Position numbers and translations under genes: made by a program
Notes under the pieces: generated by a model
The model's database searches: none
Seen by the model: only the letters and a program-made list of their open reading frames with translations
What the model was told of the DNA's origin: nothing
NCBI GenBank assembly: GCA_016780775.1
Contig: JADHLI010000002.1
Coordinates: forward strand, 62,001-126,000
Reading direction: 5' to 3'
Origin: Alphaproteobacteria bacterium
GTDB taxonomy: Bacteria; Pseudomonadota; Alphaproteobacteria; Puniceispirillales; Puniceispirillaceae
DNA: 64,000 nucleotides
Shown here: positions 1 through 64,000 of the stretch, piece by piece
Layout: every line of letters starts with the position of its first letter
Position numbering within the stretch: the first letter of the stretch is position 1

Positions 1-359
1 ACTGTTACTGCCCAGCTATCATAGCCAAGCACCAGCTTTCCCTTTACAGGCTGTTCTGCCATCCACTGATTTAAGTTTTTATCTGCGGTATCAAAAGTTT
101 GATAAAGGCGGTTATCGGTTTGCTGGGTGATTTGTAACTGGTAACGCCCATCGGTAAAGAGTGCGGCTGTTTCCTGCAAGATAAGACCGACGCCAGCAGA
201 ACCCGTAAAGCCCGTTAGATAGGCTAGATATTCATCACCGGCGCGTACCTCTTCGCCTTGAAAGCGATCAGCTCTCGTCAGATAAAAACCATCCAGCGAT
301 TGCGCCGTCAATATTTGGCGAAACTGTGCAAGCTTAGATGCAGCATCAAACGCAGTCAT
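1..359 (-). CDS. Xaa-Pro aminopeptidase (aminopeptidase P, M24 family), N-terminal fragment
   Basis: This is the N-terminal part of an M24-family metallopeptidase that runs off the left edge of the window. Reading the minus strand from the ATG at 359 gives about 119 residues of the creatinase N-terminal domain. The stretches LDGFYLTRADRFQGEEV and YLTGFTGSAGVGLIL, followed by ALFTDGRYQLQ, are hallmarks of the bacterial aminopeptidase P type that cleaves Xaa-Pro bonds at the N-terminus. The metal-binding catalytic domain lies outside the window, so activity cannot be checked. The ATG overlaps the stop of the upstream prmA gene as ATGA, which implies translational coupling. Confidence 0.85.
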   Translation of the reverse strand, partial: MTAFDAASKLAQFRQILTAQSLDGFYLTRADRFQGEEVRAGDEYLAYLTGFTGSAGVGLILQETAALFTDGRYQLQITQQTDNRLYQTFDTADKNLNQWMAEQPVKGKLVLGYDSWAVT

Positions 360-1333
360 ATCCCTGCCTTTCTGGTATATGTATCCTTGTGTTTTAGAGC
401 AGATCTAACACGGCGATGCACAAGCACCAAACAGGACCATTCACCAATAATGATATGTTTTTTCAGGCGCATACCACGCGGCAGATAGGCTTGCATGACC
501 CAATTTACCTGTGATGTTAACAGCCCAGACAAGATAAGCTGGCCACGGGGGCTAAGATGGGCCGTCAAATCTTGTGCCATCTGACGCAAAGGGCGGGCAA
601 GAATATTCGCCAAAATTACATCATAAGAGCCAATGCGGGAGAGCGCGCGATTAGAAAAACCTGCGGAATGAACCGTCTTCATCTGCCGCCGCGACACGTT
701 GTTGAGCTGCCTGTTTTCAGCTGCGGTGCGCACGGATATCGGGTCGTTATCTGCGGCCATCACGCATGCATTTGGAAATAAGTGACTAGCAGCAATTGCC
801 AAAATCGCACTACCGCATCCCATATCAAGAATATTTTGTGGGCGGGTTTTTAGGGTTTTTATATCACCAAGAGCCAGCAAACATCCATGGGTGGTGGGAT
901 GGGTGCCAGAGCCAAAGGCCTGTGCAGCATCAATTAAAATCGGGTGCAAAGTTTTAGGCGGCGTTTGCGAAATATGGCTTCCATAAATCCAAAACCGGCC
1001 AATTTTCAGCGGCAGAAAACTTTTTCGATTCTCTGACAGATAGTCGTGCTCTGCCACAAATTCCATGTAAATATCTGCGTCCTGCGGAGCCTGTAGCGCA
1101 CGCGCGGCAATCTGGTGGATAGCGGATATATCTGGCGCATTTTGAAACCAGACTTGTAGTTTTGCTGGTTGGCAATCTTCTCCCTCAAGCGACAGCGCAT
1201 CAGGGGCGCAAAGCGCGTCAATCGCTGTTTCCATTGCAATAAGATTCTCCGTGCTGGTGATGGTTAACACCCAATGACCAGCTTTGCCGCTCCCCTCAAT
1301 TGAACCTTTATGTGTATCTGTGCTTGCGGCCAT
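356..1333 (-). CDS. prmA: Ribosomal protein L11 methyltransferase
   Basis: PrmA is an S-adenosylmethionine methyltransferase that trimethylates ribosomal protein L11 in the cytoplasm. The protein (about 325 aa from the chosen start) has an N-terminal substrate-binding region and a Rossmann-like domain. It carries DAAQAFGSGTHPTTHGCL, the SAM motif DMGCGSAILAIA and the catalytic-loop motif NILARPL. The frame stays open to 1387, inside the end of uvrD. I place the start at the ATG at 1333, 13 bp after the uvrD stop, because the extra upstream residues do not resemble the family. The gene ends in an ATGA overlap with the aminopeptidase gene, so uvrD-prmA-pepP looks like one transcript. Confidence 0.88.
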   Translation of the reverse strand: MAASTDTHKGSIEGSGKAGHWVLTITSTENLIAMETAIDALCAPDALSLEGEDCQPAKLQVWFQNAPDISAIHQIAARALQAPQDADIYMEFVAEHDYLSENRKSFLPLKIGRFWIYGSHISQTPPKTLHPILIDAAQAFGSGTHPTTHGCLLALGDIKTLKTRPQNILDMGCGSAILAIAASHLFPNACVMAADNDPISVRTAAENRQLNNVSRRQMKTVHSAGFSNRALSRIGSYDVILANILARPLRQMAQDLTAHLSPRGQLILSGLLTSQVNWVMQAYLPRGMRLKKHIIIGEWSCLVLVHRRVRSALKHKDTYTRKAGI

Positions 1334-1346
1334 TATTATTGCCCGA

Positions 1347-3665
1347 TCATTCCATCTCATCTGGCAGAGTGACAAAACTGGCAACAACTTTTTTCAAGCC
1401 TGCTTTATCAAATGCGATTTCGAGCTTATCTGCATCAACAAGCTCAATCGTTCCCATACCAAATTTTTGATGAAAGACACGCATGCCCTTATTAAAATTA
1501 TGCCGCCCCTTATCGGGAAGCCAGCCGTCACGGTCACGTTGCGGGGCAGATGGGCTGTTCAACTGGTTGCGTGCCATACGCCCCCAAGCAGGGCCGTAGC
1601 CAGGTTTACCAACACGCCCGCTAACATCGCCCAGCATTACCGGCTCTGCTCTGCCTAGCCCCAGCCCTTGTGCCATATCCTCTTCGATATGCTGAGCGGG
1701 TAATTCAGCAATAAAACGCGAAGGAATAGAAGATTGCCACAAGCCATGAATACGCCGATTGGCCGTAAAGCTAATATAAACATTTTTGCGCGCTCTGGTG
1801 ATGCCAACATAGGCAAGGCGCCGCTCTTCTTCGAGCCCTGCCCCGCCATTTTCGTCCAAAGAGCGCTGGCTTGGAAACACACCTTCTTCCCAACCCGGCA
1901 AAAAGACAGAATCAAATTCTAGCCCCTTAGCCGCATGCAAAGTCATCAAGGATACCTCACCCTCATCTGAGCTGGTTTCATTATCCATCACAAGCGATAT
2001 ATGTTCTAAAAAGCCGCCAAGCGTATCAAAGCTCTCCATCGCTACGACCAATTCTTTCAGATTTTCCAGCCTGCCTGGCGCATCTGGTGATTTATCAGCC
2101 TGCCACATGCCCGTATAGCCTGCTTCATCTAGCACCATCTGTGCAAATTCCGAAGGTAACATGCTGTCTTTTTTCTGATACCAACTCGCCATTTGCTGGC
2201 AAAAATCAGCCAAAGCGCGGCGAGCTTGCAAACGAAGCTCGTCACTATCTGCCAGCGTGCCCGCAGCCGCTAGAAGCGGTGTTTGCGAGGCACGTGCAAG
2301 CTGATATATCTGCTGCAAGCTAGCGGTGCCAAGTCCGCGTTTTGGGGTATTGATAATACGCTCAAAAGCTAGGTCATCTGCTGGCTGGTTAATCAGGCGC
2401 AGATAAGCCATTGCATCCCTGATTTCAGCACGTTCATAAAAACGGGTTCCAACTACCCGATAGGGCAAGCCTATAGCAACAAACCGCTCTTCAATCTCAC
2501 GCGTTTGAAAACCAGCGCGAACCAATACTGCGATTTGGTTTAGGTCATACCCATCTCCCATCATTCCTTCAATAATGGAAGACAAGGTGCGCGCTTCTTC
2601 ATGGCCGTCCCAATAGCCAGATACCTTTATCAGGTCACCTTCTGCATCCGAGGTGTACAAAGTTTTCCCCAAACGCTGTTCATTATGGGCGATGACCGCA
2701 GAAGCTGCAGATAGAATATGACCTGTGGAACGGTAATTTTCTTCGAGCCGGACAGTTTTTGCCCCCTGATAATCGCTTTCAAAGCGCAGAATATTGCCAA
2801 CCTCTGCCCCGCGCCAACCATAAATAGATTGATCATCGTCACCAACACAGCACAAATTATGATGCCCTGCTGCCAGCAGACGCAGCCACAAATATTGCGC
2901 CACATTCGTGTCTTGATATTCATCGACCATAATATAGGTCAGACGTGACTGATAATCGCGCAGCACATCTTCATGCTCGCGAAATATGGTCAACATATGT
3001 AACAATAAATCGCCAAAATCCACGGCATTTAAAGTCTTAAGGCGCGCCTGATACATCCCATAAAGCTCTGCTGCACGGCCATTAGCGAAATCGCTCGCCT
3101 CAGTAGCAGAAACTTTAGCCGGAACAAGGCCTCTATCTTTAAACCCACCAATAATGCCAGCTAGCATTCGCGCTGGCCAACGTTTGGGATCTATTTGTTC
3201 TGCTTCTAGCAACTGTTTCAGCAAGCGAATTTGGTCGTCAGTGTCAAGAATCGTGAAATCAGATTTCAGGCCTACCAGCTCAGCATGCCGGCGCAACATT
3301 CGTGCAGCAATAGAATGAAAGGTGCCAAGCATCACCTGTTCTGCCATTGGGCCTACCAGTTGCAGGATACGCGCCTTCATCTCGCGCGCAGCCTTATTGG
3401 TAAAGGTGACCGCCAAAATGTTCCAAGGGGCAGCTTTGCGGGTTGCCACTAGCTGGGCCAGCCTTGCAGTCAGAACGCGGGTTTTACCTGTCCCTGCCCC
3501 AGATAGCACCAGTAAGGGCCCATCTAGACTGGTAACGGCCTCACGCTGCGGCACATTTAGCCCTTGCAACCATGGCCCATCAGGCATTTGCGGTGTAGGC
3601 ACAGCATTATTTTGCCCCTCAGAAGGGGGGGACGGGTTTGGGTATTGGTCAACTGGATCGGACAA
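1347..3665 (-). CDS. uvrD: ATP-dependent DNA helicase UvrD/PcrA
   Basis: This is a superfamily 1A 3'-5' DNA helicase used in nucleotide excision and mismatch repair and in clearing RecA or RNA polymerase from DNA. At 772 aa it has the usual full length. Visible motifs are the Q-motif region NVPQREAV (about residues 37-44), Walker A GAGTGKT (about 56-62), the Walker B region VDEYQDTN, GDDDQSIYGWRGA, the motif IV-V region ending LMTLHAAKGLEFD, and motif VI VGITRARKNV. The C-terminus has the PcrA/UvrD-like tail with FGMGTIELVD. The start is a TTG at 3665 with GAGG six bases upstream; the first 30 residues are a low-complexity tail. It is divergent from mlaA and leads the uvrD-prmA unit. Confidence 0.95.
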   Translation of the reverse strand: MSDPVDQYPNPSPPSEGQNNAVPTPQMPDGPWLQGLNVPQREAVTSLDGPLLVLSGAGTGKTRVLTARLAQLVATRKAAPWNILAVTFTNKAAREMKARILQLVGPMAEQVMLGTFHSIAARMLRRHAELVGLKSDFTILDTDDQIRLLKQLLEAEQIDPKRWPARMLAGIIGGFKDRGLVPAKVSATEASDFANGRAAELYGMYQARLKTLNAVDFGDLLLHMLTIFREHEDVLRDYQSRLTYIMVDEYQDTNVAQYLWLRLLAAGHHNLCCVGDDDQSIYGWRGAEVGNILRFESDYQGAKTVRLEENYRSTGHILSAASAVIAHNEQRLGKTLYTSDAEGDLIKVSGYWDGHEEARTLSSIIEGMMGDGYDLNQIAVLVRAGFQTREIEERFVAIGLPYRVVGTRFYERAEIRDAMAYLRLINQPADDLAFERIINTPKRGLGTASLQQIYQLARASQTPLLAAAGTLADSDELRLQARRALADFCQQMASWYQKKDSMLPSEFAQMVLDEAGYTGMWQADKSPDAPGRLENLKELVVAMESFDTLGGFLEHISLVMDNETSSDEGEVSLMTLHAAKGLEFDSVFLPGWEEGVFPSQRSLDENGGAGLEEERRLAYVGITRARKNVYISFTANRRIHGLWQSSIPSRFIAELPAQHIEEDMAQGLGLGRAEPVMLGDVSGRVGKPGYGPAWGRMARNQLNSPSAPQRDRDGWLPDKGRHNFNKGMRVFHQKFGMGTIELVDADKLEIAFDKAGLKKVVASFVTLPDEME

Positions 3666-3909
3666 AACCGCCTCACAAGAATCAAATTGCTAATGGTAAC
3701 TGGTATAGGGGCAAAACACAGATATTAAAAGCCTATCACAGAGGTTCTTTTGTAGCACAAGTAACCCAGCTATTCCTAGCTAGCCAATGCATTAATAGAG
3801 GTCTGGCCCCTTCACCCTATTGCCTAATTCCCAGCTTATGCTTGCATCTATCATCGCCCACGTTTATTTTGACGCCAGAGTTACCTGTTCGCCATCATCG
3901 AGGCATAAG

Positions 3910-4653
3910 ATGATTAAACCAGACCATAGGATCAAAACTGCGATGCTCGCGGGCATAGCCGTATTTATGGCCGGTTGTGCAAGCACGCCAGATAGCAGCG
4001 ATAGCGCCGCGCGCTCAGACCCATATGAAAGCGTGAACCGGTCTGTCTTTGCCTTTAATCTAGCTGTTGATGACTATGCGCTTGAGCCGGCAGCAAAAGC
4101 CTTGCGCAAATCCCCAGATGCTGTGCAGACAGGGCTTCGCAACCATGTAGACTGGGCCGCCATGCCAAAGACAGCTGTGAACTCTGCATTGCAGGGCAAG
4201 GGCGAGAATGCCGTCATTGCAACGCTTAATTTTGCGATAAACAGCTTAACCTTTGGCTTTGTTGATTTGCTGGAAGGCGAAGAACGCCCTGCAAGCGAGG
4301 ATTTTGGCCAGACATTGGCAAGCGCTGGTGCAGAAGAAGGCCCCTATATTGTAGCCCCGCTACTGGGGGGGCAAACGACGCGCGCACTAGCTGGATGGGG
4401 AGTTGATTTTATCCTAAATCCTTATGGCCAGCTGACACAAGGCATTCCAGCAGACCTAAGCAATGCCTCAATCCCTATTTCAGCTACCTCTATCCGTGCA
4501 ACTTATTTTGACGCCATTAATGATGTGAAATATAATAGCCTTGATCCCTATGCGCGGGCGCGCTCAGCATATTATCAACAGCGCGACGGGTTGTTGCGCA
4601 ACAATCTGTCTATTGATGAAACCAATTCAGATTTTGATAGTTTTTTCGAGTAA
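3910..4653 (+). CDS. mlaA: MlaA (VacJ) outer-membrane lipoprotein of phospholipid transport
   Basis: MlaA sits in the outer membrane and removes mislocalised phospholipids from the outer leaflet, passing them to periplasmic MlaC. From the ATG at 3910 the protein is 247 aa. It starts with a lipoprotein signal, KTAMLAGIAVFMAGC, whose lipobox cysteine is followed by an Ser/Asp-rich linker. The MlaA core follows: DPYESVNRSVFAFN, the central LLEGEERPASEDFGQTLA, and GPYIVAPLLGG. A longer open frame begins at 3820, but those 30 residues precede the signal peptide and are unlikely to be translated. mlaC follows after 14 bp. The MlaFED ABC transporter is not in the window, as is common in alphaproteobacteria. 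Confidence 0.92.
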   Translation: MIKPDHRIKTAMLAGIAVFMAGCASTPDSSDSAARSDPYESVNRSVFAFNLAVDDYALEPAAKALRKSPDAVQTGLRNHVDWAAMPKTAVNSALQGKGENAVIATLNFAINSLTFGFVDLLEGEERPASEDFGQTLASAGAEEGPYIVAPLLGGQTTRALAGWGVDFILNPYGQLTQGIPADLSNASIPISATSIRATYFDAINDVKYNSLDPYARARSAYYQQRDGLLRNNLSIDETNSDFDSFFE

Positions 4654-4667
4654 AAGGTAGAACGGTT

Positions 4668-5327
4668 ATGACCCGAGATATGATGGCGCAAACAAGAAGA
4701 GGCTTTCTATGCCTTGCTGCCGCATTATTCATTTCTACCGGTTGGGTGCAAAACGCATCTGCTGACCGTCTGGCAACAGCTGAGGATCTTGTTGGTAAGC
4801 TAATAGGCGAGTTGCGGGCGATAGACGAGTTACGCGATAGCCTTAGCGCCACAGAGCGTAAAGAAAAGCTAGCAACCATCATGCAAACCTATTTTGATGT
4901 AGATGGCATTACACGCTTTACCGCAGGGCGTTACTGGCGTGCAACTTCTAAAGAGCAGCGGCAAACCTATAGCGAAGTGTTTCGCGGGATTTTACTCTCA
5001 GAGGCCAGCAACCGGTTTGAACAAATTCTGACCTTCAGCTTCACCCCTACAAAGGCGCAAGCTAGAGGCGATAAGCTGATATTAGTTACAGGCATCGCCA
5101 AAGATAATTCAGGTCAAATACCAGATACTGAGATTATTTGGCGGATATCAGCACGCGCTGGCAAGCCCATGCAAATCATCGATTTGGAAATCGAAAATAT
5201 TTCCATGCTAAAAACTCAGCAGGATGAAAACACGGCATTAATTAAGCGAAATGGCGGCAATTTTAGCGCGCTAATAGAGGCGATGCGATCCCGCCTCGAT
5301 ACCATTAACAGCCAGATGGGAAATTAA
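4668..5327 (+). CDS. mlaC: MlaC-type periplasmic phospholipid-binding protein (Ttg2D/ABC toluene tolerance family)
   Basis: MlaC shuttles phospholipids between MlaA in the outer membrane and the inner-membrane MlaFED complex. The 219-aa protein begins with a signal peptide (RRGFLCLAAALFISTG, cleavage probably after NASA) in which paired arginines give a Tat-like look. The mature part fits the Ttg2D family: the IMQTYFDVDGITRFTAGRYW segment, EQRQTYSEVFRGILL, and IIWRISARAGKPMQIIDLEIE. The start could also be one of the ATGs 12 or 15 bp downstream. It follows mlaA by 14 bp and clearly forms a two-gene operon with it. It meets ettA tail to tail, 16 bp apart. Confidence 0.9.
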   Translation: MTRDMMAQTRRGFLCLAAALFISTGWVQNASADRLATAEDLVGKLIGELRAIDELRDSLSATERKEKLATIMQTYFDVDGITRFTAGRYWRATSKEQRQTYSEVFRGILLSEASNRFEQILTFSFTPTKAQARGDKLILVTGIAKDNSGQIPDTEIIWRISARAGKPMQIIDLEIENISMLKTQQDENTALIKRNGGNFSALIEAMRSRLDTINSQMGN

Positions 5328-5343
5328 GTTCCTGCGCTAAAGA

Positions 5344-7023
5344 CTAGCGAGAAATAGGCTTGTAGCGGATGCGGGTTGGCTGATTGGCATCATTGCCAAG
5401 ACGGCGTTTTTTATCTTCCTCATAAGCCTGATAGTTCCCCTCAAACCACTCCACATGGCTATTGCCTTCAAAGGCCAGAATATGGGTAGCTATTCTATCT
5501 AAAAACCAGCGGTCGTGACTGATAACAACTGCACAGCCAGCAAACTCTAGCAACGCTTCTTCAAGGGCACGCAGAGTATCAACATCCAAATCATTCGTCG
5601 GCTCATCGAGTAGCAGAACATTCGCCCCGCTTTTCAACATTTTTGCCAAGTGAACGCGATTGCGCTCCCCGCCAGAAAGCTGGCCAACACGTTTTTGCTG
5701 GTCACTGCCTTTGAAATTGAACAGGCTGACATATGCACGTGACGGCATGGTCCGATTGCCAAGCTGCAATTCATCTAAGCCGTCGGAGATTTCCTCCCAA
5801 ACTGTCTTGCCATCATCAAGCGTATCACGTGACTGGTCCACATAACCTAGCTTAACGGTATCCCCTAGCCGCATATCCCCGCCATCTGGAGTTTCTTGGG
5901 AGGTTAGCATCTTGAATAAAGTAGATTTACCCGCACCGTTAGGGCCAATAACGCCAACAATACCGCCCGGCGGCAGACGGAAACTTAAATCTTCGACCAA
6001 TAACTTGTCACCAAACCCTTTTTGCAAGCCATCTGCCTCAATAACGATATCACCAAGGCGCGGTCCTGCAGGGATAGAGATTTTTGTAGTCTCATTGCGC
6101 GCTTCTTTATCCTGCTCTAGCAATTTTTCATAAGCAGATAGACGTGCTTTAGATTTAGACTGCCGCGCTTTTGGTGCTGAGCGCACCCATTCTAATTCAC
6201 GTGACAGGGATTTAACGCGGCTATCTTCTGTTTTGCCTTCTTGTTCAAGGCGCTTTTGCTTTTGTTCCAGCCAGCCAGAATAATTGCCCTGATAGGGGAT
6301 GCCTTGACCGCGATCAAGTTCTAGAATCCAGCCGGCAACGTCATCCAGAAAATAACGGTCGTGGGTGATGGTCACTACTGTGCCTGGAAAATCATGTAAA
6401 AACCGCTGTAGCCATGCCACTGATTCTGCATCTAGGTGGTTGGTTGGCTCATCCAGCAACAGCATATCAGGCGCGCTAAGCAATAATTTGCACAACGCCA
6501 CGCGGCGGCGCTCCCCGCCAGAAAGCACACTTACATCTGCACTACCATCTGGTACGCGTAGCGCATTCATCGCTATCTCTGCTTTACGTTCTAGATCCCA
6601 GCCATCTATTGCATCTATTTGTTCTTGTAATTCTGCCTGCTCAGCGATAGTGGCGTTCATTTCCTCGTCGCTCATCTCTTCGGCAAAACGCGCGCTAACC
6701 TCATTAAAGCGGTCTACGAGTTCTTTGGCCTGCCCCATACCAGACAGAACATTCCCAGCGACATCCATAGTTTCATCAAGTTCAGGTTCTTGCGCTAGAT
6801 AGCCAATTTTGATGCCATCTGCTGGCCAAGCCTCACCCGAAAATTCGGTTTCAATACCAGCCATAATTTTAAGCAAAGTTGATTTACCCGCACCGTTCAG
6901 ACCAAGCACCCCGATTTTTGCACCAGGCAGAAAGGACAAGCTGATATCTTTTAAAACTTCTTTACCGCCCGGCCATGCTTTGCCCAGCTTGTGCATTGTA
7001 TAGACATATTGTGTGCTTGCCAT
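5344..7023 (-). CDS. ettA: Energy-dependent translational throttle protein EttA (ABC-F ATPase)
   Basis: EttA is a soluble ABC-F protein that binds the ribosomal E site and gates entry into elongation according to the ATP/ADP ratio. The 559-aa length is exact for the family. It has two ABC domains in tandem. The first has Walker [10 protein letters not shown] (about residues 41-49), signature [11 protein letters not shown] and Walker [16 protein letters not shown]. The second has [22 protein letters not shown] and [11 protein letters not shown]. Between them is the charged P-site tRNA-interaction linker rich in [13 protein letters not shown]. The start ATG at 7023 has AAGGA upstream. It is a single gene convergent with mlaC and divergent from a small membrane-protein gene. 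Confidence 0.96.
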
Positions 7024-7168
7024 GATGGGAAATCCTTATACCTTAACAGAGCCTGCATCCAGGCGTTTTGACTGTTTTACTTTCATAGCGCAAAACCCAA
7101 AGCTTTGCTATGTTGTTTTATGCAAAGATTTTGCTGGTTAATCTGTCCTCTTTTATGAATAAAACCCT

Positions 7169-7540
7169 ATGTCATTTTTCTCTTTTACCAGCCTTTTCCC
7201 CCTACCTTTATGGAAGCTGCTCCTAGATAGTATCTTTGGCATAGTTATGTGGCTGATGATGACACGCTTTGTGCTTCTGATTTTTGTCTCTGAGCAGACC
7301 CGAATGCCTGTCTTGCGCCATATCATCGCAATTGGAAAGCGGCTAGTGGGCTGGGCGGCTATACTCACGCCGCGCTGGCTAAATATCCGGGCCCATGATT
7401 TATATCTGGTACTGTTGCTGTTTCTGGCGCGTTATTATGTGCTGCCGACGCTAGCTGACTATGATGTGCGTTTAGTGCGTGACTTACCGATGGAAGCCAA
7501 GCTGGCCAGCATAGCCAGCTGGTTATTTGCGCTGTTCTAA
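7169..7540 (+). CDS. Small integral membrane protein, possibly YggT-like
   Basis: This 123-aa protein is not confidently recognised. It has two strongly hydrophobic segments (about residues 15-40 and 75-95). Between them is a basic region with GKRLVGWAAILTPRWLNIRAHD, and it ends with a charged amphipathic tail. The plan of helix, Pro-containing loop, acidic residue, helix resembles one half of a YggT repeat, but this is a weak guess from layout. There is no clear Shine-Dalgarno before the ATG. Its last 18 bp overlap the end of the opposing DUF6476-like gene. Confidence 0.6.
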   Translation: MSFFSFTSLFPLPLWKLLLDSIFGIVMWLMMTRFVLLIFVSEQTRMPVLRHIIAIGKRLVGWAAILTPRWLNIRAHDLYLVLLLFLARYYVLPTLADYDVRLVRDLPMEAKLASIASWLFALF

Positions 7541-7870
7541 AATTATATGCTGGCGAAGGGCGCCATCTTCTGCCAGCTCTATTAGCTCAATCTGGCCATC
7601 TGCGCGCCTGCCTTCTATCCAAATCGCCCCCGCATCGCCAATATGCACCCTCTGAAAGACAGTCCCATCACTAAGCGCATAAGATAGGGTTTGTGTCTCT
7701 AGCGCTTTTTTTGCAAACAGCTTATCGGCTTGCTGTTTCATGCCGATAACCAGCGCAACGAGACCCGCTGCGATAAGCACTGTCATCACAAGCACAGACA
7801 GCTTTAAAAGCCGCAAAGTACGCGGCGAAAAAAGGGGCGAGATTTCAGGTTTTGATTTGTCATTTTGCAT
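7523..7870 (-). CDS. DUF6476-like small membrane protein
   Basis: A 115-aa protein with one transmembrane helix near the N-terminus (about residues 20-43, LKLSVLVMTVLIAAGLVALV). A coiled or charged region follows, then a beta-rich C-terminal domain including AIWIEGRRADGQIELIEL. This matches my memory of the alphaproteobacterial DUF6476 family, whose members usually lie divergently next to rluD, as here. The function is unknown. The region just upstream of its start contains three copies of a 13-bp tandem repeat (7885-7923). Confidence 0.72.
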   Translation of the reverse strand: MQNDKSKPEISPLFSPRTLRLLKLSVLVMTVLIAAGLVALVIGMKQQADKLFAKKALETQTLSYALSDGTVFQRVHIGDAGAIWIEGRRADGQIELIELAEDGALRQHIILEQRK

Positions 7871-7884
7871 CTTAGCTAGATGCC

Positions 7885-7923
7885 TTTCCCAGAAGCATTT
7901 CCCAGAAGCATTTCCCAGAAGCG
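7885..7923. repeat. 13-bp tandem repeat, three copies
   Basis: Three head-to-tail copies of TTTCCCAGAAGCA (7885-7897, 7898-7910, 7911-7923) are present; the last ends in G instead of A. They lie 15 bp upstream of the DUF6476-like start codon, in what would be its 5' untranslated or promoter region. The copies are almost identical, which suggests a recent slipped-strand duplication. Confidence 0.9.
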
Positions 7924-8050
7924 CTTCTATATATTACGCAGTTTGCCTGATAAGTATCACAAGCTTTGCTATTTTCACAAATGCTGATTTGCACGCTGCG
8001 TCCATCCATGAGATAATAGCCCAATTTTTTAAACCTTTTGATGCGATAAT

Positions 8051-9049
8051 ATGCCAGAAATTCTTACCCTTACAGCAGATGATGACACGCCGCGTGGCCG
8101 CTTGGATAAATGGCTAGCTGACCATAGCGGGGTAGAAGCTTTGTCACGCTCACGCATCAAAAACCTTATTTTAGATGGCCAGCTTTTATGCGATGGCAAG
8201 CCAGAAAGCGACCCGTCAGTGATGGTCCGCAGCGGCGCACATTATCAGCTGAGTTTGCCTGCTGCCACCGCCGCCAAACCACAAGCAGAAGATATCGCCC
8301 TTGATATCCTATTTGAAGATGACGCGATTATTGTCTTGAATAAACCGGCAGGGATGGTTGTGCATCCAGCCCCCGGCGCCATAAATGGCACGCTCGTAAA
8401 TGCCTTATTGGCACATTGCGGGGATAGCCTAACCGGGATTGGCGGGGTTGCAAGGCCGGGCATAGTGCATCGTTTGGACAAAGATACCTCAGGGGTGATG
8501 GTGGCCGCAAAAACTGATATTGCGCATGCCAAGCTAACCGAAATGTTTGCTGCACATGATTTGGACAGGCGCTATCAGGCGCTGATATGGGGGCTGCCAG
8601 CTGAACGAAATGGTCAAATAGATGCCCCCTTAGGCCGGCATCGCACCGACCGCAAACGCCAAGCGGTGATGGAGCGTGGCCGCCATGCTATCACCCATTA
8701 CCGCACCTTGCGCGATTTGCCGCCTTTTGGCTGTCTTTTGGAATGCCAGCTAGAGACCGGCCGCACCCACCAGATAAGAGTACATATGGCGCATATTGGG
8801 CATGGGATTATTGGCGACCCGCTTTATGGACGCCCGAAACGCAGCGGCCAGATGCCCGATAATTTATCACGTGCTGCCCTCGCACAGATGCGCGCCTTTC
8901 CGCGCCAAGCCCTGCATGCCAAAACGCTAGGCTTTGCCCATCCCATCACAGGGGAAGCCCTAGAATTTAGCCAAGAATTACCAGAGGATATGCATAAGCT
9001 GATACAGCTAATAGATGAGGCGATAGCCAAACGGGGCGTATCGCGGTAG
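8051..9049 (+). CDS. rluD: Ribosomal large subunit pseudouridine synthase RluD family (RluA family)
   Basis: RluD converts uridines in helix 69 of 23S rRNA to pseudouridine. The 332-aa protein has an N-terminal S4 RNA-binding domain (GRLDKWLADH ... LSRSRIKNLILDGQLLCDG). The catalytic domain carries VLNKPAGMVVHPAPG, the catalytic aspartate in HRLDKDTSG, and GRTHQIRVHMAHIGHGIIGD. A close RluA-family paralogue (RluC or RluA) cannot be excluded from sequence alone, but the S4 domain and length favour RluD. The next gene is rpoH, 93 bp downstream from the chosen rpoH start; a divergent DUF6476-like gene lies upstream. Confidence 0.9.
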   Translation: MPEILTLTADDDTPRGRLDKWLADHSGVEALSRSRIKNLILDGQLLCDGKPESDPSVMVRSGAHYQLSLPAATAAKPQAEDIALDILFEDDAIIVLNKPAGMVVHPAPGAINGTLVNALLAHCGDSLTGIGGVARPGIVHRLDKDTSGVMVAAKTDIAHAKLTEMFAAHDLDRRYQALIWGLPAERNGQIDAPLGRHRTDRKRQAVMERGRHAITHYRTLRDLPPFGCLLECQLETGRTHQIRVHMAHIGHGIIGDPLYGRPKRSGQMPDNLSRAALAQMRAFPRQALHAKTLGFAHPITGEALEFSQELPEDMHKLIQLIDEAIAKRGVSR

Positions 9050-9070
9050 CCCTGCCACAATAAGGCCACT

Positions 9071-9099
9071 CTTTACAAATAACGTTAAGCTTCCCATAT
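9071..9099 (+). promoter_or_regulatory. Candidate sigma-32-type promoter of rpoH, with a sigma-70-like -10 nearby
   Basis: CTTTACA (9071-9077), 15 bp, then CCCATAT (9093-9099) resembles the heat-shock consensus CTTGAAA / CCCCATNT. It has the same 15-bp spacing as the clearer hsp20 promoter at 46323-46351. Just downstream, TATAAT (9107-9112) could serve a housekeeping promoter with a poor -35 (GTTAAG at 9084-9089). Both proposals are inference from sequence. Autoregulation of rpoH by its own product is known in Caulobacter. Confidence 0.45.
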
Positions 9100-9142
9100 A
9101 AAACACTATAATTCAGCACCCGCAATGGAGCCGATAGTAAAG

Positions 9143-10051
9143 ATGAGCAAAAACGCCCTTATCCCTTCTCTGACCCCCGAAGGCAGCCTGTCTCGCTATA
9201 TGGAGCAAATCCGCCAATTTCCGATGCTAAAAGCAGATGAGGAATATATGCTTGCCCGTGCCTTTAATGAGCGCGGCGATGTCGAGGCAGCACACAAGCT
9301 GGTCACCAGCCATCTGCGTCTAGTGGCAAAGATTGCAATGGGTTATCGCGGCTATGGCCTGCCGGTGGCGGATTTAATATCTGAGGGCAATTTGGGCATG
9401 ATGCATGCGGTGAAGAAGTTCGATCCCGAGCGCGGCTTTCGCCTTGCCACCTATGCGATGTGGTGGATCAAAGCCTCTATTCAGGAATATGTGTTGCGCA
9501 GCTGGTCTTTGGTAAAAATTGGATCAACCGCCTCACAAAAAAAGTTGTTTTTTAATCTGCGCCGTATCAAGGGCCGCATTGGCGCGATAGATAGAGGCGA
9601 TTTAAGCCCGCAAGATGTTAGCGATATCGCTAATGAGCTAAATGTGCCAGAAGCTGATGTTATATCCATGAACCAGCGCATGGCAGGCGGCGATCATTCG
9701 CTGAACACGCCTGTTTCAGCTGAGGGGTTGGATAGTGGCGGCGAATGGCTGGATTGGCTGGGGGATGAGCGCCCAGACCAAGAAAGCAGCTTTGCCGATA
9801 CAGAAGAGCTTAGCCAGCGCCAGAACCTGATGGTTGAGGCTATGCAGGAATTAAATGAGCGTGAGGTGCGCATCATAGAAGCGCGCCGCCTGTCCGAGCC
9901 ACCTTTGACCCTAGAAGCGCTAGCAGATGAGTTTTCAGTTAGCCGTGAGCGTATTCGCCAGATAGAAGTGCGCGCGTTTGAAAAATTATCCAAAGCGGTG
10001 TTGGAAAAAGCAGAAGAGCTAAAGTTGCTGCCCCAACAAGAACAGAGCTAG
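9143..10051 (+). CDS. rpoH: RNA polymerase heat-shock sigma factor RpoH (sigma-32)
   Basis: RpoH directs RNA polymerase to heat-shock promoters. The protein (302 aa from 9143, or 308 aa from the ATG at 9125) has sigma region 1.2/2 with SLSRYMEQIRQFPMLKADEE and SEGNLGMMHAVKKFDPERGF. It has the RpoH box QKKLFFNLRRIKG, which separates sigma-32 from RpoD. Region 4.2 is the helix-turn-helix [17 protein letters not shown] prefer the second ATG because SKNALIPSLTPEGSLSRY matches the family's usual N-terminus; a GGAG lies 12 bases upstream, which is a long spacing. The same window holds a convincing target gene, hsp20. Whether a second rpoH copy exists cannot be seen here. Confidence 0.94.
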   Translation: MSKNALIPSLTPEGSLSRYMEQIRQFPMLKADEEYMLARAFNERGDVEAAHKLVTSHLRLVAKIAMGYRGYGLPVADLISEGNLGMMHAVKKFDPERGFRLATYAMWWIKASIQEYVLRSWSLVKIGSTASQKKLFFNLRRIKGRIGAIDRGDLSPQDVSDIANELNVPEADVISMNQRMAGGDHSLNTPVSAEGLDSGGEWLDWLGDERPDQESSFADTEELSQRQNLMVEAMQELNEREVRIIEARRLSEPPLTLEALADEFSVSRERIRQIEVRAFEKLSKAVLEKAEELKLLPQQEQS

Positions 10052-10203
10052 GGTTAAGGCGAAGACTAACCGCTATACTTACCGCTTTTATTTCCCCCGA
10101 TATTTTTCAGAAATTTTTCTGGAATTTTTCTGGCTCGTTTTACCTTTTTTTAAGACTTACTGATCCATACTGCCCCTTTCTTAACCTTTTGGAGGGGGTA
10201 GAT

Positions 10204-10602
10204 ATGGTAAATATTTTAAAACTGCGTTTGCATATCCTTGCGATTCCAATACTTATTTCATCTTGTGCAAGTCCACCGGATGAAATAGCAACAGCTTATG
10301 TTTCACCGCTGCAATATCAGAATTATGATTGCGAGCAAATCTCTATCGAAAGAGCAAATGTAGAGCGTCAAGTAAACGACCTCTATAGTAACTTAAAATC
10401 AAAAGCAGAAACCGACCAATGGCAAATGGGACTTGGCGTTATTCTACTTTGGCCACTACTTTTCACATTAGAGGGCGGCGACGGAGTAGCAGCAAATGAA
10501 TACTCCCTTATGAAAGGCCAATACAAAGCATTACAAACAGCTTCGGTTCAAAAAAAGTGCGGTTTTCAATTTCCGAGCACACTTTCTGACACAATCAAAT
10601 AA
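10204..10602 (+). CDS. Small lipoprotein of unknown function
   Basis: From the ATG at 10204, which has a strong GGAGGGGG six bases upstream, this is a 132-aa protein. It has a lipoprotein signal ending ILISSC (lipobox). The mature part contains AYVSPLQYQNYDCEQI, a helical segment, a hydrophobic stretch LGVILLWPLLF and then GGDGVAANEYSLMKGQYKAL. I recall a widespread family of similar small lipoproteins (SPLxYxxYxCxQ, then a FWP/WPxxF hydrophobic patch and GDG) of unknown role. The gene is more AT-rich than its neighbours, which may hint at transfer or weak selection. It ends 3 bp from the opposing purA stop. Confidence 0.75.
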   Translation: MVNILKLRLHILAIPILISSCASPPDEIATAYVSPLQYQNYDCEQISIERANVERQVNDLYSNLKSKAETDQWQMGLGVILLWPLLFTLEGGDGVAANEYSLMKGQYKALQTASVQKKCGFQFPSTLSDTIK

Positions 10603-10605
10603 CCC

Positions 10606-11898
10606 CTACCCCTTAAACGGGTCGCGGACGAGGATGGTGTCATCGCGCTCTGGGCTGGTCGATAACAGGGCTACAGGCAGGCCTGTCAATTCCTCCACAC
10701 GGCGGATATATTTCACCGCATTTGCTGGCAATTCTGCCCAAGAACGCGCGCCATAGGTGGTTTCTGACCAGCCTGGCATTTCTTCATAAATCGGCGTGCA
10801 TTTGGCCTGATCCGCCGCATTCGATGGGAAGTAATCCAGCGTCTGGCCATCACATTCATAGCCGGTACAAATTTTTAAGACATCAAATCCGTCCAGCACA
10901 TCTAGCTTGGTCAGCGCCATGCCGGTAATCCCCGCAGTCAGGCCAGCTTGACGTACCATCACCGCATCAAACCAGCCGCAACGCCGCTTGCGCCCAGTGA
11001 CTGTGCCAAATTCGCGGCCACGCTCACCCATGCGGCTACCATCATCACCGAAATCCTCGGTCGGAAACGGGCCAGAGCCGACACGGGTGGTATAGGCCTT
11101 GGTAATGCCAAGGGTAAATTCTACCGACGAAGGCCCCGTACCTGCCCCTGTGGCCGCCTGCCCTGCTACCGTGTTGGAAGACGTTACAAACGGATAGGTG
11201 CCATGATCAATATCCAGCATCACGCCTTGCGCCCCTTCAAACAAAATCGTCTGACGGGCATCTTGGGCGGCGGCTAGCACCTGCCAGCTGCGTCCGGCAA
11301 AACTTAACAGCTCTGCTGCCATATCCATCAATTGGGCGGCCATTTCATCTGCCCGCACTGGCGCACTGCCTGCGGCTTCTAGCCAGACATTGTGATGGGC
11401 TGCCAGCGCCGCCAGCCGTTCTGCCAGCAATTCAGGATTAGTTAAATCAGATAAACGCACACCGCGCCGCGCCACCTTGTCTTCATAAGCAGGGCCAATA
11501 CCGCGCCCGGTCGTACCAATTTTACCTGCCCCGCGGCTAGCCTCACGCGCTTGGTCAACCTCTACATGTACCGGCAGGATAAGGCTTACGCTCTCAGAGA
11601 CAATCAGATTATCCGGGCTTACCGCCACACCTTGCGCGCGCAAGGTTTCTATTTCCCGCAGCAAAGCAACAGGGTCAACCACCACGCCATTACCAATGAC
11701 CGATTTTTTGCCCTTGCGCACAATCCCCGAAGGCAGCAAGGACAGCTTATATTCTACCCCATCAATAACCAATGTATGCCCAGCATTATGACCGCCCTGA
11801 AAGCGCACAACCATATCCGCACGTTCAGACAGCCAATCGACTATTTTACCCTTGCCTTCATCCCCCCACTGGGAGCCGATTACCGCCACATTTGACAT
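10606..11898 (-). CDS. purA: Adenylosuccinate synthetase
   Basis: PurA joins IMP and aspartate using GTP, the first step from IMP to AMP. The 430-aa length is standard. The N-terminus has the P-loop-like [16 protein letters not shown] with the catalytic Asp, followed by [10 protein letters not shown]. Other family blocks are [52 protein letters not shown] and [12 protein letters not shown]. The ATG at 11898 has GAGGT upstream. hisZ lies 73 bp upstream on the same strand; the hisZ-purA neighbourhood is common in alphaproteobacteria. Confidence 0.97.
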
Positions 11899-11971
11899 AA
11901 CAAACCTCTTTTTCTTCGCTTTTCGCCGTATCTGGCGGATTTCATAAAATTACAAGGATAAGGGAACAGGC

Positions 11972-13201
11972 CTAAAGCGGCTCTGGCTGGCTAGCCGCAT
12001 CACGGACAATAAACTGGCATCCTAGCGCACGTGCTTCTGCTTCTTCATCTGCGCCCTCACTGCCAAAAACGATGTGCCTGCCACGCTGAATATAGCTAAG
12101 GGCTACATCAAACCCTAAGGTGGCTGAAATATACACAAAAGGCGGTGCATCTGGCGGGGTTAGCCCGCGCAATACCCGCTCCATATAAACTGAAATACCA
12201 ACCGCCGCTTCATTATAGCCAGTACGATACGCACCGCCCTTAGCTATCGCACCGCGCAAGCCCTTGGCAAAAAGCGAGAAGCTGATAGAGGTGTGATATC
12301 CGAACCCTTGCATATCCAAGGGGTCTAGCGTTATCGCTACATCTGGTAATAAATTTTTCAGCGTGTCTGCTACCGTTAGCAAACTATCCAGCTTGCCAGC
12401 AGCGCTCATGTCTAAATCAGCACATAAGGCGCGCAAATCATCTGTGGACGCCCCAGAGGCAGTCATCACATCTGCTAGTTTCTGGGCGGCAGCAATAGGC
12501 AGGCTAGCCAGTGCAGAAATATCCCGGTTACTGACAGCTGCAAATAATTGCTGCTTTATGTCGGCATCCATAACAGCTAGCTCTTTGCCAAGCAGAACTT
12601 CAGCTAGATGCGGTAAACCCAAATCCAACGTCACATTCTTAATACCAGCTTTTTGTAAGCCCAACACACCTGCCAGAATAATTTCCACAACCGCGCCTTC
12701 ATCATCGCGGCCAATTATTTCTGCACCTGCCTGCACAAGCTGGCGTTCAGGATTTAGAACATCTGGAACAACCCGCATTACATCACCGCCATAAGCCAGA
12801 CGCAAAGGACGCGGCCGGCTAGCAAGGCGGGTGCCAGAAATTCGGGCTATCTGAGCTGTCATGTCTGAGCGCAGTCCCATCATACGCCGCGATATAGGAT
12901 CGAGCAGACGGAAAGTTTGGTCAGCTAATGCAGCGCCAGGCCCATCAGCAAGTAAACCAGTCTCAAACTCCAACAAGGGCGGCTTGATACGCTGATATCC
13001 AAACTGAGAAAAACACGATAAAACCGCCTCGACCGCATCCGCATCTTGTTGGGCTTGCGGTGCCAACAGATCCGACAGGCCAGCTGGCAACAACCCTTTA
13101 TCTGTGTCGCCCTTTGCATTTTTTGATGCTGGCATATCTGGCGCTATAGATGGAAGCGTTGCAGCGCTGTTTTCTGCATCAAAATCGTCCGATGAAGTCA
13201 T
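11972..13201 (-). CDS. hisZ: ATP phosphoribosyltransferase regulatory subunit HisZ
   Basis: HisZ is a catalytically dead paralogue of histidyl-tRNA synthetase that partners the short-form HisG in the first step of histidine synthesis. The 409-aa protein shows class II synthetase-like blocks: LLPAGLSDLLAPQAQQDAD, FGYQRIKPPLLEFE, RMMGLRSDMTAQIARI, the QAGAEIIG motif, and a late YHTSISFSLFAKG. It lacks the C-terminal anticodon-binding domain of true HisRS, which supports HisZ over HisS. The first 35 residues are a low-complexity extension. HisG is not in the window. An AGGGGG lies about 10 bases before the ATG at 13201. Confidence 0.88.
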   Translation of the reverse strand: MTSSDDFDAENSAATLPSIAPDMPASKNAKGDTDKGLLPAGLSDLLAPQAQQDADAVEAVLSCFSQFGYQRIKPPLLEFETGLLADGPGAALADQTFRLLDPISRRMMGLRSDMTAQIARISGTRLASRPRPLRLAYGGDVMRVVPDVLNPERQLVQAGAEIIGRDDEGAVVEIILAGVLGLQKAGIKNVTLDLGLPHLAEVLLGKELAVMDADIKQQLFAAVSNRDISALASLPIAAAQKLADVMTASGASTDDLRALCADLDMSAAGKLDSLLTVADTLKNLLPDVAITLDPLDMQGFGYHTSISFSLFAKGLRGAIAKGGAYRTGYNEAAVGISVYMERVLRGLTPPDAPPFVYISATLGFDVALSYIQRGRHIVFGSEGADEEAEARALGCQFIVRDAASQPEPL

Positions 13202-13354
13202 ATTTTCATCTGCCCCCTAAAGGCGGTTTATAGACATCAAGACAGGGGCTACAAAGCAGCGTAATATCGCCTCGTTGCTTGGCCTATCCTATCACAAGTA
13301 GTCGCTTAACTTTTCTCATAGCTTTTATCCTTTTTACCAGATTGGAGCAAGCAT

Positions 13355-13389
13355 AAGGGGCGCAAAGACTAAGCTTGCACCCCTTTTTA
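13355..13389 (+). terminator. Strong stem-loop with T-tract, oriented to the plus strand
   Basis: AAGGGGCGCAA and TTGCACCCCTT form an 11-bp stem (one wobble) around a 9-nt loop, followed on the plus strand by a run of T. It lies in the 220-bp gap between the serA stop (13422) and the hisZ start (13201), both on minus. Read from the minus strand the hairpin still forms, but only a weak U-tract follows. It may still end serA transcripts. Why the better T-tract faces the plus strand is unclear. Confidence 0.6.
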
Positions 13390-13421
13390 GAAGTGTTTTT
13401 TTGAACTAGGCGCGCTGGCTA

Positions 13422-15002
13422 TTAGGCAAAGCGCAGATAATCTGCCCGTACAATCTGGGGCAAGTCGCGAATCGCACCAAGCGTCTCTTTATCTACTGAG
13501 CCATCTATTTCCACTAAGGCTACGGCTTCGCCTCCGGCTTCCTTGCGCCCTAGATGGAAGCTCGCAATGTTCAAGTTCAGCTCGCCCATCAGCATACCAA
13601 GCGTACCAATAAAGCCCGGTTTATCATAATTGCGCAAATACAGCATATTTTGCGGGAAATCAGACTCGATAGAAATACCCTGCACTTCTACCAAGCGCGG
13701 CATATCCCCGCCCACCAACGTGCCAGAGATTGTGCGCTCACCAGAACCAAAGCTGACAGTAAGGCGCAGCAAAGTTTCATAATCACAGCGGCGGTCATGG
13801 CGGACGGTTGCAACCGCAATTCCGTTCGAGGAAGCTACGCTTGCTGCATTCACCATATTTACAGAATCCATCTTCACGCCTAATAATCCAGCCAGCATAG
13901 AGGCCAGCACTGGCTGTTCATTCAATAACGCCGCACGCCCATCAAATTCCAGCTTAATGGTGTTCAGGTCAGGCAGATCTGTCTGGCCTAAGAACCGGCC
14001 AAGAAGCGAGGCAAGCGTCATATAAGGCTTCAAGATGGGCGCTTCTTCGGCTGTAACAGAAGCCATATTAATGGCGTTTGTTACCGCCCCTGTGGTCAGG
14101 TAATCAGCCATCTGTTCTGCTACCTGCAAGGCCACCTTCTCCTGTGCTTCTAGTGTACTTGCCCCTAGATGCGGCGTCGCAATAAAATTTTCGGCCTCAA
14201 AAAGCGGGTTATCTTTGGCTGGCTCTACCTCAAATACATCCAGAGCTGCCCCAGCTACATGGCCAGAGTTCAACGCGGCAAGCAAGGCAAGCTCATCAAC
14301 CAGACCACCGCGCGCGCAATTAACAATGCGCACACCCTTTTTCATCTTGTTCAGGGCGTCAGCAGAAATGATGTTGCGGGTAGAATCAGTCAGCGGTGTA
14401 TGCAAGCTGATAAAATCAGCACGCGCTAACAGCTCATCCAATTCAACCTTTTCAATGCCTAGGGTTTTAGCACGCTCTTCGGTCAGGAAGGGATCATATC
14501 CCATCACCTTCATCTTCAGGCCTTGGGCCCGTTCAGCAACAATCGCTCCGATATTGCCGCAGCCGATAATACCTAGCCGCTTGCCCGTAATCTCCGTGCC
14601 CATAAATTTGGATTTTTCCCACTTACTCGCTGTGGTCGATGCATGGGCTTGCGGGATTTGTCGTGCCAGCGCCAACAGCATAGAAATCGCATGTTCTGCT
14701 GTGGTAACCGCATTGCCGAAAGGCGTATTCATAACCACCACACCTGCATCCGTAGCAGCTGCCAAATCGACGTTATCAACACCGATACCAGCGCGGCCAA
14801 CTACCTTTAACTTATCTGCTTTAGCTAGTAATTCTGGTGTTACTTTCGTTGCTGAACGGATGGCCAGACCATCATAATCACCAATTATTTCAGCAATTTC
14901 TTCTGCGCTCAAACCAGGTTTAAAATCTACCTCGATACCTGCCTCAACAAAGATATCAACCGCTTCCGTCGCCAGTTTATCGCTTATCAGTACTTTCGTC
15001 AT
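13422..15002 (-). CDS. serA: D-3-phosphoglycerate dehydrogenase
   Basis: SerA oxidises 3-phosphoglycerate to 3-phosphohydroxypyruvate, the first step of serine synthesis. At 526 aa it is the long form. It has the catalytic domain with the NAD-binding motif GKRLGIIGCGNIGAIVAERA, the Arg in VNCARGGLVDE, and the His in TPHLGASTLEAQEKVA. An intervening ASB-like domain follows, then a C-terminal ACT domain (NMLYLRNYDKPGFIGTLGML) that usually binds serine for feedback. The start ATG has AAGGAAG upstream. It follows serC by 11 bp and is surely co-transcribed from the serC promoter. Confidence 0.96.
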   Translation of the reverse strand: MTKVLISDKLATEAVDIFVEAGIEVDFKPGLSAEEIAEIIGDYDGLAIRSATKVTPELLAKADKLKVVGRAGIGVDNVDLAAATDAGVVVMNTPFGNAVTTAEHAISMLLALARQIPQAHASTTASKWEKSKFMGTEITGKRLGIIGCGNIGAIVAERAQGLKMKVMGYDPFLTEERAKTLGIEKVELDELLARADFISLHTPLTDSTRNIISADALNKMKKGVRIVNCARGGLVDELALLAALNSGHVAGAALDVFEVEPAKDNPLFEAENFIATPHLGASTLEAQEKVALQVAEQMADYLTTGAVTNAINMASVTAEEAPILKPYMTLASLLGRFLGQTDLPDLNTIKLEFDGRAALLNEQPVLASMLAGLLGVKMDSVNMVNAASVASSNGIAVATVRHDRRCDYETLLRLTVSFGSGERTISGTLVGGDMPRLVEVQGISIESDFPQNMLYLRNYDKPGFIGTLGMLMGELNLNIASFHLGRKEAGGEAVALVEIDGSVDKETLGAIRDLPQIVRADYLRFA

Positions 15003-15013
15003 TTTCGTCTTCC

Positions 15014-16171
15014 TTAAATCTTTAACTCAGCGCGCACTTCATTAAATGCCCAATCTAACCAAGGCATGAGTGCTGCCATATCGCTTGCCTCCACAGTCGG
15101 CCCGCCCCAAACGCGCAATCCAGGTGGGGCTGTGCGATACCCGCCAATATCAAAAGCGACACCAGCGCCGGCTAGCTTTGTAGTTATGGCTTTGGCAAAG
15201 GCAGATTGCTCTTCTGCTGGCAGTGCCCGAACCGCCGCATCGCTAATCTTCAGGCAGATGGAGGTGGAAGAGAGATTGGCAAGATCAGAGCAAAGAAAAT
15301 CACACCAAGGCGCATTTTCAACAAAATCACGCACAGCTTGCAGATTAGCCTGCGAGCGCGCAATCAGGCCGTCCAGCCCACCAACATTATCAGCCCAATT
15401 TAAGGCAGAGAGTAAATCTTCAACACATAACATTGAAGGGGTGTTGATCGTATCACCGCGAAAAATCCCTTCAATAAGCTTACCGCCCTTAGTAAGCTGA
15501 AAAATTTTCGGCATAGGCCAAGGCGGTGTGTAGCTTTCTAGGCGTTCTATTGCACGTGGAGATAAAACAATCACGCCATGTGCCGCTTCACCGCCCAGCG
15601 ATTTCTGCCAGCTAAAGGTTGTGATATCCAGCTTTTGCCAATCCATTTCCATGGCAAAACAGGCAGAGGTGGCATCCGCTATGGTCAGACCTTTCCGGTC
15701 ACTAGCTATCCAGTTTGTATCAGGTACCCGCACACCAGAAGTAGTGCCGTTAAAGGTAAAAAGAATATCGCGGTCTGCATCTGTGGCATTCAGATCAGGC
15801 AGCTCACCCCAATCCGCCTCAAGGATGCGACAATCTTCTAATTTCAGTTGCTTTGTTGCGTCCCCGACCCATGTTTTGCCAAAAGATTCCCAAGCCAGCA
15901 CATCAACGCCTCTAGCGCCAAGGACAGACCACATTGCCATCTCTACCGCCCCTGTGTCAGAGGCTGGCACGATGCCTAAACGGTAATCAGACGGCAGTCC
16001 AAGCATTTCGGACATCCGGTCTATCGCTTCTGTGATTTTTGCTTTGGGTTCTTTTGCACGATGAGAGCGGCCTGTTTCAGCCCCCTCAAGTTGGGCAGGG
16101 GTCCACATGGGGTGCTTTTTGGTTGGCCCGGATGAAAAATGCGGACAAACCGGCTTACGCGTCGGCGTCAT
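15014..16171 (-). CDS. serC: Phosphoserine aminotransferase (alphaproteobacterial type)
   Basis: SerC converts phosphohydroxypyruvate and glutamate to phosphoserine using pyridoxal phosphate. The 385-aa protein belongs to the divergent subfamily known from alphaproteobacteria and Methanosarcina. It has [14 protein letters not shown] at the start, [16 protein letters not shown], and the PLP-lysine segment [21 protein letters not shown] take the ATG at 16171 because GAGG sits just upstream, a leader RNA leads straight into it, and the family N-terminus begins here. The frame is open for 18 more codons upstream, but these cover the leader hairpin. serA follows 11 bp downstream. Confidence 0.95.
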
Positions 16172-16221
16172 GGTGAACCTCGTCAGTGATTTTGCCTTCC
16201 GTTGGGGGAAGACGACCCACC
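16172..16221 (-). ncRNA. serC-type leader RNA (5' UTR of serC-serA)
   Basis: The whole 5' UTR can fold on itself. Transcribed from minus, GGUGGGUC (16221-16214) pairs over 8 bp, with wobbles, to GGUUCACC (16179-16172), which touches the start codon and covers part of the ribosome binding site. Inside, CUUCC (16211-16207) and GGAAG (16200-16196) form a 5-bp hairpin with a 6-nt loop. Position, size and the GAGGUUCACCAUG end agree with the serC leader described for Rhizobiales. That element's mechanism is not known to me; blocking of translation initiation is an inference from the pairing. Confidence 0.72.
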
Positions 16222-16225
16222 GCAA

Positions 16226-16253
16226 AAGATAGTCACCTGAAAACCAATGTCAA
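16226..16253 (-). promoter_or_regulatory. Sigma-70 promoter of serC-serA
   Basis: On the minus strand a perfect -35, TTGACA (16253-16248), is followed after 16 bp by a good -10, TATCTT (16231-16226). The predicted start of transcription, about 16219-16221, coincides with the first paired base of the serC leader. This agreement supports both calls. Confidence 0.8.
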
Positions 16254-16307
16254 GATAGCTGATGGAATTTTGAAAAAACAGCCAAAGTTTGGGCGTTTTG
16301 ACGGCGC

Positions 16308-17660
16308 TTAAGCTGAGACCGTTTTCAGCGCGGCTACAAGACGCTGCATCGCCGCATCTAGGCGGGCTTCATCCAGAGCTTCAACCATCACCCGGATAAG
16401 CGGCTCAGTGCCAGACGGACGCAGCAAAATACGCCCCTCCTCCCCTAGCTCTTTTGTTACCGCCGCCATCTCAGCTTTTACATCTGGATGCTCTAAAACT
16501 GCCTTGTTGATGTCTTTTAGATTGACCAGCTTTTGCGGAACAGGTGTAAAGCTTGATAAAATCTGCGAAGCTTTCCTGCCACTTCGTGCCATTATGGCTA
16601 AAATTTGCAAAGCCGCGATAAGCCCATCACCTGTTCTGGTTAGATGCGGTAGCAAAATATGACCAGAAGGCTCTCCGCCAAGCTGGCTGCCTGTCTCTTG
16701 CATCCGCTGGGCTATGTAACGATCGCCAACAGGCGCGCGCTCAAACGCAATACCTGCATCTGCCAAACACCGCTCAAGCCCAAGATTGCTCATGACCGTA
16801 CCCACAACTGGCCCTTGCAAAATGCCGCGAGCCTGCATATCCATAGCCAGCGCGGCAAGTATCTGATCGCCATCACATATCGTGCCTTTTTCATCTGCCA
16901 GAATAAGGCGGTCCGCATCCCCATCCAGACAAATCCCGATATCCGCCTTAGCATCACACACTGTGCGTGCCATCACCTTTGGCGCGGTTGCCCCGCATTC
17001 CAGATTGATATTCAGCCCGTCTGGTGCGACGCCCATCGCCAGAATATCTGCACCTAATTCGCCAAGCGTGTCTGGCGCAGTGCGATAAGCAGCCCCGTGA
17101 GCGCAATCCACCACCAAATGCAAACCAGCTAGCGACAAGCTAGTATCAAAGGTCGCTTTGGCAAATTCCATGTAGCGCTGGGCAGAGTTTACTATCCGGC
17201 GTGCGCGGCCAAGCTTTTCAGCTTCAGCAAGCGCGATAGAGCCTTGCATTAACTCAGAGATTTCTTCTTCAATTTGATCTGCTAGCTTGCTCCCATCAGG
17301 ACCAAATAATTTAATGCCATTATCATGATGCGGGTTATGCGAGGCAGAAATCATCACGCCAAAATCAGCGCGCATAGAATGGGTAAGATACGATACCGCA
17401 GCGGTTGGTACTGGCCCCAATAGACGGCAGCTGATCCCAATAGAATTAAAGCCAGCAACCAAAGCTGATTCCAGCATATAACCCGATAGTCTTGTATCCT
17501 TGCCTATAACCACAACCGGGTTAGCATTGCGCCCTTCGCTGTGATTGTTATCAGCAAACCACCGCCCTGTAGCCAAAGCAAGCCGCACCACCGCTTCTGC
17601 GCGCATGGGTCCTGTATTTATACGGGCCCGCACACCGTCTGTACCAAAAATGCCTGCCAT
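16308..17660 (-). CDS. glmM: Phosphoglucosamine mutase
   Basis: GlmM interconverts glucosamine-6-phosphate and glucosamine-1-phosphate on the way to UDP-GlcNAc for peptidoglycan and LPS. At 450 aa it has the normal length. It shows the N-terminal FGTDGVRARINTGPM, the phosphoserine active site MISASHNPHHDNGIKLFG, the metal-binding loop DGDADRL, the sugar-binding GGEPSGHI and the C-terminal phosphate-binding RPSGTEPLIRVMVEA. The ATG has GAGGT close upstream. It lies downstream of folP and an unknown gene on the same strand, with a probable terminator at 17690-17718 in between. Confidence 0.97.
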   Translation of the reverse strand: MAGIFGTDGVRARINTGPMRAEAVVRLALATGRWFADNNHSEGRNANPVVVIGKDTRLSGYMLESALVAGFNSIGISCRLLGPVPTAAVSYLTHSMRADFGVMISASHNPHHDNGIKLFGPDGSKLADQIEEEISELMQGSIALAEAEKLGRARRIVNSAQRYMEFAKATFDTSLSLAGLHLVVDCAHGAAYRTAPDTLGELGADILAMGVAPDGLNINLECGATAPKVMARTVCDAKADIGICLDGDADRLILADEKGTICDGDQILAALAMDMQARGILQGPVVGTVMSNLGLERCLADAGIAFERAPVGDRYIAQRMQETGSQLGGEPSGHILLPHLTRTGDGLIAALQILAIMARSGRKASQILSSFTPVPQKLVNLKDINKAVLEHPDVKAEMAAVTKELGEEGRILLRPSGTEPLIRVMVEALDEARLDAAMQRLVAALKTVSA

Positions 17661-17689
17661 GATACCTCGCCTAAGAAAGACAGATAAAT

Positions 17690-17718
17690 CAAAAGAAAAT
17701 AGGCCTAATTAAGCCTAT
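17690..17718 (-). terminator. Rho-independent terminator before glmM
   Basis: Read on minus, ATAGGC (17718-17713) pairs with GCCTAT (17704-17699) around an 8-nt loop and is followed by TTTTCTTTT. It lies between the unknown gene at 17755-18273 and glmM, so glmM probably has its own promoter or relies on read-through. Confidence 0.6.
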
Positions 17719-17754
17719 CTGTAATGGCAAGCTAGCCTGCCAACTTTCCCGGAA

Positions 17755-18273
17755 TTATAGGCAGGAAGTAGGCTTACTGTCCAGCATATCAGGCAACCGA
17801 TTGGGCTGGCGTTCTGGCGATTGGTCGGCAGCAGGCAAATATGCTTCTAGCTTGGCTCGAAACCGCTCTTTTAGACGCGAGGTAGGAATTTCCTGAAGCA
17901 ATGTAGCAGAGGCCAATTTATCAATCGAACTAGCGGCGGTAAGGTTTGTTAACACCTTAATTTCAGCAACCACAAAACCCGCTAATTCTTTATCTGAGCG
18001 TGGTTGATAATGGCTGGCTATCATATCTAACAGCTCAGACCTGTCCTTATCTAGCGGCGCAAAAATCGGCGCATTGCCAATGGTTGGCGTTTCTATTGTA
18101 TGAAGAACTAACCGCCCATCTTGGCCACCATAGATGATGCCATCAAATAAGGGCGTGCCAAACATCACCAAATGCCAGCCTTGTGCAATAAAAGCCAGAT
18201 AATCAGCTCTATTTTCACTATAATTTTTAAATGTCAGATGATCTCGAACTCTGTGAAGTGGCAAGACAGGCAT
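17755..18273 (-). CDS. Hypothetical protein between folP and glmM
   Basis: I do not recognise this protein. From the ATG at 18273 (GGA eight bases upstream) it has 172 aa; an upstream ATG at 18297 would add eight. It has no signal peptide or membrane helix. The N-terminal half is beta-rich and aromatic (AFIAQGWHLVMFGTPLFDGIIYGG); the rest is mostly helical with SRLKERFRAKLEAYL. The last 25 residues are polar and Pro-rich. It splits the usually adjacent folP and glmM genes and is followed by a terminator. Codon usage looks like that of its neighbours. Confidence 0.65.
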   Translation of the reverse strand: MPVLPLHRVRDHLTFKNYSENRADYLAFIAQGWHLVMFGTPLFDGIIYGGQDGRLVLHTIETPTIGNAPIFAPLDKDRSELLDMIASHYQPRSDKELAGFVVAEIKVLTNLTAASSIDKLASATLLQEIPTSRLKERFRAKLEAYLPAADQSPERQPNRLPDMLDSKPTSCL

Positions 18274-18498
18274 GGTTTTTATCCAAATTGAGCGCAACTC
18301 AATAGCTTAGACATTACGTTTGAAAAGAAATAACTATGGCCAAGTTTTAAGTATAGCTATTAGACCTTTAGCTTAAACAAAAGCAATCTTAATTTAAACC
18401 GCTTTCATTAGAGAATTTAGAGTGTTAAGCCTTTAAAATAGACATTTCAGGCGACTATCTTACCCATTTTGTGTATAATCTGGATCAACGCTGCCCCC

Positions 18499-19659
18499 TC
18501 ATCGTATCAGGATAGAGAGTGCTTGATAGGTGGGGGCGACATCATGAGTGCGGAAAAATTGGGCACCTTGCTGGGCAGCGATAAGCGATAAAGAAAGCCC
18601 GCCACCGAGGCGCTCCACCCCCGCATCCGCACCAAAACCAGAAGCTGGCGCGCCTAGACCTTGTGCTGCAAGAATAGGAAGCGAGGATTTACGCGACACG
18701 CCAATAAGCACCGGAACACCCAGACCATGAAACAGGGACGTCCAATCGATTAACTGCTGATTATGGAGCGGGGTTTTACCAAATCCAAATCCTGGATCTA
18801 TCGCTATCTGGCTTGGCGGCAGGCCAGCAGCGACCAGCCGGCTAATATGTGATTTTAGTACCTCAAAAATATCTATCGGCGCAAAATCATAGGACGGGTT
18901 ATCCTGCATAGTCTGCGGTGTGCCTTGCATATGCATGGCAATAGCAAAAGCAGCAGAAGGTGAAGCTTTATAGGCTTGTGCCATCACCTGTTCTGCACCT
19001 TCACTAGTGAAGCCAGAAACATCATTAATGATGCGCGCGCCTGCGCCCAATGCGTTGCGCATTACATCACTATGGCGGGTATCACAAGAAACCAGATACC
19101 CCTCACGCATCAGCGTATTAATCACGGGTAATATACGTGCACACTCTGTCTCAGTGCCAACTGCCGGTGCGCCCGGACGGGTAGACTCCCCGCCTATATC
19201 TAGCAAGCTTGCCCCATCCGCCTGCATCTGGCGTGCATGCGCTACTGCTTGATCTGTGTGGCTAAACTGGCCTCCATCAGAAAAACTATCTGGGGTTACA
19301 TTCACCACACCCATAATATGTGGACGCATCATATCAAGCCCAGCAAAAGGCGCACGCGGCTGACTAAGGCGCAATAAAGCCTTCTTTGCGCTTTCGCCAT
19401 CCTTACTTGCATCTATATAACCGGCAATATCCGTGCGCCATACCCTATAGCCGCTGCCATTATGTTTGCGGATTACAACATCTAGATGGGTAAATCCGGT
19501 CCAACCGCCAGCTAGCGCAAGATAGGCATTTTCGGGAAGCGTTTGTTTAAGAACAGACAAGGGCTGGCATGCCACAGGCCGCAGCCATGTCTGCCCCGCA
19601 TCAGGCTGGTAATCTAGCTGTGCGGGGCTGTTAACATACACAAGGTTGGCCTCTGCCAT
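18499..19659 (-). CDS. folP: Dihydropteroate synthase
   Basis: FolP condenses p-aminobenzoate with the pterin diphosphate to form dihydropteroate in folate synthesis. It is the target of sulfonamides. The 386-aa protein carries an N-terminal extension of about 110 residues before the TIM-barrel core, as seen in other alphaproteobacteria. The core shows MGVVNVTPDSFSDGG, DIGGESTRPGA, IINDVSGF and AIDPGFGFGKTPLHN, then GVSRKSSL. The ATG at 19659 has AGGTG upstream. It lies 45 bp downstream of ftsH, in the ftsH-folP-glmM order common in proteobacteria. Confidence 0.95.
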   Translation of the reverse strand: MAEANLVYVNSPAQLDYQPDAGQTWLRPVACQPLSVLKQTLPENAYLALAGGWTGFTHLDVVIRKHNGSGYRVWRTDIAGYIDASKDGESAKKALLRLSQPRAPFAGLDMMRPHIMGVVNVTPDSFSDGGQFSHTDQAVAHARQMQADGASLLDIGGESTRPGAPAVGTETECARILPVINTLMREGYLVSCDTRHSDVMRNALGAGARIINDVSGFTSEGAEQVMAQAYKASPSAAFAIAMHMQGTPQTMQDNPSYDFAPIDIFEVLKSHISRLVAAGLPPSQIAIDPGFGFGKTPLHNQQLIDWTSLFHGLGVPVLIGVSRKSSLPILAAQGLGAPASGFGADAGVERLGGGLSLSLIAAQQGAQFFRTHDVAPTYQALSILIR

Positions 19660-19703
19660 TTTGCACCTATTAGCCTGTGCTTAGCCTTGTCTTAAAAAAG
19701 TTG

Positions 19704-21641
19704 CTAAACTGGCTCAGAGCCCGGATTATCGGGGTCAGGGCGCGTTTGCGCACGCCCGCCCGTTGGCAGACCAGAACGTGATTTTTTCGCTCGCGGCGTG
19801 GTGGGTTCATCATCATTATCATCTGCGCGCGATAATGTACCGCCTTCGACAATAATACGGATTTCTTCACCGTTAAGCGTTTCATATTCCAGCAGGCCTT
19901 GAGCTAGACGCTCTAGCTCCTTGGCATGCTTTTTCAAAATCTTCGCCGCGCTATCATAAGCGCTATCAACAATACGGCGCACTTCTGTGTCGATCACATC
20001 TGCTGTATTTTCTGAAACATTCTTCTGCTGGGTAACAGAACGTCCTAAAAAGACTTCCTGCTCATCCCCGCTATAGGCTAGAAAACCAAGCTTCTCAGAC
20101 ATGCCCCATTCGGTCACCATACGGCGTGCCACATCAGTAACCATTCGGATGTCAGATGACGCGCCTGTGGTAACTTTTTCTGCTCCAAAGATTTGTTCTT
20201 CGGCAATTCGGCCGCCACATGCAACCTGCAAATCAGCTGTCAGCTTGTCCACAGCCATAGATATTCTATCGCCTTCTGGCAAGCGCATTACCATTCCTAA
20301 TGCTCTACCACGAGGGATAATCGTTGCTTTGTGGATAGGGTCAGAAGCTGGGTTATGTAGTGCGACAACCGCATGACCTGCTTCATGGTAGGCGGTAAGC
20401 TTCTTTTCATCATCAGTCATTACCATTGACCGGCGCTCTGAGCCCATCATCACCTTATCTTTAGCTTCTTCAAACTCCGCCATAGAAACGGTACGGCGCC
20501 CTTTACGTGCCGCCAGCAAAGCCGCTTCATTAACCAAATTGGCTAGGTCCGCGCCTGAAAAACCGGGGGTGCCACGGGCGATAACACGCGGCTCAACATC
20601 ATTGGCAAGGGGGCTTTTCCGCATATGCACGCGCAAGATTTTCTCACGACCTACCACATCTGGGTTTGGCACCACTACCTGCCGGTCAAAACGGCCCGGG
20701 CGCAAGAGAGCAGGGTCAAGAACGTCAGGACGGTTCGTTGCCGCAATCAAGATAACCCCTTCATTCGCTTCAAAGCCATCCATCTCTACCAGCATCTGGT
20801 TTAATGTCTGTTCACGCTCATCATTACCGCCGCCAAGGCCGGCACCACGATGGCGGCCAACAGCATCAATCTCGTCAATAAAGATAATACAAGGTGCGTT
20901 TTTCTTGCCCTGTTCGAACATATCACGCACACGGCTAGCCCCAACGCCAACAAACATTTCAACAAAGTCAGAACCAGAGATGGTAAAGAACGGCACATTG
21001 GCCTCTCCAGCGATTGCCCGCGCCAGCAGGGTTTTACCTGTACCAGGAGGGCCCACTAGCAACACACCTTTAGGGATTTTGCCGCCTAAGCGCTGGAACT
21101 TGCCGGGATCTTTTAAAAACTCAACAACTTCTTCTAATTCGGTTTTGGCTTCATCAATACCTGCTACATCTTCAAAAGTGACGCGGCCATGATGCTCGGT
21201 CAGCATCTTTGCCCGGCTTTTGCCAAAGCCCATCGCGCCGCCCCGGCCGCCGCCCTGCATCTGGCGCATAAAGAAAATCCAAACACCAATAAATAGCAGC
21301 ATTGGAAACCAAGAAATTAGCACTGATAAAAAGCTAGGCATATTGCTTTCATCAGGTCGCGCATCAATACGCACATCCGTATCTGCTAGCTGAGAGACAA
21401 CATCTGCACCATCAGGCATATAACTAACCACTGTGGTGTTCTCGCGTGTCCGCCCTTTTAGATTATTGCCTTCGATAAGAACATCTGTAATGCCGCCATT
21501 ACGCGCAGACGAAATGAAATCAGAATACGCAATCTTGTTTGCGCTCTGGGTGCTGCCCGGCGTTTGAAACAGATTGAAAAGCGCCATCAGCGCGACACCG
21601 ATAACCAGCCAAATTGCAATATTGCGTCCAAGATTATTCAC
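19704..21641 (-). CDS. ftsH: ATP-dependent zinc metalloprotease FtsH
   Basis: FtsH is a hexameric inner-membrane AAA protease that degrades damaged membrane proteins and regulators; in enteric bacteria it controls RpoH and LpxC. The 645-aa protein has two membrane helices (about residues 8-25 and 105-122) flanking a periplasmic domain. Its AAA domain has Walker [20 protein letters not shown], Walker [14 protein letters not shown] and the SRH. The zinc site is HEAGH. The start is a GTG at 21641 with AAGG about 11 bases upstream. It follows tilS by 39 bp in the conserved tilS-ftsH arrangement. Confidence 0.97.
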
Positions 21642-21680
21642 GGTCTTAACTACCTTTTATTCAGGGTTTTGCTGTGGTCA

Positions 21681-23042
21681 TCACAGCCTGACTGGCCTAT
21701 CTATTGGGGCTGGCCAGATAATAAAGGCGTGCTTGTGTGATGCGCCATCCTCGAAACTGCCATTCTGGCCGCCCATTACCAAGCTTCTCGACTTAAGATG
21801 GGGGGGAAGTAGCCTATCGTCAAGTGTCTGGAGGATAGGAATCATATCTCTTAATTTTTTAGGCAGGCCAAATAACACTTCTGGCAGGGCTAGCTGGCTA
21901 ATTTCCTTAGCTGAAAGCGCCATAGAGCCTAATCGTCGCACCTTGCCAGCACACCCCGCCCAAACCATCCAGCGCCCGTCAAAATAGCCTATCTTGCCAG
22001 GTGTAAGATGCGCTTCTAGTGATGATTTACGGCCAAATTCAGCGTAGACAACCAGCCATTTTCCTTCACATGTTAGCTTGCATGAAGCTAAAGTCCCTGC
22101 CCGTCCTGACGCCACCCTTTTATCAAGCTCTGCAAGTGCATCTATATTTGGCGGGAAGGCAGAATGCCCACAAATAGCCAGCAAACTTGCTAAAATATGA
22201 TGGCGGTGTGCTTCTGGCTGGCTGGAAAACGCTGCATAAGAACAGCTCGCCCTAAGCCGTGCCACCGTGCGGACATGAACGTCAAGCCAAGCCCTTATTT
22301 GTGTATCTAACTGGCAGCTAAGGGCATTGGCGGCACATGATAACCGGTTAAGCTGCCCAGATAGGCCCGGGTTAGATGCCAACATGCGGCGCCAGCGCAC
22401 CCGCTCAAACATCATATTCTGATTAGACGGGTCTGAGATAAATTCTGCACCAAGCAGATCACATAATTGCGTTAGATCCGCCTTACTATACGATTGAAAA
22501 GGCTGGGAAGATTGAAAAGACTGGGAAGATAAAAAGGGGCGGGCAAAAAGAGCCCCCTGATAAAAACGAAGCGGCGCGATGCCTGCTAGCCCGCGCAGGC
22601 CAGAATGGCGGGAAAGGCGCATTGCAACCGTTTCATTTTGATCAGCGCTATGATGGCCAAATAGAACCAGCGCATTTTGCTGGTAGGCAGCCTCTGCCAA
22701 TAACCTTAAACGATGTGCACGCGCCCATTCCTGATGCCCGCTAGCTGGCTTTGGCTGATTGATTTTCAAGATGTCTACAGAGATGGATTTTTTGCCCATC
22801 TGCGCGGCGATTTCACGCGCTTCTTCGCTAGAATTAGCGCGCAGACCATGGTCAATAATCAGCGCATGATGCGGAATATTCCGAGCCCTAGCCAGCCTAT
22901 CTGCAAGGAGCGCCAGCGCAGTGGAATCTGGTCCACCTGACAAAGCCGTTATCAAAGGATGGGCGTCTGGCCGCCAAAATCCAGTTGCCGCACAACGGTT
23001 CAAAAAATCGTCAAACGCAGCCTCAGCTGCTGCAATTAGCAC
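21681..23042 (-). CDS. tilS: tRNA(Ile)-lysidine synthetase
   Basis: TilS changes C34 of tRNA-Ile(CAU) to lysidine so that it reads AUA. The 453-aa protein has the PP-loop ATP pyrophosphatase motif SGGPDSTALALL near residue 35, GHQEWARAHRLRLL, and FGHHSADQNETVAMRL with GLRGLAGI. The C-terminal half is divergent, as is normal. Residues around 180 carry a six-residue repeat (QSFQSS, QPFQSY) from an 18-bp tandem duplication at 22492-22527. The start is a GTG at 23042 within the last codons of cpoB, a 20-bp overlap. A likely substrate tRNA is at 62876-62952. Confidence 0.93.
   Translation of the reverse strand: MLIAAAEAAFDDFLNRCAATGFWRPDAHPLITALSGGPDSTALALLADRLARARNIPHHALIIDHGLRANSSEEAREIAAQMGKKSISVDILKINQPKPASGHQEWARAHRLRLLAEAAYQQNALVLFGHHSADQNETVAMRLSRHSGLRGLAGIAPLRFYQGALFARPFLSSQSFQSSQPFQSYSKADLTQLCDLLGAEFISDPSNQNMMFERVRWRRMLASNPGLSGQLNRLSCAANALSCQLDTQIRAWLDVHVRTVARLRASCSYAAFSSQPEAHRHHILASLLAICGHSAFPPNIDALAELDKRVASGRAGTLASCKLTCEGKWLVVYAEFGRKSSLEAHLTPGKIGYFDGRWMVWAGCAGKVRRLGSMALSAKEISQLALPEVLFGLPKKLRDMIPILQTLDDRLLPPHLKSRSLVMGGQNGSFEDGASHKHAFIIWPAPIDRPVRL
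22492..22527. repeat. 18-bp tandem duplication inside tilS
   Basis: Two copies of GATTGAAAAGRCTGGGAA (22492-22509 and 22510-22527, one difference) stand head to tail, with a partial third. The unit length keeps the reading frame, so TilS gains a six-residue repeat in a linker region. Confidence 0.85.
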
Positions 23043-24180
23043 CGTCAGAAAGCTCCTTCAAGCGCGCCACAAAACTCTCTGGCGGCTGATCAAGGAATTT
23101 GCCCAGATTGTCATAAATATCACATGCCTGTTCTGGCGATGCAAATTTAGAAACCGATTCAGCAATCCATAAGGTTGTATCTGGCAAGCGCGGATCGGTT
23201 GAATAAAGCGCGTTAAACTTGGAAAAAGTAGTAGCAGACTTTTCAAACTGCCCTTGAATAAACTGCACCCTACCTAACCAGAACAAGGCATCCGAAGACC
23301 GTTCATGCTCTGGATATAAATCAGAAAATTCGGTAAAAGCCTGCTCAGCTGTCTCTAAATCATTCTGCAAAGCGCGGGTCAGCGCAAACCGGAACTGATC
23401 CTCTGTGCTCGCATCTGGCAGAATGCTTGGGCTAGGCTGGGCGGTAGCCGCATCACTTTCTGGCTCTGCTAATTCCTGCGCGCCGGGAATAGCTGGACTT
23501 GTCTCAGCGCTAGTATTATCTGCTTGCACAATGTTGCTGTTTGCCTCTGCTAGCGCGGCCTCACTCACATTATCTGGGGCTGCTGCGGTAGCATTATCGC
23601 TGACCAGTTGCTCATCCAATCTATCTTGCTCGATAGTCCAGACAGTCTGTCCAGTACTCGCATCACGGCTCATAGAAACAGATGGACCAGCGCCAGCGCC
23701 AGCAACCTCACCTTGTGCGAGTTTCTCAGCAATATCATCCCCTGAGAGGGATAGCAGTGTATTTAGACGCTTTTCCAGCCGTAAAAGACGAAATTCAACA
23801 TCAGAATACAGGTCTAACGTATTATTGATACGCTGACCGACAATGCCGATATTATCAGCTAGCTTGGCAAGTTCACCTTGAAAAGATTTAAAATCACTTG
23901 ATGCACCAGACTGATTAGCAACAGAAGCAGCAGCGATATTCTCAAGCTCGTTGCGAATATTTTGCAACTCTGTTTCAATAGTACCGCGGACATCCTTAAG
24001 CCCCTCTTCCAGCAAATCCATACGCTGTTGCTGGCGCGACACAAGGGCGGATAACCCACTCTGGTCAGCAGGTGATTGCGCTGCGGCTGATTTAGGATTT
24101 AGACCAATTGTAAGCGGCAATGCAATAATGCTTGCCAGCACGAGACCTGTGAGAAGGGAAGGTGAGTTTTGAGGCCACAT
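23023..24180 (-). CDS. cpoB: CpoB (YbgF) Tol-Pal system periplasmic protein
   Basis: CpoB coordinates outer-membrane constriction by Tol-Pal with septal peptidoglycan synthesis. From the ATG at 24180 the protein has 385 aa, starting with a signal peptide that ends SAAAQ. A coiled-coil trimerisation region (about residues 40-150) and a low-complexity Ala/Glu linker follow. The C-terminal TPR domain has FRFALTRALQNDLETAEQAF, SDALFWLGRVQFIQGQFEKSA and TTLWIAESVSKF. I choose this ATG because AGGAAG stands nine bases upstream; the open frame extends 75 codons further without family likeness. It is last in the tol-pal series and overlaps tilS. Confidence 0.88.
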   Translation of the reverse strand: MWPQNSPSLLTGLVLASIIALPLTIGLNPKSAAAQSPADQSGLSALVSRQQQRMDLLEEGLKDVRGTIETELQNIRNELENIAAASVANQSGASSDFKSFQGELAKLADNIGIVGQRINNTLDLYSDVEFRLLRLEKRLNTLLSLSGDDIAEKLAQGEVAGAGAGPSVSMSRDASTGQTVWTIEQDRLDEQLVSDNATAAAPDNVSEAALAEANSNIVQADNTSAETSPAIPGAQELAEPESDAATAQPSPSILPDASTEDQFRFALTRALQNDLETAEQAFTEFSDLYPEHERSSDALFWLGRVQFIQGQFEKSATTFSKFNALYSTDPRLPDTTLWIAESVSKFASPEQACDIYDNLGKFLDQPPESFVARLKELSDGANCSS

Positions 24181-24271
24181 GGCATTATTCTTCCTAAACA
24201 TCGCTAAATCGACACCTGTTTTACATGGCAAATCATTACGGCAAGATTTGGGCAATAGATAAGGTTGGTGT

Positions 24272-24313
24272 AAAAAAGGCCTTGTTTTTATGTTTAAAAC
24301 AAAGCCTTTTTTC
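24272..24313 (-). terminator. Strong terminator between pal and cpoB
   Basis: AAAAAAGGC and GCCTTTTTT with an inner TTGTTTT / AAAACAA helix form a long, nearly symmetric stem-loop with T-runs on both strands. It follows the pal stop by about 70 bp on minus. It implies that cpoB-tilS-ftsH are at least partly uncoupled from tolQRAB-pal. Confidence 0.8.
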
Positions 24314-24382
24314 AAATATGTAAAGGTTAGCGCTGAGCTAAATTCTATCAGCCTGCCCTTAATCTCTGCCCAAGGTTTCGCT

Positions 24383-24913
24383 TTAGTTGAGCATAGATTC
24401 TGCACGACGGTTTAGACGCCATGCCGCTTCATTAGAGCCAACAGCGGCGGGGCGCTCTTTGCCGTAAGAGATAATCCGGATACGTGCGGCATTAACACCT
24501 TTAGCAACAAGGTAATCACGGGCAGCAGCTGCACGGCGCTCACCCAGAGCTAGGTTATATTCACGTGTACCGCGCTCATCAGCGTGACCGCCTAAAATGA
24601 TGCGTGCTGCAGGTTCAGCTTTTAAGAAGGCTGCCTGTCTGTCCAATACGCGGCGCGCATAATCACTTAACTGTGATGAATCGAAATCGAACAATACAGT
24701 TGTGCCGACCTTAGTAAATTCTTTTTTCATCACTTCAGCTGGGTCAGCAGCTTCATCTGATGTTGTGGCTGCTGTTGTGCTGCTTGCAGTGCTTGTTCCG
24801 CTAGTGGCTACGCTTGTGGTGCTACCTGTCGCAGAGCTGTCGGTTGTTGAGGCTGTTTCGCAGGCAGCAAGAAGTGCGATAGCGGCAACAAGAGTGAAAA
24901 TTCTTTTGATCAT
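24383..24913 (-). CDS. pal: Peptidoglycan-associated lipoprotein Pal
   Basis: Pal is an outer-membrane lipoprotein whose OmpA-like domain binds peptidoglycan and cycles with TolB. From the ATG at 24913 (GGAGGT eight bases upstream) it has 176 aa. It has a lipoprotein signal ending ALLAAC and a long Ser/Thr/Ala linker (about residues 20-55). The OmpA domain contains VLFDFDSSQLSDYARRVLDRQA, the meso-DAP-binding GHADERGTREYNLALGERRA and ISYGKERPA. The open frame extends eight codons upstream, without support. A 278-bp gap separates it from tolB, so it probably has its own promoter; a terminator follows. Confidence 0.95.
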   Translation of the reverse strand: MIKRIFTLVAAIALLAACETASTTDSSATGSTTSVATSGTSTASSTTAATTSDEAADPAEVMKKEFTKVGTTVLFDFDSSQLSDYARRVLDRQAAFLKAEPAARIILGGHADERGTREYNLALGERRAAAARDYLVAKGVNAARIRIISYGKERPAAVGSNEAAWRLNRRAESMLN

Positions 24914-25191
24914 TTTATTGGACCTCCAACTGGCCATGAAAAAACTAAATTAGTGCGCCTACCCTTTAGTTCATTTTAGGTTGCTTTTGCAAATGAACCG
25001 AAGAAATTGACTATGCTGTTTTACCGAGCCACGCTTGTTAAATGATTGCCAGCTTTTCACAAAAACAAAAGCAATTGATTCGAACATCAGCTTGCGAACA
25101 GCAAACCTCCCAAAAATACTCAAACCACAAATGGCTAAAAAAATCAACCTCTAATAACATTCACTAGGCGTTAATACACCTTAAAAAATCT

Positions 25192-26544
25192 CTATTGTAA
25201 TAGCGGTGACCATGCTGGATCGCTCGCATCGGCGGGTGTAACCACACGTCGCTCATTAAAGCCAGTAATATCAATGCGATACAGGTGCGTATCTCCACCC
25301 TCTCCCGTATCAGAAACTGGTTGCTGTTTGAAATACATCAAAACGCGGCCATTTGGTGCCCAAGTAGGGGCTTCGACAAGGAAGCCTCTCGCCAAGAGAC
25401 GCTCCCCGCTTCCATCCACATTCATCACACCGATAAAAAACTCGCCGCGATACATTTTGGTAAAAGCAATAATATCTCCCCGCGGTGACCAAACCGGGGT
25501 GGCATAGCGTCCTTCACCAAAGCTTATCCGGCGCACGCCTGAGCCGTCGGAGCGCATTGTGTAAAGCTGTTGTGAGCCACCTCTATCCGAGTTGAAAACA
25601 ATATATTGGCCATCTGGAGAGTAAGAGGGCGACGTATCAATAGAGGGCGATCGCGTAAGCTGGGTAATAGTTTGGGTAGCCAATTCCATTTCAAAAATAT
25701 CGGTGCGGCCATCTTCTGCAAGGCTCATAATCAGCTTGGTACCGTCCGGGCCAAAACGCGGCGCAAATGACATGCCAGGAAAGCTGCCTAATCGTTCCGT
25801 ACGTCCAGTGATTACATCCAGAAGATAGACATTTGGCTCGTCATTAAAATAATTTAAATAGGCGATTTCGCTTGCGGTTGGCGAAAAACGCGGGGTTAAA
25901 ACAAGGTCGTTCCCCGTAGTCAGAAATTTATGGTTGTGCCCGTCCTGATCCATAAAAGCGAGACGCTTTATGCGCCTATTTTGGGGCCCTGATTCAGAAA
26001 CATACACAATTTGTGTATCAAAATACCCAGTATCACCTGTAAATTCCTCATAAACAAAATCAGCGATTTGATGGGCAATACGGCGCAAACCTGCTGGATC
26101 AGCAGAACCGCCGCCTTCGGTAAGGGAACGCTGGGAAACCACATCCCAAAGTGCAAATTCCACTTGCAAAGCGCCATCATTATCCAAAAAGGCAGACCCG
26201 ATTAGCAACCCCTTCGCGCCAAGTGGCGTCCAGTTAGCAAAGGTGGGTTGAACATCCGGCGATGCGGGCGGGGCAATAAAGGCCGCGCTATCAATAGATA
26301 AAAATAGCCCGGAGCTGACCAGATCATCTGAAATAATCTGCGCAATTTGCCGCCCAACATCCGAGGGCACACCATCAAGGCCAGTGAAATCTGCAATGGC
26401 AACAGGGATAGGCTCAATTTGCCCTTCAGTAACATATAAACGCTGGCTCTGCGCATTAGCATTGCTGGCCAATCCCAACGCTATAAGACAGATAAATAGC
26501 CGTGCCATCAGCCGCTTTAAAGACTGATTGTCAAACCCTATCAT
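25192..26544 (-). CDS. tolB: Tol-Pal system beta-propeller protein TolB
   Basis: TolB is the periplasmic propeller that connects TolA to Pal. From the ATG at 26544 it has 450 aa with a signal peptide ending SNANAQ. An N-terminal domain ([14 protein letters not shown] ... [12 protein letters not shown]) is followed by repeated propeller blades with [50 protein letters not shown] and [15 protein letters not shown]. The choice of start matters here: three 18-bp repeats lie between the tolA stop and this ATG, and the frame is open through them to a GTG at 26604. The last repeat gives AGGGG eight bases before 26544, and the signal peptide begins there. Confidence 0.95.
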
Positions 26545-26598
26545 GCTTAGTTCCCCTGTTCTGCTTAATTTCCCTGTTATGCTTAATTTCCCTGTCAT
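26545..26598 (-). repeat. 18-bp tandem repeat in the tolA-tolB gap, three copies
   Basis: On minus the units are ATGACAGGGAAATTAAGC, ATAACAGGGAAATTAAGC and AGAACAGGGGAACTAAGC, directly followed by the tolB ATG. Each unit contains an AGGG Shine-Dalgarno-like core, and the first begins with ATG. The repeat therefore creates several nested ribosome-binding and start combinations in one frame (ATG 26598 or GTG 26604, and ATG 26544). Confidence 0.92.
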
Positions 26599-26600
26599 CA

Positions 26601-27617
26601 TCACATCGTTCCGCGTTGCATAAATGTAGAGTTAAACCCAATCGGCAGTGTTTTCCAGGTATCGTATTTTTCAGGCGGCAAGGGCAAAGGCTGACAATCT
26701 AGCACTGCCCGACGTGCCGCCAGCGCAACAATACGATAATTTTTATCCCTTGTCAGGCGACCATTATCCACAAAAGTTATCTTCTCCACATTGCCATCAC
26801 GGCGCATTTCCAGATCCACATCAACGACTTGTTCTGCCAATTCTTCAGTCGCCCCTGGTGGCAGCACAAAACAGCGGGAAATATGGTTTAGAAGTCGGTC
26901 AATTTCAGACATGCCAAGCCGCTGGCTCGTGCTAGCTTCAGGAGCGCGCACCGCCTCCCCTACCGCAGCTGATAGCTGATTGGCAATTGCCAATTTATCC
27001 TGCTTCTGCTGGGCTTTTTTTGTCTCTTCAGCCTTTTTAGCTAACGAAGCTTGCGCAAGGTTCTGCAAAACCCCGTTCATTGCCTCCGCCTTTTCTTTTT
27101 GCTGGCTTTTTTGGGCCAGTTTATTTGGGCGCTTCACGGGGCTTGGCGCTGGCTTTGCGCGTTTTGGCGGGGTTGGGCGCGATACAGGTGTGGCTACTTT
27201 TACCAATTTTGGCTTCTGGGCAGCAGGCTCTGGCTTTGCCTGCGGCACAGGCACAGGCTTATCAGGCAGAATTTCTGCCTTTTCTATAACTGGTTTCGGC
27301 GGTGCCGGCTTTGCTGGCGGCGCTTTCGCAGCCACTTTAGGTTCAGGCGGGGGCGGCGGGGGCGGCGGGGGCGGCGGCGGCTTCTTGCGGGTTGCTTCTT
27401 GTTCTGGCTCAGGGCTAGATTTTGCTGCACTGCTATCAGCAAGATTAGTTTTTGGCAAGGTTGCCACAACATCAACAATGATTAGCGGCTGCGCATTAGT
27501 ATCTTTTTCTTGCAAGAACGGCCAGCTTATCAAACCCAGCATGACCACCAAAATATGGAACAGCATAGACTGCACCAACGGGCGGGTCAGCAGGGAGAGA
27601 TTTAGCCAAGCCATCAT
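26601..27617 (-). CDS. tolA: TolA, envelope-spanning Tol-Pal protein
   Basis: TolA is anchored in the inner membrane by TolQR and stretches through the periplasm to TolB and Pal. From the ATG at 27617 (GAGGA eight bases upstream, inside the end of tolR) it has about 338 aa. It has one N-terminal membrane helix ([18 protein letters not shown]) and a long Pro/Lys/Ala-rich domain with a run of twelve prolines. An Ala/Lys/Gln-rich helical region follows. The C-terminal domain has [15 protein letters not shown] and [19 protein letters not shown]. Its sequence is poorly conserved, but gene order makes the call secure. A second ATG follows immediately at 27614. Confidence 0.93.
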
Positions 27618-27621
27618 GACT

Positions 27622-28056
27622 TTAGTCCTCAGGCAATTCGGCAACAAGCGCCACGCGCTCAAAACCGGCAGTCTGAATGCGTCCCATCAGAACAATAACC
27701 TCACCATAGGCGACATTCTTATCACCCCGCACAAAAATTCGGGCATTTTTATTAGCATCACCTATTGCAGACAAGCGCGGGATCAACTTGTCTGGTTCAA
27801 TTTCATTATCTTGCAAGTAAAGTGTGCCATCATCTCTGATAGTCACCACTAGTGGGGCTTGATCTGCATTGATCTGACCAGCTTTGGTCTTTGGCAAATC
27901 TACTGGCACGCCAACTGTCAATAATGGCGCTGTAACCATAAAAACGATCAATAAAACCAGCATCACATCCACAAAGGGCGTGACATTTATCTCACCAATA
28001 GGCTTCATCCGCCGGCCGCGGCGACCACCTCTTTGGCCATTTAATGCAGCACCCAT
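27622..28056 (-). CDS. tolR: TolR (ExbD family) proton-channel component
   Basis: TolR forms the proton-conducting pair with TolQ that energises TolA. The 144-aa protein has a short cytoplasmic arginine-rich tail and one membrane helix with the essential aspartate ([20 protein letters not shown]). The periplasmic domain includes [28 protein letters not shown] and [14 protein letters not shown]. It starts 2 bp after the tolQ stop and ends just before tolA, so the four tol genes are tightly coupled. Confidence 0.96.
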
Positions 28057-28058
28057 CT

Positions 28059-28802
28059 TTATTTGCCCCCCTCATCCAGCTGCCGTCCCAAAAGGGTGGT
28101 AAATTCTTGTGCAAACACTTCTAGCGCACTTGAAACCTTATCCAAGTCACCGGAAAATTTATTATAGGCCGCTACAGCTGGGATAGCCGCCGCAAGACCA
28201 AGGGCGGTTGCAAATAACGCTTCAGCAATACCTGGGGCTACCACAGCAAGGCTGGTATTTTTGGATTCTGCGATAGATTGGAAGGAGTTCATGATCCCCC
28301 AAACCGTGCCAAAAAGCCCCACAAAAGGAGAAACCGAACCAATAGAGGCTAAGAAATTCATGCCCCGTTCCAGCGCATCCATCTCTCTTGTGATGGTCAG
28401 CGTCATATTCCGTTCAATGCGCAATAAAATAGAGGCTTTTAAATCACCACGCAAATCAGCTGTTAAGCCTTTTACAGTTGCCCGGCGCCATTCACGCATA
28501 GCCGAGACAAACACTTTAGCTTGCGCGCTTTCAGGGTCATCCCCAGTTTGATTATATAAATCATTCAAAGAACCGCCTGACCAGAACAGCTCATCAAAGG
28601 CAGCCGCATGTTTTTTCTGCCGACGGATAAGGCGTATTTTCTCAAAAATAATTGCCCAACACCAAATAGAGGCTGCTACCAGCAGCAACATGACGAATTT
28701 CACTACAGGATCAGCAGCGAAAAACAACCCTAGAATAGTGAGGTCATGTGCCTGAGAGGTGGCCGTTATTACGGTATTTTCAATCGCGGTCTCTGTTGCC
28801 AT
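28059..28802 (-). CDS. tolQ: TolQ (ExbB/MotA family) proton-channel protein
   Basis: TolQ is the pentameric inner-membrane partner of TolR. The 247-aa protein has the three expected helices: residues about 33-53, then the pair in the second half. Motifs include [26 protein letters not shown] and [28 protein letters not shown], which hold the conserved polar channel residues. It is the first gene of the tolQRAB run. ybgC lies 156 bp upstream, so a promoter between them is possible. Confidence 0.96.
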
Positions 28803-28958
28803 TTTTACTCAAAATCCTTCATTCATCAAAAATATGCCATCATTCATCAAAGCTTGATTGTTCATATAGTCTATTTAGAGGGAGAGACGCCAGCCTTCTA
28901 TTATCAATTACCACGCCAAATAGCTCTTGCCGCTACAATGTTAACAGGCATTTCAATA

Positions 28959-29483
28959 TCAAATGCCCTGATATTTGTGATATGAAGTCGGCTGAAACGT
29001 CCTGAAAACAGCCTGTAAAGGCTCTGGAAATTTCCGCGGCCCATCTTCTATATCCACCCAAGCAGCTTTGACTAAAACTCTGGCAAAATTAAGGCCATTA
29101 TGAAGAGAATTGATATCTTGTTGTAAAAGGGTGGATGCCCCGCCCAAATGAGCACAGGTTGTTTCCACATATAGCTGGTCATGCAAGTGCGCAGGGCTGT
29201 GATAGTCAGTTTCGATATGGGTAATAACAAAACCCTGCTGGCGTTCACGAAGCCAATGCTGAACATCAAACTTGCAGGCGCGCAACAAGGCAGATCGCGC
29301 CCGTTCAGCAAAATTCAGGTAGGTTGCGTGATAGACAATGCCGCCAGCGTCAATATCCTCATATTGCACAGTAACGCCATAAATATGGCGATGCTGAGCT
29401 GGGTTTGAGCGGTCAATAAAGCCATCAAGACCTATCGCGGCCTGTTTAATCGTAGCATCTATGTTTTCTGGACTATCTGGCAC
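28959..29483 (-). CDS. ybgC: YbgC family acyl-CoA thioesterase (Tol-Pal associated)
   Basis: YbgC is a hot-dog-fold acyl-CoA thioesterase encoded with tol-pal genes in many proteobacteria; its link to envelope function is not settled. The 174-aa protein has the catalytic motif QYEDIDAGGIVYHATYLNFAERARS (Asp about residue 44). The later hot-dog strands include VITHIETDYHSPAHLHDQLYVET. An extra 30 residues precede the domain. The only in-frame start is a GTG at 29483. Downstream, 156 bp separate it from tolQ; ruvB lies 54 bp upstream on the same strand. Confidence 0.93.
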   Translation of the reverse strand: MPDSPENIDATIKQAAIGLDGFIDRSNPAQHRHIYGVTVQYEDIDAGGIVYHATYLNFAERARSALLRACKFDVQHWLRERQQGFVITHIETDYHSPAHLHDQLYVETTCAHLGGASTLLQQDINSLHNGLNFARVLVKAAWVDIEDGPRKFPEPLQAVFRTFQPTSYHKYQGI

Positions 29484-29537
29484 GATTTCAAAAACCCATC
29501 ATTGTTATCATAATTCAGTAAAGAGCTGTTTATTTTC

Positions 29538-30620
29538 TTAATCATTTGATTCTAGGTCAGTCTGGCTAGCAGATGCAAGCAGATCAAGCTGGCGGGTAGC
29601 TTCTGCTGGCGCATCCAGCCCCAAATAGGTCCAGCCCGCAGGAGATAAACATCGCCCACGCGGTGTGCGAATTAATAAGCCAGTCTGCAACAAATAGGGC
29701 TCTATCACTTCTTCAAGCATATCGCGCTGCTCAGACAGCACCGCTGCCAGCGTTTCCACCCCTACAGGACCGCCGCCATAGGAGGTGGCAAGGCAGGATA
29801 AATACCGCCTATCCATGCTATCAAGACCTTTTGCGTCTACTTCTAGCCGGCCTAATGCTTCATCGGCAATATTTGCGCTCACCTCGCCTGCCCCTGCGAC
29901 CAGCGCAATATCGCGCACCCGCCGCAACAACCGGCCAGCCACCCTTGGCGTGCCACGCGAACGTTGGGCAATTTCAAGCGCGCCATCACTGGTAAGCGGC
30001 ATATCTAGCTTGGTTGCTTGCCGGTTTAAGATCGCCACAAGCTCTTGCGGGGTGTAGAACTGCATGCGCATCTGAATACCAAAACGGTCACGCAAAGGCG
30101 TTGTTAGCAAACCAGAGCGAGTGGTGGCACCAACTAGAGTAAATCGGGGTAAATCAATACGCACCGAACGCGCAGAAGGCCCCTCGCCAATGATAAGATC
30201 AAGCTGAAAATCTTCCATCGCCGGATATAACACTTCTTCAACAGCCGGGTTTAGACGGTGAATCTCATCAATAAACAACACATCGCGCGGCGCAAGATTA
30301 GTAAGCAAAGCCGCCAGATCGCCAGCCCGCGCAATTACCGGCCCAGAAGTTGCCCGAAAGCCGACCCCAAGCTCGTTTGCGATAATTTGTGCCATGGTCG
30401 TTTTACCAAGACCAGGAGGACCATGCAAAAGGGTGTGGTCCATGGCTTCGCTACGCTGGCTAGCTGCATGAATAAAGGTTTCTAAATTCGCACGCCCCTG
30501 ACCCTGACCGATGAATTCCGCCAGCATTAACGGGCGCAAGGCAGGATCTTGTGCGCCTTGTGCCTCGCCATCTATAAGGCGGTCTATCTCTGGGGAAATC
30601 GTTGGAGGGGTTTCTGTCAC
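29538..30620 (-). CDS. ruvB: Holliday junction branch migration helicase RuvB
   Basis: RuvB is the hexameric AAA+ motor that drives branch migration with RuvA. The 360-aa protein has [19 protein letters not shown], Walker [17 protein letters not shown], Walker [12 protein letters not shown], and the arginine-finger region [18 protein letters not shown]. The C-terminal winged helix carries [15 protein letters not shown]. The start is GTG at 30620. It follows ruvA by 94 bp and belongs to the ruvC-ruvA-ruvB series. Confidence 0.97.
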
Positions 30621-30714
30621 GCGCTTATCTCTTTTATAATCTTAACCTCTGGTTTAGCCATAATGCCCGTAACCGCCAAGCATTCATTAGCCAATATTAC
30701 TTCAGGCTGTTTTC

Positions 30715-31341
30715 CTACGCGCTTCCCATTTGTTTTAATGCCGCCGCAATCAGTGCTGAAATGTCGCCATCTGTGTCTTGTTTTTGCGCGGTTTGCAGAG
30801 CGGTAAACGCCTCTGTGCGAGAATAGCCTAGATTGACCAGAGCTGAAAGCGCATCTTGCATAACCATATTTTGCGCGGCTGTTTGGGGATCAGTGCTGAT
30901 ACTAGCATCAGATGTAGCTGCCATACCTGCCCCAGCCAGAGAGCCGGTTTTTTGCGCCAACTCATTAACAATCCGCAAAGCGAGTTTTGGGCCAATACCA
31001 TCTGCTCTAGCTACCATCGCTTTATCCCCGGCTAAAATAGCCTGTGCCAGCTCATCTGGCGTTAGCACGGTTAAAATGGAAAGCGCCGCTTTCGCCCCCA
31101 CCCCTTGTACGGTCTGCAACAACCGGAAGGCAGAACGCTCACCCTCGCTGGCAAAGCCATAAAGGGTCATAGAATCCTCACGCACTACCAGCTCTGTCAG
31201 CACGGTGACTTCTGAGCCAATGCCGCCAAGCTGGGATAAGCTGCGCCCACTGGCAAAAACCTGATAGCCAACCCCCATCACATCCAGCACCAGATAGGTT
31301 AAATCCCTGGCAACTATCTGGCCCTTAAGCTGTGCTATCAT
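30715..31341 (-). CDS. ruvA: Holliday junction branch migration protein RuvA
   Basis: RuvA binds the four-way junction as a tetramer and loads RuvB. The 208-aa protein has the OB-fold start MIAQLKGQIVARDLTYLVLD and the helix-hairpin-helix segments (LLQTVQGVGAKAALSIL and ARADGIGPKLALRIVNEL). A flexible Ala/Ser-rich linker leads to the C-terminal RuvB-binding domain (ALSALVNLGYSRTEAFTAL). The ATG at 31341 has AAGGAG nine bases upstream. It sits 38 bp after ruvC. Confidence 0.96.
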   Translation of the reverse strand: MIAQLKGQIVARDLTYLVLDVMGVGYQVFASGRSLSQLGGIGSEVTVLTELVVREDSMTLYGFASEGERSAFRLLQTVQGVGAKAALSILTVLTPDELAQAILAGDKAMVARADGIGPKLALRIVNELAQKTGSLAGAGMAATSDASISTDPQTAAQNMVMQDALSALVNLGYSRTEAFTALQTAQKQDTDGDISALIAAALKQMGSA

Positions 31342-31379
31342 CGTGAGCAGCTCCTTTGTTTTAATTATGTCCTATCAAA

Positions 31380-31937
31380 CTAGCCAAGCTGGTCTTGCTT
31401 GGCTAGGGCAGCGGCAATGGCACTTTCCAGCCCGCCAGATGGTTCTGGTGCGCTTTTTTCTGAGGCCAGTTTTGAGCTTCCCCCTTGCAGACCAGAAATG
31501 GCCATAGCCAGCGCATCACCTGCATCAAACGGCGGCGTTTTGATATTTAGGAGCCGCGCCACCATTTCTGATACCTGTCTTTTATCTGCTTTGCCAGTGC
31601 CGGTTACAGCTTGTTTTACGCGCCGCGCAGAAATCTCATAAAGGGGCAGATTAGCGCGCCCACATACCATCACTGCAACCCCGCGCGCCATTCCCAAACG
31701 CAAGGCTGAACGGGGGTTATTTACCACAAAAATCTCTTCAATAATTGCAGCTTCCGGCTGCTCAGTAGCAATTATTTCTTCTAGCTGTTGGCCTATTTCG
31801 GCCAGCCTTTGTGTATCTGCCTCACGGGCAGTGCTACGGATAACGCCGTGACGGTGATAACAAAGCCGCGCCCCTTGCAAAGATACCAGACCCCAGCCCG
31901 TTGCGCTTAGACCTGGATCAATGCCCAGCATCAACAT
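31380..31937 (-). CDS. ruvC: Crossover junction endodeoxyribonuclease RuvC
   Basis: RuvC cuts Holliday junctions symmetrically. The 185-aa protein keeps the four acidic catalytic positions of the RNase H-like fold: GIDPGLSATGWG near the start, AIIEEIFVVNNPRSALRLG in the middle, and DAGDALAMAISG near the end. The last 25 residues form a variable tail. The ATG at 31937 has GAGG eight bases upstream; a second ATG lies two codons on. The start is 3 bp after the yebC stop. Confidence 0.96.
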   Translation of the reverse strand: MLMLGIDPGLSATGWGLVSLQGARLCYHRHGVIRSTAREADTQRLAEIGQQLEEIIATEQPEAAIIEEIFVVNNPRSALRLGMARGVAVMVCGRANLPLYEISARRVKQAVTGTGKADKRQVSEMVARLLNIKTPPFDAGDALAMAISGLQGGSSKLASEKSAPEPSGGLESAIAAALAKQDQLG

Positions 31938-31940
31938 CTG

Positions 31941-32684
31941 CTATGCCTCAATTTTGCCCATAATCTCATCAGAAATCTCAAAATTAAAGGACAAGCTCTG
32001 CACATCGTCATTATCTTCGAGCGCGTCAATGAATTTTAACAGTGTCCGAGCTTGGTCTTCATCAACCGACAGCTCATTCTGGGCAATCCAAGTTAGCTCT
32101 GCTTCCATCGGGTCACCAAAGGCTTCTTGCAAAGCCTCGCGCACTGCATTGAAATCTTCAGGTGCACAGGTCACAACATGACTATCATCATCCGATTCAA
32201 CATTGTCTGCACCGGCTTCTAGCGCGGCTTCAAACATGGCATCTGCATCGCCAACACTGCCCTCAAAGACAATCTGTCCAACTTTATCAAACATAAAGCT
32301 AACTGAGCCTGTCTCACCAAGACTGCCCCCAAATTTATTAAAGGCTGCACGCACCTCAGAGGCCGTGCGGTTACGGTTATCGGTCATCGCTTCAACAATA
32401 AAAGCGGTACCACCGACCCCATACCCTTCATACCGGATTTCCTCATACTGCTCGCCTTCACCGCCTTCGGCTTTTTTCAGCACCCGCTCAATATTATCTT
32501 TTGGCATATTGGCTGCCCGTGCCGCCAGCAATGCACCGCGAAGACGTGGATTACTTGCCGGGTCTGTGCCACCTCTTGCCGCTACCGCAAGCTCTTTTAT
32601 CAAGCGTGTAAAGATTTTAGCGCGCTTTTTATCCTGCGCGCCTTTGCGGTGTTGAATATTTTTAAATTTGGAATGGCCTGCCAT
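31941..32684 (-). CDS. YebC/PmpR family DNA-binding regulator or translation factor
   Basis: This 247-aa protein belongs to the YebC/TACO1 family, members of which act as transcriptional regulators or help ribosomes through proline stretches. The family start MAGHSKFKNIQHRKGAQD is exact. Also present are GGTDPASNPRLRGALLAARAANMPKDNIERVLKKAEG, YEGYGVGGTAFIVEAMTDNRNRT and FNKFGGSLGETGSVSFMFD. It precedes ruvC by 3 bp in the widespread yebC-ruvC arrangement. A role in polyproline translation would suit TolA with its twelve prolines, but that is speculation. Confidence 0.95.
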   Translation of the reverse strand: MAGHSKFKNIQHRKGAQDKKRAKIFTRLIKELAVAARGGTDPASNPRLRGALLAARAANMPKDNIERVLKKAEGGEGEQYEEIRYEGYGVGGTAFIVEAMTDNRNRTASEVRAAFNKFGGSLGETGSVSFMFDKVGQIVFEGSVGDADAMFEAALEAGADNVESDDDSHVVTCAPEDFNAVREALQEAFGDPMEAELTWIAQNELSVDEDQARTLLKFIDALEDNDDVQSLSFNFEISDEIMGKIEA

Positions 32685-32819
32685 CTGCTTCGGCTCCGCT
32701 TATCAATCGTCATCTGAAATCGGAATATATTTAATCCTGTGTCTGATATAGCAGAAGGGCAATTAAGAAAAAAGATAACGAGGCTAATTTCTTTTTTTAT
32801 CTGCGTGTTGCCGCCTAAC

Positions 32820-33632
32820 CTAGGAAGCAGGCGCAAGCACGCCATCTTTTCGAATTTGGCGTACTTCTGTGGCAAGACCCGTATCAGGACTGATATCTAC
32901 TAGCACACCGCACAAGCTAGGTATGCCGGTTGCGACAGCCAGTTTTCCGGCTGGCTGGCCGTTAAAACGCCCCGTTGCTGCTTCTTTTTGCATGCCGATA
33001 ACCGAATTATAATCACCGCACATGCCTGCATCACTTTGATAAGCTGTTCCCTTAGGCAGAATGCGCGTGTCTGAGGTAGGAATATGGGTGTGCGTTCCTA
33101 CTACCAGTGAGGCTCTGCCATCCATATGAAAGCCCATCGCACATTTCTCAGAGGTTGCCTCACCATGAAAATCCAAAACCAGCGCGTCTACCGCCTCTCC
33201 TAGCCTCATTTCAGCCAGAAGTTTGTCTGCGCACGCAAAGGCATTTTCATTTTCTGCCATAAATAAATTAGCCATAATGTTCATCACGCCGAGCCGTTGT
33301 CCTTTTTCATTTTGAACAATCACATGACCAGACCCCGGAAAGGCAGCATTCATGTTTTCAGGGCGCAATAATCGGGGCTGGCTTGCCATATAGGGGCTTA
33401 TCTCTGACTTATCAAAAGCATGATTACCAGTAGTTAAAACATCAATTCCCGCTGCAAATAGCGCATCACAAATGGGCGGGGTTACCCCAAAACCACCCGC
33501 AGCATTTTCACAATTTGCGATAACAAAATCACAACCTAATTCACTGCGCATAACGGGCACTGTCTCTATCACTGCTTGCCGGGCAGCGCGGCCAACAATA
33601 TCCCCTAGAAAAAGAACTCGCACGGTTTTCAT
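32820..33632 (-). CDS. YmdB-like metallophosphoesterase (TIGR00282 family)
   Basis: This 270-aa calcineurin-like phosphoesterase shows FLGDIVGRAARQAV with the first metal-binding Asp, NCENAAGGFGVTPP, TTGNHAFDKSEI, VLDFHGEATSEKCAMGFHMDG and VVGTHTHIPTSD, which together supply the di-metal site. Homologues such as Bacillus YmdB hydrolyse cyclic nucleotides and affect sporulation and biofilm choice; the role in alphaproteobacteria is not established. It lies between 5-formyl-THF cyclo-ligase and yebC on the same strand. AAGGGT is close to the ATG. Confidence 0.92.
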   Translation of the reverse strand: MKTVRVLFLGDIVGRAARQAVIETVPVMRSELGCDFVIANCENAAGGFGVTPPICDALFAAGIDVLTTGNHAFDKSEISPYMASQPRLLRPENMNAAFPGSGHVIVQNEKGQRLGVMNIMANLFMAENENAFACADKLLAEMRLGEAVDALVLDFHGEATSEKCAMGFHMDGRASLVVGTHTHIPTSDTRILPKGTAYQSDAGMCGDYNSVIGMQKEAATGRFNGQPAGKLAVATGIPSLCGVLVDISPDTGLATEVRQIRKDGVLAPAS

Positions 33633-33701
33633 ACCCTTCTAGCCCCGCAAAGGGACACCTTAACCCCAGTTAACCCATCACCTAGCCAGCCCATAACATG
33701 G

Positions 33702-34286
33702 TCAACCAATGATTAGACCAGATGGGGTTAGCACGCCATCTAATCGCTGGTCAAACAGCCCAGTTGGCACACTATCAACTTTCTGGTCATCATAAGCGAC
33801 ACCAATTGCCGATACCGTATTACCTGTATCAGCAAGGCTGGCAAGAGTGCGGTCATAAAATCCGCCGCCATAGCCCAACCTGTTCAATTTTCCATCATAG
33901 GCCAGCATGGGCACAAGCATTAAATCTGGTACTAATTCAGGTCTATTTGCAAAGGGCTGGCGCGTATTATATGGCCCTATATCCAGCTCTTCTCCTAGCT
34001 GCCAGTGATGAAAGCTCAGCGCTGTTCCGGGCGTGCCTGTTATCGGCAAACAAAGCGTTACCTCAGGCCTTATGGCAAGAGCAGAAAGCAGCGGGAACAC
34101 ATCTAACTCGCTCTTAATCGGCCAATAGCCAGCAATATTTCGGGGATGAAATTCAGTGATAAGATGTTCTGCAAACGCCGGCAGCTTTTCAGCAGCATCA
34201 GGACATGCCTGACGTGCCGCCATACGCAACGCTGCCGCCTTTTTCCGCGCTTCAGCTTTTATCTTATCGCTGCCGGATTGCGTCAT
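33702..34286 (-). CDS. 5-formyltetrahydrofolate cyclo-ligase
   Basis: This enzyme (5-FCL, YgfA, MTHFS) converts 5-formyl-THF to 5,10-methenyl-THF with ATP. The 194-aa protein has the N-terminal helix with basic residues, IAGYWPIKSELDVFPLL, and the nucleotide- and Mg-binding C-terminal block DLMLVPMLAYDGKLNRLGYGGGFYDRTL, followed by IGVAYDDQ. It lies just downstream of 6S RNA and zapA, the same order as E. coli zapA-ssrS-ygfA. Its 5' region holds a 15-bp duplication (34313-34341). Confidence 0.94.
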   Translation of the reverse strand: MTQSGSDKIKAEARKKAAALRMAARQACPDAAEKLPAFAEHLITEFHPRNIAGYWPIKSELDVFPLLSALAIRPEVTLCLPITGTPGTALSFHHWQLGEELDIGPYNTRQPFANRPELVPDLMLVPMLAYDGKLNRLGYGGGFYDRTLASLADTGNTVSAIGVAYDDQKVDSVPTGLFDQRLDGVLTPSGLIIG

Positions 34287-34312
34287 CTAAATCCCAATTT
34301 CCTGAATATCAC

Positions 34313-34341
34313 AATTCTGTATTTCAAAATTCTGTATTTCA
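34313..34341. repeat. 15-bp tandem duplication upstream of 5-FCL
   Basis: AATTCTGTATTTCA occurs twice with a 15-bp period (34313-34326 and 34328-34341) between the 5-FCL start and the end of the 6S RNA gene. No coding or regulatory role is evident. Confidence 0.8.
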
Positions 34342-34411
34342 CTGCTCGGGGATAACATCAAAAATAGTCTAAATCATTCCGGATAATGTTTAAAAATGCG
34401 CACTTAATCTT

Positions 34412-34576
34412 AAAAAGTGACAGCCAGGACAGCCGTTGGATGTTTTCATCCTCTGTGGCCTGTTAGACAGGTGGGCGCCGCAATAGCAAAATCGCAACTT
34501 TGCCAGTGGTAGCTCCCGACAGAAGATTATGGCCCCAGGGATCGAAATACCGAGCGCGAAGCCCAGCTATCACCTC
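34412..34576 (-). ncRNA. ssrS: 6S RNA
   Basis: 6S RNA binds sigma-70 RNA polymerase and mimics an open promoter. The minus-strand transcript has a 12-bp closing helix, GUGAUAGCUGGG (34573-34562) with CCUGGCUGUCAC (34428-34417), followed by a U-run. Inside are the typical alphaproteobacterial pieces GAUCCCUGGGGCC and GGGAGCUACC on the 5' side and GCCCACCUG on the 3' side, framing the central bubble. Length (about 160 nt) and position between zapA and 5-FCL agree with the conserved synteny. A plausible promoter upstream is TTGAAA, 17 bp, TAGCTT, near the zapA stop. Confidence 0.88.
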
Positions 34577-34605
34577 CTAGAAGCTAGGCCAGTTTAGGTT
34601 ATTTT

Positions 34606-34983
34606 TCAAGTTATGCTATCGAGCTGATCTTTTAGGCCACGTAGTTTGGATGCCATCGCTTCTAGCTGACCTGCTAGCATTGCCTCTGCCTCTGCTGACA
34701 TGGCGCTGTTATCTGGGCCAGATTCCGCGCTATTTTCCCCAAGTGCCGAGCTGCCAACAGATGCCGGGTTGCCAATTTGTAGCGTGTATTTCTGGTCAGC
34801 AAGGATAAGGGCAGCCATGGCTAGCAGGCGCGTATCACCAAGCTGACCCGCATCAGACTTCACCGCGGTGATAATATCATCCACCTCTTTGGCTAGCGCT
34901 TCGATATGCGCTTCCTCACCTGGCCCACATCCCATCTGATAGGGCTGGCCATTTAGTCTGACTGTTACGACTGATTGTGCCAT
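34606..34983 (-). CDS. zapA: Cell division protein ZapA
   Basis: ZapA bundles FtsZ protofilaments and stabilises the Z ring. The 125-aa protein has the N-terminal globular domain VTVRLNGQPYQMGCGPGEE and HIEALAKEVDDIITAVK, then DTRLLAMAALILADQKY. A C-terminal coiled coil (about residues 90-125) ends in LEAMASKLRGLKDQLDSI. Its ATG overlaps the stop of the upstream coiled-coil gene (TAATG), so the two are translationally coupled. 6S RNA follows directly downstream. Confidence 0.9.
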   Translation of the reverse strand: MAQSVVTVRLNGQPYQMGCGPGEEAHIEALAKEVDDIITAVKSDAGQLGDTRLLAMAALILADQKYTLQIGNPASVGSSALGENSAESGPDNSAMSAEAEAMLAGQLEAMASKLRGLKDQLDSIT

Positions 34984-35264
34984 TAATGCAGAACCTCATC
35001 CGATACATTAGCGTTATCTTCTTCCTCACCATCGATGAGCGCACTTGCTTTTGCTATCATTTGGCGCAGCGCTTCTAGCTCTGCTCTTAACATATCTGCG
35101 GACATGCCCGAATCAGCTCGGGGGGAGACAGCGCTAATGTCACTTGAATTTTCGCTAGCTTTGGCGGCGCTGAACTTACCAGCTTTATCCAGAATGGTTC
35201 TGTCCAGCTCTTTGATAGCGTCTTGCAAGCCCTGCAATGCGGTTTCTAATTTAAGCCCTGTCAT
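34983..35264 (-). CDS. Small coiled-coil protein encoded with zapA
   Basis: A 93-aa soluble protein with two helical heptad-rich segments (LETALQGLQDAIKELDRTIL and MLRAELEALRQMIAKASALI) joined by a Ser/Ala-rich linker. The tail is acidic (GEEEDNANVSDEVLH). Comparable small coiled-coil proteins, sometimes annotated DUF4164, precede zapA in other alphaproteobacteria. A ZapA-partner or Z-ring role is inferred from the TAATG overlap. The sequence is too simple for a firm family call. Confidence 0.72.
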   Translation of the reverse strand: MTGLKLETALQGLQDAIKELDRTILDKAGKFSAAKASENSSDISAVSPRADSGMSADMLRAELEALRQMIAKASALIDGEEEDNANVSDEVLH

Positions 35265-35350
35265 CTGCGCGGTGCCCTATCCCTCAAATTAATTTTGTAT
35301 TGCGCTCTGCGATAAGCCTACCGTTTTTTTAAGGAAACACCGCCCAAGCA

Positions 35351-35448
35351 AAGTTTTAGCCGTCCCAAGTTTTAGCTATCCCAAGTTCTAGCTGTCCCAA
35401 AGTCTTAGCTATCCCAAAGTTTTAGATGTCCCATGTTCTAGCTGTCAT
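35351..35448. repeat. Degenerate 16-17 bp tandem repeat, six units
   Basis: Units are AAGTTTTAGCCGTCCC, AAGTTTTAGCTATCCC, AAGTTCTAGCTGTCCC, AAAGTCTTAGCTATCCC, AAAGTTTTAGATGTCCC and ATGTTCTAGCTGTCAT. The variable middle keeps TTAGC or CTAGC, and most units end in TCCC. They are contiguous, without spacers, and lie between the zapA operon and tkt. The divergence between units shows that the array is older than the other short repeats in this window. Confidence 0.9.
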
Positions 35449-35603
35449 AGGCAAATTGAGCTATCAACGCAGCCACAGCGAGACGCTAACACCAACAGCC
35501 CATGATTAACAATTATCGTGCGCTGATTAAGTTAAAAAAACAAGTCTGACAATATGTTGTTCTGCGTCCTTTACCCAGCGCCTTACGCAGCCATCTATTT
35601 CTA

Positions 35604-35726
35604 TTGCTTGGATTCAAGCAAACTACAGGGATGCGCACACGCATACTCAAAGCCTGTTGACCAGATGGGCAGAAGGCGAATTCAAGCTTTTGTGGCCTTG
35701 CATTACCGCCACGAATCGGCAAAGGC
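35604..35726. other. Cluster of three stem-loops, possible structured RNA
   Basis: TTGCTTG/CAAGCAA (35604-35610 with 35615-35621, 4-nt loop) is followed by ATGCG/CGCAT (35631-35644, 4-nt loop) inside ACAGG/CCTGT (35625-35629 with 35653-35657). The third stem is GCCTTGC/GCAAAGGC (35695-35701 with 35719-35726, one bulge). No known RNA family is recognised, and I checked by eye for tmRNA, SRP RNA and RNase P landmarks without success. The strand is undecided. Confidence 0.4.
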
Positions 35727-35862
35727 TAGAAGCGGTGTTTGGATGAAATATTCGAACCCCAACCAGAAGCAGAGGCCTTGTTTTTTGAGCCAAGCTAGGC
35801 CGCAACCAATATTTTAGCGGAAAAATGCCTGTTAAAATCTTGCGCAAAGTTTGGCTATAGCC

Positions 35863-35891
35863 TTGATTGTCTGGGTCTGTCCATATATAGC
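35863..35891 (+). promoter_or_regulatory. Promoter of tkt
   Basis: TTGATT (35863-35868), a 17-bp spacer and TATAGC (35886-35891) form a sigma-70-like promoter about 40 bp upstream of the tkt start codon. Confidence 0.6.
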
Positions 35892-35933
35892 CCTATGATG
35901 AGGATACTGGCTAATTGAATAAGAAAGACTGAT

Positions 35934-37916
35934 ATGGCAAACTCTCCCTCTTCAATGATGGCAAATGCTATTCGCGCGCTTGCAATGGATGCTGTTGAAG
36001 CAGCGAAATCTGGCCATCCGGGCATGCCTATGGGCATGGCAGATGCCGCCACTGTTTTATTCTCAAACCACTTAAAATTTGATGCCGAACATCCAGACTG
36101 GCCAGATAGAGACAGGTTTATTCTATCCGCTGGTCATGGCTCAATGCTGTTATATGCGCTGTTATATTTAACTGGCTATAAGGATACTAGCTTGGATGCG
36201 TTGCGCAATTTTCGCCAATTAGGTAGTGCAACCGCAGGCCATCCTGAATATGGTCACGCAGCTGGCATTGAGACTACCACTGGCCCACTAGGACAAGGCA
36301 TTGCCAATGCCGTAGGTATGGCGATGGCCGAGATGCATTTGCGCGCTAAGTTTGGCGAGGCGTTAGTAAGCCATCATACCTATGTAATCGCTGGAGATGG
36401 CTGTCTAATGGAAGGGATTAGCCATGAAGCCGCTTCTATGGCTGGGCATTTTGGGCTCGGCAATATGATTGTGCTGTTTGACGATAATGGCATTTCCATT
36501 GATGGCAAGACAGAGCTGACTGTATCTGACGATATCAGCGCGCGTTTCACTGCTTATGGCTGGCAGGTTCTAGATTGTGACGGCCATGATATGCGCGATG
36601 TAGACAACGCCATTACAGCTGCTAAGGCGGATACAGCAAAACCTAGCCTTATCCGTTGCAAAACAGTTATCGGTAAAGGTGCGCCAACCGTGTCTGGTAC
36701 CTCCAAAGTGCATGGCGCGCCGCTGGGCGCAGAGGAGATCGCTGGCACAAGAGAAGCGATAGGCTGGAGCCACGCGCCATTTGAAATTCCAGAAGATATC
36801 TTGAACAGCTGGCGGGCTGCCGGGCGTCGCGGCCAGCAGGCACGCAATGACTGGACACAAAGACTGGAAACAGCCAGTGAAAAAGAAGCGTTTTCAGCCG
36901 CCTTATCTGGGGATATTTCTGGTGCAGCAGCAACAGCTATTCAGAAGATGAAAGCAGAGCTCGCAGTAAACCCGCAAAAAGTGGCCAGCCGTGTTGCTAG
37001 CCAAAAGACTATCGAGGCATTGGTTGCAGAAACAGATTTGTTATTTGGCGGCTCTGCTGACCTTACTGGCTCCAACAACACCAAAGCTGCCGACCAGAAT
37101 ATTTTCTCGAGCCAGAATCCGGCTGGGCATTATATCCATTATGGGGTGCGCGAACATGGTATGGCTGCCGCAATGAACGGTATTGCCCTGCATGGCGGGG
37201 TGGTGCCTTATGGCGGCACTTTCCTAGTCTTCACTGATTATTGCCGCCCGTCTATCCGGCTATCTGCCCTGATGGAACAGCGTGCTATTTATGTGATGAC
37301 GCACGATTCCATTGGGCTAGGTGAGGATGGGCCAACCCATCAGCCAGTTGAACATTTTGCAGCCCTGCGAGCCATACCGAATTTAAATTTGTTCCGCCCT
37401 TGCGATATTGTAGAAACAGCAGAAGCATGGCAGATTGGCTTGGAGACGCACACTACCCCCTCTATCCTAGCGCTCAGCCGTCAAGGCTTACCACAATTTC
37501 GTGTTGGTGATGACATTAAAGAAAATAAATCCATGCGCGGAGGCTATGTGCTACGCGAAGCAAGTGCCGCAGCAGAAATCGTGCTGATGGCAACCGGCTC
37601 TGAGGTCATGATAGCTGAAGAAGCCCGCCAGCAATTAGAAGCTAGCGGACATCCAACACGTCTAGTCTCTGTGCCTTGTATGGATATTTTATTGAACCAA
37701 GATGCCGATTACCGTGCCAGCTTGCTTGCAGGTGCAAAATCTGTCGTGGTAGTGGAAGCTGGCATTGAAATGGGCTGGGCAAGTGTTGCTGGACCTGATT
37801 TCAGCTTTATTGGGATGCGCGGTTTTGGGGCCTCTGCCCCGGCAGGCGATCTGTTCCAGCATTTTGGTATTACAGCAGAAGCTGTTACAAAGGCCGCATT
37901 AGCAAAGCTCAATTAG
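35934..37916 (+). CDS. tkt: Transketolase
   Basis: Transketolase moves two-carbon units between sugar phosphates with thiamine diphosphate in the non-oxidative pentose phosphate pathway. The 660-aa protein has AAKSGHPGMPMGMADAATVLF at the start. The diphosphate-binding motif is GDGCLMEGISHEAASMAG through DDNGISIDG. The pyrimidine domain has REHGMAAAMNGIALHGG, FTDYCRPSIRLSALM and HDSIGLGEDGPTHQPVEH. The C-terminal domain carries ATGSEVMIAEEA. gap follows 84 bp downstream with an inverted repeat between them. The Shine-Dalgarno is weak (AGAAAGA). Confidence 0.97.
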   Translation: MANSPSSMMANAIRALAMDAVEAAKSGHPGMPMGMADAATVLFSNHLKFDAEHPDWPDRDRFILSAGHGSMLLYALLYLTGYKDTSLDALRNFRQLGSATAGHPEYGHAAGIETTTGPLGQGIANAVGMAMAEMHLRAKFGEALVSHHTYVIAGDGCLMEGISHEAASMAGHFGLGNMIVLFDDNGISIDGKTELTVSDDISARFTAYGWQVLDCDGHDMRDVDNAITAAKADTAKPSLIRCKTVIGKGAPTVSGTSKVHGAPLGAEEIAGTREAIGWSHAPFEIPEDILNSWRAAGRRGQQARNDWTQRLETASEKEAFSAALSGDISGAAATAIQKMKAELAVNPQKVASRVASQKTIEALVAETDLLFGGSADLTGSNNTKAADQNIFSSQNPAGHYIHYGVREHGMAAAMNGIALHGGVVPYGGTFLVFTDYCRPSIRLSALMEQRAIYVMTHDSIGLGEDGPTHQPVEHFAALRAIPNLNLFRPCDIVETAEAWQIGLETHTTPSILALSRQGLPQFRVGDDIKENKSMRGGYVLREASAAAEIVLMATGSEVMIAEEARQQLEASGHPTRLVSVPCMDILLNQDADYRASLLAGAKSVVVVEAGIEMGWASVAGPDFSFIGMRGFGASAPAGDLFQHFGITAEAVTKAALAKLN

Positions 37917-37921
37917 CACGC

Positions 37922-37973
37922 ATTAGGGGTGTCACTGCCCACAATTATTTTGTATAACAACGCGACCCCTAAT
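37922..37973 (+). promoter_or_regulatory. 9-bp inverted repeat between tkt and gap
   Basis: ATTAGGGGT (37922-37930) and ACCCCTAAT (37965-37973) are perfectly complementary across 34 nt that contain a smaller TTGT-ATA-ACAA hairpin. The element ends 27 bp before the gap start codon. It is followed by A-rich sequence, not a T-run, so it is not an intrinsic terminator on plus. It could be an operator for a dimeric regulator, an mRNA-processing site or a 5' UTR structure controlling gap. Confidence 0.5.
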
Positions 37974-38000
37974 TGAGGCAAAAAAAAGGAAGATATAGCC

Positions 38001-39008
38001 ATGAAAACGCGTGTTGCCATTAACGGATTTGGCCGCATTGGAAGACTGGTTTTGCGCGCGCTTGTTGAACAAAAGCGCGATGATATTGAAGTGGTATTGC
38101 TAAATTCACCGGGCGCTACAGAAGTGATGGCGCATCTGCTGGAGTTTGATTCAACGCATGGCAAATTCTCCTCGCCTATTAGTTTTGGTAACGACTGGAT
38201 GGATGTTGGCAGCGGTAAGATTAGTGTCAGCCATGAACGCGACCCTGCATTGCTAGCGCATAGCGCATTGAATGTAGATGTGGTGCTGGAATGCTCTGGA
38301 CATTTTAACAGCCGCGAGAAATCTTCAGCGCATCTGACCGCAGGGGCAAAAAAAGTGCTGATCTCAGCGCCTGCTTCTAATGCTGACTTTACTGTTGTCT
38401 ACGGCGTAAATCATCAGCATATGCAAAGCGACCATCTAATCATCTCGAACGCCTCTTGCACTACCAATTGCCTTGCGCCTATGGCGAAGGTGATGAACGA
38501 TACCTTTGGGCTTATCTCTGGCAATATGACAACTATCCATGCTTATACTGGTGATCAAAATATTCTGGATAATTCGCATAAAGACTTGCGCCGCGCGCGT
38601 TCTGGGGCGCGCTCAATTGTGCCAACAACTACGGGCGCTGCAAAGGCGGTTGGCCTTGTACTACCAGAGTTAGATGGCAAGTTAGATGGTTCTGCTGTGC
38701 GCGTGCCAACTGAAAATGTATCGGTTGTGGATTTGCATTTCTATTCAAAAAAAGAATGTGATCATGATAGCGTCAATGCCGCACTGAAAGCAGCAGCAGA
38801 CGGCCCTATGAAAGGGGTGATGCGCATTAACACCCTGCCTTTAGTATCTGTTGATTTCAACCATGACAGCCATTCTTGTGTTGCTGATTTAACACAAACA
38901 CAAGTGCAAGCAGATCGGTTTGTGCGCATTATGGGCTGGTATGACAATGAATGGGGTTTTGCCAATCGGATGCTGGACACTACCGCTCATATGGCTCAGC
39001 TTGGCTAG
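38001..39008 (+). CDS. gap: Glyceraldehyde-3-phosphate dehydrogenase, type I
   Basis: GAPDH interconverts glyceraldehyde-3-phosphate and 1,3-bisphosphoglycerate. The 335-aa protein has the NAD-binding VAINGFGRIGRLVLRAL, the active-site cysteine in SNASCTTNCLAP (about residue 153), TTIHAYTGDQNILD, and the C-terminal GWYDNEWGFANRM. The ATG has AAGGAAG upstream. Many relatives follow gap with pgk; here efp follows after 21 bp and pgk is absent from the window. Cofactor preference (NAD or NADP) cannot be settled by eye. Confidence 0.97.
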   Translation: MKTRVAINGFGRIGRLVLRALVEQKRDDIEVVLLNSPGATEVMAHLLEFDSTHGKFSSPISFGNDWMDVGSGKISVSHERDPALLAHSALNVDVVLECSGHFNSREKSSAHLTAGAKKVLISAPASNADFTVVYGVNHQHMQSDHLIISNASCTTNCLAPMAKVMNDTFGLISGNMTTIHAYTGDQNILDNSHKDLRRARSGARSIVPTTTGAAKAVGLVLPELDGKLDGSAVRVPTENVSVVDLHFYSKKECDHDSVNAALKAAADGPMKGVMRINTLPLVSVDFNHDSHSCVADLTQTQVQADRFVRIMGWYDNEWGFANRMLDTTAHMAQLG

Positions 39009-39029
39009 CCTAGATAAGGAATTTAAAAG

Positions 39030-39596
39030 ATGAAGTTAAACGGAAACGCTATTCGCCCAGGCAATGTTATCGAACATAAGTCACGCTTGTGGGTGGCGGT
39101 TAAAACCAGCCATGTGAAGCCTGGCAAGGGCGGGGCTTTTGCCCAGATTGAGCTGCGCGATATCCGCGATGGCACAAAGCTGAATGAACGCTTTCGTGCT
39201 ACAGAATCTGTTGAGCGGGTTATTCTGGATGAAGCAGAATGTACTTATCTATATGCGGAAGGGGATATGCATATCTTCATGCATGGCGAAACTTTCGAAC
39301 AATTCAGCATCGCAGAAGATATGATTGGCGAGACAGCTGTTTTTTTGCAAGATGGGATGAGTGTAACCTTGCAAAGCCACGAAGGTGAGCCTATTTCCAT
39401 CACGCTGCCAGAACAGGTAGTGCTGACAGTGGTCGAAGCAGATGCTGTCATTAAAGGCCAAACCGCCTCTTCTTCTTACAAGCCTGCGGTGGTTGATAAT
39501 GGCGAGCGTATCATGGTACCCCCGCATATTGAAGTTGGCACCCGCATTGTTGTGCGCACCGAAGACAAAACCTATCTCGAACGGGCAAAGGATTAA
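39030..39596 (+). CDS. efp: Translation elongation factor P
   Basis: EF-P rescues ribosomes stalled at polyproline. The 188-aa protein has its three beta-barrel domains: the N-terminal KOW-like domain with NAIRPGNVIEHKSRLWVAVK and the tip lysine in VKPGKGGAFAQIE, the central OB domain, and the C-terminal domain with VVDNGERIMVPPHIEVGTRI. The tip lysine suggests EpmA/EpmB-type or no modification; the enzymes are not in the window. AAGGAA precedes the ATG. suhB starts 6 bp after the stop. TolA, with twelve consecutive prolines, would be an obvious client. Confidence 0.96.
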   Translation: MKLNGNAIRPGNVIEHKSRLWVAVKTSHVKPGKGGAFAQIELRDIRDGTKLNERFRATESVERVILDEAECTYLYAEGDMHIFMHGETFEQFSIAEDMIGETAVFLQDGMSVTLQSHEGEPISITLPEQVVLTVVEADAVIKGQTASSSYKPAVVDNGERIMVPPHIEVGTRIVVRTEDKTYLERAKD

Positions 39597-39602
39597 CATA
39601 TC

Positions 39603-40424
39603 ATGGCTGGCCGTTCTGCACTGATAAATGTGATGTATAAAGCATCTGCGGCCGCATCGCGGCGTATGATGCGCGATTTTGGTGAGGTGGAAAACCTGCA
39701 AGTTACCCGCAAAGGGGCAGCAGATTTTGTCTCGCAGGCCGATATTGCGGCTGAACGCACCATTCAAGAAGAGCTGGAAAAAGCCCGTCCTGACTGGGGC
39801 TTTATTATGGAAGAAGCTGGTGAGGTCAAAGGCAGTGAAAGCGACGCGCCTTGCTGGATTATTGACCCTATAGATGGCACCACAAATTTTCTGCATGGTA
39901 TTCCGCATTTTGCCATTTCTATCGCTGTTCGGGATAAGGGCAAGATTATTGCTGGTTCTATTTATGACCCCTGCCGGCATGAGTTCTATTTTGCCGAAGC
40001 AGGCAAAGGCGCGTATTTAAACGATAGGCGTATTCGGGTATCTGGTCGGCGCAGCATGGCAGATTGCCTATTTGCAACGGGCATTCCTTTTCTGGGACGC
40101 GGCTCTGCTGAGACAGATGCTAAGTTCTTGCGGGAATTGAATGCGGTAATGCAAGCCTCCTCTGGCGTGCGCCGGTTTGGTGCGGCGGCGCTAGATCTCG
40201 CTTTTGTGGCCGCAGGCCGCTATGACGGGTTCTGGGAGCGTGGCCTGAGCGTGTGGGATATCGCTGCTGGTATTTTGCTAGTGCGTGAAGCTGGAGGGCT
40301 GGTATCTGATTTTTCATCGCGTGACAAAGCACTAGAAAGCGGTGATATTGTTGCCTGTAATGGGTCAATGCATGCTAGCTTATTGAAAACCTTGCGCGGT
40401 GCGAACAACAGCGTAAAGGCCTGA
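39603..40424 (+). CDS. suhB: Inositol-1-monophosphatase family protein (SuhB)
   Basis: SuhB hydrolyses inositol-1-phosphate and, in E. coli, also joins the rRNA antitermination complex. The 273-aa protein has the Mg-dependent phosphatase signature WIIDPIDGTTNFLHGIPHFAISIAV, the preceding glutamates (FIMEEAGEV), and the C-terminal motif WDIAAGILLVREAGG. It also contains RRFGAAALDLAFVAAGRYDGFWE. AAGGA lies ten bases upstream of the ATG, 6 bp after efp, so efp-suhB is an operon. Confidence 0.94.
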   Translation: MAGRSALINVMYKASAAASRRMMRDFGEVENLQVTRKGAADFVSQADIAAERTIQEELEKARPDWGFIMEEAGEVKGSESDAPCWIIDPIDGTTNFLHGIPHFAISIAVRDKGKIIAGSIYDPCRHEFYFAEAGKGAYLNDRRIRVSGRRSMADCLFATGIPFLGRGSAETDAKFLRELNAVMQASSGVRRFGAAALDLAFVAAGRYDGFWERGLSVWDIAAGILLVREAGGLVSDFSSRDKALESGDIVACNGSMHASLLKTLRGANNSVKA

Positions 40425-40567
40425 AGTTTTTTCATCAAGAAGGCATAAAGCTGCTGCAAATCGCGCGCAAAACATGCCCTTATTGTGTTTTGTTGCCCTT
40501 CATAGTCTTGCCATGATTGGCTGGCATGTTTTAGCATCACAAGTATTAGCCTCAGATGAAAGGCAAG

Positions 40568-41623
40568 ATGGACATGAAATCGCGTATGACAGACCCCCGT
40601 ACCTATCTTATTCGGATGGGAATAATTCTGGCAATTACCGCTGCAATTATCGCTCTATTATGGTCTCAGCTAGCCAGCGCCTTTGCCGGCAATATTGCTC
40701 TGAATAGTGTTATTGTGGCTACTGCGCTCATTGGCGTAGCCTTTATTTTTCGCCAGACCCTGCGATTAGTGCCAGAAGCCAAATGGCTATCTCAAATTCA
40801 AAAAACCAGCAGGATAAACCCCGCTGCTCAACGCCCAATATTGCTCGCAACTGTTTATGCCATGCTTTCTGATGCGAGCGAAGATAGGCATTTATCTGCC
40901 CTATCGCTTCGATCCGTTTTGGATGGGGTAGCTGCGCGCCTTGATGAGGGACGGGAGATTTCGCGCTATTTCATCGGCTTGCTTGTATTTTTAGGATTGC
41001 TAGGTACCTTTTGGGGATTATTGCAAACCATTGGTTCTGTCAGCACAGTCGTTAGCGGGCTGGATATTAGTAGCCTAAATTTTGAACAAATAATGCAGCA
41101 ATTGCGCACTGGACTTGAAGCACCGTTAGATGGCATGGCAACCGCCTTTTCATCCTCCTTGTTTGGACTTGGTGCTAGTCTGGTTATCGGCTTTCTTGAT
41201 CTGCAGCTTGGCCAAGCAATGGGACGCTTTTTTAATGAGGTAGAAGATTGGCTGTCTGCTTTTGCGCGCTATGGTGATGCTGGCTCTGGTAATATGCCTG
41301 CTGGCCAGCAAGCCCTTGCCCATGGGCTGAGCGAGGAAGGTGCAAGAGCAATGATAACCCTAGCAGAGGCGATAAAAGATGCAGAAGCAGACCGCAGCAA
41401 CCAGCTACAACAGATTGTGCAGATGAATGCCCAGCTTTCCATGCTGAATGAGCAGATGGCAGATGATAAACGCACACGGGACATGCTGGCGCTCTTAAAT
41501 GCCAGAATTGAGCAGCTAACCGATGCGCTCGCCCAGCAATCCGAGCGCCACCAGCATAGCATGTCAACTGAATTGCGGGCTTTATCTGCGGCCATTACTA
41601 ATCTGGCTAATAAAAAAGGCTAA
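40568..41623 (+). CDS. MotA/TolQ/ExbB-like proton-channel protein, non-flagellar
   Basis: An inner-membrane protein of about 351 aa with two N-terminal helices (ILAITAAIIALLWSQLASAFA and SVIVATALIGVAFIF). A cytoplasmic loop follows, then the MotA/ExbB core helices (YFIGLLVFLGLLGTFWGLLQTI and GLEAPLDGMATAFSSSLFGLGASLVIGFL). The C-terminal ninety residues are a predicted coiled coil (NQLQQIVQMNAQLSMLNEQM ... IEQLTDALAQQSERHQ). It is distinct from TolQ in this window. The start could be 40556, 40568 or 40574; AAGG precedes the latter two. With the OmpA/MotB-like gene 72 bp downstream it probably forms a proton-driven complex. No flagellar genes are nearby. Confidence 0.82.
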   Translation: MDMKSRMTDPRTYLIRMGIILAITAAIIALLWSQLASAFAGNIALNSVIVATALIGVAFIFRQTLRLVPEAKWLSQIQKTSRINPAAQRPILLATVYAMLSDASEDRHLSALSLRSVLDGVAARLDEGREISRYFIGLLVFLGLLGTFWGLLQTIGSVSTVVSGLDISSLNFEQIMQQLRTGLEAPLDGMATAFSSSLFGLGASLVIGFLDLQLGQAMGRFFNEVEDWLSAFARYGDAGSGNMPAGQQALAHGLSEEGARAMITLAEAIKDAEADRSNQLQQIVQMNAQLSMLNEQMADDKRTRDMLALLNARIEQLTDALAQQSERHQHSMSTELRALSAAITNLANKKG

Positions 41624-41695
41624 TAGAAATTGGGCTGCACCGTATTGAGATAAACCAGATAGGCTAAAACTAGTCAGAATATAAAGGCAGATTTT

Positions 41696-42853
41696 ATGGC
41701 ACTTTCCCGTCTTGGCACCCGCAACAGACCTGGCGATTTTACTTGGCCTGGTTTTGTAGATGCGTTGGCCAGCTTGCTGATGGTATTTGTCTTTGTGCTG
41801 ATGGTATTTGTTCTTATCCAAGCCAATTTGGCTTATCGTCTGTCTGGCCAAGATGCAAGCTTATCTGCGCTACGCCAAGAGTTAGCGCAATTAGGCGAGC
41901 TTTTATCACTAGAGCGCGAAGCCAGCTCAGTTTTATCGGCTGACCTAGCTAGAACCAGCGCTCAGCTTGCGATTGCAGAAGAGCAAAATATCAGCCTAAC
42001 CTCTCAGCTAGAAACACTTAGCCAGCAATTTGCAAGCGAGAGCAATAAATCACAAGAATTGCAACGAGACCTAGACGCTGAAAAAGCTACACTAGCTGAT
42101 TTACAGCGCCAAAGCAGCACACGTATAAAAGCCTTTGAAGCGCAAATAACTGAGACAAGCCAGCGCCTTTCTACGCAGACAAAAGCCTTGTCAGAGCAAA
42201 CCAGAAAAGCAGGTGAGGCCACCATGGAAGTGGAGCGCCTAACTTTGGCTATGGAGTCTCTGCGCTCAGAGCTATCACGCATTCGCAGCCTTCTGGCTGA
42301 GCGCGAAAAACAAGCTGAAGAAGATAAAATCGCTATTGCTAATCTAGGCAAGGCTCTGAACAATGCGTTGGCTAACAAGGTACAAGAGCTGCGCCGATTC
42401 CGTTCAGAATTTTTTGGCCGCCTACGCAATGTGTTAGAAGGGCGTAGTGATGTTAAGGTGGTTGGTGACCGCTTTGTATTCCAATCCGAAGTGCTGTTTG
42501 ATGCAGGCCGCGCCAGCATTGGCGGCGAAGGCCAAGCACAGCTTGCACAAATCGCTATGGCGCTAACAGAAATAATCGATCAGATACCAGAAGATATTCC
42601 GTGGATATTGCAGATTGATGGGCATACTGACGATGTGCCTGTTAGCGGCATTTACGATGATAATTGGGATCTCTCAACCGAACGCGCCTTGTCTGTCGTA
42701 CGCTTTATGATCAAAAACGGGGTGCCAGCTTCACGCCTTGCCGCCTCTGGCTATGGTGAATTTCAGCCCATTGCAACAGGTAACACAGATGCAGACAGGC
42801 AAAAAAATAGACGTATTGAATTAAAACTTACCCAGCGCGTTCAGTCAGAGTAA
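41696..42853 (+). CDS. OmpA/MotB-like protein with one membrane helix and long coiled coil
   Basis: This 385-aa protein has an N-terminal cytoplasmic tail and a membrane helix (ASLLMVFVFVLMVFVLIQANL) containing a 21-bp internal duplication. A long coiled coil follows (about residues 55-235). The C-terminal OmpA domain has FQSEVLFDAGRASIGGEGQ, IDGHTDDVPVSG, STERALSVVRFMIKNGV and GEFQPIATGNTDADRQKNRRIEL, which bind peptidoglycan. A conserved Asp just before the helix (FVDALASLLM) matches the proton-carrying Asp of MotB and TolR. It pairs with the MotA-like gene upstream. Confidence 0.85.
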   Translation: MALSRLGTRNRPGDFTWPGFVDALASLLMVFVFVLMVFVLIQANLAYRLSGQDASLSALRQELAQLGELLSLEREASSVLSADLARTSAQLAIAEEQNISLTSQLETLSQQFASESNKSQELQRDLDAEKATLADLQRQSSTRIKAFEAQITETSQRLSTQTKALSEQTRKAGEATMEVERLTLAMESLRSELSRIRSLLAEREKQAEEDKIAIANLGKALNNALANKVQELRRFRSEFFGRLRNVLEGRSDVKVVGDRFVFQSEVLFDAGRASIGGEGQAQLAQIAMALTEIIDQIPEDIPWILQIDGHTDDVPVSGIYDDNWDLSTERALSVVRFMIKNGVPASRLAASGYGEFQPIATGNTDADRQKNRRIELKLTQRVQSE

Positions 42854-42938
42854 AGCCAGCCTAAGCTCTGCTTGACCCAAAAGGTTAACCCTCTTCATCC
42901 TATCCTTTTGAATAGTCAATTCAGAAGGTTTCCCCCCG

Positions 42939-43838
42939 ATGAAAGCTGGTCCGTTTTTACGTATCTTGCCTCCCTTAATATTTGCTATTTCACCACCGGC
43001 GAGCGCAGCAGAAATTTCTTTTGACTTCAACCAAACAGGTGTCCACATACAGGCAAACCCACTGCAAAAGTTGGAGAGTTTTGCGGGTAGAGCATCTAAT
43101 CACTATTATCAAATATTGGATGAAAACGCCGTTTCATCTTCTCTCCAACCCCGAGAGGAAGAGGCCGCAAACACCTCAAAAGAACCAGAGCAGGCTATTA
43201 TTTCACAAGGCCCGATACTAGTGCGCCCTTCAAAAGCCTCACTGCCGCCTAACGCTCTGCTCTTTTCTGCGCTTAGGCTTAATATGAAAACAGGCATTCT
43301 TCGTCTGTCGATGAGTGATGGGAAAGTTTCAGGCTTTGATGACGCAAGTCCCCTAACCGAAATCAGGAAGGATGATACATATTATAGTTTCTTTATAAAA
43401 GCACCCTATGCATCAGACTATATTATGAATGCTGGACAATTTAGCTGGCCTGTAAGTCTGGATATAATTGCCATTGATGGGAGCAAAAAACTAATAGAGA
43501 CAAGCGGGGCGTCTGCGCTCGCACGCCTCGATAGTCTAGAAGGACAGTTGCCGCTAACAGGTCAAGTGCAAACACTTACAGGAGAACAAGCCAGCCTGCA
43601 TTTGGCTAGCCAACTGACAAGCGATAATGCGGCTCGGCCAAAAGCTATTGCGCCAATATTATCTTTGAGGGTGCATGGCACAGAATATCGTTCTCTGGCT
43701 AGGCTTTCGATTATCTTACTGGGAAATGAACAAAGCGATATTGCTGGCCAGTTTGATAATTTTCGAGATGATTATCGTGCAGAAGATAGCCCGAAGATAG
43801 CCGGCCAGTTCAATAGTGCTTCAGAAATAGATAAATAG
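42939..43838 (+). CDS. Hypothetical secreted protein
   Basis: I do not recognise this 299-aa protein. It starts with a signal peptide (FLRILPPLIFAISPPASAAE, cleavage after SAA). The mature part has no membrane helix and looks mainly beta-stranded and polar. Segments include LFSALRLNMKTGILRLSMSDGK and a C-terminal repeat of IAGQF. AGAAGG lies ten bases before the ATG. It is 85 bp downstream of the MotB-like gene on the same strand, so it may be a periplasmic partner of that motor-like pair. The next gene is convergent. Confidence 0.72.
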   Translation: MKAGPFLRILPPLIFAISPPASAAEISFDFNQTGVHIQANPLQKLESFAGRASNHYYQILDENAVSSSLQPREEEAANTSKEPEQAIISQGPILVRPSKASLPPNALLFSALRLNMKTGILRLSMSDGKVSGFDDASPLTEIRKDDTYYSFFIKAPYASDYIMNAGQFSWPVSLDIIAIDGSKKLIETSGASALARLDSLEGQLPLTGQVQTLTGEQASLHLASQLTSDNAARPKAIAPILSLRVHGTEYRSLARLSIILLGNEQSDIAGQFDNFRDDYRAEDSPKIAGQFNSASEIDK

Positions 43839-43901
43839 CCCTAAGATGGATTACCTAAACCCGATTTCATCTCAAATCCTAGTTTACCCAAAATCCAATT
43901 T

Positions 43902-45737
43902 TTATGATGAGGAGACCTTAAATTGCTGGGCAGCAAGTTGCTGATACAAAGGGGAGCTTTCTATTAAGCTTTCATGTGTTCCAGTAGCTATAATCTGTCC
44001 CTTATCCATCAGCAAAATCTGGTCAGCATCCATAATAGTCGATAGCCGGTGTGCTATAACTAGGCTCGTGCGCCCCTGCATCAGCCGGGAAAGAGCGTTT
44101 TGAATAGCGGCCTCACTAACACTATCCAAAGCACTTGTAGCTTCATCTAGTAGCAGAATGTCGGGATTACGTAAAATTGCCCGCGCAATAGCGATACGCT
44201 GGCGCTGGCCACCTGAAAGACGCACTCCTTTTTCCCCTACTAGCGTGTCATAACCAAGGCTAAGCTCGCTAATAAAGCTATCTGCTTCTGCCTGTTTGGC
44301 GGCAATGATGATTTCCTCACGGCTAGCATCTGGGCGCGAGAACGCAATATTTTCAGCCAAACTGGCAGAAAATAAAACCGGGTCTTGGGGGACAATGGCA
44401 ATATGCTTACGAATATCGTCAAGCCGCATATCTGATAGTGGCACATCATTCAAAAAAATCTGGCCTGATTGTGGCTCATAAAACCCTAAAAGCAGGTGAA
44501 ATAGCGTAGATTTACCTGCCCCGCTAGGCCCCACAATGGCCAGTTTTCGGCCGCTTTTTGCGCTAAAATTTACATCAGAAATCGCCGGAGTTTCAAGCCG
44601 ACTTTGATAAGCAAAATGTACCGCACGAAACCTTATTTCAACACTGGTTTTATCGCCCCTACCCTGATTATCTGTTAGCTGGCGCGGACTGGCTGGGTCT
44701 GCACGGCGCAAGCGCTGGGCTAGGAGCTGTGTGATACGGTCGGCGGCACCGGCTGCGCGTTGTAGCTCGCCCCCCAACTCCGACAAGGTGCCCGTAGAAG
44801 AAGCAACAATAAAAGCATAAAAAACAAAGGCCGAAAGATCGCCAGCACTAATTTTACCTGCCAGCAAATCACGCCCCCCAACCCACAGGATAAGAGTAAC
44901 ACCGCTGATCATCATAAAGAATACAAAACCGGATAATACCGCACGCAAACGCACCCGTGATAACGCGGCATCGAGCGCGCCTTTTAAAGCGCTATCGAAC
45001 CTATTTTGCATCTGCGCTTCTTGGGCAAAAGCATGTACCGTGCGAATAGCTGATATCCCTTCTTCGGCTTCGGCAGATAATACACCAAGCCGTTCCTGGG
45101 CAATGCGTGAAGAAGCACGCATGCGGCGTGCTAGCACAATCAATGGAATAACCACTATCGGCACAACTATCGCTACCACCAGCGACATCCGCGCCGAAGC
45201 CAGAACCACTAATACCAGTCCGCCAAATAGCAAAATAACATTGCGCACCGCCATAGATAGGGTCGTTGCTAAGGTCGTCTGTACCACAGCGGTATCCGCA
45301 TTTAGCCGCGAGAGGATATCCCCTGTTCGGGCTGCTTCAAACCAGCTGGTGGGCAGATATAAAATATGAGCATAAATAGATTTTCTGATATCAGCCATCA
45401 CCTGTTCGGCAACCTGATTAATCAGCAAAATGCGCAAATAAGACCCCAGCCCAACTAACAAGGCAAGCCCCACAGCGACCATCACAGCTCTATCCAGCAT
45501 TGCTGCATCACCGCTGTTCAGACCCTTATCCACTAACCATGCTAGCCCTCGCCCCAAGGAAAGCAGAATAAAGGAAACGCTGATCAGAATCGCCGCTGCC
45601 AGCACCACCCGTCCACGATAAGGCCGAATAAAAGGCCAAAATGCTGCCAGCTCTGACAAAGCAGAAGGCGGAGTAGGTGCAACCTCACTTAGATCTATAT
45701 TTTCAGCGCGGTCCGTATTTTTGGGGATATTTTGCAT
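43902..45737 (-). CDS. ABC exporter, fused permease/ATPase (MsbA-related, TIGR02204-like)
   Basis: A half-transporter of about 611 aa. The N-terminal six-helix exporter domain (about residues 30-330) contains TSWFEAARTGDILSRLNADT and DLSAFVFYAFIVASSTGTLSELGGE. The ATPase domain has Walker [20 protein letters not shown], the Q-loop region, signature LSGGQRQRIAIARAIL and ILLLDEATSALD. It fits the alphaproteobacterial MsbA-like subgroup; the substrate is unknown, and it is probably lipid or drug-like. The ATG at 45737 has AGG eight bases upstream; a TTG seven codons earlier is possible. It is monocistronic, divergent from rpmE. Confidence 0.88.
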   Translation of the reverse strand: MQNIPKNTDRAENIDLSEVAPTPPSALSELAAFWPFIRPYRGRVVLAAAILISVSFILLSLGRGLAWLVDKGLNSGDAAMLDRAVMVAVGLALLVGLGSYLRILLINQVAEQVMADIRKSIYAHILYLPTSWFEAARTGDILSRLNADTAVVQTTLATTLSMAVRNVILLFGGLVLVVLASARMSLVVAIVVPIVVIPLIVLARRMRASSRIAQERLGVLSAEAEEGISAIRTVHAFAQEAQMQNRFDSALKGALDAALSRVRLRAVLSGFVFFMMISGVTLILWVGGRDLLAGKISAGDLSAFVFYAFIVASSTGTLSELGGELQRAAGAADRITQLLAQRLRRADPASPRQLTDNQGRGDKTSVEIRFRAVHFAYQSRLETPAISDVNFSAKSGRKLAIVGPSGAGKSTLFHLLLGFYEPQSGQIFLNDVPLSDMRLDDIRKHIAIVPQDPVLFSASLAENIAFSRPDASREEIIIAAKQAEADSFISELSLGYDTLVGEKGVRLSGGQRQRIAIARAILRNPDILLLDEATSALDSVSEAAIQNALSRLMQGRTSLVIAHRLSTIMDADQILLMDKGQIIATGTHESLIESSPLYQQLAAQQFKVSSS

Positions 45738-45841
45738 AAAATCAGCCTGTTTTGGCAACGTAACGTCTCAGCCCCTTTTTAACGCAATCTTTTGGGGTGT
45801 AAAGCGCCGTGATTTCAGTAGGGGCAAAAACAAATAAAAAC

Positions 45842-45870
45842 TTGCATTACCACCACTTTGATTGTATAGA
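45842..45870 (+). promoter_or_regulatory. Promoter of rpmE
   Basis: TTGCAT (45842-45847), a 17-bp spacer and TATAGA (45865-45870) form a good sigma-70 promoter about 100 bp upstream of rpmE. Confidence 0.65.
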
Positions 45871-45971
45871 CTGGCCTTCATTATCGTGATGAGTTTTTAG
45901 CCGCTTAGCTATTTTTAGCGCGCTAGCAAGAAAAAGAGACAGGGCAGGGTTAAGCTGTCAGGAGCAAAAAA

Positions 45972-46193
45972 ATGAAAAAAGATATCCATCCAGATTATCA
46001 TGAGATTACTTTGGTGATGACCGATGGGTCTGAGCGCAAGACACGCTCTACATGGGGCAAAGAAGGCGATGTGATGCGCTTGAGCGTCGATACGCTAAAT
46101 CACCCTGCATGGACTGGCCAGCAGCGCGTTCTTGCCGCAGAAGGTCAGGTAGCACGCTTTAATAAGCGTTTTGGTGGTCTGGGTAGCAAATAA
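45972..46193 (+). CDS. rpmE: 50S ribosomal protein L31
   Basis: L31 bridges the two ribosomal subunits. The 73-aa protein shows the family start [45 protein letters not shown], and the C-terminal [11 protein letters not shown]. It lacks the CxxC zinc-binding cysteines, so it is the zinc-independent form usual in alphaproteobacteria. AGGAGC lies upstream of the ATG. It is monocistronic, between a promoter at 45842 and a terminator at 46234. Confidence 0.96.
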
Positions 46194-46233
46194 GCTGGAA
46201 CGCTAAATACCAAGATATGAATAAAGTATGAAT

Positions 46234-46260
46234 AAGGCAGGCATTAGCTTGCCTTTTTTT
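46234..46260 (+). terminator. Rho-independent terminator of rpmE
   Basis: AAGGCA and TGCCTT form a stem around a ten-base loop, followed by a run of T (46254-46260), about 40 bp after the rpmE stop. Confidence 0.8.
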
Positions 46261-46320
46261 ATGCAAGCTGCCCCAAACATTAAGGGCAATTAGGGTGATT
46301 GACGCGCACGCGCTTGCCCA

Positions 46321-46351
46321 CCCTTGAAATGACAAACTAGCCTTCCCATCT
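46321..46351 (+). promoter_or_regulatory. Sigma-32 (RpoH) promoter of hsp20
   Basis: CCCTTGAAA (46321-46329), a 15-bp spacer and CCCATCT (46345-46351) agree closely with the heat-shock consensus CCCTTGAA / CCCATNT. Transcription would start near 46358, leaving a 5' UTR of about 190 nt that contains the thermometer element. Confidence 0.8.
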
Positions 46352-46450
46352 GTGGAATAAGAGGCAGAAAAACCATCAAGCGATGGGCGGGAATGGCTTT
46401 TAGCATCCCCTTACACGCATTTAAATTTGGTTTTAGCCTTGCTAGACGCC

Positions 46451-46546
46451 GCGCATCTCTTGCCGCTAATGGAAGAGGCGCTCGGTATGAAAATGCTGGT
46501 TTGAAAATACCAGTATCATTATCTTGCTTTTATTAAGGAGACTACA
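46451..46546 (+). ncRNA. ROSE-like RNA thermometer in the hsp20 5' UTR
   Basis: Three hairpins stand in a row before the start codon. GCGC-CTCTT pairs with AAGAG-GCGC (46451-46481, 2-nt bulge). ATGCTGGT pairs with ACCAGTAT (46493-46516). In the last, UCUUGCU (46522-46528) faces AAGGAGA (46535-46541). It contains the ROSE hallmark UYGCU opposite the Shine-Dalgarno AGGA, with the G-G opposition and weak pairs that melt on heating. ROSE elements are established for small heat-shock genes in rhizobia and other proteobacteria. The assignment here is by motif and layout. Confidence 0.75.
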
Positions 46547-47017
46547 ATGACACAGTTTGATTTAACCCCGTTTTATCGCAGCGCTATCGGACTAGACCGT
46601 ATGGCAAGCTTGTTTGACAGCCTGACAGAAAGCGCGCAATCACAGCAACCTAACTGGCCACCCTATAATATTGAAAAAGAAGGCGAGGCCAATTACCGTA
46701 TCACTATGGCCGTGGCTGGTTTTTCTGAGGCAGACCTCGATATTACCTTGCATGAAAATATGCTAATTGTTGCTGGTCAGACAGATGAAAATGCCAAATC
46801 TGAAACCAGTGAGTATTTATATCGCGGTATTGCTGCCCGCCAATTTGAGCGGCGCTTTCAGCTTGCCGATTTCATCAAGATTAAATCTGCTGACCTCAAA
46901 GATGGACTGCTGCATATCAATCTGGTGCGCGAGATTCCAGAGACAATGAAACCGCGCAAGATTGAAATTAACCAAAGCGCAAATCTGATGGATTTGAAAA
47001 AGAAAAAACGGGCGTAA
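46547..47017 (+). CDS. Small heat-shock protein, Hsp20/IbpA family
   Basis: A 156-aa alpha-crystallin-domain chaperone that holds unfolding proteins for refolding. It has the IbpA-type N-terminus (FDLTPFYRSAIGLDRMASLFD) and YNIEKEGEANYRITMAVAGFSEADLDITL. The later part of the fold contains EYLYRGIAARQFERRFQLADFI and LKDGLLHINLVREIPE. A conserved C-terminal I-x-I-like motif is seen as KIEINQ. AAGGAG lies six bases upstream, inside the proposed thermometer. Control appears doubled, by a sigma-32 promoter and a ROSE-like element. A strong terminator follows at 47051. Confidence 0.94.
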   Translation: MTQFDLTPFYRSAIGLDRMASLFDSLTESAQSQQPNWPPYNIEKEGEANYRITMAVAGFSEADLDITLHENMLIVAGQTDENAKSETSEYLYRGIAARQFERRFQLADFIKIKSADLKDGLLHINLVREIPETMKPRKIEINQSANLMDLKKKKRA

Positions 47018-47050
47018 ATTTGCCTCATTTTTTCTAATCGGAAAATATTA

Positions 47051-47095
47051 AAGCCCCAGCTAGGCTGAATTAAACAGATAGCTGGGGCCTTTTAT
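47051..47095 (+). terminator. Strong terminator after hsp20
   Basis: AAGCCCCAGCTA and TAGCTGGGGC pair over ten bases around a 16-nt loop and are followed by CTTTTAT. The stem is flanked by A on the left and T on the right, so it could also act on minus-strand transcripts arriving from ppdK, whose stop is at 47270. Confidence 0.85.
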
Positions 47096-47269
47096 AATGG
47101 TAATAAGATACTGGCTATAATTTACAAAATATCGGCAAATGGTTCTGTGATGAAATTATCTGCTGGATAAGATACAGCTTCAATGGGCGATATTTGCAGG
47201 AGCTACCGCTTCCCTTTAGCTCAAGGCTGTTGGTTTCTATCTATTTAAAAGAAACTGAGCTTTTTTTGC

Positions 47270-49933
47270 TTACTCTTTTTCTGCAAGTGCCGCCTGTGCA
47301 GCAGCAAGGCGGGCAATAGGAACCCTGAAAGGCGAGCAGGAAACATAATCCAGACCTACGCTTTCACAGAAATGGATAGATTTAGGATCGCCGCCATGCT
47401 CCCCGCAAATGCCTAGTTTGATATCAGCACGCGTTTTACGGCCGCCCTCTGCGCCCATCTTCACCAATTTACCAACACCTTCAACATCAATAGAGACGAA
47501 TGGATCTGTATGGTAAATGCCCTGCTCTTCATAAGCATGCATAAAATTAGCAGCATCGTCACGGCTGATACCAAGGGCAGTTTGCGTTAAATCATTGGTA
47601 CCGAAAGAGAAAAACTCTGCTGCTTCGCCTAGCTGGTCTGCGCAAATTGCCGCCCGTGGCAATTCCACCATTGTACCCACTAGATATTCGATTTTTTGCC
47701 CGCTTTCAGAAAATACCTCTGCAGCTACACCGTCAATAATATCACGGCAGATTTCAATTTCTTTGGCTGTGCCCGCTAGCGGTACCATTATCTCTGGTAT
47801 TGGGGCGGGCCCTGATGCAGCCACTTCTATAGCCGCTTCGAAAATGGCTCTCGCCTGCATCGCACAAATCTCTGGATAGGTAATAGCAAGGCGGCAGCCA
47901 CGATGGCCTAGCATCGGGTTACTCTCCTTCAGGCGAAGCGCACGCTGACGTGCCAGCTCCACCGATACGCCTGTTGCCTTTGCCACCTCGGCTAGTTCCT
48001 CATCACTATGCGGCAAAAACTCATGCAATGGCGGGTCTAGCAGGCGGATAGTAACCGGCAGGCCAGCCATAATAGAAAAGAGTTCGGCAAAATCGCGCTT
48101 TTGCATCGGCAACAGGATATCCAAGGCCTGCTTACGTCCACTTTCTTCAACCGCCATAATCATCTGGCGCATGGGCACAATTCTATCTTCATCAAAAAAC
48201 ATATGTTCGGTGCGGCACAGCCCGATACCTTCGGCACCAAACTCGCGTGCCGTGCGGGCGTCTGCCGGCGTTTCAGCGTTGGTGCGTACACGCATACGCC
48301 GTAGCTTATCTGCCCAGCCCATCACAGTTTCAAAACTACCAGAAAGCTGCGGCTGAATTTTATCAATTTCGCCGTTATAGATTTCGCCAACACTGCCATC
48401 AATCGTAATGATGTCGCCGTCCTTTAATTGGGTTTCCCCAATATGCACCACCCCGCTTTGTAAATCGATACGCACATCCCCTGCACCAGACACACAGGCT
48501 CTGCCCATACCTCTGGCGACCACTGCCGCATGGCTGGTCATCCCGCCTCGTGCGGTTAGAACACCTGCGGCGGCATGCATGCCGTGGATATCTTCAGGGC
48601 TGGTTTCCACCCGAACTAAAATCACCTGCTCACCAGCAGCGGCACGCGCTTCGGCTTGGTCTGCGGTTAACACAATCTTGCCAGACGCAGCACCTGGAGA
48701 AGCAGGCAGACCCCGAGCAAGACAGACCCGTTCAGCATTTGGATCAAGAGTAGGATGCAAGAGCTGATCCAGCGATGAAGGGTCAATACGTGAAACCGCC
48801 TGTTCTTGCGTAATGAGCCCTTCTGCTGCCATATCAACTGCGATTTTCAACGCCGCCTCAGCAGTTCGTTTCCCAGCTCTAGTTTGCAGCATATATAGCT
48901 TGTTTTTCTCTACCGTGAATTCTAGATCCTGCATATCCCCGTAATGGGTCTCGAGGCGGGTGCGCACCGCATCTAGCTGGGCAAACACCTGTGGCATTTC
49001 TTCTTCAAGGGAATTTCCGTCCACCCCACCATCGATACGCGCACGGGTAGTAAGCGGCAGCGGTGTGCGAATACCAGCTACCACATCCTCGCCTTGGGCA
49101 TTCACCAGAAACTCACCATAAAACAGATTCTCACCGTTCGATGGATTACGGGTAAAAGCAACACCAGTTGCGCAATCATCGCCCATATTTCCAAAGACCA
49201 TCGCTTGAATATTAACCGCTGTTCCCCACGCGGCAGGAATATCGTTTAGCTTACGATAGGTAATAGCACGGTTATTCATCCAGCTAGCGAACACCGCCCC
49301 TACTGCGCCCCAAAGCTGTGCCATCGGATCTTGAGGGAACGCTTCACCAGCTTCTTCTAGGACTAACTGCTTATAGCTTTCTGTTAGGGTTTGCAAAGCT
49401 GCTGCGCTAAGGTCTGTGTCCTGAAACGCACCTTCGGCCATTTTTAAATCATCCAGTAAATCTTCAAATAACCCGTGGTCAACATCCATTACCACATCGC
49501 CATACATCTGGATAAAGCGGCGATAGCTGTCATAAACAAAACGAGCATCACCTGTGGCAGCAGCCATACCGGCAGCTGTTTTATCGTTTAGACCAAGATT
49601 AAGAACTGTGTCCATCATGCCCGGCATAGACGCACGCGCGCCTGAGCGCACGGATACCAATAAAGGGTTTTGTGCATCCCCAAATAGACGCCCTGTCTCT
49701 GCCTCAATGTTTTTTAAAGCGGCAGACACCTCATCGCGCAAGGTCTCTGGATAGCTGTTTTCATGATCGTAATAATAGGTGCAAACCTCTGTAGTAATGG
49801 TGAAGCCCGGGGGGACCGGCAGTCCAATAGAGGACATCTCAGCCAAATTAGCCCCTTTCCCGCCTAAAAGGTTGCGCATACTCGCATCGCCGTCACACTT
49901 ATCGGCACCAAATAAATAAACCCATTTTGACAT
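47270..49933 (-). CDS. ppdK: Pyruvate, phosphate dikinase
   Basis: PPDK interconverts pyruvate + ATP + phosphate and PEP + AMP + diphosphate, a reversible step between glycolysis and gluconeogenesis. The 887-aa protein has the N-terminal ATP-grasp domain (GGKGANLAEMSSIGLPVPPGF and GSGARASMPGMMDTVLNLGLN-type blocks). The central phosphohistidine is in GGMTSHAAVVARGMGR. The C-terminal PEP-binding barrel has GIGLCRTEHMFFDEDR and the catalytic Cys in GICGEHGGDPKSI. The ATG has AAGG upstream. It follows glyS by 60 bp, as in many alphaproteobacteria. Confidence 0.97.
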   Translation of the reverse strand: MSKWVYLFGADKCDGDASMRNLLGGKGANLAEMSSIGLPVPPGFTITTEVCTYYYDHENSYPETLRDEVSAALKNIEAETGRLFGDAQNPLLVSVRSGARASMPGMMDTVLNLGLNDKTAAGMAAATGDARFVYDSYRRFIQMYGDVVMDVDHGLFEDLLDDLKMAEGAFQDTDLSAAALQTLTESYKQLVLEEAGEAFPQDPMAQLWGAVGAVFASWMNNRAITYRKLNDIPAAWGTAVNIQAMVFGNMGDDCATGVAFTRNPSNGENLFYGEFLVNAQGEDVVAGIRTPLPLTTRARIDGGVDGNSLEEEMPQVFAQLDAVRTRLETHYGDMQDLEFTVEKNKLYMLQTRAGKRTAEAALKIAVDMAAEGLITQEQAVSRIDPSSLDQLLHPTLDPNAERVCLARGLPASPGAASGKIVLTADQAEARAAAGEQVILVRVETSPEDIHGMHAAAGVLTARGGMTSHAAVVARGMGRACVSGAGDVRIDLQSGVVHIGETQLKDGDIITIDGSVGEIYNGEIDKIQPQLSGSFETVMGWADKLRRMRVRTNAETPADARTAREFGAEGIGLCRTEHMFFDEDRIVPMRQMIMAVEESGRKQALDILLPMQKRDFAELFSIMAGLPVTIRLLDPPLHEFLPHSDEELAEVAKATGVSVELARQRALRLKESNPMLGHRGCRLAITYPEICAMQARAIFEAAIEVAASGPAPIPEIMVPLAGTAKEIEICRDIIDGVAAEVFSESGQKIEYLVGTMVELPRAAICADQLGEAAEFFSFGTNDLTQTALGISRDDAANFMHAYEEQGIYHTDPFVSIDVEGVGKLVKMGAEGGRKTRADIKLGICGEHGGDPKSIHFCESVGLDYVSCSPFRVPIARLAAAQAALAEKE

Positions 49934-49993
49934 TGGTTAACCTTGCTCCTATTTGATGGTCCTACCCATTAAAAAATGCTCCCAGCCAGTCTT

Positions 49994-52069
49994 TTAAGAC
50001 CCCTCCAGCAGGCCAAAATCTGCTATCTCATACATCGCCCCACGTATACGGGCCAGCAAGGCTAGCCGGTTAAGGCGAATAGTCTCATCCTCACTATTAA
50101 CAACAACATTATCAAAAAACTGGTTAATCGGCTCTGCAAGACCAGCCAGTGCTTTAATCGCATCTTCAATGCCCGCAAGACTGGAAACCGATAACTCTGG
50201 CAAATTCGTTACCGCGTCATATAGCGCTTTTTCTTCACTTGTCGAGAGGCTCGATGCTACAAGCTTATCGCTGATGGCAGATTTTTTTTCCTCTGCCTCA
50301 AGGATGGAAGCCACCCGCCGCCACCCTGCCCGAAGCCCTTGCCCCGCATCCGTTGATAAAAATCCATCTAAGGCGGCCGTCAGGCGGCATAATAAGCGAA
50401 CATCTCCGCATCTGCCTGCCTCAACCTTGGCTAGTACCGCAGCGATAACATCATGGCCATAGCCCCTATCGCGCAACCTAACGCGCAAGCGCTCCAAAAT
50501 GAAACTAGGCAGCTCTGTATCTGCGCTATCAAAGCCATGCAATTTCGCAGCGCTAGCCAATATTGCATCCAGATCTAGGCTAAGGTCAGCTTCATCTATC
50601 ATCCGCAAAACACCCAAGGCAGCACGGCGCAAAGCAAAAGGATCCCGCGATCCGGTTGGCTTTTGGTTTATCCCAAAGAACCCCGTTAGCGTGTCTATCT
50701 TATCAGCAAGGGAAACAGTTAGCCCTTCTTTCGTTTCTGGCAAGCTATCGTTTGGACCTTGCGGGCGATAATGCTGGGCAATAGCACTGGCAACACTGTC
50801 CTTCTCACCGCCATGGCGCGCATAATACCCCCCCATGATACCTTGCAGCTCTGGAAACTCGCCTACCATATCTGACACCAGATCAGCCTTGGCAAGCATC
50901 GCTGCTCTTGCTGCCAACACGCTATCTGCATCGTCTATCTGCTCGGCAATAATAGTGGCCAGCTTGGTCATACGCTTGGCTTTATCGCCAACACTGCCAA
51001 GCCCTTCATAAAAGGTTATTTGCGAAAGTCCCTCTGCCATTTCAGGCAATGGCCTAGCCCTGTCTTGGTCCCAGAAAAAACGAGCATCAGACAAGCGCGC
51101 ACGCAAAACTCGCTCATTACCATTGGCAATCAGCGCATCGATTTTTGCATCTGCCTTACGATTTGCAACCGTCATAAAATAGGGAGCAAGCTTGTCTGGG
51201 CTACCATCATCACTCAGGGCAAAGAATTTTTGATGCACGCGCATAGAAGTTACAAGGATCTCAGGCGGCAGCTCCATGAAAACATCGTCAATCTGACCAA
51301 GAATAACTTGTGGCCATTCGACCAGCCCATTTGTTTCTGCCAATAGCCCGTCATCACGCACTGGCTTCAAGCCTTTGGTTGCGGCACGTGCCTCAAGCTG
51401 GCTTTTAATTTCATCCATTCGCTCTTTGTGGTCGACCAACACAAAGCCCTTGCGCATATCACTCAAATAGCTGTCAAAATCTGACAGGGCAATTGTATCA
51501 GGCGCATGGAAAGGATGGCTTTGTGCATGCTGGCCAAAATCAATCTTCATATCCCCGCCAAGCGCGATAGCCCCCTTAATAGGTTTGCCATCTACCAACA
51601 GATTAACAGAGCGCAAAGGACGTACCCAGCTCATCCGGCTCGTTGCCCATCTCTGGCTTTTTGGCCACGGAAATTCTGCTAGCACTTTTTGCGCTAATTC
51701 TGGCAGGCAGTCCGCCAAAACAGCACCTTTCTCGGTGGTTCTAGCAAACAAGAAAGTCCCTTTTTCAGTCGCTTCTTCGCTCAGCGCCTCACGCGGCAGG
51801 CCAACAGACTGGCAAAATCCGTCTATGGCTTTATCTGGGGCGTCACTGCGCGGACCGCGCCGCTCAATAATCGCATCTTGCAAGCTAAGCGCAAGACCAT
51901 TTATCTCTACAGCCATATGGCGCGGACTAATGGCTGTACGTCCAGCTATGGCGGCAAAACCAAGAGCTACAAGCTGCTCAACAAATAATTTCTGCAAATC
52001 AAAGATTGCTTTTTTCTGGAGCCGCGCCGGAATTTCCTCGCAGCCAATTTCAATAAATAAAACGGCCAT
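49994..52069 (-). CDS. glyS: Glycyl-tRNA synthetase beta subunit
   Basis: GlyS is the tRNA-binding subunit of the heterotetrameric bacterial glycyl-tRNA synthetase. The 691-aa protein has the family start LFIEIGCEEIPARLQKKA, SPRHMAVEI, RRGPRSDAPDKAIDGF, FPKSQRW-like PWPKSQRWATS, the HD-like segment KADLVSDMVGEFPELQGIMGGYYARH, and KPTGSRDPFALRRAALG. The C-terminal DALR-like domain ends FFDNVVVNSEDETIRLNRLALLARI. It starts 3 bp after glyQ, whose last codons supply GGAGAAAG. Confidence 0.97.
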   Translation of the reverse strand: MAVLFIEIGCEEIPARLQKKAIFDLQKLFVEQLVALGFAAIAGRTAISPRHMAVEINGLALSLQDAIIERRGPRSDAPDKAIDGFCQSVGLPREALSEEATEKGTFLFARTTEKGAVLADCLPELAQKVLAEFPWPKSQRWATSRMSWVRPLRSVNLLVDGKPIKGAIALGGDMKIDFGQHAQSHPFHAPDTIALSDFDSYLSDMRKGFVLVDHKERMDEIKSQLEARAATKGLKPVRDDGLLAETNGLVEWPQVILGQIDDVFMELPPEILVTSMRVHQKFFALSDDGSPDKLAPYFMTVANRKADAKIDALIANGNERVLRARLSDARFFWDQDRARPLPEMAEGLSQITFYEGLGSVGDKAKRMTKLATIIAEQIDDADSVLAARAAMLAKADLVSDMVGEFPELQGIMGGYYARHGGEKDSVASAIAQHYRPQGPNDSLPETKEGLTVSLADKIDTLTGFFGINQKPTGSRDPFALRRAALGVLRMIDEADLSLDLDAILASAAKLHGFDSADTELPSFILERLRVRLRDRGYGHDVIAAVLAKVEAGRCGDVRLLCRLTAALDGFLSTDAGQGLRAGWRRVASILEAEEKKSAISDKLVASSLSTSEEKALYDAVTNLPELSVSSLAGIEDAIKALAGLAEPINQFFDNVVVNSEDETIRLNRLALLARIRGAMYEIADFGLLEGS

Positions 52070-52072
52070 CTT

Positions 52073-52948
52073 TTAAACTTTCTCCGGCATACCGACCCAA
52101 GTCTCGCAACAGCCTTTGGCAAGGGTACGCACCCGCCCAATATAAGCCTGTCTTTCAGATACAGAGATTACCCCTCTCGCATCCAGCAGGTTAAATAAAT
52201 GGCTAGCTTTCATGCATTGGTCATAGGCTGGCAGTGCCAGACCTGCATCTAGCAGGTGTTTACATTCTGTCTCACAATCTTTGAAATGCTGAAACAGGCG
52301 GCTCGTTTCGGCAATTTCGAAATTCCATTTTGAGAACTCAACCTCAGCGCGGTGGAAAATATCACCATAATTTTTACCACCTTTTTCCGCGGGCACACCG
52401 TCCCAGTCTAGCTGATAGACATTATCAACGCCTTGGATAAACATTGCCAGCCGTTCTAAGCCATAGGTTAGCTCTAGCGGCACAGGGTTACATTCTAAAC
52501 CACCAACCTGCTGGAAATAGGTAAACTGCGAAATTTCCATCCCATCGCACCATACCTCCCAGCCAAGACCCCATGCCCCCAAAGTTGGACTTTCCCAGTC
52601 ATCTTCAACAAAACGGATATCATGGGCATAGACATCTAGACCAATAGCACTCAGCGAGCCTAAATACAGCTCTTGGCTATTCGCGGGCGATGGTTTCATA
52701 ATCGTTTGAAATTGATAGTAATGTTGCAGCCGGTTGGGATTTTCGCCATAGCGGCCATCTGTTGGACGGCGCGAGGGCTGCACATAAGCTGCATTCCAGA
52801 CATCATCTGGCCCAAGCGAGCGCAAGGTGGTAGCGGGGTGAAAGGTGCCGGCGCCTACTTCCATGTCATAAGGTTGCAGGATAACACAGCCCTGTTCTGC
52901 CCAATAACGTTGCAGATTAAGGATGATAGATTGAAAATCGGTGCGCAT
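52073..52948 (-). CDS. glyQ: Glycyl-tRNA synthetase alpha subunit
   Basis: GlyQ is the catalytic class II subunit that makes glycyl-adenylate. The 291-aa protein has [67 protein letters not shown], and [20 protein letters not shown], which is the usual uninterrupted pattern. The ATG at 52948 has no good Shine-Dalgarno. glyS follows 3 bp downstream, forming glyQ-glyS-ppdK. A 109-bp gap separates it from the zinc-ribbon gene upstream. Confidence 0.97.
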
Positions 52949-53057
52949 GAAAAATCAGAGCCAAACTATGATGATGCGCATGCCAGCTGACGGGTTAAAG
53001 ATGCTGAAGCCACATCGCAAAAAGATGTCGGCAGACTAGCCAGAGATGGGCAAAAAA

Positions 53058-53291
53058 TCAACTACGAAGCGGACAGTTTTTGTCCGCGCACCCGCCCTTA
53101 GGGACAAATTTATGACAGTGCGAACATTCCGCAACATCTACCGCCTGCTGGCCAGCATGAGTATCAGTGCTGTCATTTGGCTTATTTTTATTGTCTTTTG
53201 GCAGGTTTTGCCTGCGTTCCAGTAATTTGAACACCATCCACACAATCCATAAAATGGCAAGCAGACCGATAATTTTTGCTGGTGAAAACAT
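53058..53291 (-). CDS. Small membrane protein with C-terminal zinc ribbon
   Basis: A 77-aa protein with one N-terminal membrane helix (IIGLLAILWIVWMVFKLL), a polar linker, and a C-terminal metal site: CSHCHKFVPKGGCADKNC supplies four cysteines spaced CxxC and CxxxxC. It resembles the PP0621 family and similar small proteins that lie between glyQ and the S49 peptidase gene in Rhodospirillales. The function is unknown. It follows sppA by 19 bp on the same strand. No clear Shine-Dalgarno is visible. Confidence 0.78.
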   Translation of the reverse strand: MFSPAKIIGLLAILWIVWMVFKLLERRQNLPKDNKNKPNDSTDTHAGQQAVDVAECSHCHKFVPKGGCADKNCPLRS

Positions 53292-53310
53292 TTAACTACG
53301 CGGCCCCATG

Positions 53311-54138
53311 CTACAACCCAAAACGCTGCCACAGGCTACGTGCTTCCAGCCTATCTAGCACACGGTCTGTTGCTGATTCTGCCATACCTGTTCCAAAGGG
53401 AAGCAAGCCGCGTTTCTGGGCAATAGTTATGACCTTCACTTCCTTGCCAAAACGCGCTTCCAGCACATCATGTAGCAGACCTATTTGGTCTATCAGCCCC
53501 AGTTTTTTAGCCTGTCGTCCAGTCCAGAAACGCCCCGAAAACAACTCGTTCTCATCCCCATCCAAACGGGTACCGCGGCGGCGGCGCACATAATCGATAA
53601 ATTGCTCATGGATATCAGATTGCAAAGATTTGAGATAAGCCACATCTTCTGGATTTTCTGGGCGAAAGGGATCAAGCATGGATTTTGATTTACCGCTTGT
53701 GTAAACGCGCCGCTCAATTCCAAGCTTATCCAGCACATCAGGAAATCCAAATCCAGCAGATATCACCCCAATAGAGCCTATAACTGATGCATTGCTTGCA
53801 TAAATTTCATCTGCACTAGCCGCAAGCCAATACCCCCCAGAAGCGGCCACATCCTCACAAAAGCATAAAACTGGCACTTCATGCTTTGCTGCCAATTGGC
53901 GGATGCGTGCTGCAATAAGTTCTGATTGCACAGGAGAACCACCAGGTGAATTGACAATAAGAGCAACAGCTTTGATATCAGAAGTAGAAAAAGCTTTTTT
54001 CAGCACCGGAGCAACGCTGTCCAAGGTCAAGCCGCGCCGAAAAGCACTGCCTTGCGCGCCGATAATGCCCGCCAACCTAACAACAGCAACGCGGGATTGC
54101 GACTTTTTCCAAAAGAGTAATTTTCTAAGAAAGGACAT
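53311..54138 (-). CDS. S49 family serine peptidase (SppA/SohB type)
   Basis: A 275-aa short-form signal-peptide peptidase. It has LIVNSPGGSPVQSELIAARI, the catalytic serine in CEDVAASGGYWLAASADEIYA, VIGSIGVI, and the lysine general base near YTSGKSKSMLDPF. It lacks the N-terminal membrane helix of long SppA; a short amphipathic start FLRKLLFWKK may contact the membrane. Homologues degrade cleaved signal peptides or act on membrane proteins. It lies between the tRNA methyltransferase and the zinc-ribbon gene. The start codon has little Shine-Dalgarno support. Confidence 0.9.
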   Translation of the reverse strand: MSFLRKLLFWKKSQSRVAVVRLAGIIGAQGSAFRRGLTLDSVAPVLKKAFSTSDIKAVALIVNSPGGSPVQSELIAARIRQLAAKHEVPVLCFCEDVAASGGYWLAASADEIYASNASVIGSIGVISAGFGFPDVLDKLGIERRVYTSGKSKSMLDPFRPENPEDVAYLKSLQSDIHEQFIDYVRRRRGTRLDGDENELFSGRFWTGRQAKKLGLIDQIGLLHDVLEARFGKEVKVITIAQKRGLLPFGTGMAESATDRVLDRLEARSLWQRFGL

Positions 54139-54212
54139 AGGATATATCTCGTACTGGTATTGCCATTTATGAAGAGGGGGAGGTTAAAAAAAACTAAAAA
54201 AACTCGGCCACA

Positions 54213-55049
54213 TCACGGCTTGATATGCTGGGCGGCAGGGTGGGTTAAGATAAGCCCCTCTCCTTTCATAACCTTTTGCGTGGCTGGCGTCAAAGCACCA
54301 GATGGCCGGTGCAGAACCAGTCCCGGCAACAACGCCATCGCCCCTTTTACCCCCTTGCGCGCGGTGATGACCATCCGCACCGCAGGGCTGGTAGCGTAAG
54401 ACCATAACGGATACAGCAGAATCTCTCCAGCCCCGCCATCACGCAAAGCTATCATCACCTCATCCGCGCGGTCGGCGCGCACAATAAAGCTCAAGCGCCC
54501 CTTATCACGCAACGCCCATAATCCGGCTCTAACCCAGTCTGTAAGGCTGGTCTGCCCATCGCCATTATGCGCAAGGCGACGACGACGGAAACGCGGATTT
54601 TTATCGCTAGCATGGTGAAAAGGCGGGTTAGCAAAGACCGCATCAAAGCTGGCACGCAGCATAGCAGGCATTTGCGTAATATCACCCGCTACTGGCCGGA
54701 TAGCCTGCGATAAATTGTTTTGAGCAATATTATGCGCCAAAAGTTCAGCACAAAAAGCATCTTTTTCAATCGCCGTGATATGACCATGAGAAAGGCGGGT
54801 ACGCACCGCAAGACTAACCCCGCCCACACCAGCGCCCATATCCAGCATACGTGGATCTTTTTTCTGGGAATTATTCTGGGAGTTATTCTGGGAGCTATTC
54901 TGGGGATTAATTGTCGCTGCCAGCATCACCGCATCCGTGCCTACGCGGTAACCATCACAAGGCTGGCGCAACAATACTGCCCCTGATAAAAAACTATCAT
55001 CACTGGTTGCAGGCGGACTTGCATCGTCTGGTGGCTGGCTAGTCGTCAT
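54213..55049 (-). CDS. tRNA1(Val) (adenine(37)-N6)-methyltransferase family protein (TrmN6-like)
   Basis: A 278-aa SAM-dependent methyltransferase. It has the N-terminal LSGAVLLRQPCDGYRVGTDAVMLAATI, the SAM motif MLDMGAGVGGVSLAV, and the catalytic NPPF motif in FDAVFANPPFHHASDKNP, typical of N6-adenine methyltransferases of the TrmN6 (YfiC) group. Between the first two motifs an in-frame 12-bp triplication (54868-54903) adds NNSQ repeats. I place the start at 55049, with AGGT seven bases upstream, overlapping the DUF2007 gene by 11 bp. Confidence 0.86.
   Translation of the reverse strand: MTTSQPPDDASPPATSDDSFLSGAVLLRQPCDGYRVGTDAVMLAATINPQNSSQNNSQNNSQKKDPRMLDMGAGVGGVSLAVRTRLSHGHITAIEKDAFCAELLAHNIAQNNLSQAIRPVAGDITQMPAMLRASFDAVFANPPFHHASDKNPRFRRRRLAHNGDGQTSLTDWVRAGLWALRDKGRLSFIVRADRADEVMIALRDGGAGEILLYPLWSYATSPAVRMVITARKGVKGAMALLPGLVLHRPSGALTPATQKVMKGEGLILTHPAAQHIKP
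54868..54903. repeat. 12-bp tandem repeat inside the TrmN6-like gene
   Basis: GAATTATTCTGG, GAGTTATTCTGG and GAGCTATTCTGG follow each other in frame and encode a polar Asn/Ser/Gln repeat in a loop before the SAM-binding motif. Confidence 0.85.
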
Positions 55050-55254
55050 AAAGCTGACCTTCATCCTCCAAGATTGCCCGTGCAGAAAACAGATAACCTT
55101 GTGTTACCATAACGCGGCGCGGAAAAGCGCCTATACCCCCTTCAAGGGCTGAAATATGCTGGTCAAACACCACATGCGGTATGTCTGCATCCCCCAGCAG
55201 AGACTGCAGGCGGGTCAGGCGTATCGGGCAGCAAGTTTTAACAAGGCATTCCAT
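55039..55254 (-). CDS. DUF2007 domain protein
   Basis: A 71-aa protein of the DUF2007 family (putative signal-transducing protein). It has the family layout: LVKTCCPIRLTRLQSLLGDADIPHVVFDQHIS, then PRRVMVTQGYLFSARAIL and an acidic end. The fold is ACT-like ferredoxin; the function is unknown. It overlaps the methyltransferase start by 11 bp and is divergent from the polyprenyl synthase gene, an arrangement repeated in other alphaproteobacteria. Confidence 0.85.
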   Translation of the reverse strand: MECLVKTCCPIRLTRLQSLLGDADIPHVVFDQHISALEGGIGAFPRRVMVTQGYLFSARAILEDEGQLYDD

Positions 55255-55290
55255 ATTGGCGATTATCAGGGATCAGAACAGATATTCCAA

Positions 55291-55320
55291 CCCCCAATAG
55301 ATGAGCCCCCGATAGATGAG
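55291..55320. repeat. 15-bp tandem duplication between DUF2007 and the polyprenyl synthase gene
   Basis: CCCCCAATAGATGAG (55291-55305) and CCCCCGATAGATGAG (55306-55320) are adjacent direct repeats in the divergent promoter region. Confidence 0.8.
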
Positions 55321-55478
55321 ATTATTTCTCCTCGCCTATCTAAGGGGCTTTTCGCTACTGCATTAAATCTAGGACGTGTTTAAATTTAAGGAAACACATA
55401 AATAGGGTCAGCCCACCTGCTAGAAATAGAACCTCTTTTTCCCTTGCCCAAAAGGGCTAAGCGCCTTAATTAACAGGC

Positions 55479-56534
55479 ATGAGCATGAATACCGCTGAAA
55501 ATATACACACCTTATCAGATGCTGCCCCATCCCTTGAGGGTATGGTTAGCCTGTGCGCGCCGGCAATGGCAGATGTGAATAAGGTTATTCTGGAGAAGAT
55601 GGCATCAGACGTGCCCCTCATACCGGAGCTAGCAGGGCATCTGATAGCCGCAGGCGGAAAGCGGATGCGCCCGATGTTAACCCTGATGGGCGCGCTGGCT
55701 GGCATAGCAGAGCAAAATATTCCAAAAAATATGCCAAAAGATATTCCGGCATCAGCACTCTATTTGGCGGCTTCTGTCGAATTTATCCATAACGCCACGC
55801 TATTGCATGATGATGTTATTGATCAGTCGGAAAAAAGACGTGGGCGCGATACTGCCAATGCGATGTGGGGCAATGAGGCTTCTGTGCTGGTGGGGGATTT
55901 TTTATTCGCGCGCGCATTTGAGCTAATGGTAAGCACTGGAGATATTGAAATATTGCGGATGCTATCTTCTGCGTCAGCGCGTATTACTGAGGGCGAGGTT
56001 ATGCAGATGAGCATGGCTGGCGCACCAGATAGCAGTCTTGAAGATTATCTGTCTGTTATTACCAACAAAACTGCCATTTTATTTGCCGCCGCCGCAGAGG
56101 CTGGCGCGCGGGTTGGTGGCGCTTCTGCCCCGATTTGCAGTGCGATGCATGCCTATGGATTGGCGCTAGGCCGGGCGTTTCAGATTTGTGATGATGCGCT
56201 AGATTATGGCATGGATAGCGACAAGATGGGAAAAAATAGTGGCGATGATTTTTATGATGGTAAAATTACCATGCCGGTGATTTTAGCGTGGCAGGACGGC
56301 AATGCGCAGGAGCAAGATTTTTGGATGCGCACCCTTAGCCAGCAAGATTACCAGACAGGCGATCTGCAAACCGCCCATGAAATCCTTAACCGCCATAGGG
56401 CCGTAGAACGTGCGCTAGCCCACGCTAAATCAGAGGCTGAAGCGGCTATAGCCGCCCTCACCCCACTCGGACAATCAGAGATAAGCAGCGCATTAATAAG
56501 CGGTGCCCGGTTTGCTGCCAAACGCGCTTATTAA
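55479..56534 (+). CDS. Polyprenyl diphosphate synthase (octaprenyl/decaprenyl type)
   Basis: This 351-aa trans-prenyltransferase lengthens farnesyl diphosphate to the side chain of ubiquinone. The first aspartate-rich motif is LLHDDVIDQSEKRRG and the second is QICDDALDYGMDSDKMGK. GGKRMRPML (substrate lysine and arginines) and the chain-length region ASVEFIHNATLLHDD agree with long-chain synthases such as IspB. The second ATG, two codons on, is an alternative start. The gene stands alone, divergent from DUF2007, and ends 4 bp from the remnant holin gene. Confidence 0.92.
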   Translation: MSMNTAENIHTLSDAAPSLEGMVSLCAPAMADVNKVILEKMASDVPLIPELAGHLIAAGGKRMRPMLTLMGALAGIAEQNIPKNMPKDIPASALYLAASVEFIHNATLLHDDVIDQSEKRRGRDTANAMWGNEASVLVGDFLFARAFELMVSTGDIEILRMLSSASARITEGEVMQMSMAGAPDSSLEDYLSVITNKTAILFAAAAEAGARVGGASAPICSAMHAYGLALGRAFQICDDALDYGMDSDKMGKNSGDDFYDGKITMPVILAWQDGNAQEQDFWMRTLSQQDYQTGDLQTAHEILNRHRAVERALAHAKSEAEAAIAALTPLGQSEISSALISGARFAAKRAY

Positions 56535-56538
56535 GCCC

Positions 56539-56966
56539 TTATCCGGTATTGCCTTTAAGCTTTTCAAAACTGCGGATGCCAGCCATGCCTAGCAAACCCA
56601 ATAACAGCTCAAACAGATAGTCTGTTGGCAATGCTGGCAGGGGCGCATCTATGCCCATAGCCGTATTTACCATCTGTGGGCTATCGGCGCGCCCAAAAAC
56701 ACCCATGCTACGCCCAGCGCACAAGACCAGCCAGCCAAAGGCCGCCAGCCAGCTAGGAATAGCGAGCGTTTTTGCAAGGCAAGCTGATTGAGCTGATGTT
56801 GGCGCTGATGGCTAAGTTTTTCCATCTCCATCTCGCTAGACAGCCCTTCATCTATCTGGCCGCGCACGGCTGTCATTATCGCCTCGGCTTGTCGTTTGTT
56901 TTTTACATGATGGCCAACTGCCCCTTCTAGGACAGGCCATAACATAGTTAAAAATGCTGGGCTCAT
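56539..56966 (-). pseudogene. Holin of 3TMs family (gene-transfer-agent/phage holin), frame broken
   Basis: The first frame (56966 down to about 56667) gives SPAFLTMLWPVLEGAVGHHV, a coiled-coil helix and SLFLAGWRPLAGWSCALGVAWVFLGAP, then stops. The same protein continues in the -1 frame as QMVNTAMGIDAPLPALPTD and YLFELLLGLLGMAGIRSFEKLKG. Together they make a complete Holin_3TM protein of the type linked to gene-transfer-agent release. A one-base loss, perhaps in GTTTTTGGG around 56690-56697, would explain the break. A programmed shift or sequencing error is possible. It sits just downstream of a decayed lysozyme gene. Confidence 0.72.
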
Positions 56967-57017
56967 TGGGGGGGTCGCCTTTTTATTTGTGTTGGGGGGG
57001 GCATCAATACCCTAGCT

Positions 57018-57410
57018 TTAAGACTTATCGTCTGAGAGCGCCTGCAAACAGGACATATCGCCCCTGAACAGGGCGGCTGTTTCCTCGGCGCGGCGGCCAA
57101 CCTGCCTTGCCCATTTACTTGCTAAGGCCTGATCTGCGGCGGTGTGCAAATCACCTGATATAGGGGCTGTTCGCATTTTCACAAAGCTGGCTAGGCGCGG
57201 GGCACCCAAATTATACGCCATAGAAATAAGCGCTAGTCGAGGGCCAATCGGCAAGGCTTCCCACCCCTCTAGCCAGATATCAAGGATGGATACGGCGAGC
57301 TGATAATCAGTTTCATACAGAAAGTTAATTTCCGCCACATTTAGCCCGCGATCAGACAGGTTGCGCCCGACCCCGATGGTAAGCTTGCCAACGCTGGCCA
57401 GATAAGAATT
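57018..57410 (-). pseudogene. GH24-type lysozyme (endolysin), 5'-truncated remnant
   Basis: The readable frame after an in-frame TGA (57413-57411) gives NSYLASVGKLTIGVGRNLSD and RGLNVAEINFLYETDYQLAV, then LPIGPRLALISMAYNLGAPRLASF and WARQVGRRAEETAALFRG. These are the middle and C-terminal parts of a phage-type GH24 muramidase. The N-terminal helix with the catalytic Glu is missing, and the catalytic Asp position (usually YxD before GxxT) is Ala. No ATG starts the frame; a GTG at 57338 would give only 106 aa. It lies 51 bp upstream of the broken holin gene on the same strand. Confidence 0.72.
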
Positions 57411-57550
57411 TCATCTGCAAATCCACAATATTCTGCCTATCAGCGGCATCTTAATGATATAAGGATTATCTGCAGGGTTATCTGGTATGGTCGATCTTTG
57501 GCTCATTAACTGTCTGCACCCTTAAAATATTGGTATAGCTGGTAGAAATT

Positions 57551-58978
57551 ATGCGCTCACACCCTCGCTTTAAGCACAATAAAAAGAATATTCCAGCAAA
57601 GAAAAAACGTGGCAACAACCCACGCGACCATGCCAAAAAGCTACCACGCAACAGCCCGCCCATCACTGTGGAGATTACCCATATTGGTGGTCGTGGTGAT
57701 GGGGTAGGGCGTGCAGATTATACCCTGAATTATACCCAGAAATCCTATACGGTATTTGTGCCAGAAACACTGCCTGGCGAGGTTGTTACCGCACAACCGC
57801 AGCAGATAAATGCCCAAGGTATCCGCGCCGAATTGATAGAACTTAATCAAGCAAGCGATAATAGGCGCACACCGCCCTGCCCAGCTTTCGGGCGTTGTGG
57901 CGGCTGTCAACTTCAGCATCTAAACGACAACAGCTATCAAAGCTGGAAATCAGCACTCTTGGAAAAAAGCCTTTCAGAGTTAGGTGTTGTACCGAAAGAA
58001 TGGGGGAGCGCCTTTTGGGGGGATGCACCGACAAGGCGGCGGGCCACCTTATCTTACCGCCGCGCCGCAGATAGCGCCATTATCGGCTTTTTAGGCCGGC
58101 AAACCCATTTCATTACCCCGATCGACGAATGCATCATCCTGCAACCAGCAATAAAGGCGCTGTTAGCCCCTTTGCATATTTTTGCAAAAATGGCCCTAAG
58201 GAAAGGCGATACGGGCCGTTTGCAGATAAATATGCTGGATGCAGGCGCAGATATCACCCTGTTGCCAGATGCAGAAATGCCGCAAGACCAACAAACTAGC
58301 CTTGCCAGCGCAGCAGCACAAACTGATTTGCTAGCCGTAATAGTGCGGCTATCTATTCAACAGCCAGATAGTCATGTTGCCACCCCCCTACTCGCACCCA
58401 AAAGTGCTAGCCTATCTAGCTTTGGTGTACCTGCAATAATGCCCCCTGCTAGTTTTCTGCAAGCTAGCGCAGAAGGGGAGGCAGCGATGATAAAGCTGCT
58501 GGCCAGCAAAATAGCTGATAATAGCCGCATCATCGACCTGTTTTGCGGGGCGGGGACCTTATCGCTAGGCCTATTGCCACGTGGGTGCGAGCTATTGGCA
58601 ATAGATGAAGATGGGGCTGCAATCTCAACCTTTGAAGCGGCAGCGCATCAAGCTGGTTTTGGCCAGCAAGCCCGGTTTGAGCGGCGAAATCTGTTTGATG
58701 CACCGCTTCTGCCAGCAGAAGTAAAAGGTATAGACACAGTCATTTTAGACCCACCAAGACAAGGAGCAGAGGCGCAAATAACCTTACTAAAACAAGCCCG
58801 TATCCCACAAATTCTGATGGTGTCATGCAATCCGCGGACACTTGCACGCGATCTGGCCATTTTGATAGCAGACACCCGCTATCATCTGGACAGTGTTACC
58901 TTGATTGACCAGTTTGTGTATTCCACTCATATCGAGGCGGTAGCCTGTCTGCGTCTTGTAGAAGAAGACACAAAATAG
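57551..58978 (+). CDS. 23S rRNA (uracil-5-)-methyltransferase family protein (RlmD/RumA-like)
   Basis: A 475-aa SAM-dependent RNA m5U methyltransferase. After a basic N-terminal tail, a TRAM domain (ITHIGGRGDGVGRADY ... FVPETLPGEVV) leads to the iron-sulfur cysteines in PPCPAFGRCGGCQLQHL. The catalytic domain has RIIDLFCGAGTLSLGLLPRG, DTVILDPPRQGA and the nucleophile motif MVSCNPRTLARDLAIL. Alphaproteobacteria typically have one such enzyme; which uridine (747 or 1939) it methylates cannot be told here. The RHH gene follows 11 bp downstream. Confidence 0.92.
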   Translation: MRSHPRFKHNKKNIPAKKKRGNNPRDHAKKLPRNSPPITVEITHIGGRGDGVGRADYTLNYTQKSYTVFVPETLPGEVVTAQPQQINAQGIRAELIELNQASDNRRTPPCPAFGRCGGCQLQHLNDNSYQSWKSALLEKSLSELGVVPKEWGSAFWGDAPTRRRATLSYRRAADSAIIGFLGRQTHFITPIDECIILQPAIKALLAPLHIFAKMALRKGDTGRLQINMLDAGADITLLPDAEMPQDQQTSLASAAAQTDLLAVIVRLSIQQPDSHVATPLLAPKSASLSSFGVPAIMPPASFLQASAEGEAAMIKLLASKIADNSRIIDLFCGAGTLSLGLLPRGCELLAIDEDGAAISTFEAAAHQAGFGQQARFERRNLFDAPLLPAEVKGIDTVILDPPRQGAEAQITLLKQARIPQILMVSCNPRTLARDLAILIADTRYHLDSVTLIDQFVYSTHIEAVACLRLVEEDTK

Positions 58979-58989
58979 GGCCATTAGAG

Positions 58990-59217
58990 ATGATGAAATA
59001 TTCTGTATCCTTGCATGGCCACGCTACCTCAGTCTCGCTAGAGCCGGAATTTTGGACACAGATCTGCCAAATTGCTAAGGCACGAGAGCAATCTGTCGCC
59101 AGCTTAATCTCAGAAATAGATGACCAGCGTGACCCACAAGATGGCACTGGCCTGTCTGGTGCGTTGCGCCTGTTTGTACTGAAAGATGTATTATCCCGTC
59201 TTGAGGGGACAAGATAG
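58990..59217 (+). CDS. Ribbon-helix-helix domain protein (RHH_4)
   Basis: A 75-aa protein matching the alphaproteobacterial RHH_4 family. It has YSVSLHGHATSVSLEPEFW, IAKAREQSVASLISEID and GLSGALRLFVLKDVLSRL. Such proteins are presumed DNA-binding dimers, but their targets are unknown. It is 11 bp downstream of the rRNA methyltransferase gene and is probably co-transcribed. Two ATGs stand in tandem at the start. Confidence 0.88.
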   Translation: MMKYSVSLHGHATSVSLEPEFWTQICQIAKAREQSVASLISEIDDQRDPQDGTGLSGALRLFVLKDVLSRLEGTR

Positions 59218-59406
59218 CAGAAGTCCTGCTTGCTAAAGACACCCAAATGAAACAGATAATTAAGCTAAATAGATAATTTCGAAGCGACCTTAAGGGTCTA
59301 TTCTGAGATAGCCTGCGCTCTCAAGATAGGGTATGAAGGAAGCTAGCATTCAATATTTTGGTTCAATAAAGCAGATACTTAAAACATTCATCGAAGGGGT
59401 CTAGTG

Positions 59407-60159
59407 ATGCATCTTGCCATTTTACGCACCGGGCAAACCAATGCAGCTATTCGCGCCAATTTCCCAGACTATCCAGATTTGTACGAAAATTTGCTACAGG
59501 AAGGCGCAAGCCATATCAAACATGCCTTTAGCTTTAGTGATTTTGCTGTCTTTAATGGTGAGATGCCTGCCGATCCTGATGAATTTGATGGGTATATCAT
59601 TACTGGTTCAGCCGCAGGCGTCTATGAAGATCATGACTGGATGCAACCACTTTTTGCCTTTATCAAAGCCTGTGATGTCCTGAAAAAGCCCTTATGCGGG
59701 ATATGTTTTGGCCATCAGGCGATTGCCAAAGCCCTTGGCGGGGAAGTGGTAAAATGGCCAAATGGTTGGGGTGTTGGTGTGCATGATATGCAGATAACCG
59801 CTCACACTGACTGGATGCCCCAAGCAGATAAAATGGCGCTGATTTATTTCCATCAAGATCAGGTAACAAAACTTCCAGAAGGCGCAAAAAAACTAGCTAC
59901 TAATGAATTTTGCGCAATTGGCGCCTTTGCCAAAGCACAGCACGTTTTTTGCCTACAAGGCCATCCAGAATTCCCAGCTGACTATTCTGCAGCCCTGCTA
60001 GAGGCTATCCGCGAGAAGGTTGGCGATAGCCGAACGGAGGCCGCGCTTACGAGCCTTTCAGAGCATACAGACGCAACAGAAGTAGCACGTTGGATCGCTG
60101 ATTTTTTTCATCAAACGCATCTGGCCAACGCAGATAAAGCGAAACTAAAGACCGCTTAG
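59407..60159 (+). CDS. Class I glutamine amidotransferase (GMP synthase-like)
   Basis: A stand-alone GATase1 of 250 aa. It has the oxyanion segment DGYIITGSAAGVYEDHDW, the nucleophile cysteine in CGICFGHQAIAKALGG, and the His and Glu of the triad in LQGHPEF. The ATG at 59407 has GAAGGGG upstream; a GTG one codon earlier is possible. No synthetase domain is fused, so the ammonia acceptor is unknown; relatives hydrolyse gamma-glutamyl compounds or feed ammonia to partners. The hydantoinase-like gene follows 22 bp downstream, suggesting a common pathway for an amide or gamma-glutamyl substrate (inference). Confidence 0.87.
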   Translation: MHLAILRTGQTNAAIRANFPDYPDLYENLLQEGASHIKHAFSFSDFAVFNGEMPADPDEFDGYIITGSAAGVYEDHDWMQPLFAFIKACDVLKKPLCGICFGHQAIAKALGGEVVKWPNGWGVGVHDMQITAHTDWMPQADKMALIYFHQDQVTKLPEGAKKLATNEFCAIGAFAKAQHVFCLQGHPEFPADYSAALLEAIREKVGDSRTEAALTSLSEHTDATEVARWIADFFHQTHLANADKAKLKTA

Positions 60160-60181
60160 AGTTTAAAAGGAATTAACGGTT

Positions 60182-62194
60182 ATGGCGCTTATTCTGGGGC
60201 TTGATACAGGCGGAACCTTTACCGATGCAGCCCTTTTGGATTCTGATGCACGCGAAGTATTGGCACATGCTAAGTCCCTTACAACACGCCATGATCTGTC
60301 AGTTGGAGTAGGTGCAGCGATGGCTGCAACGCTGCAAAATTGGGGCGGTCAGAAGGCCCATATCAGCCTTGTCAGCCTCTCCACCACGCTTGCCACAAAT
60401 GCGGTGGTGGAAAGTGTTGGTGGGGCGGCTTGTCTAATTTTGATAGGCTTTGATGATCAAATCCTGACCCGAGCCGGCTTGGCCGAAGCGCTAGGCAGTG
60501 AGCCAAGCTTTGCCATTAAGGGCGGACATAGGCCAGATGGTCGTCCGCAAACTGGATTGGATAAGCCAGGGTTAATCCGCGCGATAGAGGCCGTGAAGGG
60601 CCGGGTAACCAGCTTTGCAGTTGCTAGCCATTTTGCCACGCGCAATCCAGAACATGAACGCGAAGCGCGCGATATCATTATAGCTGAAACTGGCCTGCCT
60701 GTTAGTTGTAGCTTTGAGCTATCTTCATCATTGGGGGGGCCGCGCCGTGCGCTAACCACGCTTTTAAATGCGCGTCTGATAAGCTTACTAGATAGGCTTG
60801 TAAAAGCCACAGAAAAACAAATGGCCAGCCTTGGTCTGTCTTGTCCTTTGATGGTGGTCAAAGGGGATGGCTCGCTCTTACATGTTGATTATGCGCGCAC
60901 ACGGCCAGTCGAAACCATCTTGTCAGGACCTGCGGCTAGCCTAGCGGGTGCAGCATTTCTTGCAGACCAGAAAGCTGCGCTTGTAGCCGATATTGGCGGC
61001 ACCACAACCGATATAGCTAGGCTTCAGGGCGGGGCCGCCTTGTTAAGCCATGAAGGCGCACATGTTGGCGGTTGGCGCACCATGGTAGAAGCTGCTCATA
61101 TCCGTACCAGAGGGCTAGGCGGAGATAGCGAAATCAGAGCAGATAACCGGGCCATGCAACCCAGCCTGCATATAGGGCCACGCCGCGCCATACCCCTTAG
61201 TTTGCTAGCAACTGACCATCCAGAGATTAAACCAGTGCTTGTCCGGCAATTGGAACAACCAATAGCCCAGCCCCATGATGGCCGCTTTGTGATGCCGCTT
61301 ATGCCAGATGGCGTTCCAACATGGCTAAATCGCTCCGAAGCCAAACTTGCCGCAAAGGCCTTAGAAAAAGCGCCAATTGCGCTAGCCGAACTCGCCACCA
61401 CACAAGTGGCTCTAGGGGCAGTAGACAGGCTAGTGCGGCGTGGCTTGCTGATCTTTGCCTGTTTCACACCTACTGACGCCTCGCATATATTAGGACGTTT
61501 TACCGAATTTGATGATGAGGCAGCAAATCTAGGCGCACAATTATTGGCACGACAGAAAACTGCCGCAGGGGATAAAATTGCTGAAACAGTTGTAGACATA
61601 GCGCAAATGAGCCTTGATACGCTCAGCCTGCAATCTGCAATAAGCTTGCTAGATGCCGGCTTTGCCGAACAGGGAGAGGCGGAAAATATTGTCTCCACCT
61701 CTAACTTTTTGACCAGCAGCTTGAAACAGCACCAACAGAACAAAACGCATAATAACAGGGCGGCGCGTGCCAGCTTAACACTAGAACTGCCTCTGATAGC
61801 GCTAGGGGCATCTGCTGCGGCCTATTATCCGGATATAGCTAAATTGCTGGGCGCAGAAATTATCGTGCCGCCCTTCTCTGAGGTAGCCGGGGCTGTTGGC
61901 GCCGCAGCAGGGTCTGTTAGGCAACGTGTTATGATCCTCGTTACTCAACCCAAAGATGGCGTCTTTCGGGTACATCTGCCGGATGGGCTAGAAGATAAAA
62001 CTGTTTTAGAAGAAGCGCTAGACCGCGCAAGAGAGGCCGCAAAGAGCCTTGCCAAGGCACGGGCAGAAGCCGCTGGCGCTAAACAGCTATCGCTTACTCT
62101 GGAAGAGAAGATAGACAAGATAGCCCTAACCGAAGAGAAATCTCTGTTTCTGCAAGCAGCTATTACCGCCGATGCTGCTGGCACACCTTCATAG
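60182..62194 (+). CDS. Hydantoinase A/oxoprolinase family protein
   Basis: A 670-aa ASKHA-fold ATPase of the HyuA/5-oxoprolinase group. The N-terminal domain has LGLDTGGTFTDAAL and SLSTTLATNAVVES. The core shows KGDGSLLHVDYARTRPVETI, GPAASLAGAAFL and ADIGGTTTDIARL. The usual glycine-rich GAGGGSIA motif is replaced by RGLGGDSEIRADN. No HyuB subunit gene is adjacent, so this is an orphan of the variant type whose substrate is not known. Residues about 500-530 are a polar linker. AAAGGA precedes the ATG; the GATase gene is 22 bp upstream. Confidence 0.88.
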   Translation: MALILGLDTGGTFTDAALLDSDAREVLAHAKSLTTRHDLSVGVGAAMAATLQNWGGQKAHISLVSLSTTLATNAVVESVGGAACLILIGFDDQILTRAGLAEALGSEPSFAIKGGHRPDGRPQTGLDKPGLIRAIEAVKGRVTSFAVASHFATRNPEHEREARDIIIAETGLPVSCSFELSSSLGGPRRALTTLLNARLISLLDRLVKATEKQMASLGLSCPLMVVKGDGSLLHVDYARTRPVETILSGPAASLAGAAFLADQKAALVADIGGTTTDIARLQGGAALLSHEGAHVGGWRTMVEAAHIRTRGLGGDSEIRADNRAMQPSLHIGPRRAIPLSLLATDHPEIKPVLVRQLEQPIAQPHDGRFVMPLMPDGVPTWLNRSEAKLAAKALEKAPIALAELATTQVALGAVDRLVRRGLLIFACFTPTDASHILGRFTEFDDEAANLGAQLLARQKTAAGDKIAETVVDIAQMSLDTLSLQSAISLLDAGFAEQGEAENIVSTSNFLTSSLKQHQQNKTHNNRAARASLTLELPLIALGASAAAYYPDIAKLLGAEIIVPPFSEVAGAVGAAAGSVRQRVMILVTQPKDGVFRVHLPDGLEDKTVLEEALDRAREAAKSLAKARAEAAGAKQLSLTLEEKIDKIALTEEKSLFLQAAITADAAGTPS

Positions 62195-62875
62195 AAAAAA
62201 ACCTTCCCAAAAAATCTTTTGCATGTTTAGGTTATTTTCACCTCTAATAGTTGATAAATATTATGGCTACTGGAAAAAACTTAACCCTTCTTTGATCGCT
62301 TTTATCCAGAAACAGCCCCTGTTTTTTGTATGAACAGCTACGCCTGATGGAAAGGTAAATATCTCTCCCAAAGGGATGGATACGCTTCATATATTGGATG
62401 AAAGTCACATAAGATGGCTTAATCTATCAGGAAGCGGCAATGAAACTGCGGCCCATTTGCGCCAAGCAGCCCGAGTGACTTTGATGTTTTGTACTTTTGA
62501 TGGTATCTAACTTTAGCGTTATATGCCGAATGATATCCTCATAAGAAAGGACATTATTAGCAGCTCCAGAGTTGTGAGATTTGGATATATTCATTTCACT
62601 CTCTTGCAGAAAGTTAAAACAGGGATGTTAGGGCAACCAAAATAAGAGCAAAGAGAATAAGAATAAAGATAGGATTGGTTAATTTGCGGGGGCGTCTCAC
62701 GGCAAAGCCTTACGGGTCGGGGTTTCCTGACTGCCCAGTTTAAGGCCATTAACCAATTCGCCAAACCCTACTTTGGCTTTTCAATAACATATCAGAACGT
62801 TTATCCACTATTAGATGGATAAAATTTTTGGAAACTATTGGGGAGTACAAAAGGTGTTCGCAATATGAAGAAGGA
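62195..62875. other. 680-bp stretch between the hydantoinase-like gene and the tRNA
   Basis: No conventional gene is visible. It contains short open frames of about ten codons, a possible 28-codon membrane peptide on minus (62614-62700), and AT-rich sequence. No terminator with a clear T-tract was found directly after the hydantoinase-like gene. Confidence 0.6.
62614..62700 (-). CDS. Possible 28-aa single-helix membrane peptide
   Basis: From a GTG at 62700 with AAGG seven bases upstream, the frame reads a basic start RRPRKLTNP, then IFILILFALILVALTSLF and a stop. Positive residues followed by one hydrophobic helix form the typical plan of a tiny inner-membrane protein. It is upstream of the tRNA on the same strand. 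The evidence is composition and the ribosome binding site only. Confidence 0.35.
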   Translation of the reverse strand: MRRPRKLTNPIFILILFALILVALTSLF

Positions 62876-62952
62876 TGGTGGGCCCGGCAGGACTCGAACC
62901 TGCAACAACACGGTTATGAGCCGTGGGTTCTAACCAATTGAACTACAGGCCC
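62876..62952 (-). tRNA. tRNA with CAU anticodon, probably tRNA-Ile2 (CAU)
   Basis: The 77-nt minus-strand gene folds as a full cloverleaf: acceptor GGGCCTG / CGGGCCC, D-arm GTTC / GAAC, anticodon stem CACGG / CCGTG with loop CTCATAA, T-arm GCAGG / CCTGC, and an encoded CCA. A CAU anticodon means elongator Met, initiator Met or lysidine-modified Ile2. C4-G69 and C5-G68 in the acceptor stem match the TilS determinants of tRNA-Ile2 and differ from E. coli elongator tRNA-Met. I therefore prefer Ile2. The D-stem GTTC/GAAC replaces the common GCTC/GAGC. Confidence 0.93.
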
Positions 62953-63077
62953 GCCAAATTTGCGCTTTCACGCGCAATCTCATTCGTGCCTTTATTGGCG
63001 CATAACACTTATTTTTGCAAGCTTAAATCTACGCAAAAACAGGTAGCTGCCCAACATAACACCCCTTACTGTCTTTA

Positions 63078-64000
63078 TTAATGCTCCAAGAAACTACGTA
63101 ATTTACGCGAGCGAGACGGATGTTTAAGCTTACGCAACGCTTTGGCTTCAATTTGGCGGATCCGCTCTCTGGTGACAGAAAACTGCTGACCAACCTCTTC
63201 CAGCGTGTGGTCAGTGTTCATGCCAATACCAAACCGCATCCGCAAAACCCGCTCTTCACGTGGCGTTAGCGAAGCCAGCACCCGTGTTGTTGTTTCACGC
63301 AAGTTTGAATGAATAGCTGCATCTAGCGGCTGTACAGCGTTCTTATCTTCTATAAAATCGCCAAGCTGACTATCTTCTTCATCCCCTATCGGCGTCTCAA
63401 GACTTATCGGTTCTTTGGCAATTTTCAGCACCTTACGCACTTTATCCAGCGGCATAGATAACTTTTCTGCTAATTCTTCTGGGGTCGGCTCACGCCCAAT
63501 TTCATGCAGCATATGACGCGAGGTACGTACAAGCTTATTAATCGTTTCGATCATATGCACCGGAATGCGGATAGTGCGCGCCTGATCTGCAATAGACCGG
63601 GTGATGGCCTGACGTATCCACCAAGTCGCATAGGTGGAGAATTTATAACCCCGGCGATATTCAAACTTATCAACCGCTTTCATCAGCCCAATATTGCCTT
63701 CTTGGATCAAGTCAAGGAATTGCAATCCGCGATTGGTGTATTTCTTGGCGATAGAGATAACCAAACGCAGATTAGCCTCAACCATTTCTTTTTTGGCTCG
63801 TGTTGCTTCGCGCTGGCCACGTTGGATGGTTTGCACAACGTGCCGCATTTCAGTGACAGTCAGCCCTACATCATCGGCAACGAGCTGCATTTTCTTGATG
63901 CTGTCTTTTATCTCGCCCTTGTTATCAGCGCGTAACTTCTGCCATGCTTTTGTCTTGAACTCTTCGGCTGGCCATTTGGCTTCTGTTTCATGGCCAAACC
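63078..64000 (-). CDS. rpoD: RNA polymerase primary sigma factor RpoD (sigma-70), C-terminal part
   Basis: The frame is open from the right edge and encodes the last 306 or so residues of the housekeeping sigma factor. It begins in the non-conserved region ([20 protein letters not shown]). Region 2 has [20 protein letters not shown] and [20 protein letters not shown], then [20 protein letters not shown]. Region 3 has [14 protein letters not shown]. Region 4.2 has [20 protein letters not shown]. It ends [14 protein letters not shown]. The N-terminus and any upstream dnaG lie beyond the window. The CAU tRNA gene follows 125 bp downstream. Confidence 0.97.

Follow-up and report, generated by a model that had tools for sequence, protein, structure and literature searches.

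What do the first bases of the serC messenger pair with in a SAR116-cluster bacterium, and is the RNA that precedes the gene a serC leader at all? The question is raised by an element on the minus strand of the window (the whole stretch of DNA that was analyzed, 64,000 nucleotides), which occupies the stretch from the end of glmM to the serC start (AUG at 16171-16169), with serA following serC after a gap of 11 nt. A first-pass annotation had described a serC leader that folds its own ribosome binding site away, by means of an 8-bp closing helix between the transcript's first bases and the stretch that ends at the AUG. It gave no strand; all the sequence parts that it named are present, and they lie on the minus strand, where the order is TTGACA, 16 nt, TATCTT, 4 nt, GGUGGGUC, the hairpin GUCUUCC-CCCAAC-GGAAGGC, the AAAAUCACUGAC tail, GAGG, UUCACC and AUG (Table 1).

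Table 1. Features of the serC leader region and the genes behind it, in window coordinates.
Feature	Position	Strand	Basis
-35 hexamer TTGACA	16248..16253	-	sequence; distance to GGG conserved
-10 hexamer TATCTT	16226..16231	-	sequence; 16-nt spacer to -35
GGUGGGUC, 5' arm of the previously proposed closing helix	16221-16214	-	sequence
5' arm UGGG, proposed pseudoknot strand	16216..16219	-	homology: the two inner G never vary, the outer one covaries with the third loop base
Linker UC, 2 nt, pseudoknot loop L1	16214..16215	-	GGG-to-CCC spacing
P1 hairpin, 7 bp, CCCAAC hexaloop	16194..16213	-	covariation; sub-threshold RF00517 match
CUUCC / GGAAG arms of P1	16211-16207 / 16200-16196	-	sequence
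Loop CCC, proposed partner of GGG 16218-16216	16204..16206	-	relatives
Tail AAAAUCACUGAC	16182..16193	-	position of the short-form ACA(U) box; AAAU here
Shine-Dalgarno GAGG	16178..16181	-	sequence; 12 nt downstream of P1
GGUUCACC, possible partner of GGUGGGUC	16172..16179	-	fold; covariation support not clear
serC, phosphoserine transaminase	15014..16171	-	TIGR01365 serC_2, 575.2 bits, cut-off 448.2
serA, phosphoglycerate dehydrogenase	13422..15002	-	TIGR01327, 647.3 bits, cut-off 454

The serC leader is Rfam family RF00517, introduced as an orphan riboswitch candidate (Corbino et al., 2005, PMC1273637) and called a long-standing orphan in the accessible part of a 2020 review. According to the accessible part of the 2005 paper, the Agrobacterium RNA bound neither serine, threonine nor B6 vitamers, and a protein was suggested instead. 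At its gathering threshold, RF00517 has no match in the window. At a relaxed threshold it matches 16222-16187 of the minus strand with 24.8 bits (E 0.0012), against a cut-off of 35. The alignment comprises the 5' CGGUGGG and the hairpin with CCCCAACG, the core of the published family, and leaves most of the second-stem stretch without a counterpart. As in the family, the element stands directly before serC-serA with an abutting promoter (the start site being a predicted one), it has the hairpin P1 with its CCCAAC loop and the 5' GGUGGG, and the 5' GGG is complementary to the loop CCC, a pairing whose covariation is found in relatives. Unlike the family, it lacks the second stem with a GNRA loop that sequesters the ribosome binding site, as judged by both the alignment to the RF00517 model and the consensus fold of the order. 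P1 has 7 bp with a 2-nt linker here and 6 bp with a 3-nt linker in RF00517, and short forms mostly have a tail box ACAU, which reads AAAU in the window. On this comparison the window element is a short, divergent version of the serC leader, known in kind and new in form. The earlier identification was thus right in seeing a relative of the serC leader, with an abutting promoter, before serine-synthesis genes and with an unknown signal, and the covariance search proposed along with it does lead to the correct place, at a score under the cut-off. Relaxed matches to HIV_FE and CRISPR-DR10 were far under their cut-offs and were taken as chance. A glycine riboswitch has also been reported before serC in metagenomes (accessible part of PMC2211319); Rfam matches neither a glycine riboswitch nor a T-box in the leader, and at the gathering threshold the window contains only a tRNA and a 6S RNA.

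SerC is encoded in 112 of the 136 genomes of the window's order, and the DNA upstream of serC was examined in 73 of these 112 (47 of 52 in f1, the window's family, the other five being truncated; 12 of 12 in f2, 3 of 3 in f3 and 11 of 45 in f4). A hairpin with a CCCAAC-type loop, searched for by its loop pattern with the misses read by eye, is present in 68 of the 73 leaders; a truncated contig (L021), a degenerate leader (L047) and all three members of f3 are without it. L047, from the SAR116 family, has lost both GGG and CCC; its 5' UGUC could pair with a loop GACA, a single case that may be chance. RF00517 itself matches at E <=0.1 in 14 of 61 genomes (the window's own and 60 relatives), in six of them over the cut-off. 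Genus f2g15 has full leaders with a second stem before serC, above the cut-off at 62.8-70.3 bits in six genomes, and genus f2g16 has intermediates before serC, at 33.3, 28.5 and 19.0 bits. Short forms are found in f1 and in the AT-rich f4.

A covariance model of the order's leaders matched in 30 of 386 genomes of the class, five from the window's family and 25 from outside the order, and all 30 matches are directly upstream of serC, with serA next. RF00517 matched in 118 of the 386, in 114 of them above the cut-off. The named carriers include Hyphomicrobiales, Aliiroseovarius, Parvibaculum, Pseudokordiimonas, Niveispirillum and Magnetovibrio, among others, so the family is not confined to Rhizobiales, and the rarity outside that group implied at first is not borne out. 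The core pattern recovered 63 of 80 named loci; three more were recognized otherwise (two with AGG:CCU, one with an imperfect P1), and two of the rest are truncated. Of 60 SerC-bearing genomes of the class without an RF00517 match, drawn from the portion of such genomes that was listed, 9 still have the core, four of the nine being short forms (L145, L155, L165, L178). Sorted automatically, 216 distinct leaders fall into 159 with and 57 without a stem containing the ribosome binding site. The division is rough: seven leaders of the order (six in f1, one in f4) were assigned a stem against the alignment, and no fewer than two of the 57 (L084, L337) resemble long forms whose stem is imperfect. 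Of the 57 short forms, 43 have an ACA in the 8 nt that follow P1, vs 11 of the 159 long forms. Short forms exist outside the order too, for example in Nisaea (L212). Eight loci from records labelled Cyanobacteria, Acidobacteria or Verrucomicrobia (L206, L218, L222, L229, L233, L238, L270, L271) have a SerC close to the alphaproteobacterial one and no recognizable leader; either the gene was transferred without its RNA, or these are mislabelled MAGs.

The consensus fold of the order is P1 alone. Among 52 distinct leaders, 98.1% of the P1 cells are paired and two-sided changes occur at 7 of 7 pairs, strong support for the inner CUUCC/GGAAG hairpin already drawn in the first-pass annotation. The GGG upstream of P1 and the CCC in its loop are invariant in all 68 leaders of the order, hence they do not covary within it, and their spacing is nearly constant (9 nt in 65 leaders, 8 nt in three). 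The U beside GGG is an optional extension, forming U-A in 36, U-G in one and no pair in 15 of 52 rows. The covariation lies in homologous serC leaders, from which the pairing in the window would follow by homology. AGG occurs together with the loop CCU in Devosia psychrophila (L239) and in a MAG of Ahrensia (L248). Within Devosiaceae, RF00517 matches at E <=0.1 in 79 of 91 sampled genomes, and 70 leaders (the 30 best and 40 lower-scoring ones of the 79, L239 being extra) divide into 34 with GGG:CCC, 36 with AGG:CCU and none with a mixture. In the family of the Ahrensia MAG, RF00517 matches in 57 of 61 genomes and all 30 other leaders examined have GGG:CCC, so the change in Ahrensia is probably a separate one. 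Throughout, no serC-proximal leader with an NGG arm and a CCN loop combines GGG with CCU or AGG with CCC.

A count was made over 39 rows, which deliberately include all 13 A-U cores next to 24 random G-C cores, one C-G core and the window. In 14 of these rows both partners of the outer pair have changed, and no row leaves it unpaired; the two inner pairs show no variation in the counted sets. These counts are of sequences, not of events: the Devosiaceae A-U change may be a single event, and we infer that A-U arose at least twice independently, besides the changes inside Kordiimonadaceae. Dropped from the proximal rows were T-T and C-A cores that seem to be hairpins in coding sequence (L387, L390, L391, L027) and three T-C rows, which are leaders with 8-nt spacing read at 9; among upstream copies, C-C and T-C rows were dropped as repeats of the same sequences in an incorrect spacing. 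L418, an A-U row with 8-nt spacing, belongs to the upstream copies and was counted with them. A loose core scan mixed in coding sequence and was excluded from the counts. A DNA search of 366 class genomes with a Devosia leader and serC start met no recognizable Devosiaceae and brought 20 loci into the core scans. The AGG:CCU leaders (L456-L491 and L239 from Devosiaceae, L248 from Ahrensia) are natural compensatory variants.

Kordiimonadaceae (L211, L217, L395-L421) have tandem serC leaders, with a second RF00517 match (E <=0.1) directly upstream of the first in 22 of 29 genomes. The upstream copies back the pairing only in part: by distinct cores, their outer pair is C-G in four, G-C in three, U-A in two and A-U in one, with a C-A mismatch in four; by genome, 15 of 24 are complementary and 9 of 24 have the C-A mismatch; and of 13 copies with 8-nt spacing, nine pair and four do not. 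The upstream copy keeps P1 and a stem with an SD-like AAGG or GAGG without a serC start behind it, which suggests that the second stem could belong to the sensor, beyond its role as a lid on the ribosome binding site. A leader peptide in the tandem copies was considered and rejected, as the few rows read by eye share no frame.

The resulting geometry (a linker of 2-3 nt, a P1 of 6-7 bp, no spacer, and AAC leading back to P1) fits the known loop limits of a classical H-type pseudoknot. The preQ1-I and SAM-II riboswitches, as commonly summarized, are likewise tiny 5' elements made of a hairpin and a pseudoknot shortly before a gene; their topology and genes are different, and in the window the ribosome site lies outside the pseudoknot. 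The GGG:CCC pseudoknot may already have been shown by Greenlee (2018). Among the openly available papers searched, no title or displayed abstract mentions a serC pseudoknot, tandem serC leaders or SAR116 serC leaders.

Where transcription begins bears on both uses of the 5' bases. The promoter matches the consensus at 10 of 12 positions, and 0.5 such sites are expected in shuffles of the 701-base region; on its own, this match is weak evidence. Of the order's 68 leaders, 61 have TTGAC 34-37 nt upstream of GGG, as does none of 68 control stretches further upstream, and the seven leaders without it at that distance all come from one genus group, f2. This conserved distance would put the start at GGG or no more than about 2 nt from it, probably nearer 16219-16216 than 16221. 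The promoter is therefore real and tied to the hairpin by conserved spacing; the part of the earlier claim that becomes less likely is a start at the first base of the closing helix, 16221, and the outer two bases of that helix may be untranscribed.

The closing helix itself can be drawn in the window with eight pairs, three of them G-U. For the exact piece of 53 nt it has the lowest energy of all folds, but 49 of 200 shuffled sequences are as stable, and in three longer pieces that extend into the codons another pairing wins. That alternative, CGGUGG/UCACUG, was also rejected, with 57.6% of cells paired vs a shuffled mean of 55.8%, the native figure being reached by 86 of 500 shuffles. In the order alignment, whose helix register is imperfect for some genera, the closing helix has 64.9% of cells paired (shuffles 62.0%, with 4 of 500 reaching the native figure), 22 two-sided cells vs 15.6 (44 of 500 as high), two-sided pairs at 4 vs 4.2, and a covariation score of 0.285 that two of 500 shuffles reach. 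Slid versions of the helix have 34-57% of cells paired and scores of at most 0.162, but up to 29 two-sided cells. In a strict 8-pair register, 47 leaders with GAGG form 5.40 of 8 pairs with their native tails vs 5.23 with tails from other genera, a mean that 15 of 2000 permutations reach by a statistic that ignores relatedness. All eight pairs form in the window and seven relatives (L012, L016, L018, L019, L022, L023, L058), and some double changes are genuine: U-A has become C-G in L019, and G-C has become A-U in L016 and L023.

Is this helix then the OFF fold, with the 5' end closed on the ribosome binding site up to the AUG until a signal opens it? The double changes, the permutation result and the covariation score, higher than in all slid versions, speak for such a model. 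Against it, the helix is impossible in most of the family and order, its outer pairs are broken in four of six leaders of the window's own genus, and two-sided pairs are no more frequent than in shuffles. In the subclade that allows the helix, the three variable pairs form at 2.06 of 3 natively vs 2.11 when swapped between genera, and 12,555 of 20,000 permutations (17 distinct combinations) are as good. Arm-tail duplexes average -5.74 natively vs -5.54 swapped across the family, with the native one better in 26 of 45, and in the window's subclade swapped duplexes are the stronger (-4.84 native vs -5.21). Nor is the ribosome site more hidden than in tail-shuffled controls, its pairing across the family being 0.50 vs 0.56, with the native value higher in 15 of 45. 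With outer bases that may not even be transcribed, we consider this model improbable. The search for compensatory changes among relatives, suggested with the original proposal, thus returned a few double changes and variable pairs that do no better than genus-swapped ones; the 8-bp helix can be drawn without clear covariation support, and its standing as a conserved device for hiding the ribosome binding site is not supported. The closing helix is possible, with a few two-sided changes, and not demonstrated; as a use of the same 5' bases, the pseudoknot is, by comparison among relatives, the better supported.

Together, our data suggest, at somewhat better than even odds, that the window contains a short-form serC leader with a GGG:CCC H-type pseudoknot, a putative signal-responsive control of serC-serA. 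Transcription would start at or beside GGG 16218-16216, and the first bases would fold back, with GGG meeting the CCC of the P1 loop to form a compact H-type pseudoknot (2-nt linker, 7-bp P1, no spacer, AAC). In long-form leaders, a second stem beside this core holds the ribosome binding site; the window's leader lacks it. A metabolite or a protein that reports serine or one-carbon status could recognize the pseudoknot and tail, and this recognition would set the translation of serC-serA. As GGG is needed by both the pseudoknot and the closing helix, the two are mutually exclusive in the window's subclade. A switch is conceivable in which the formed pseudoknot leaves the ribosome site free, and an open pseudoknot allows GGUGGGUC to close on GGUUCACC. 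It would be the simplest testable scheme, with good evolutionary support for its pseudoknot half only; what argues for the ON/OFF step is geometry alone, the closing helix not being conserved. Comparison supports the identity of the leader, P1 and the family's pseudoknot pairing, and the signal, the direction of control, the mechanism and translational control as such are presumed. What speaks against the pseudoknot reading is the score under the cut-off, the absence of one published defining stem, the invariance of GGG and CCC within the order, the C-A mismatches in Kordiimonadaceae, the lost core in L047, AAAU in place of ACAU, and the negative binding results of 2005 for the Agrobacterium RNA.

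Several other readings share part of this evidence. The most serious is a protein that recognizes the GGG/CCCAAC hairpin at the mRNA's 5' end and acts on translation or decay, with no small-molecule aptamer involved. The accessible part of PMC1273637 proposes a protein for the long-form leader and reports no ligand found. The element is small, and short forms have lost the stem with the ribosome binding site yet keep P1, GGG and mostly the tail box. Covariation of the outer pair favours pairing over a read-out of letters, and a protein that binds the pseudoknot would still be compatible with it. We regard a protein as possible, at clearly less than even odds. It is rather unlikely that the short forms are a separate orphan riboswitch subclass, in which a pseudoknot of about 30 nt with an ACA tail senses the serine-pathway signal unaided by the stem with the ribosome binding site and the Kordiimonadaceae tandems are cooperative two-aptamer versions; were this so, they would be among the smallest aptamers known.

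The short form could also be a remnant, which lost its expression platform along with P2 and regulates no more. The missing stem, a ribosome site that is not specially hidden and the loss of the core in L047 are consistent with this idea; that three families of the order, AT-rich genomes included, have all retained P1, GGG, CCCAAC and the spacing to the promoter argues against it and makes a remnant quite doubtful. Finally, a G run at the start site could be reiterated when a nucleotide is scarce, as in the slippage known from B. subtilis pyrG, with the extra G pairing with the C-rich loop. GGG does stand at the expected +1. However, the G run is interrupted by AGG in Devosiaceae and Ahrensia and by UGG or CGG in copies from Kordiimonadaceae, with the pairing mostly kept, and the second tandem copy is away from the 5' end, leaving slippage with hardly any likelihood.

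The putative pseudoknot in the window's leader has practical consequences. Backed by compensatory changes in relatives, it shows which 5' end the RNA would need in binding tests, and nature offers variants for the hunt for a ligand or protein: the AGG:CCU leader of Devosia, the small version of SAR116 and the two-copy version of Kordiimonadaceae. With its own cut-off applied, the present Rfam model does not pick up the short form in the window.

Elsewhere on the minus strand of the window, a frame of 180 aa (17755-18297) between the dihydropteroate synthase and glmM genes has no match in NCBIfam. A 6S RNA at 34417-34572 scores 47.2 bits, barely over its cut-off of 46.4, and a tRNA gene at 62879-62952 (69.4 bits) has CAU at the anticodon position, as read by eye from the alignment.
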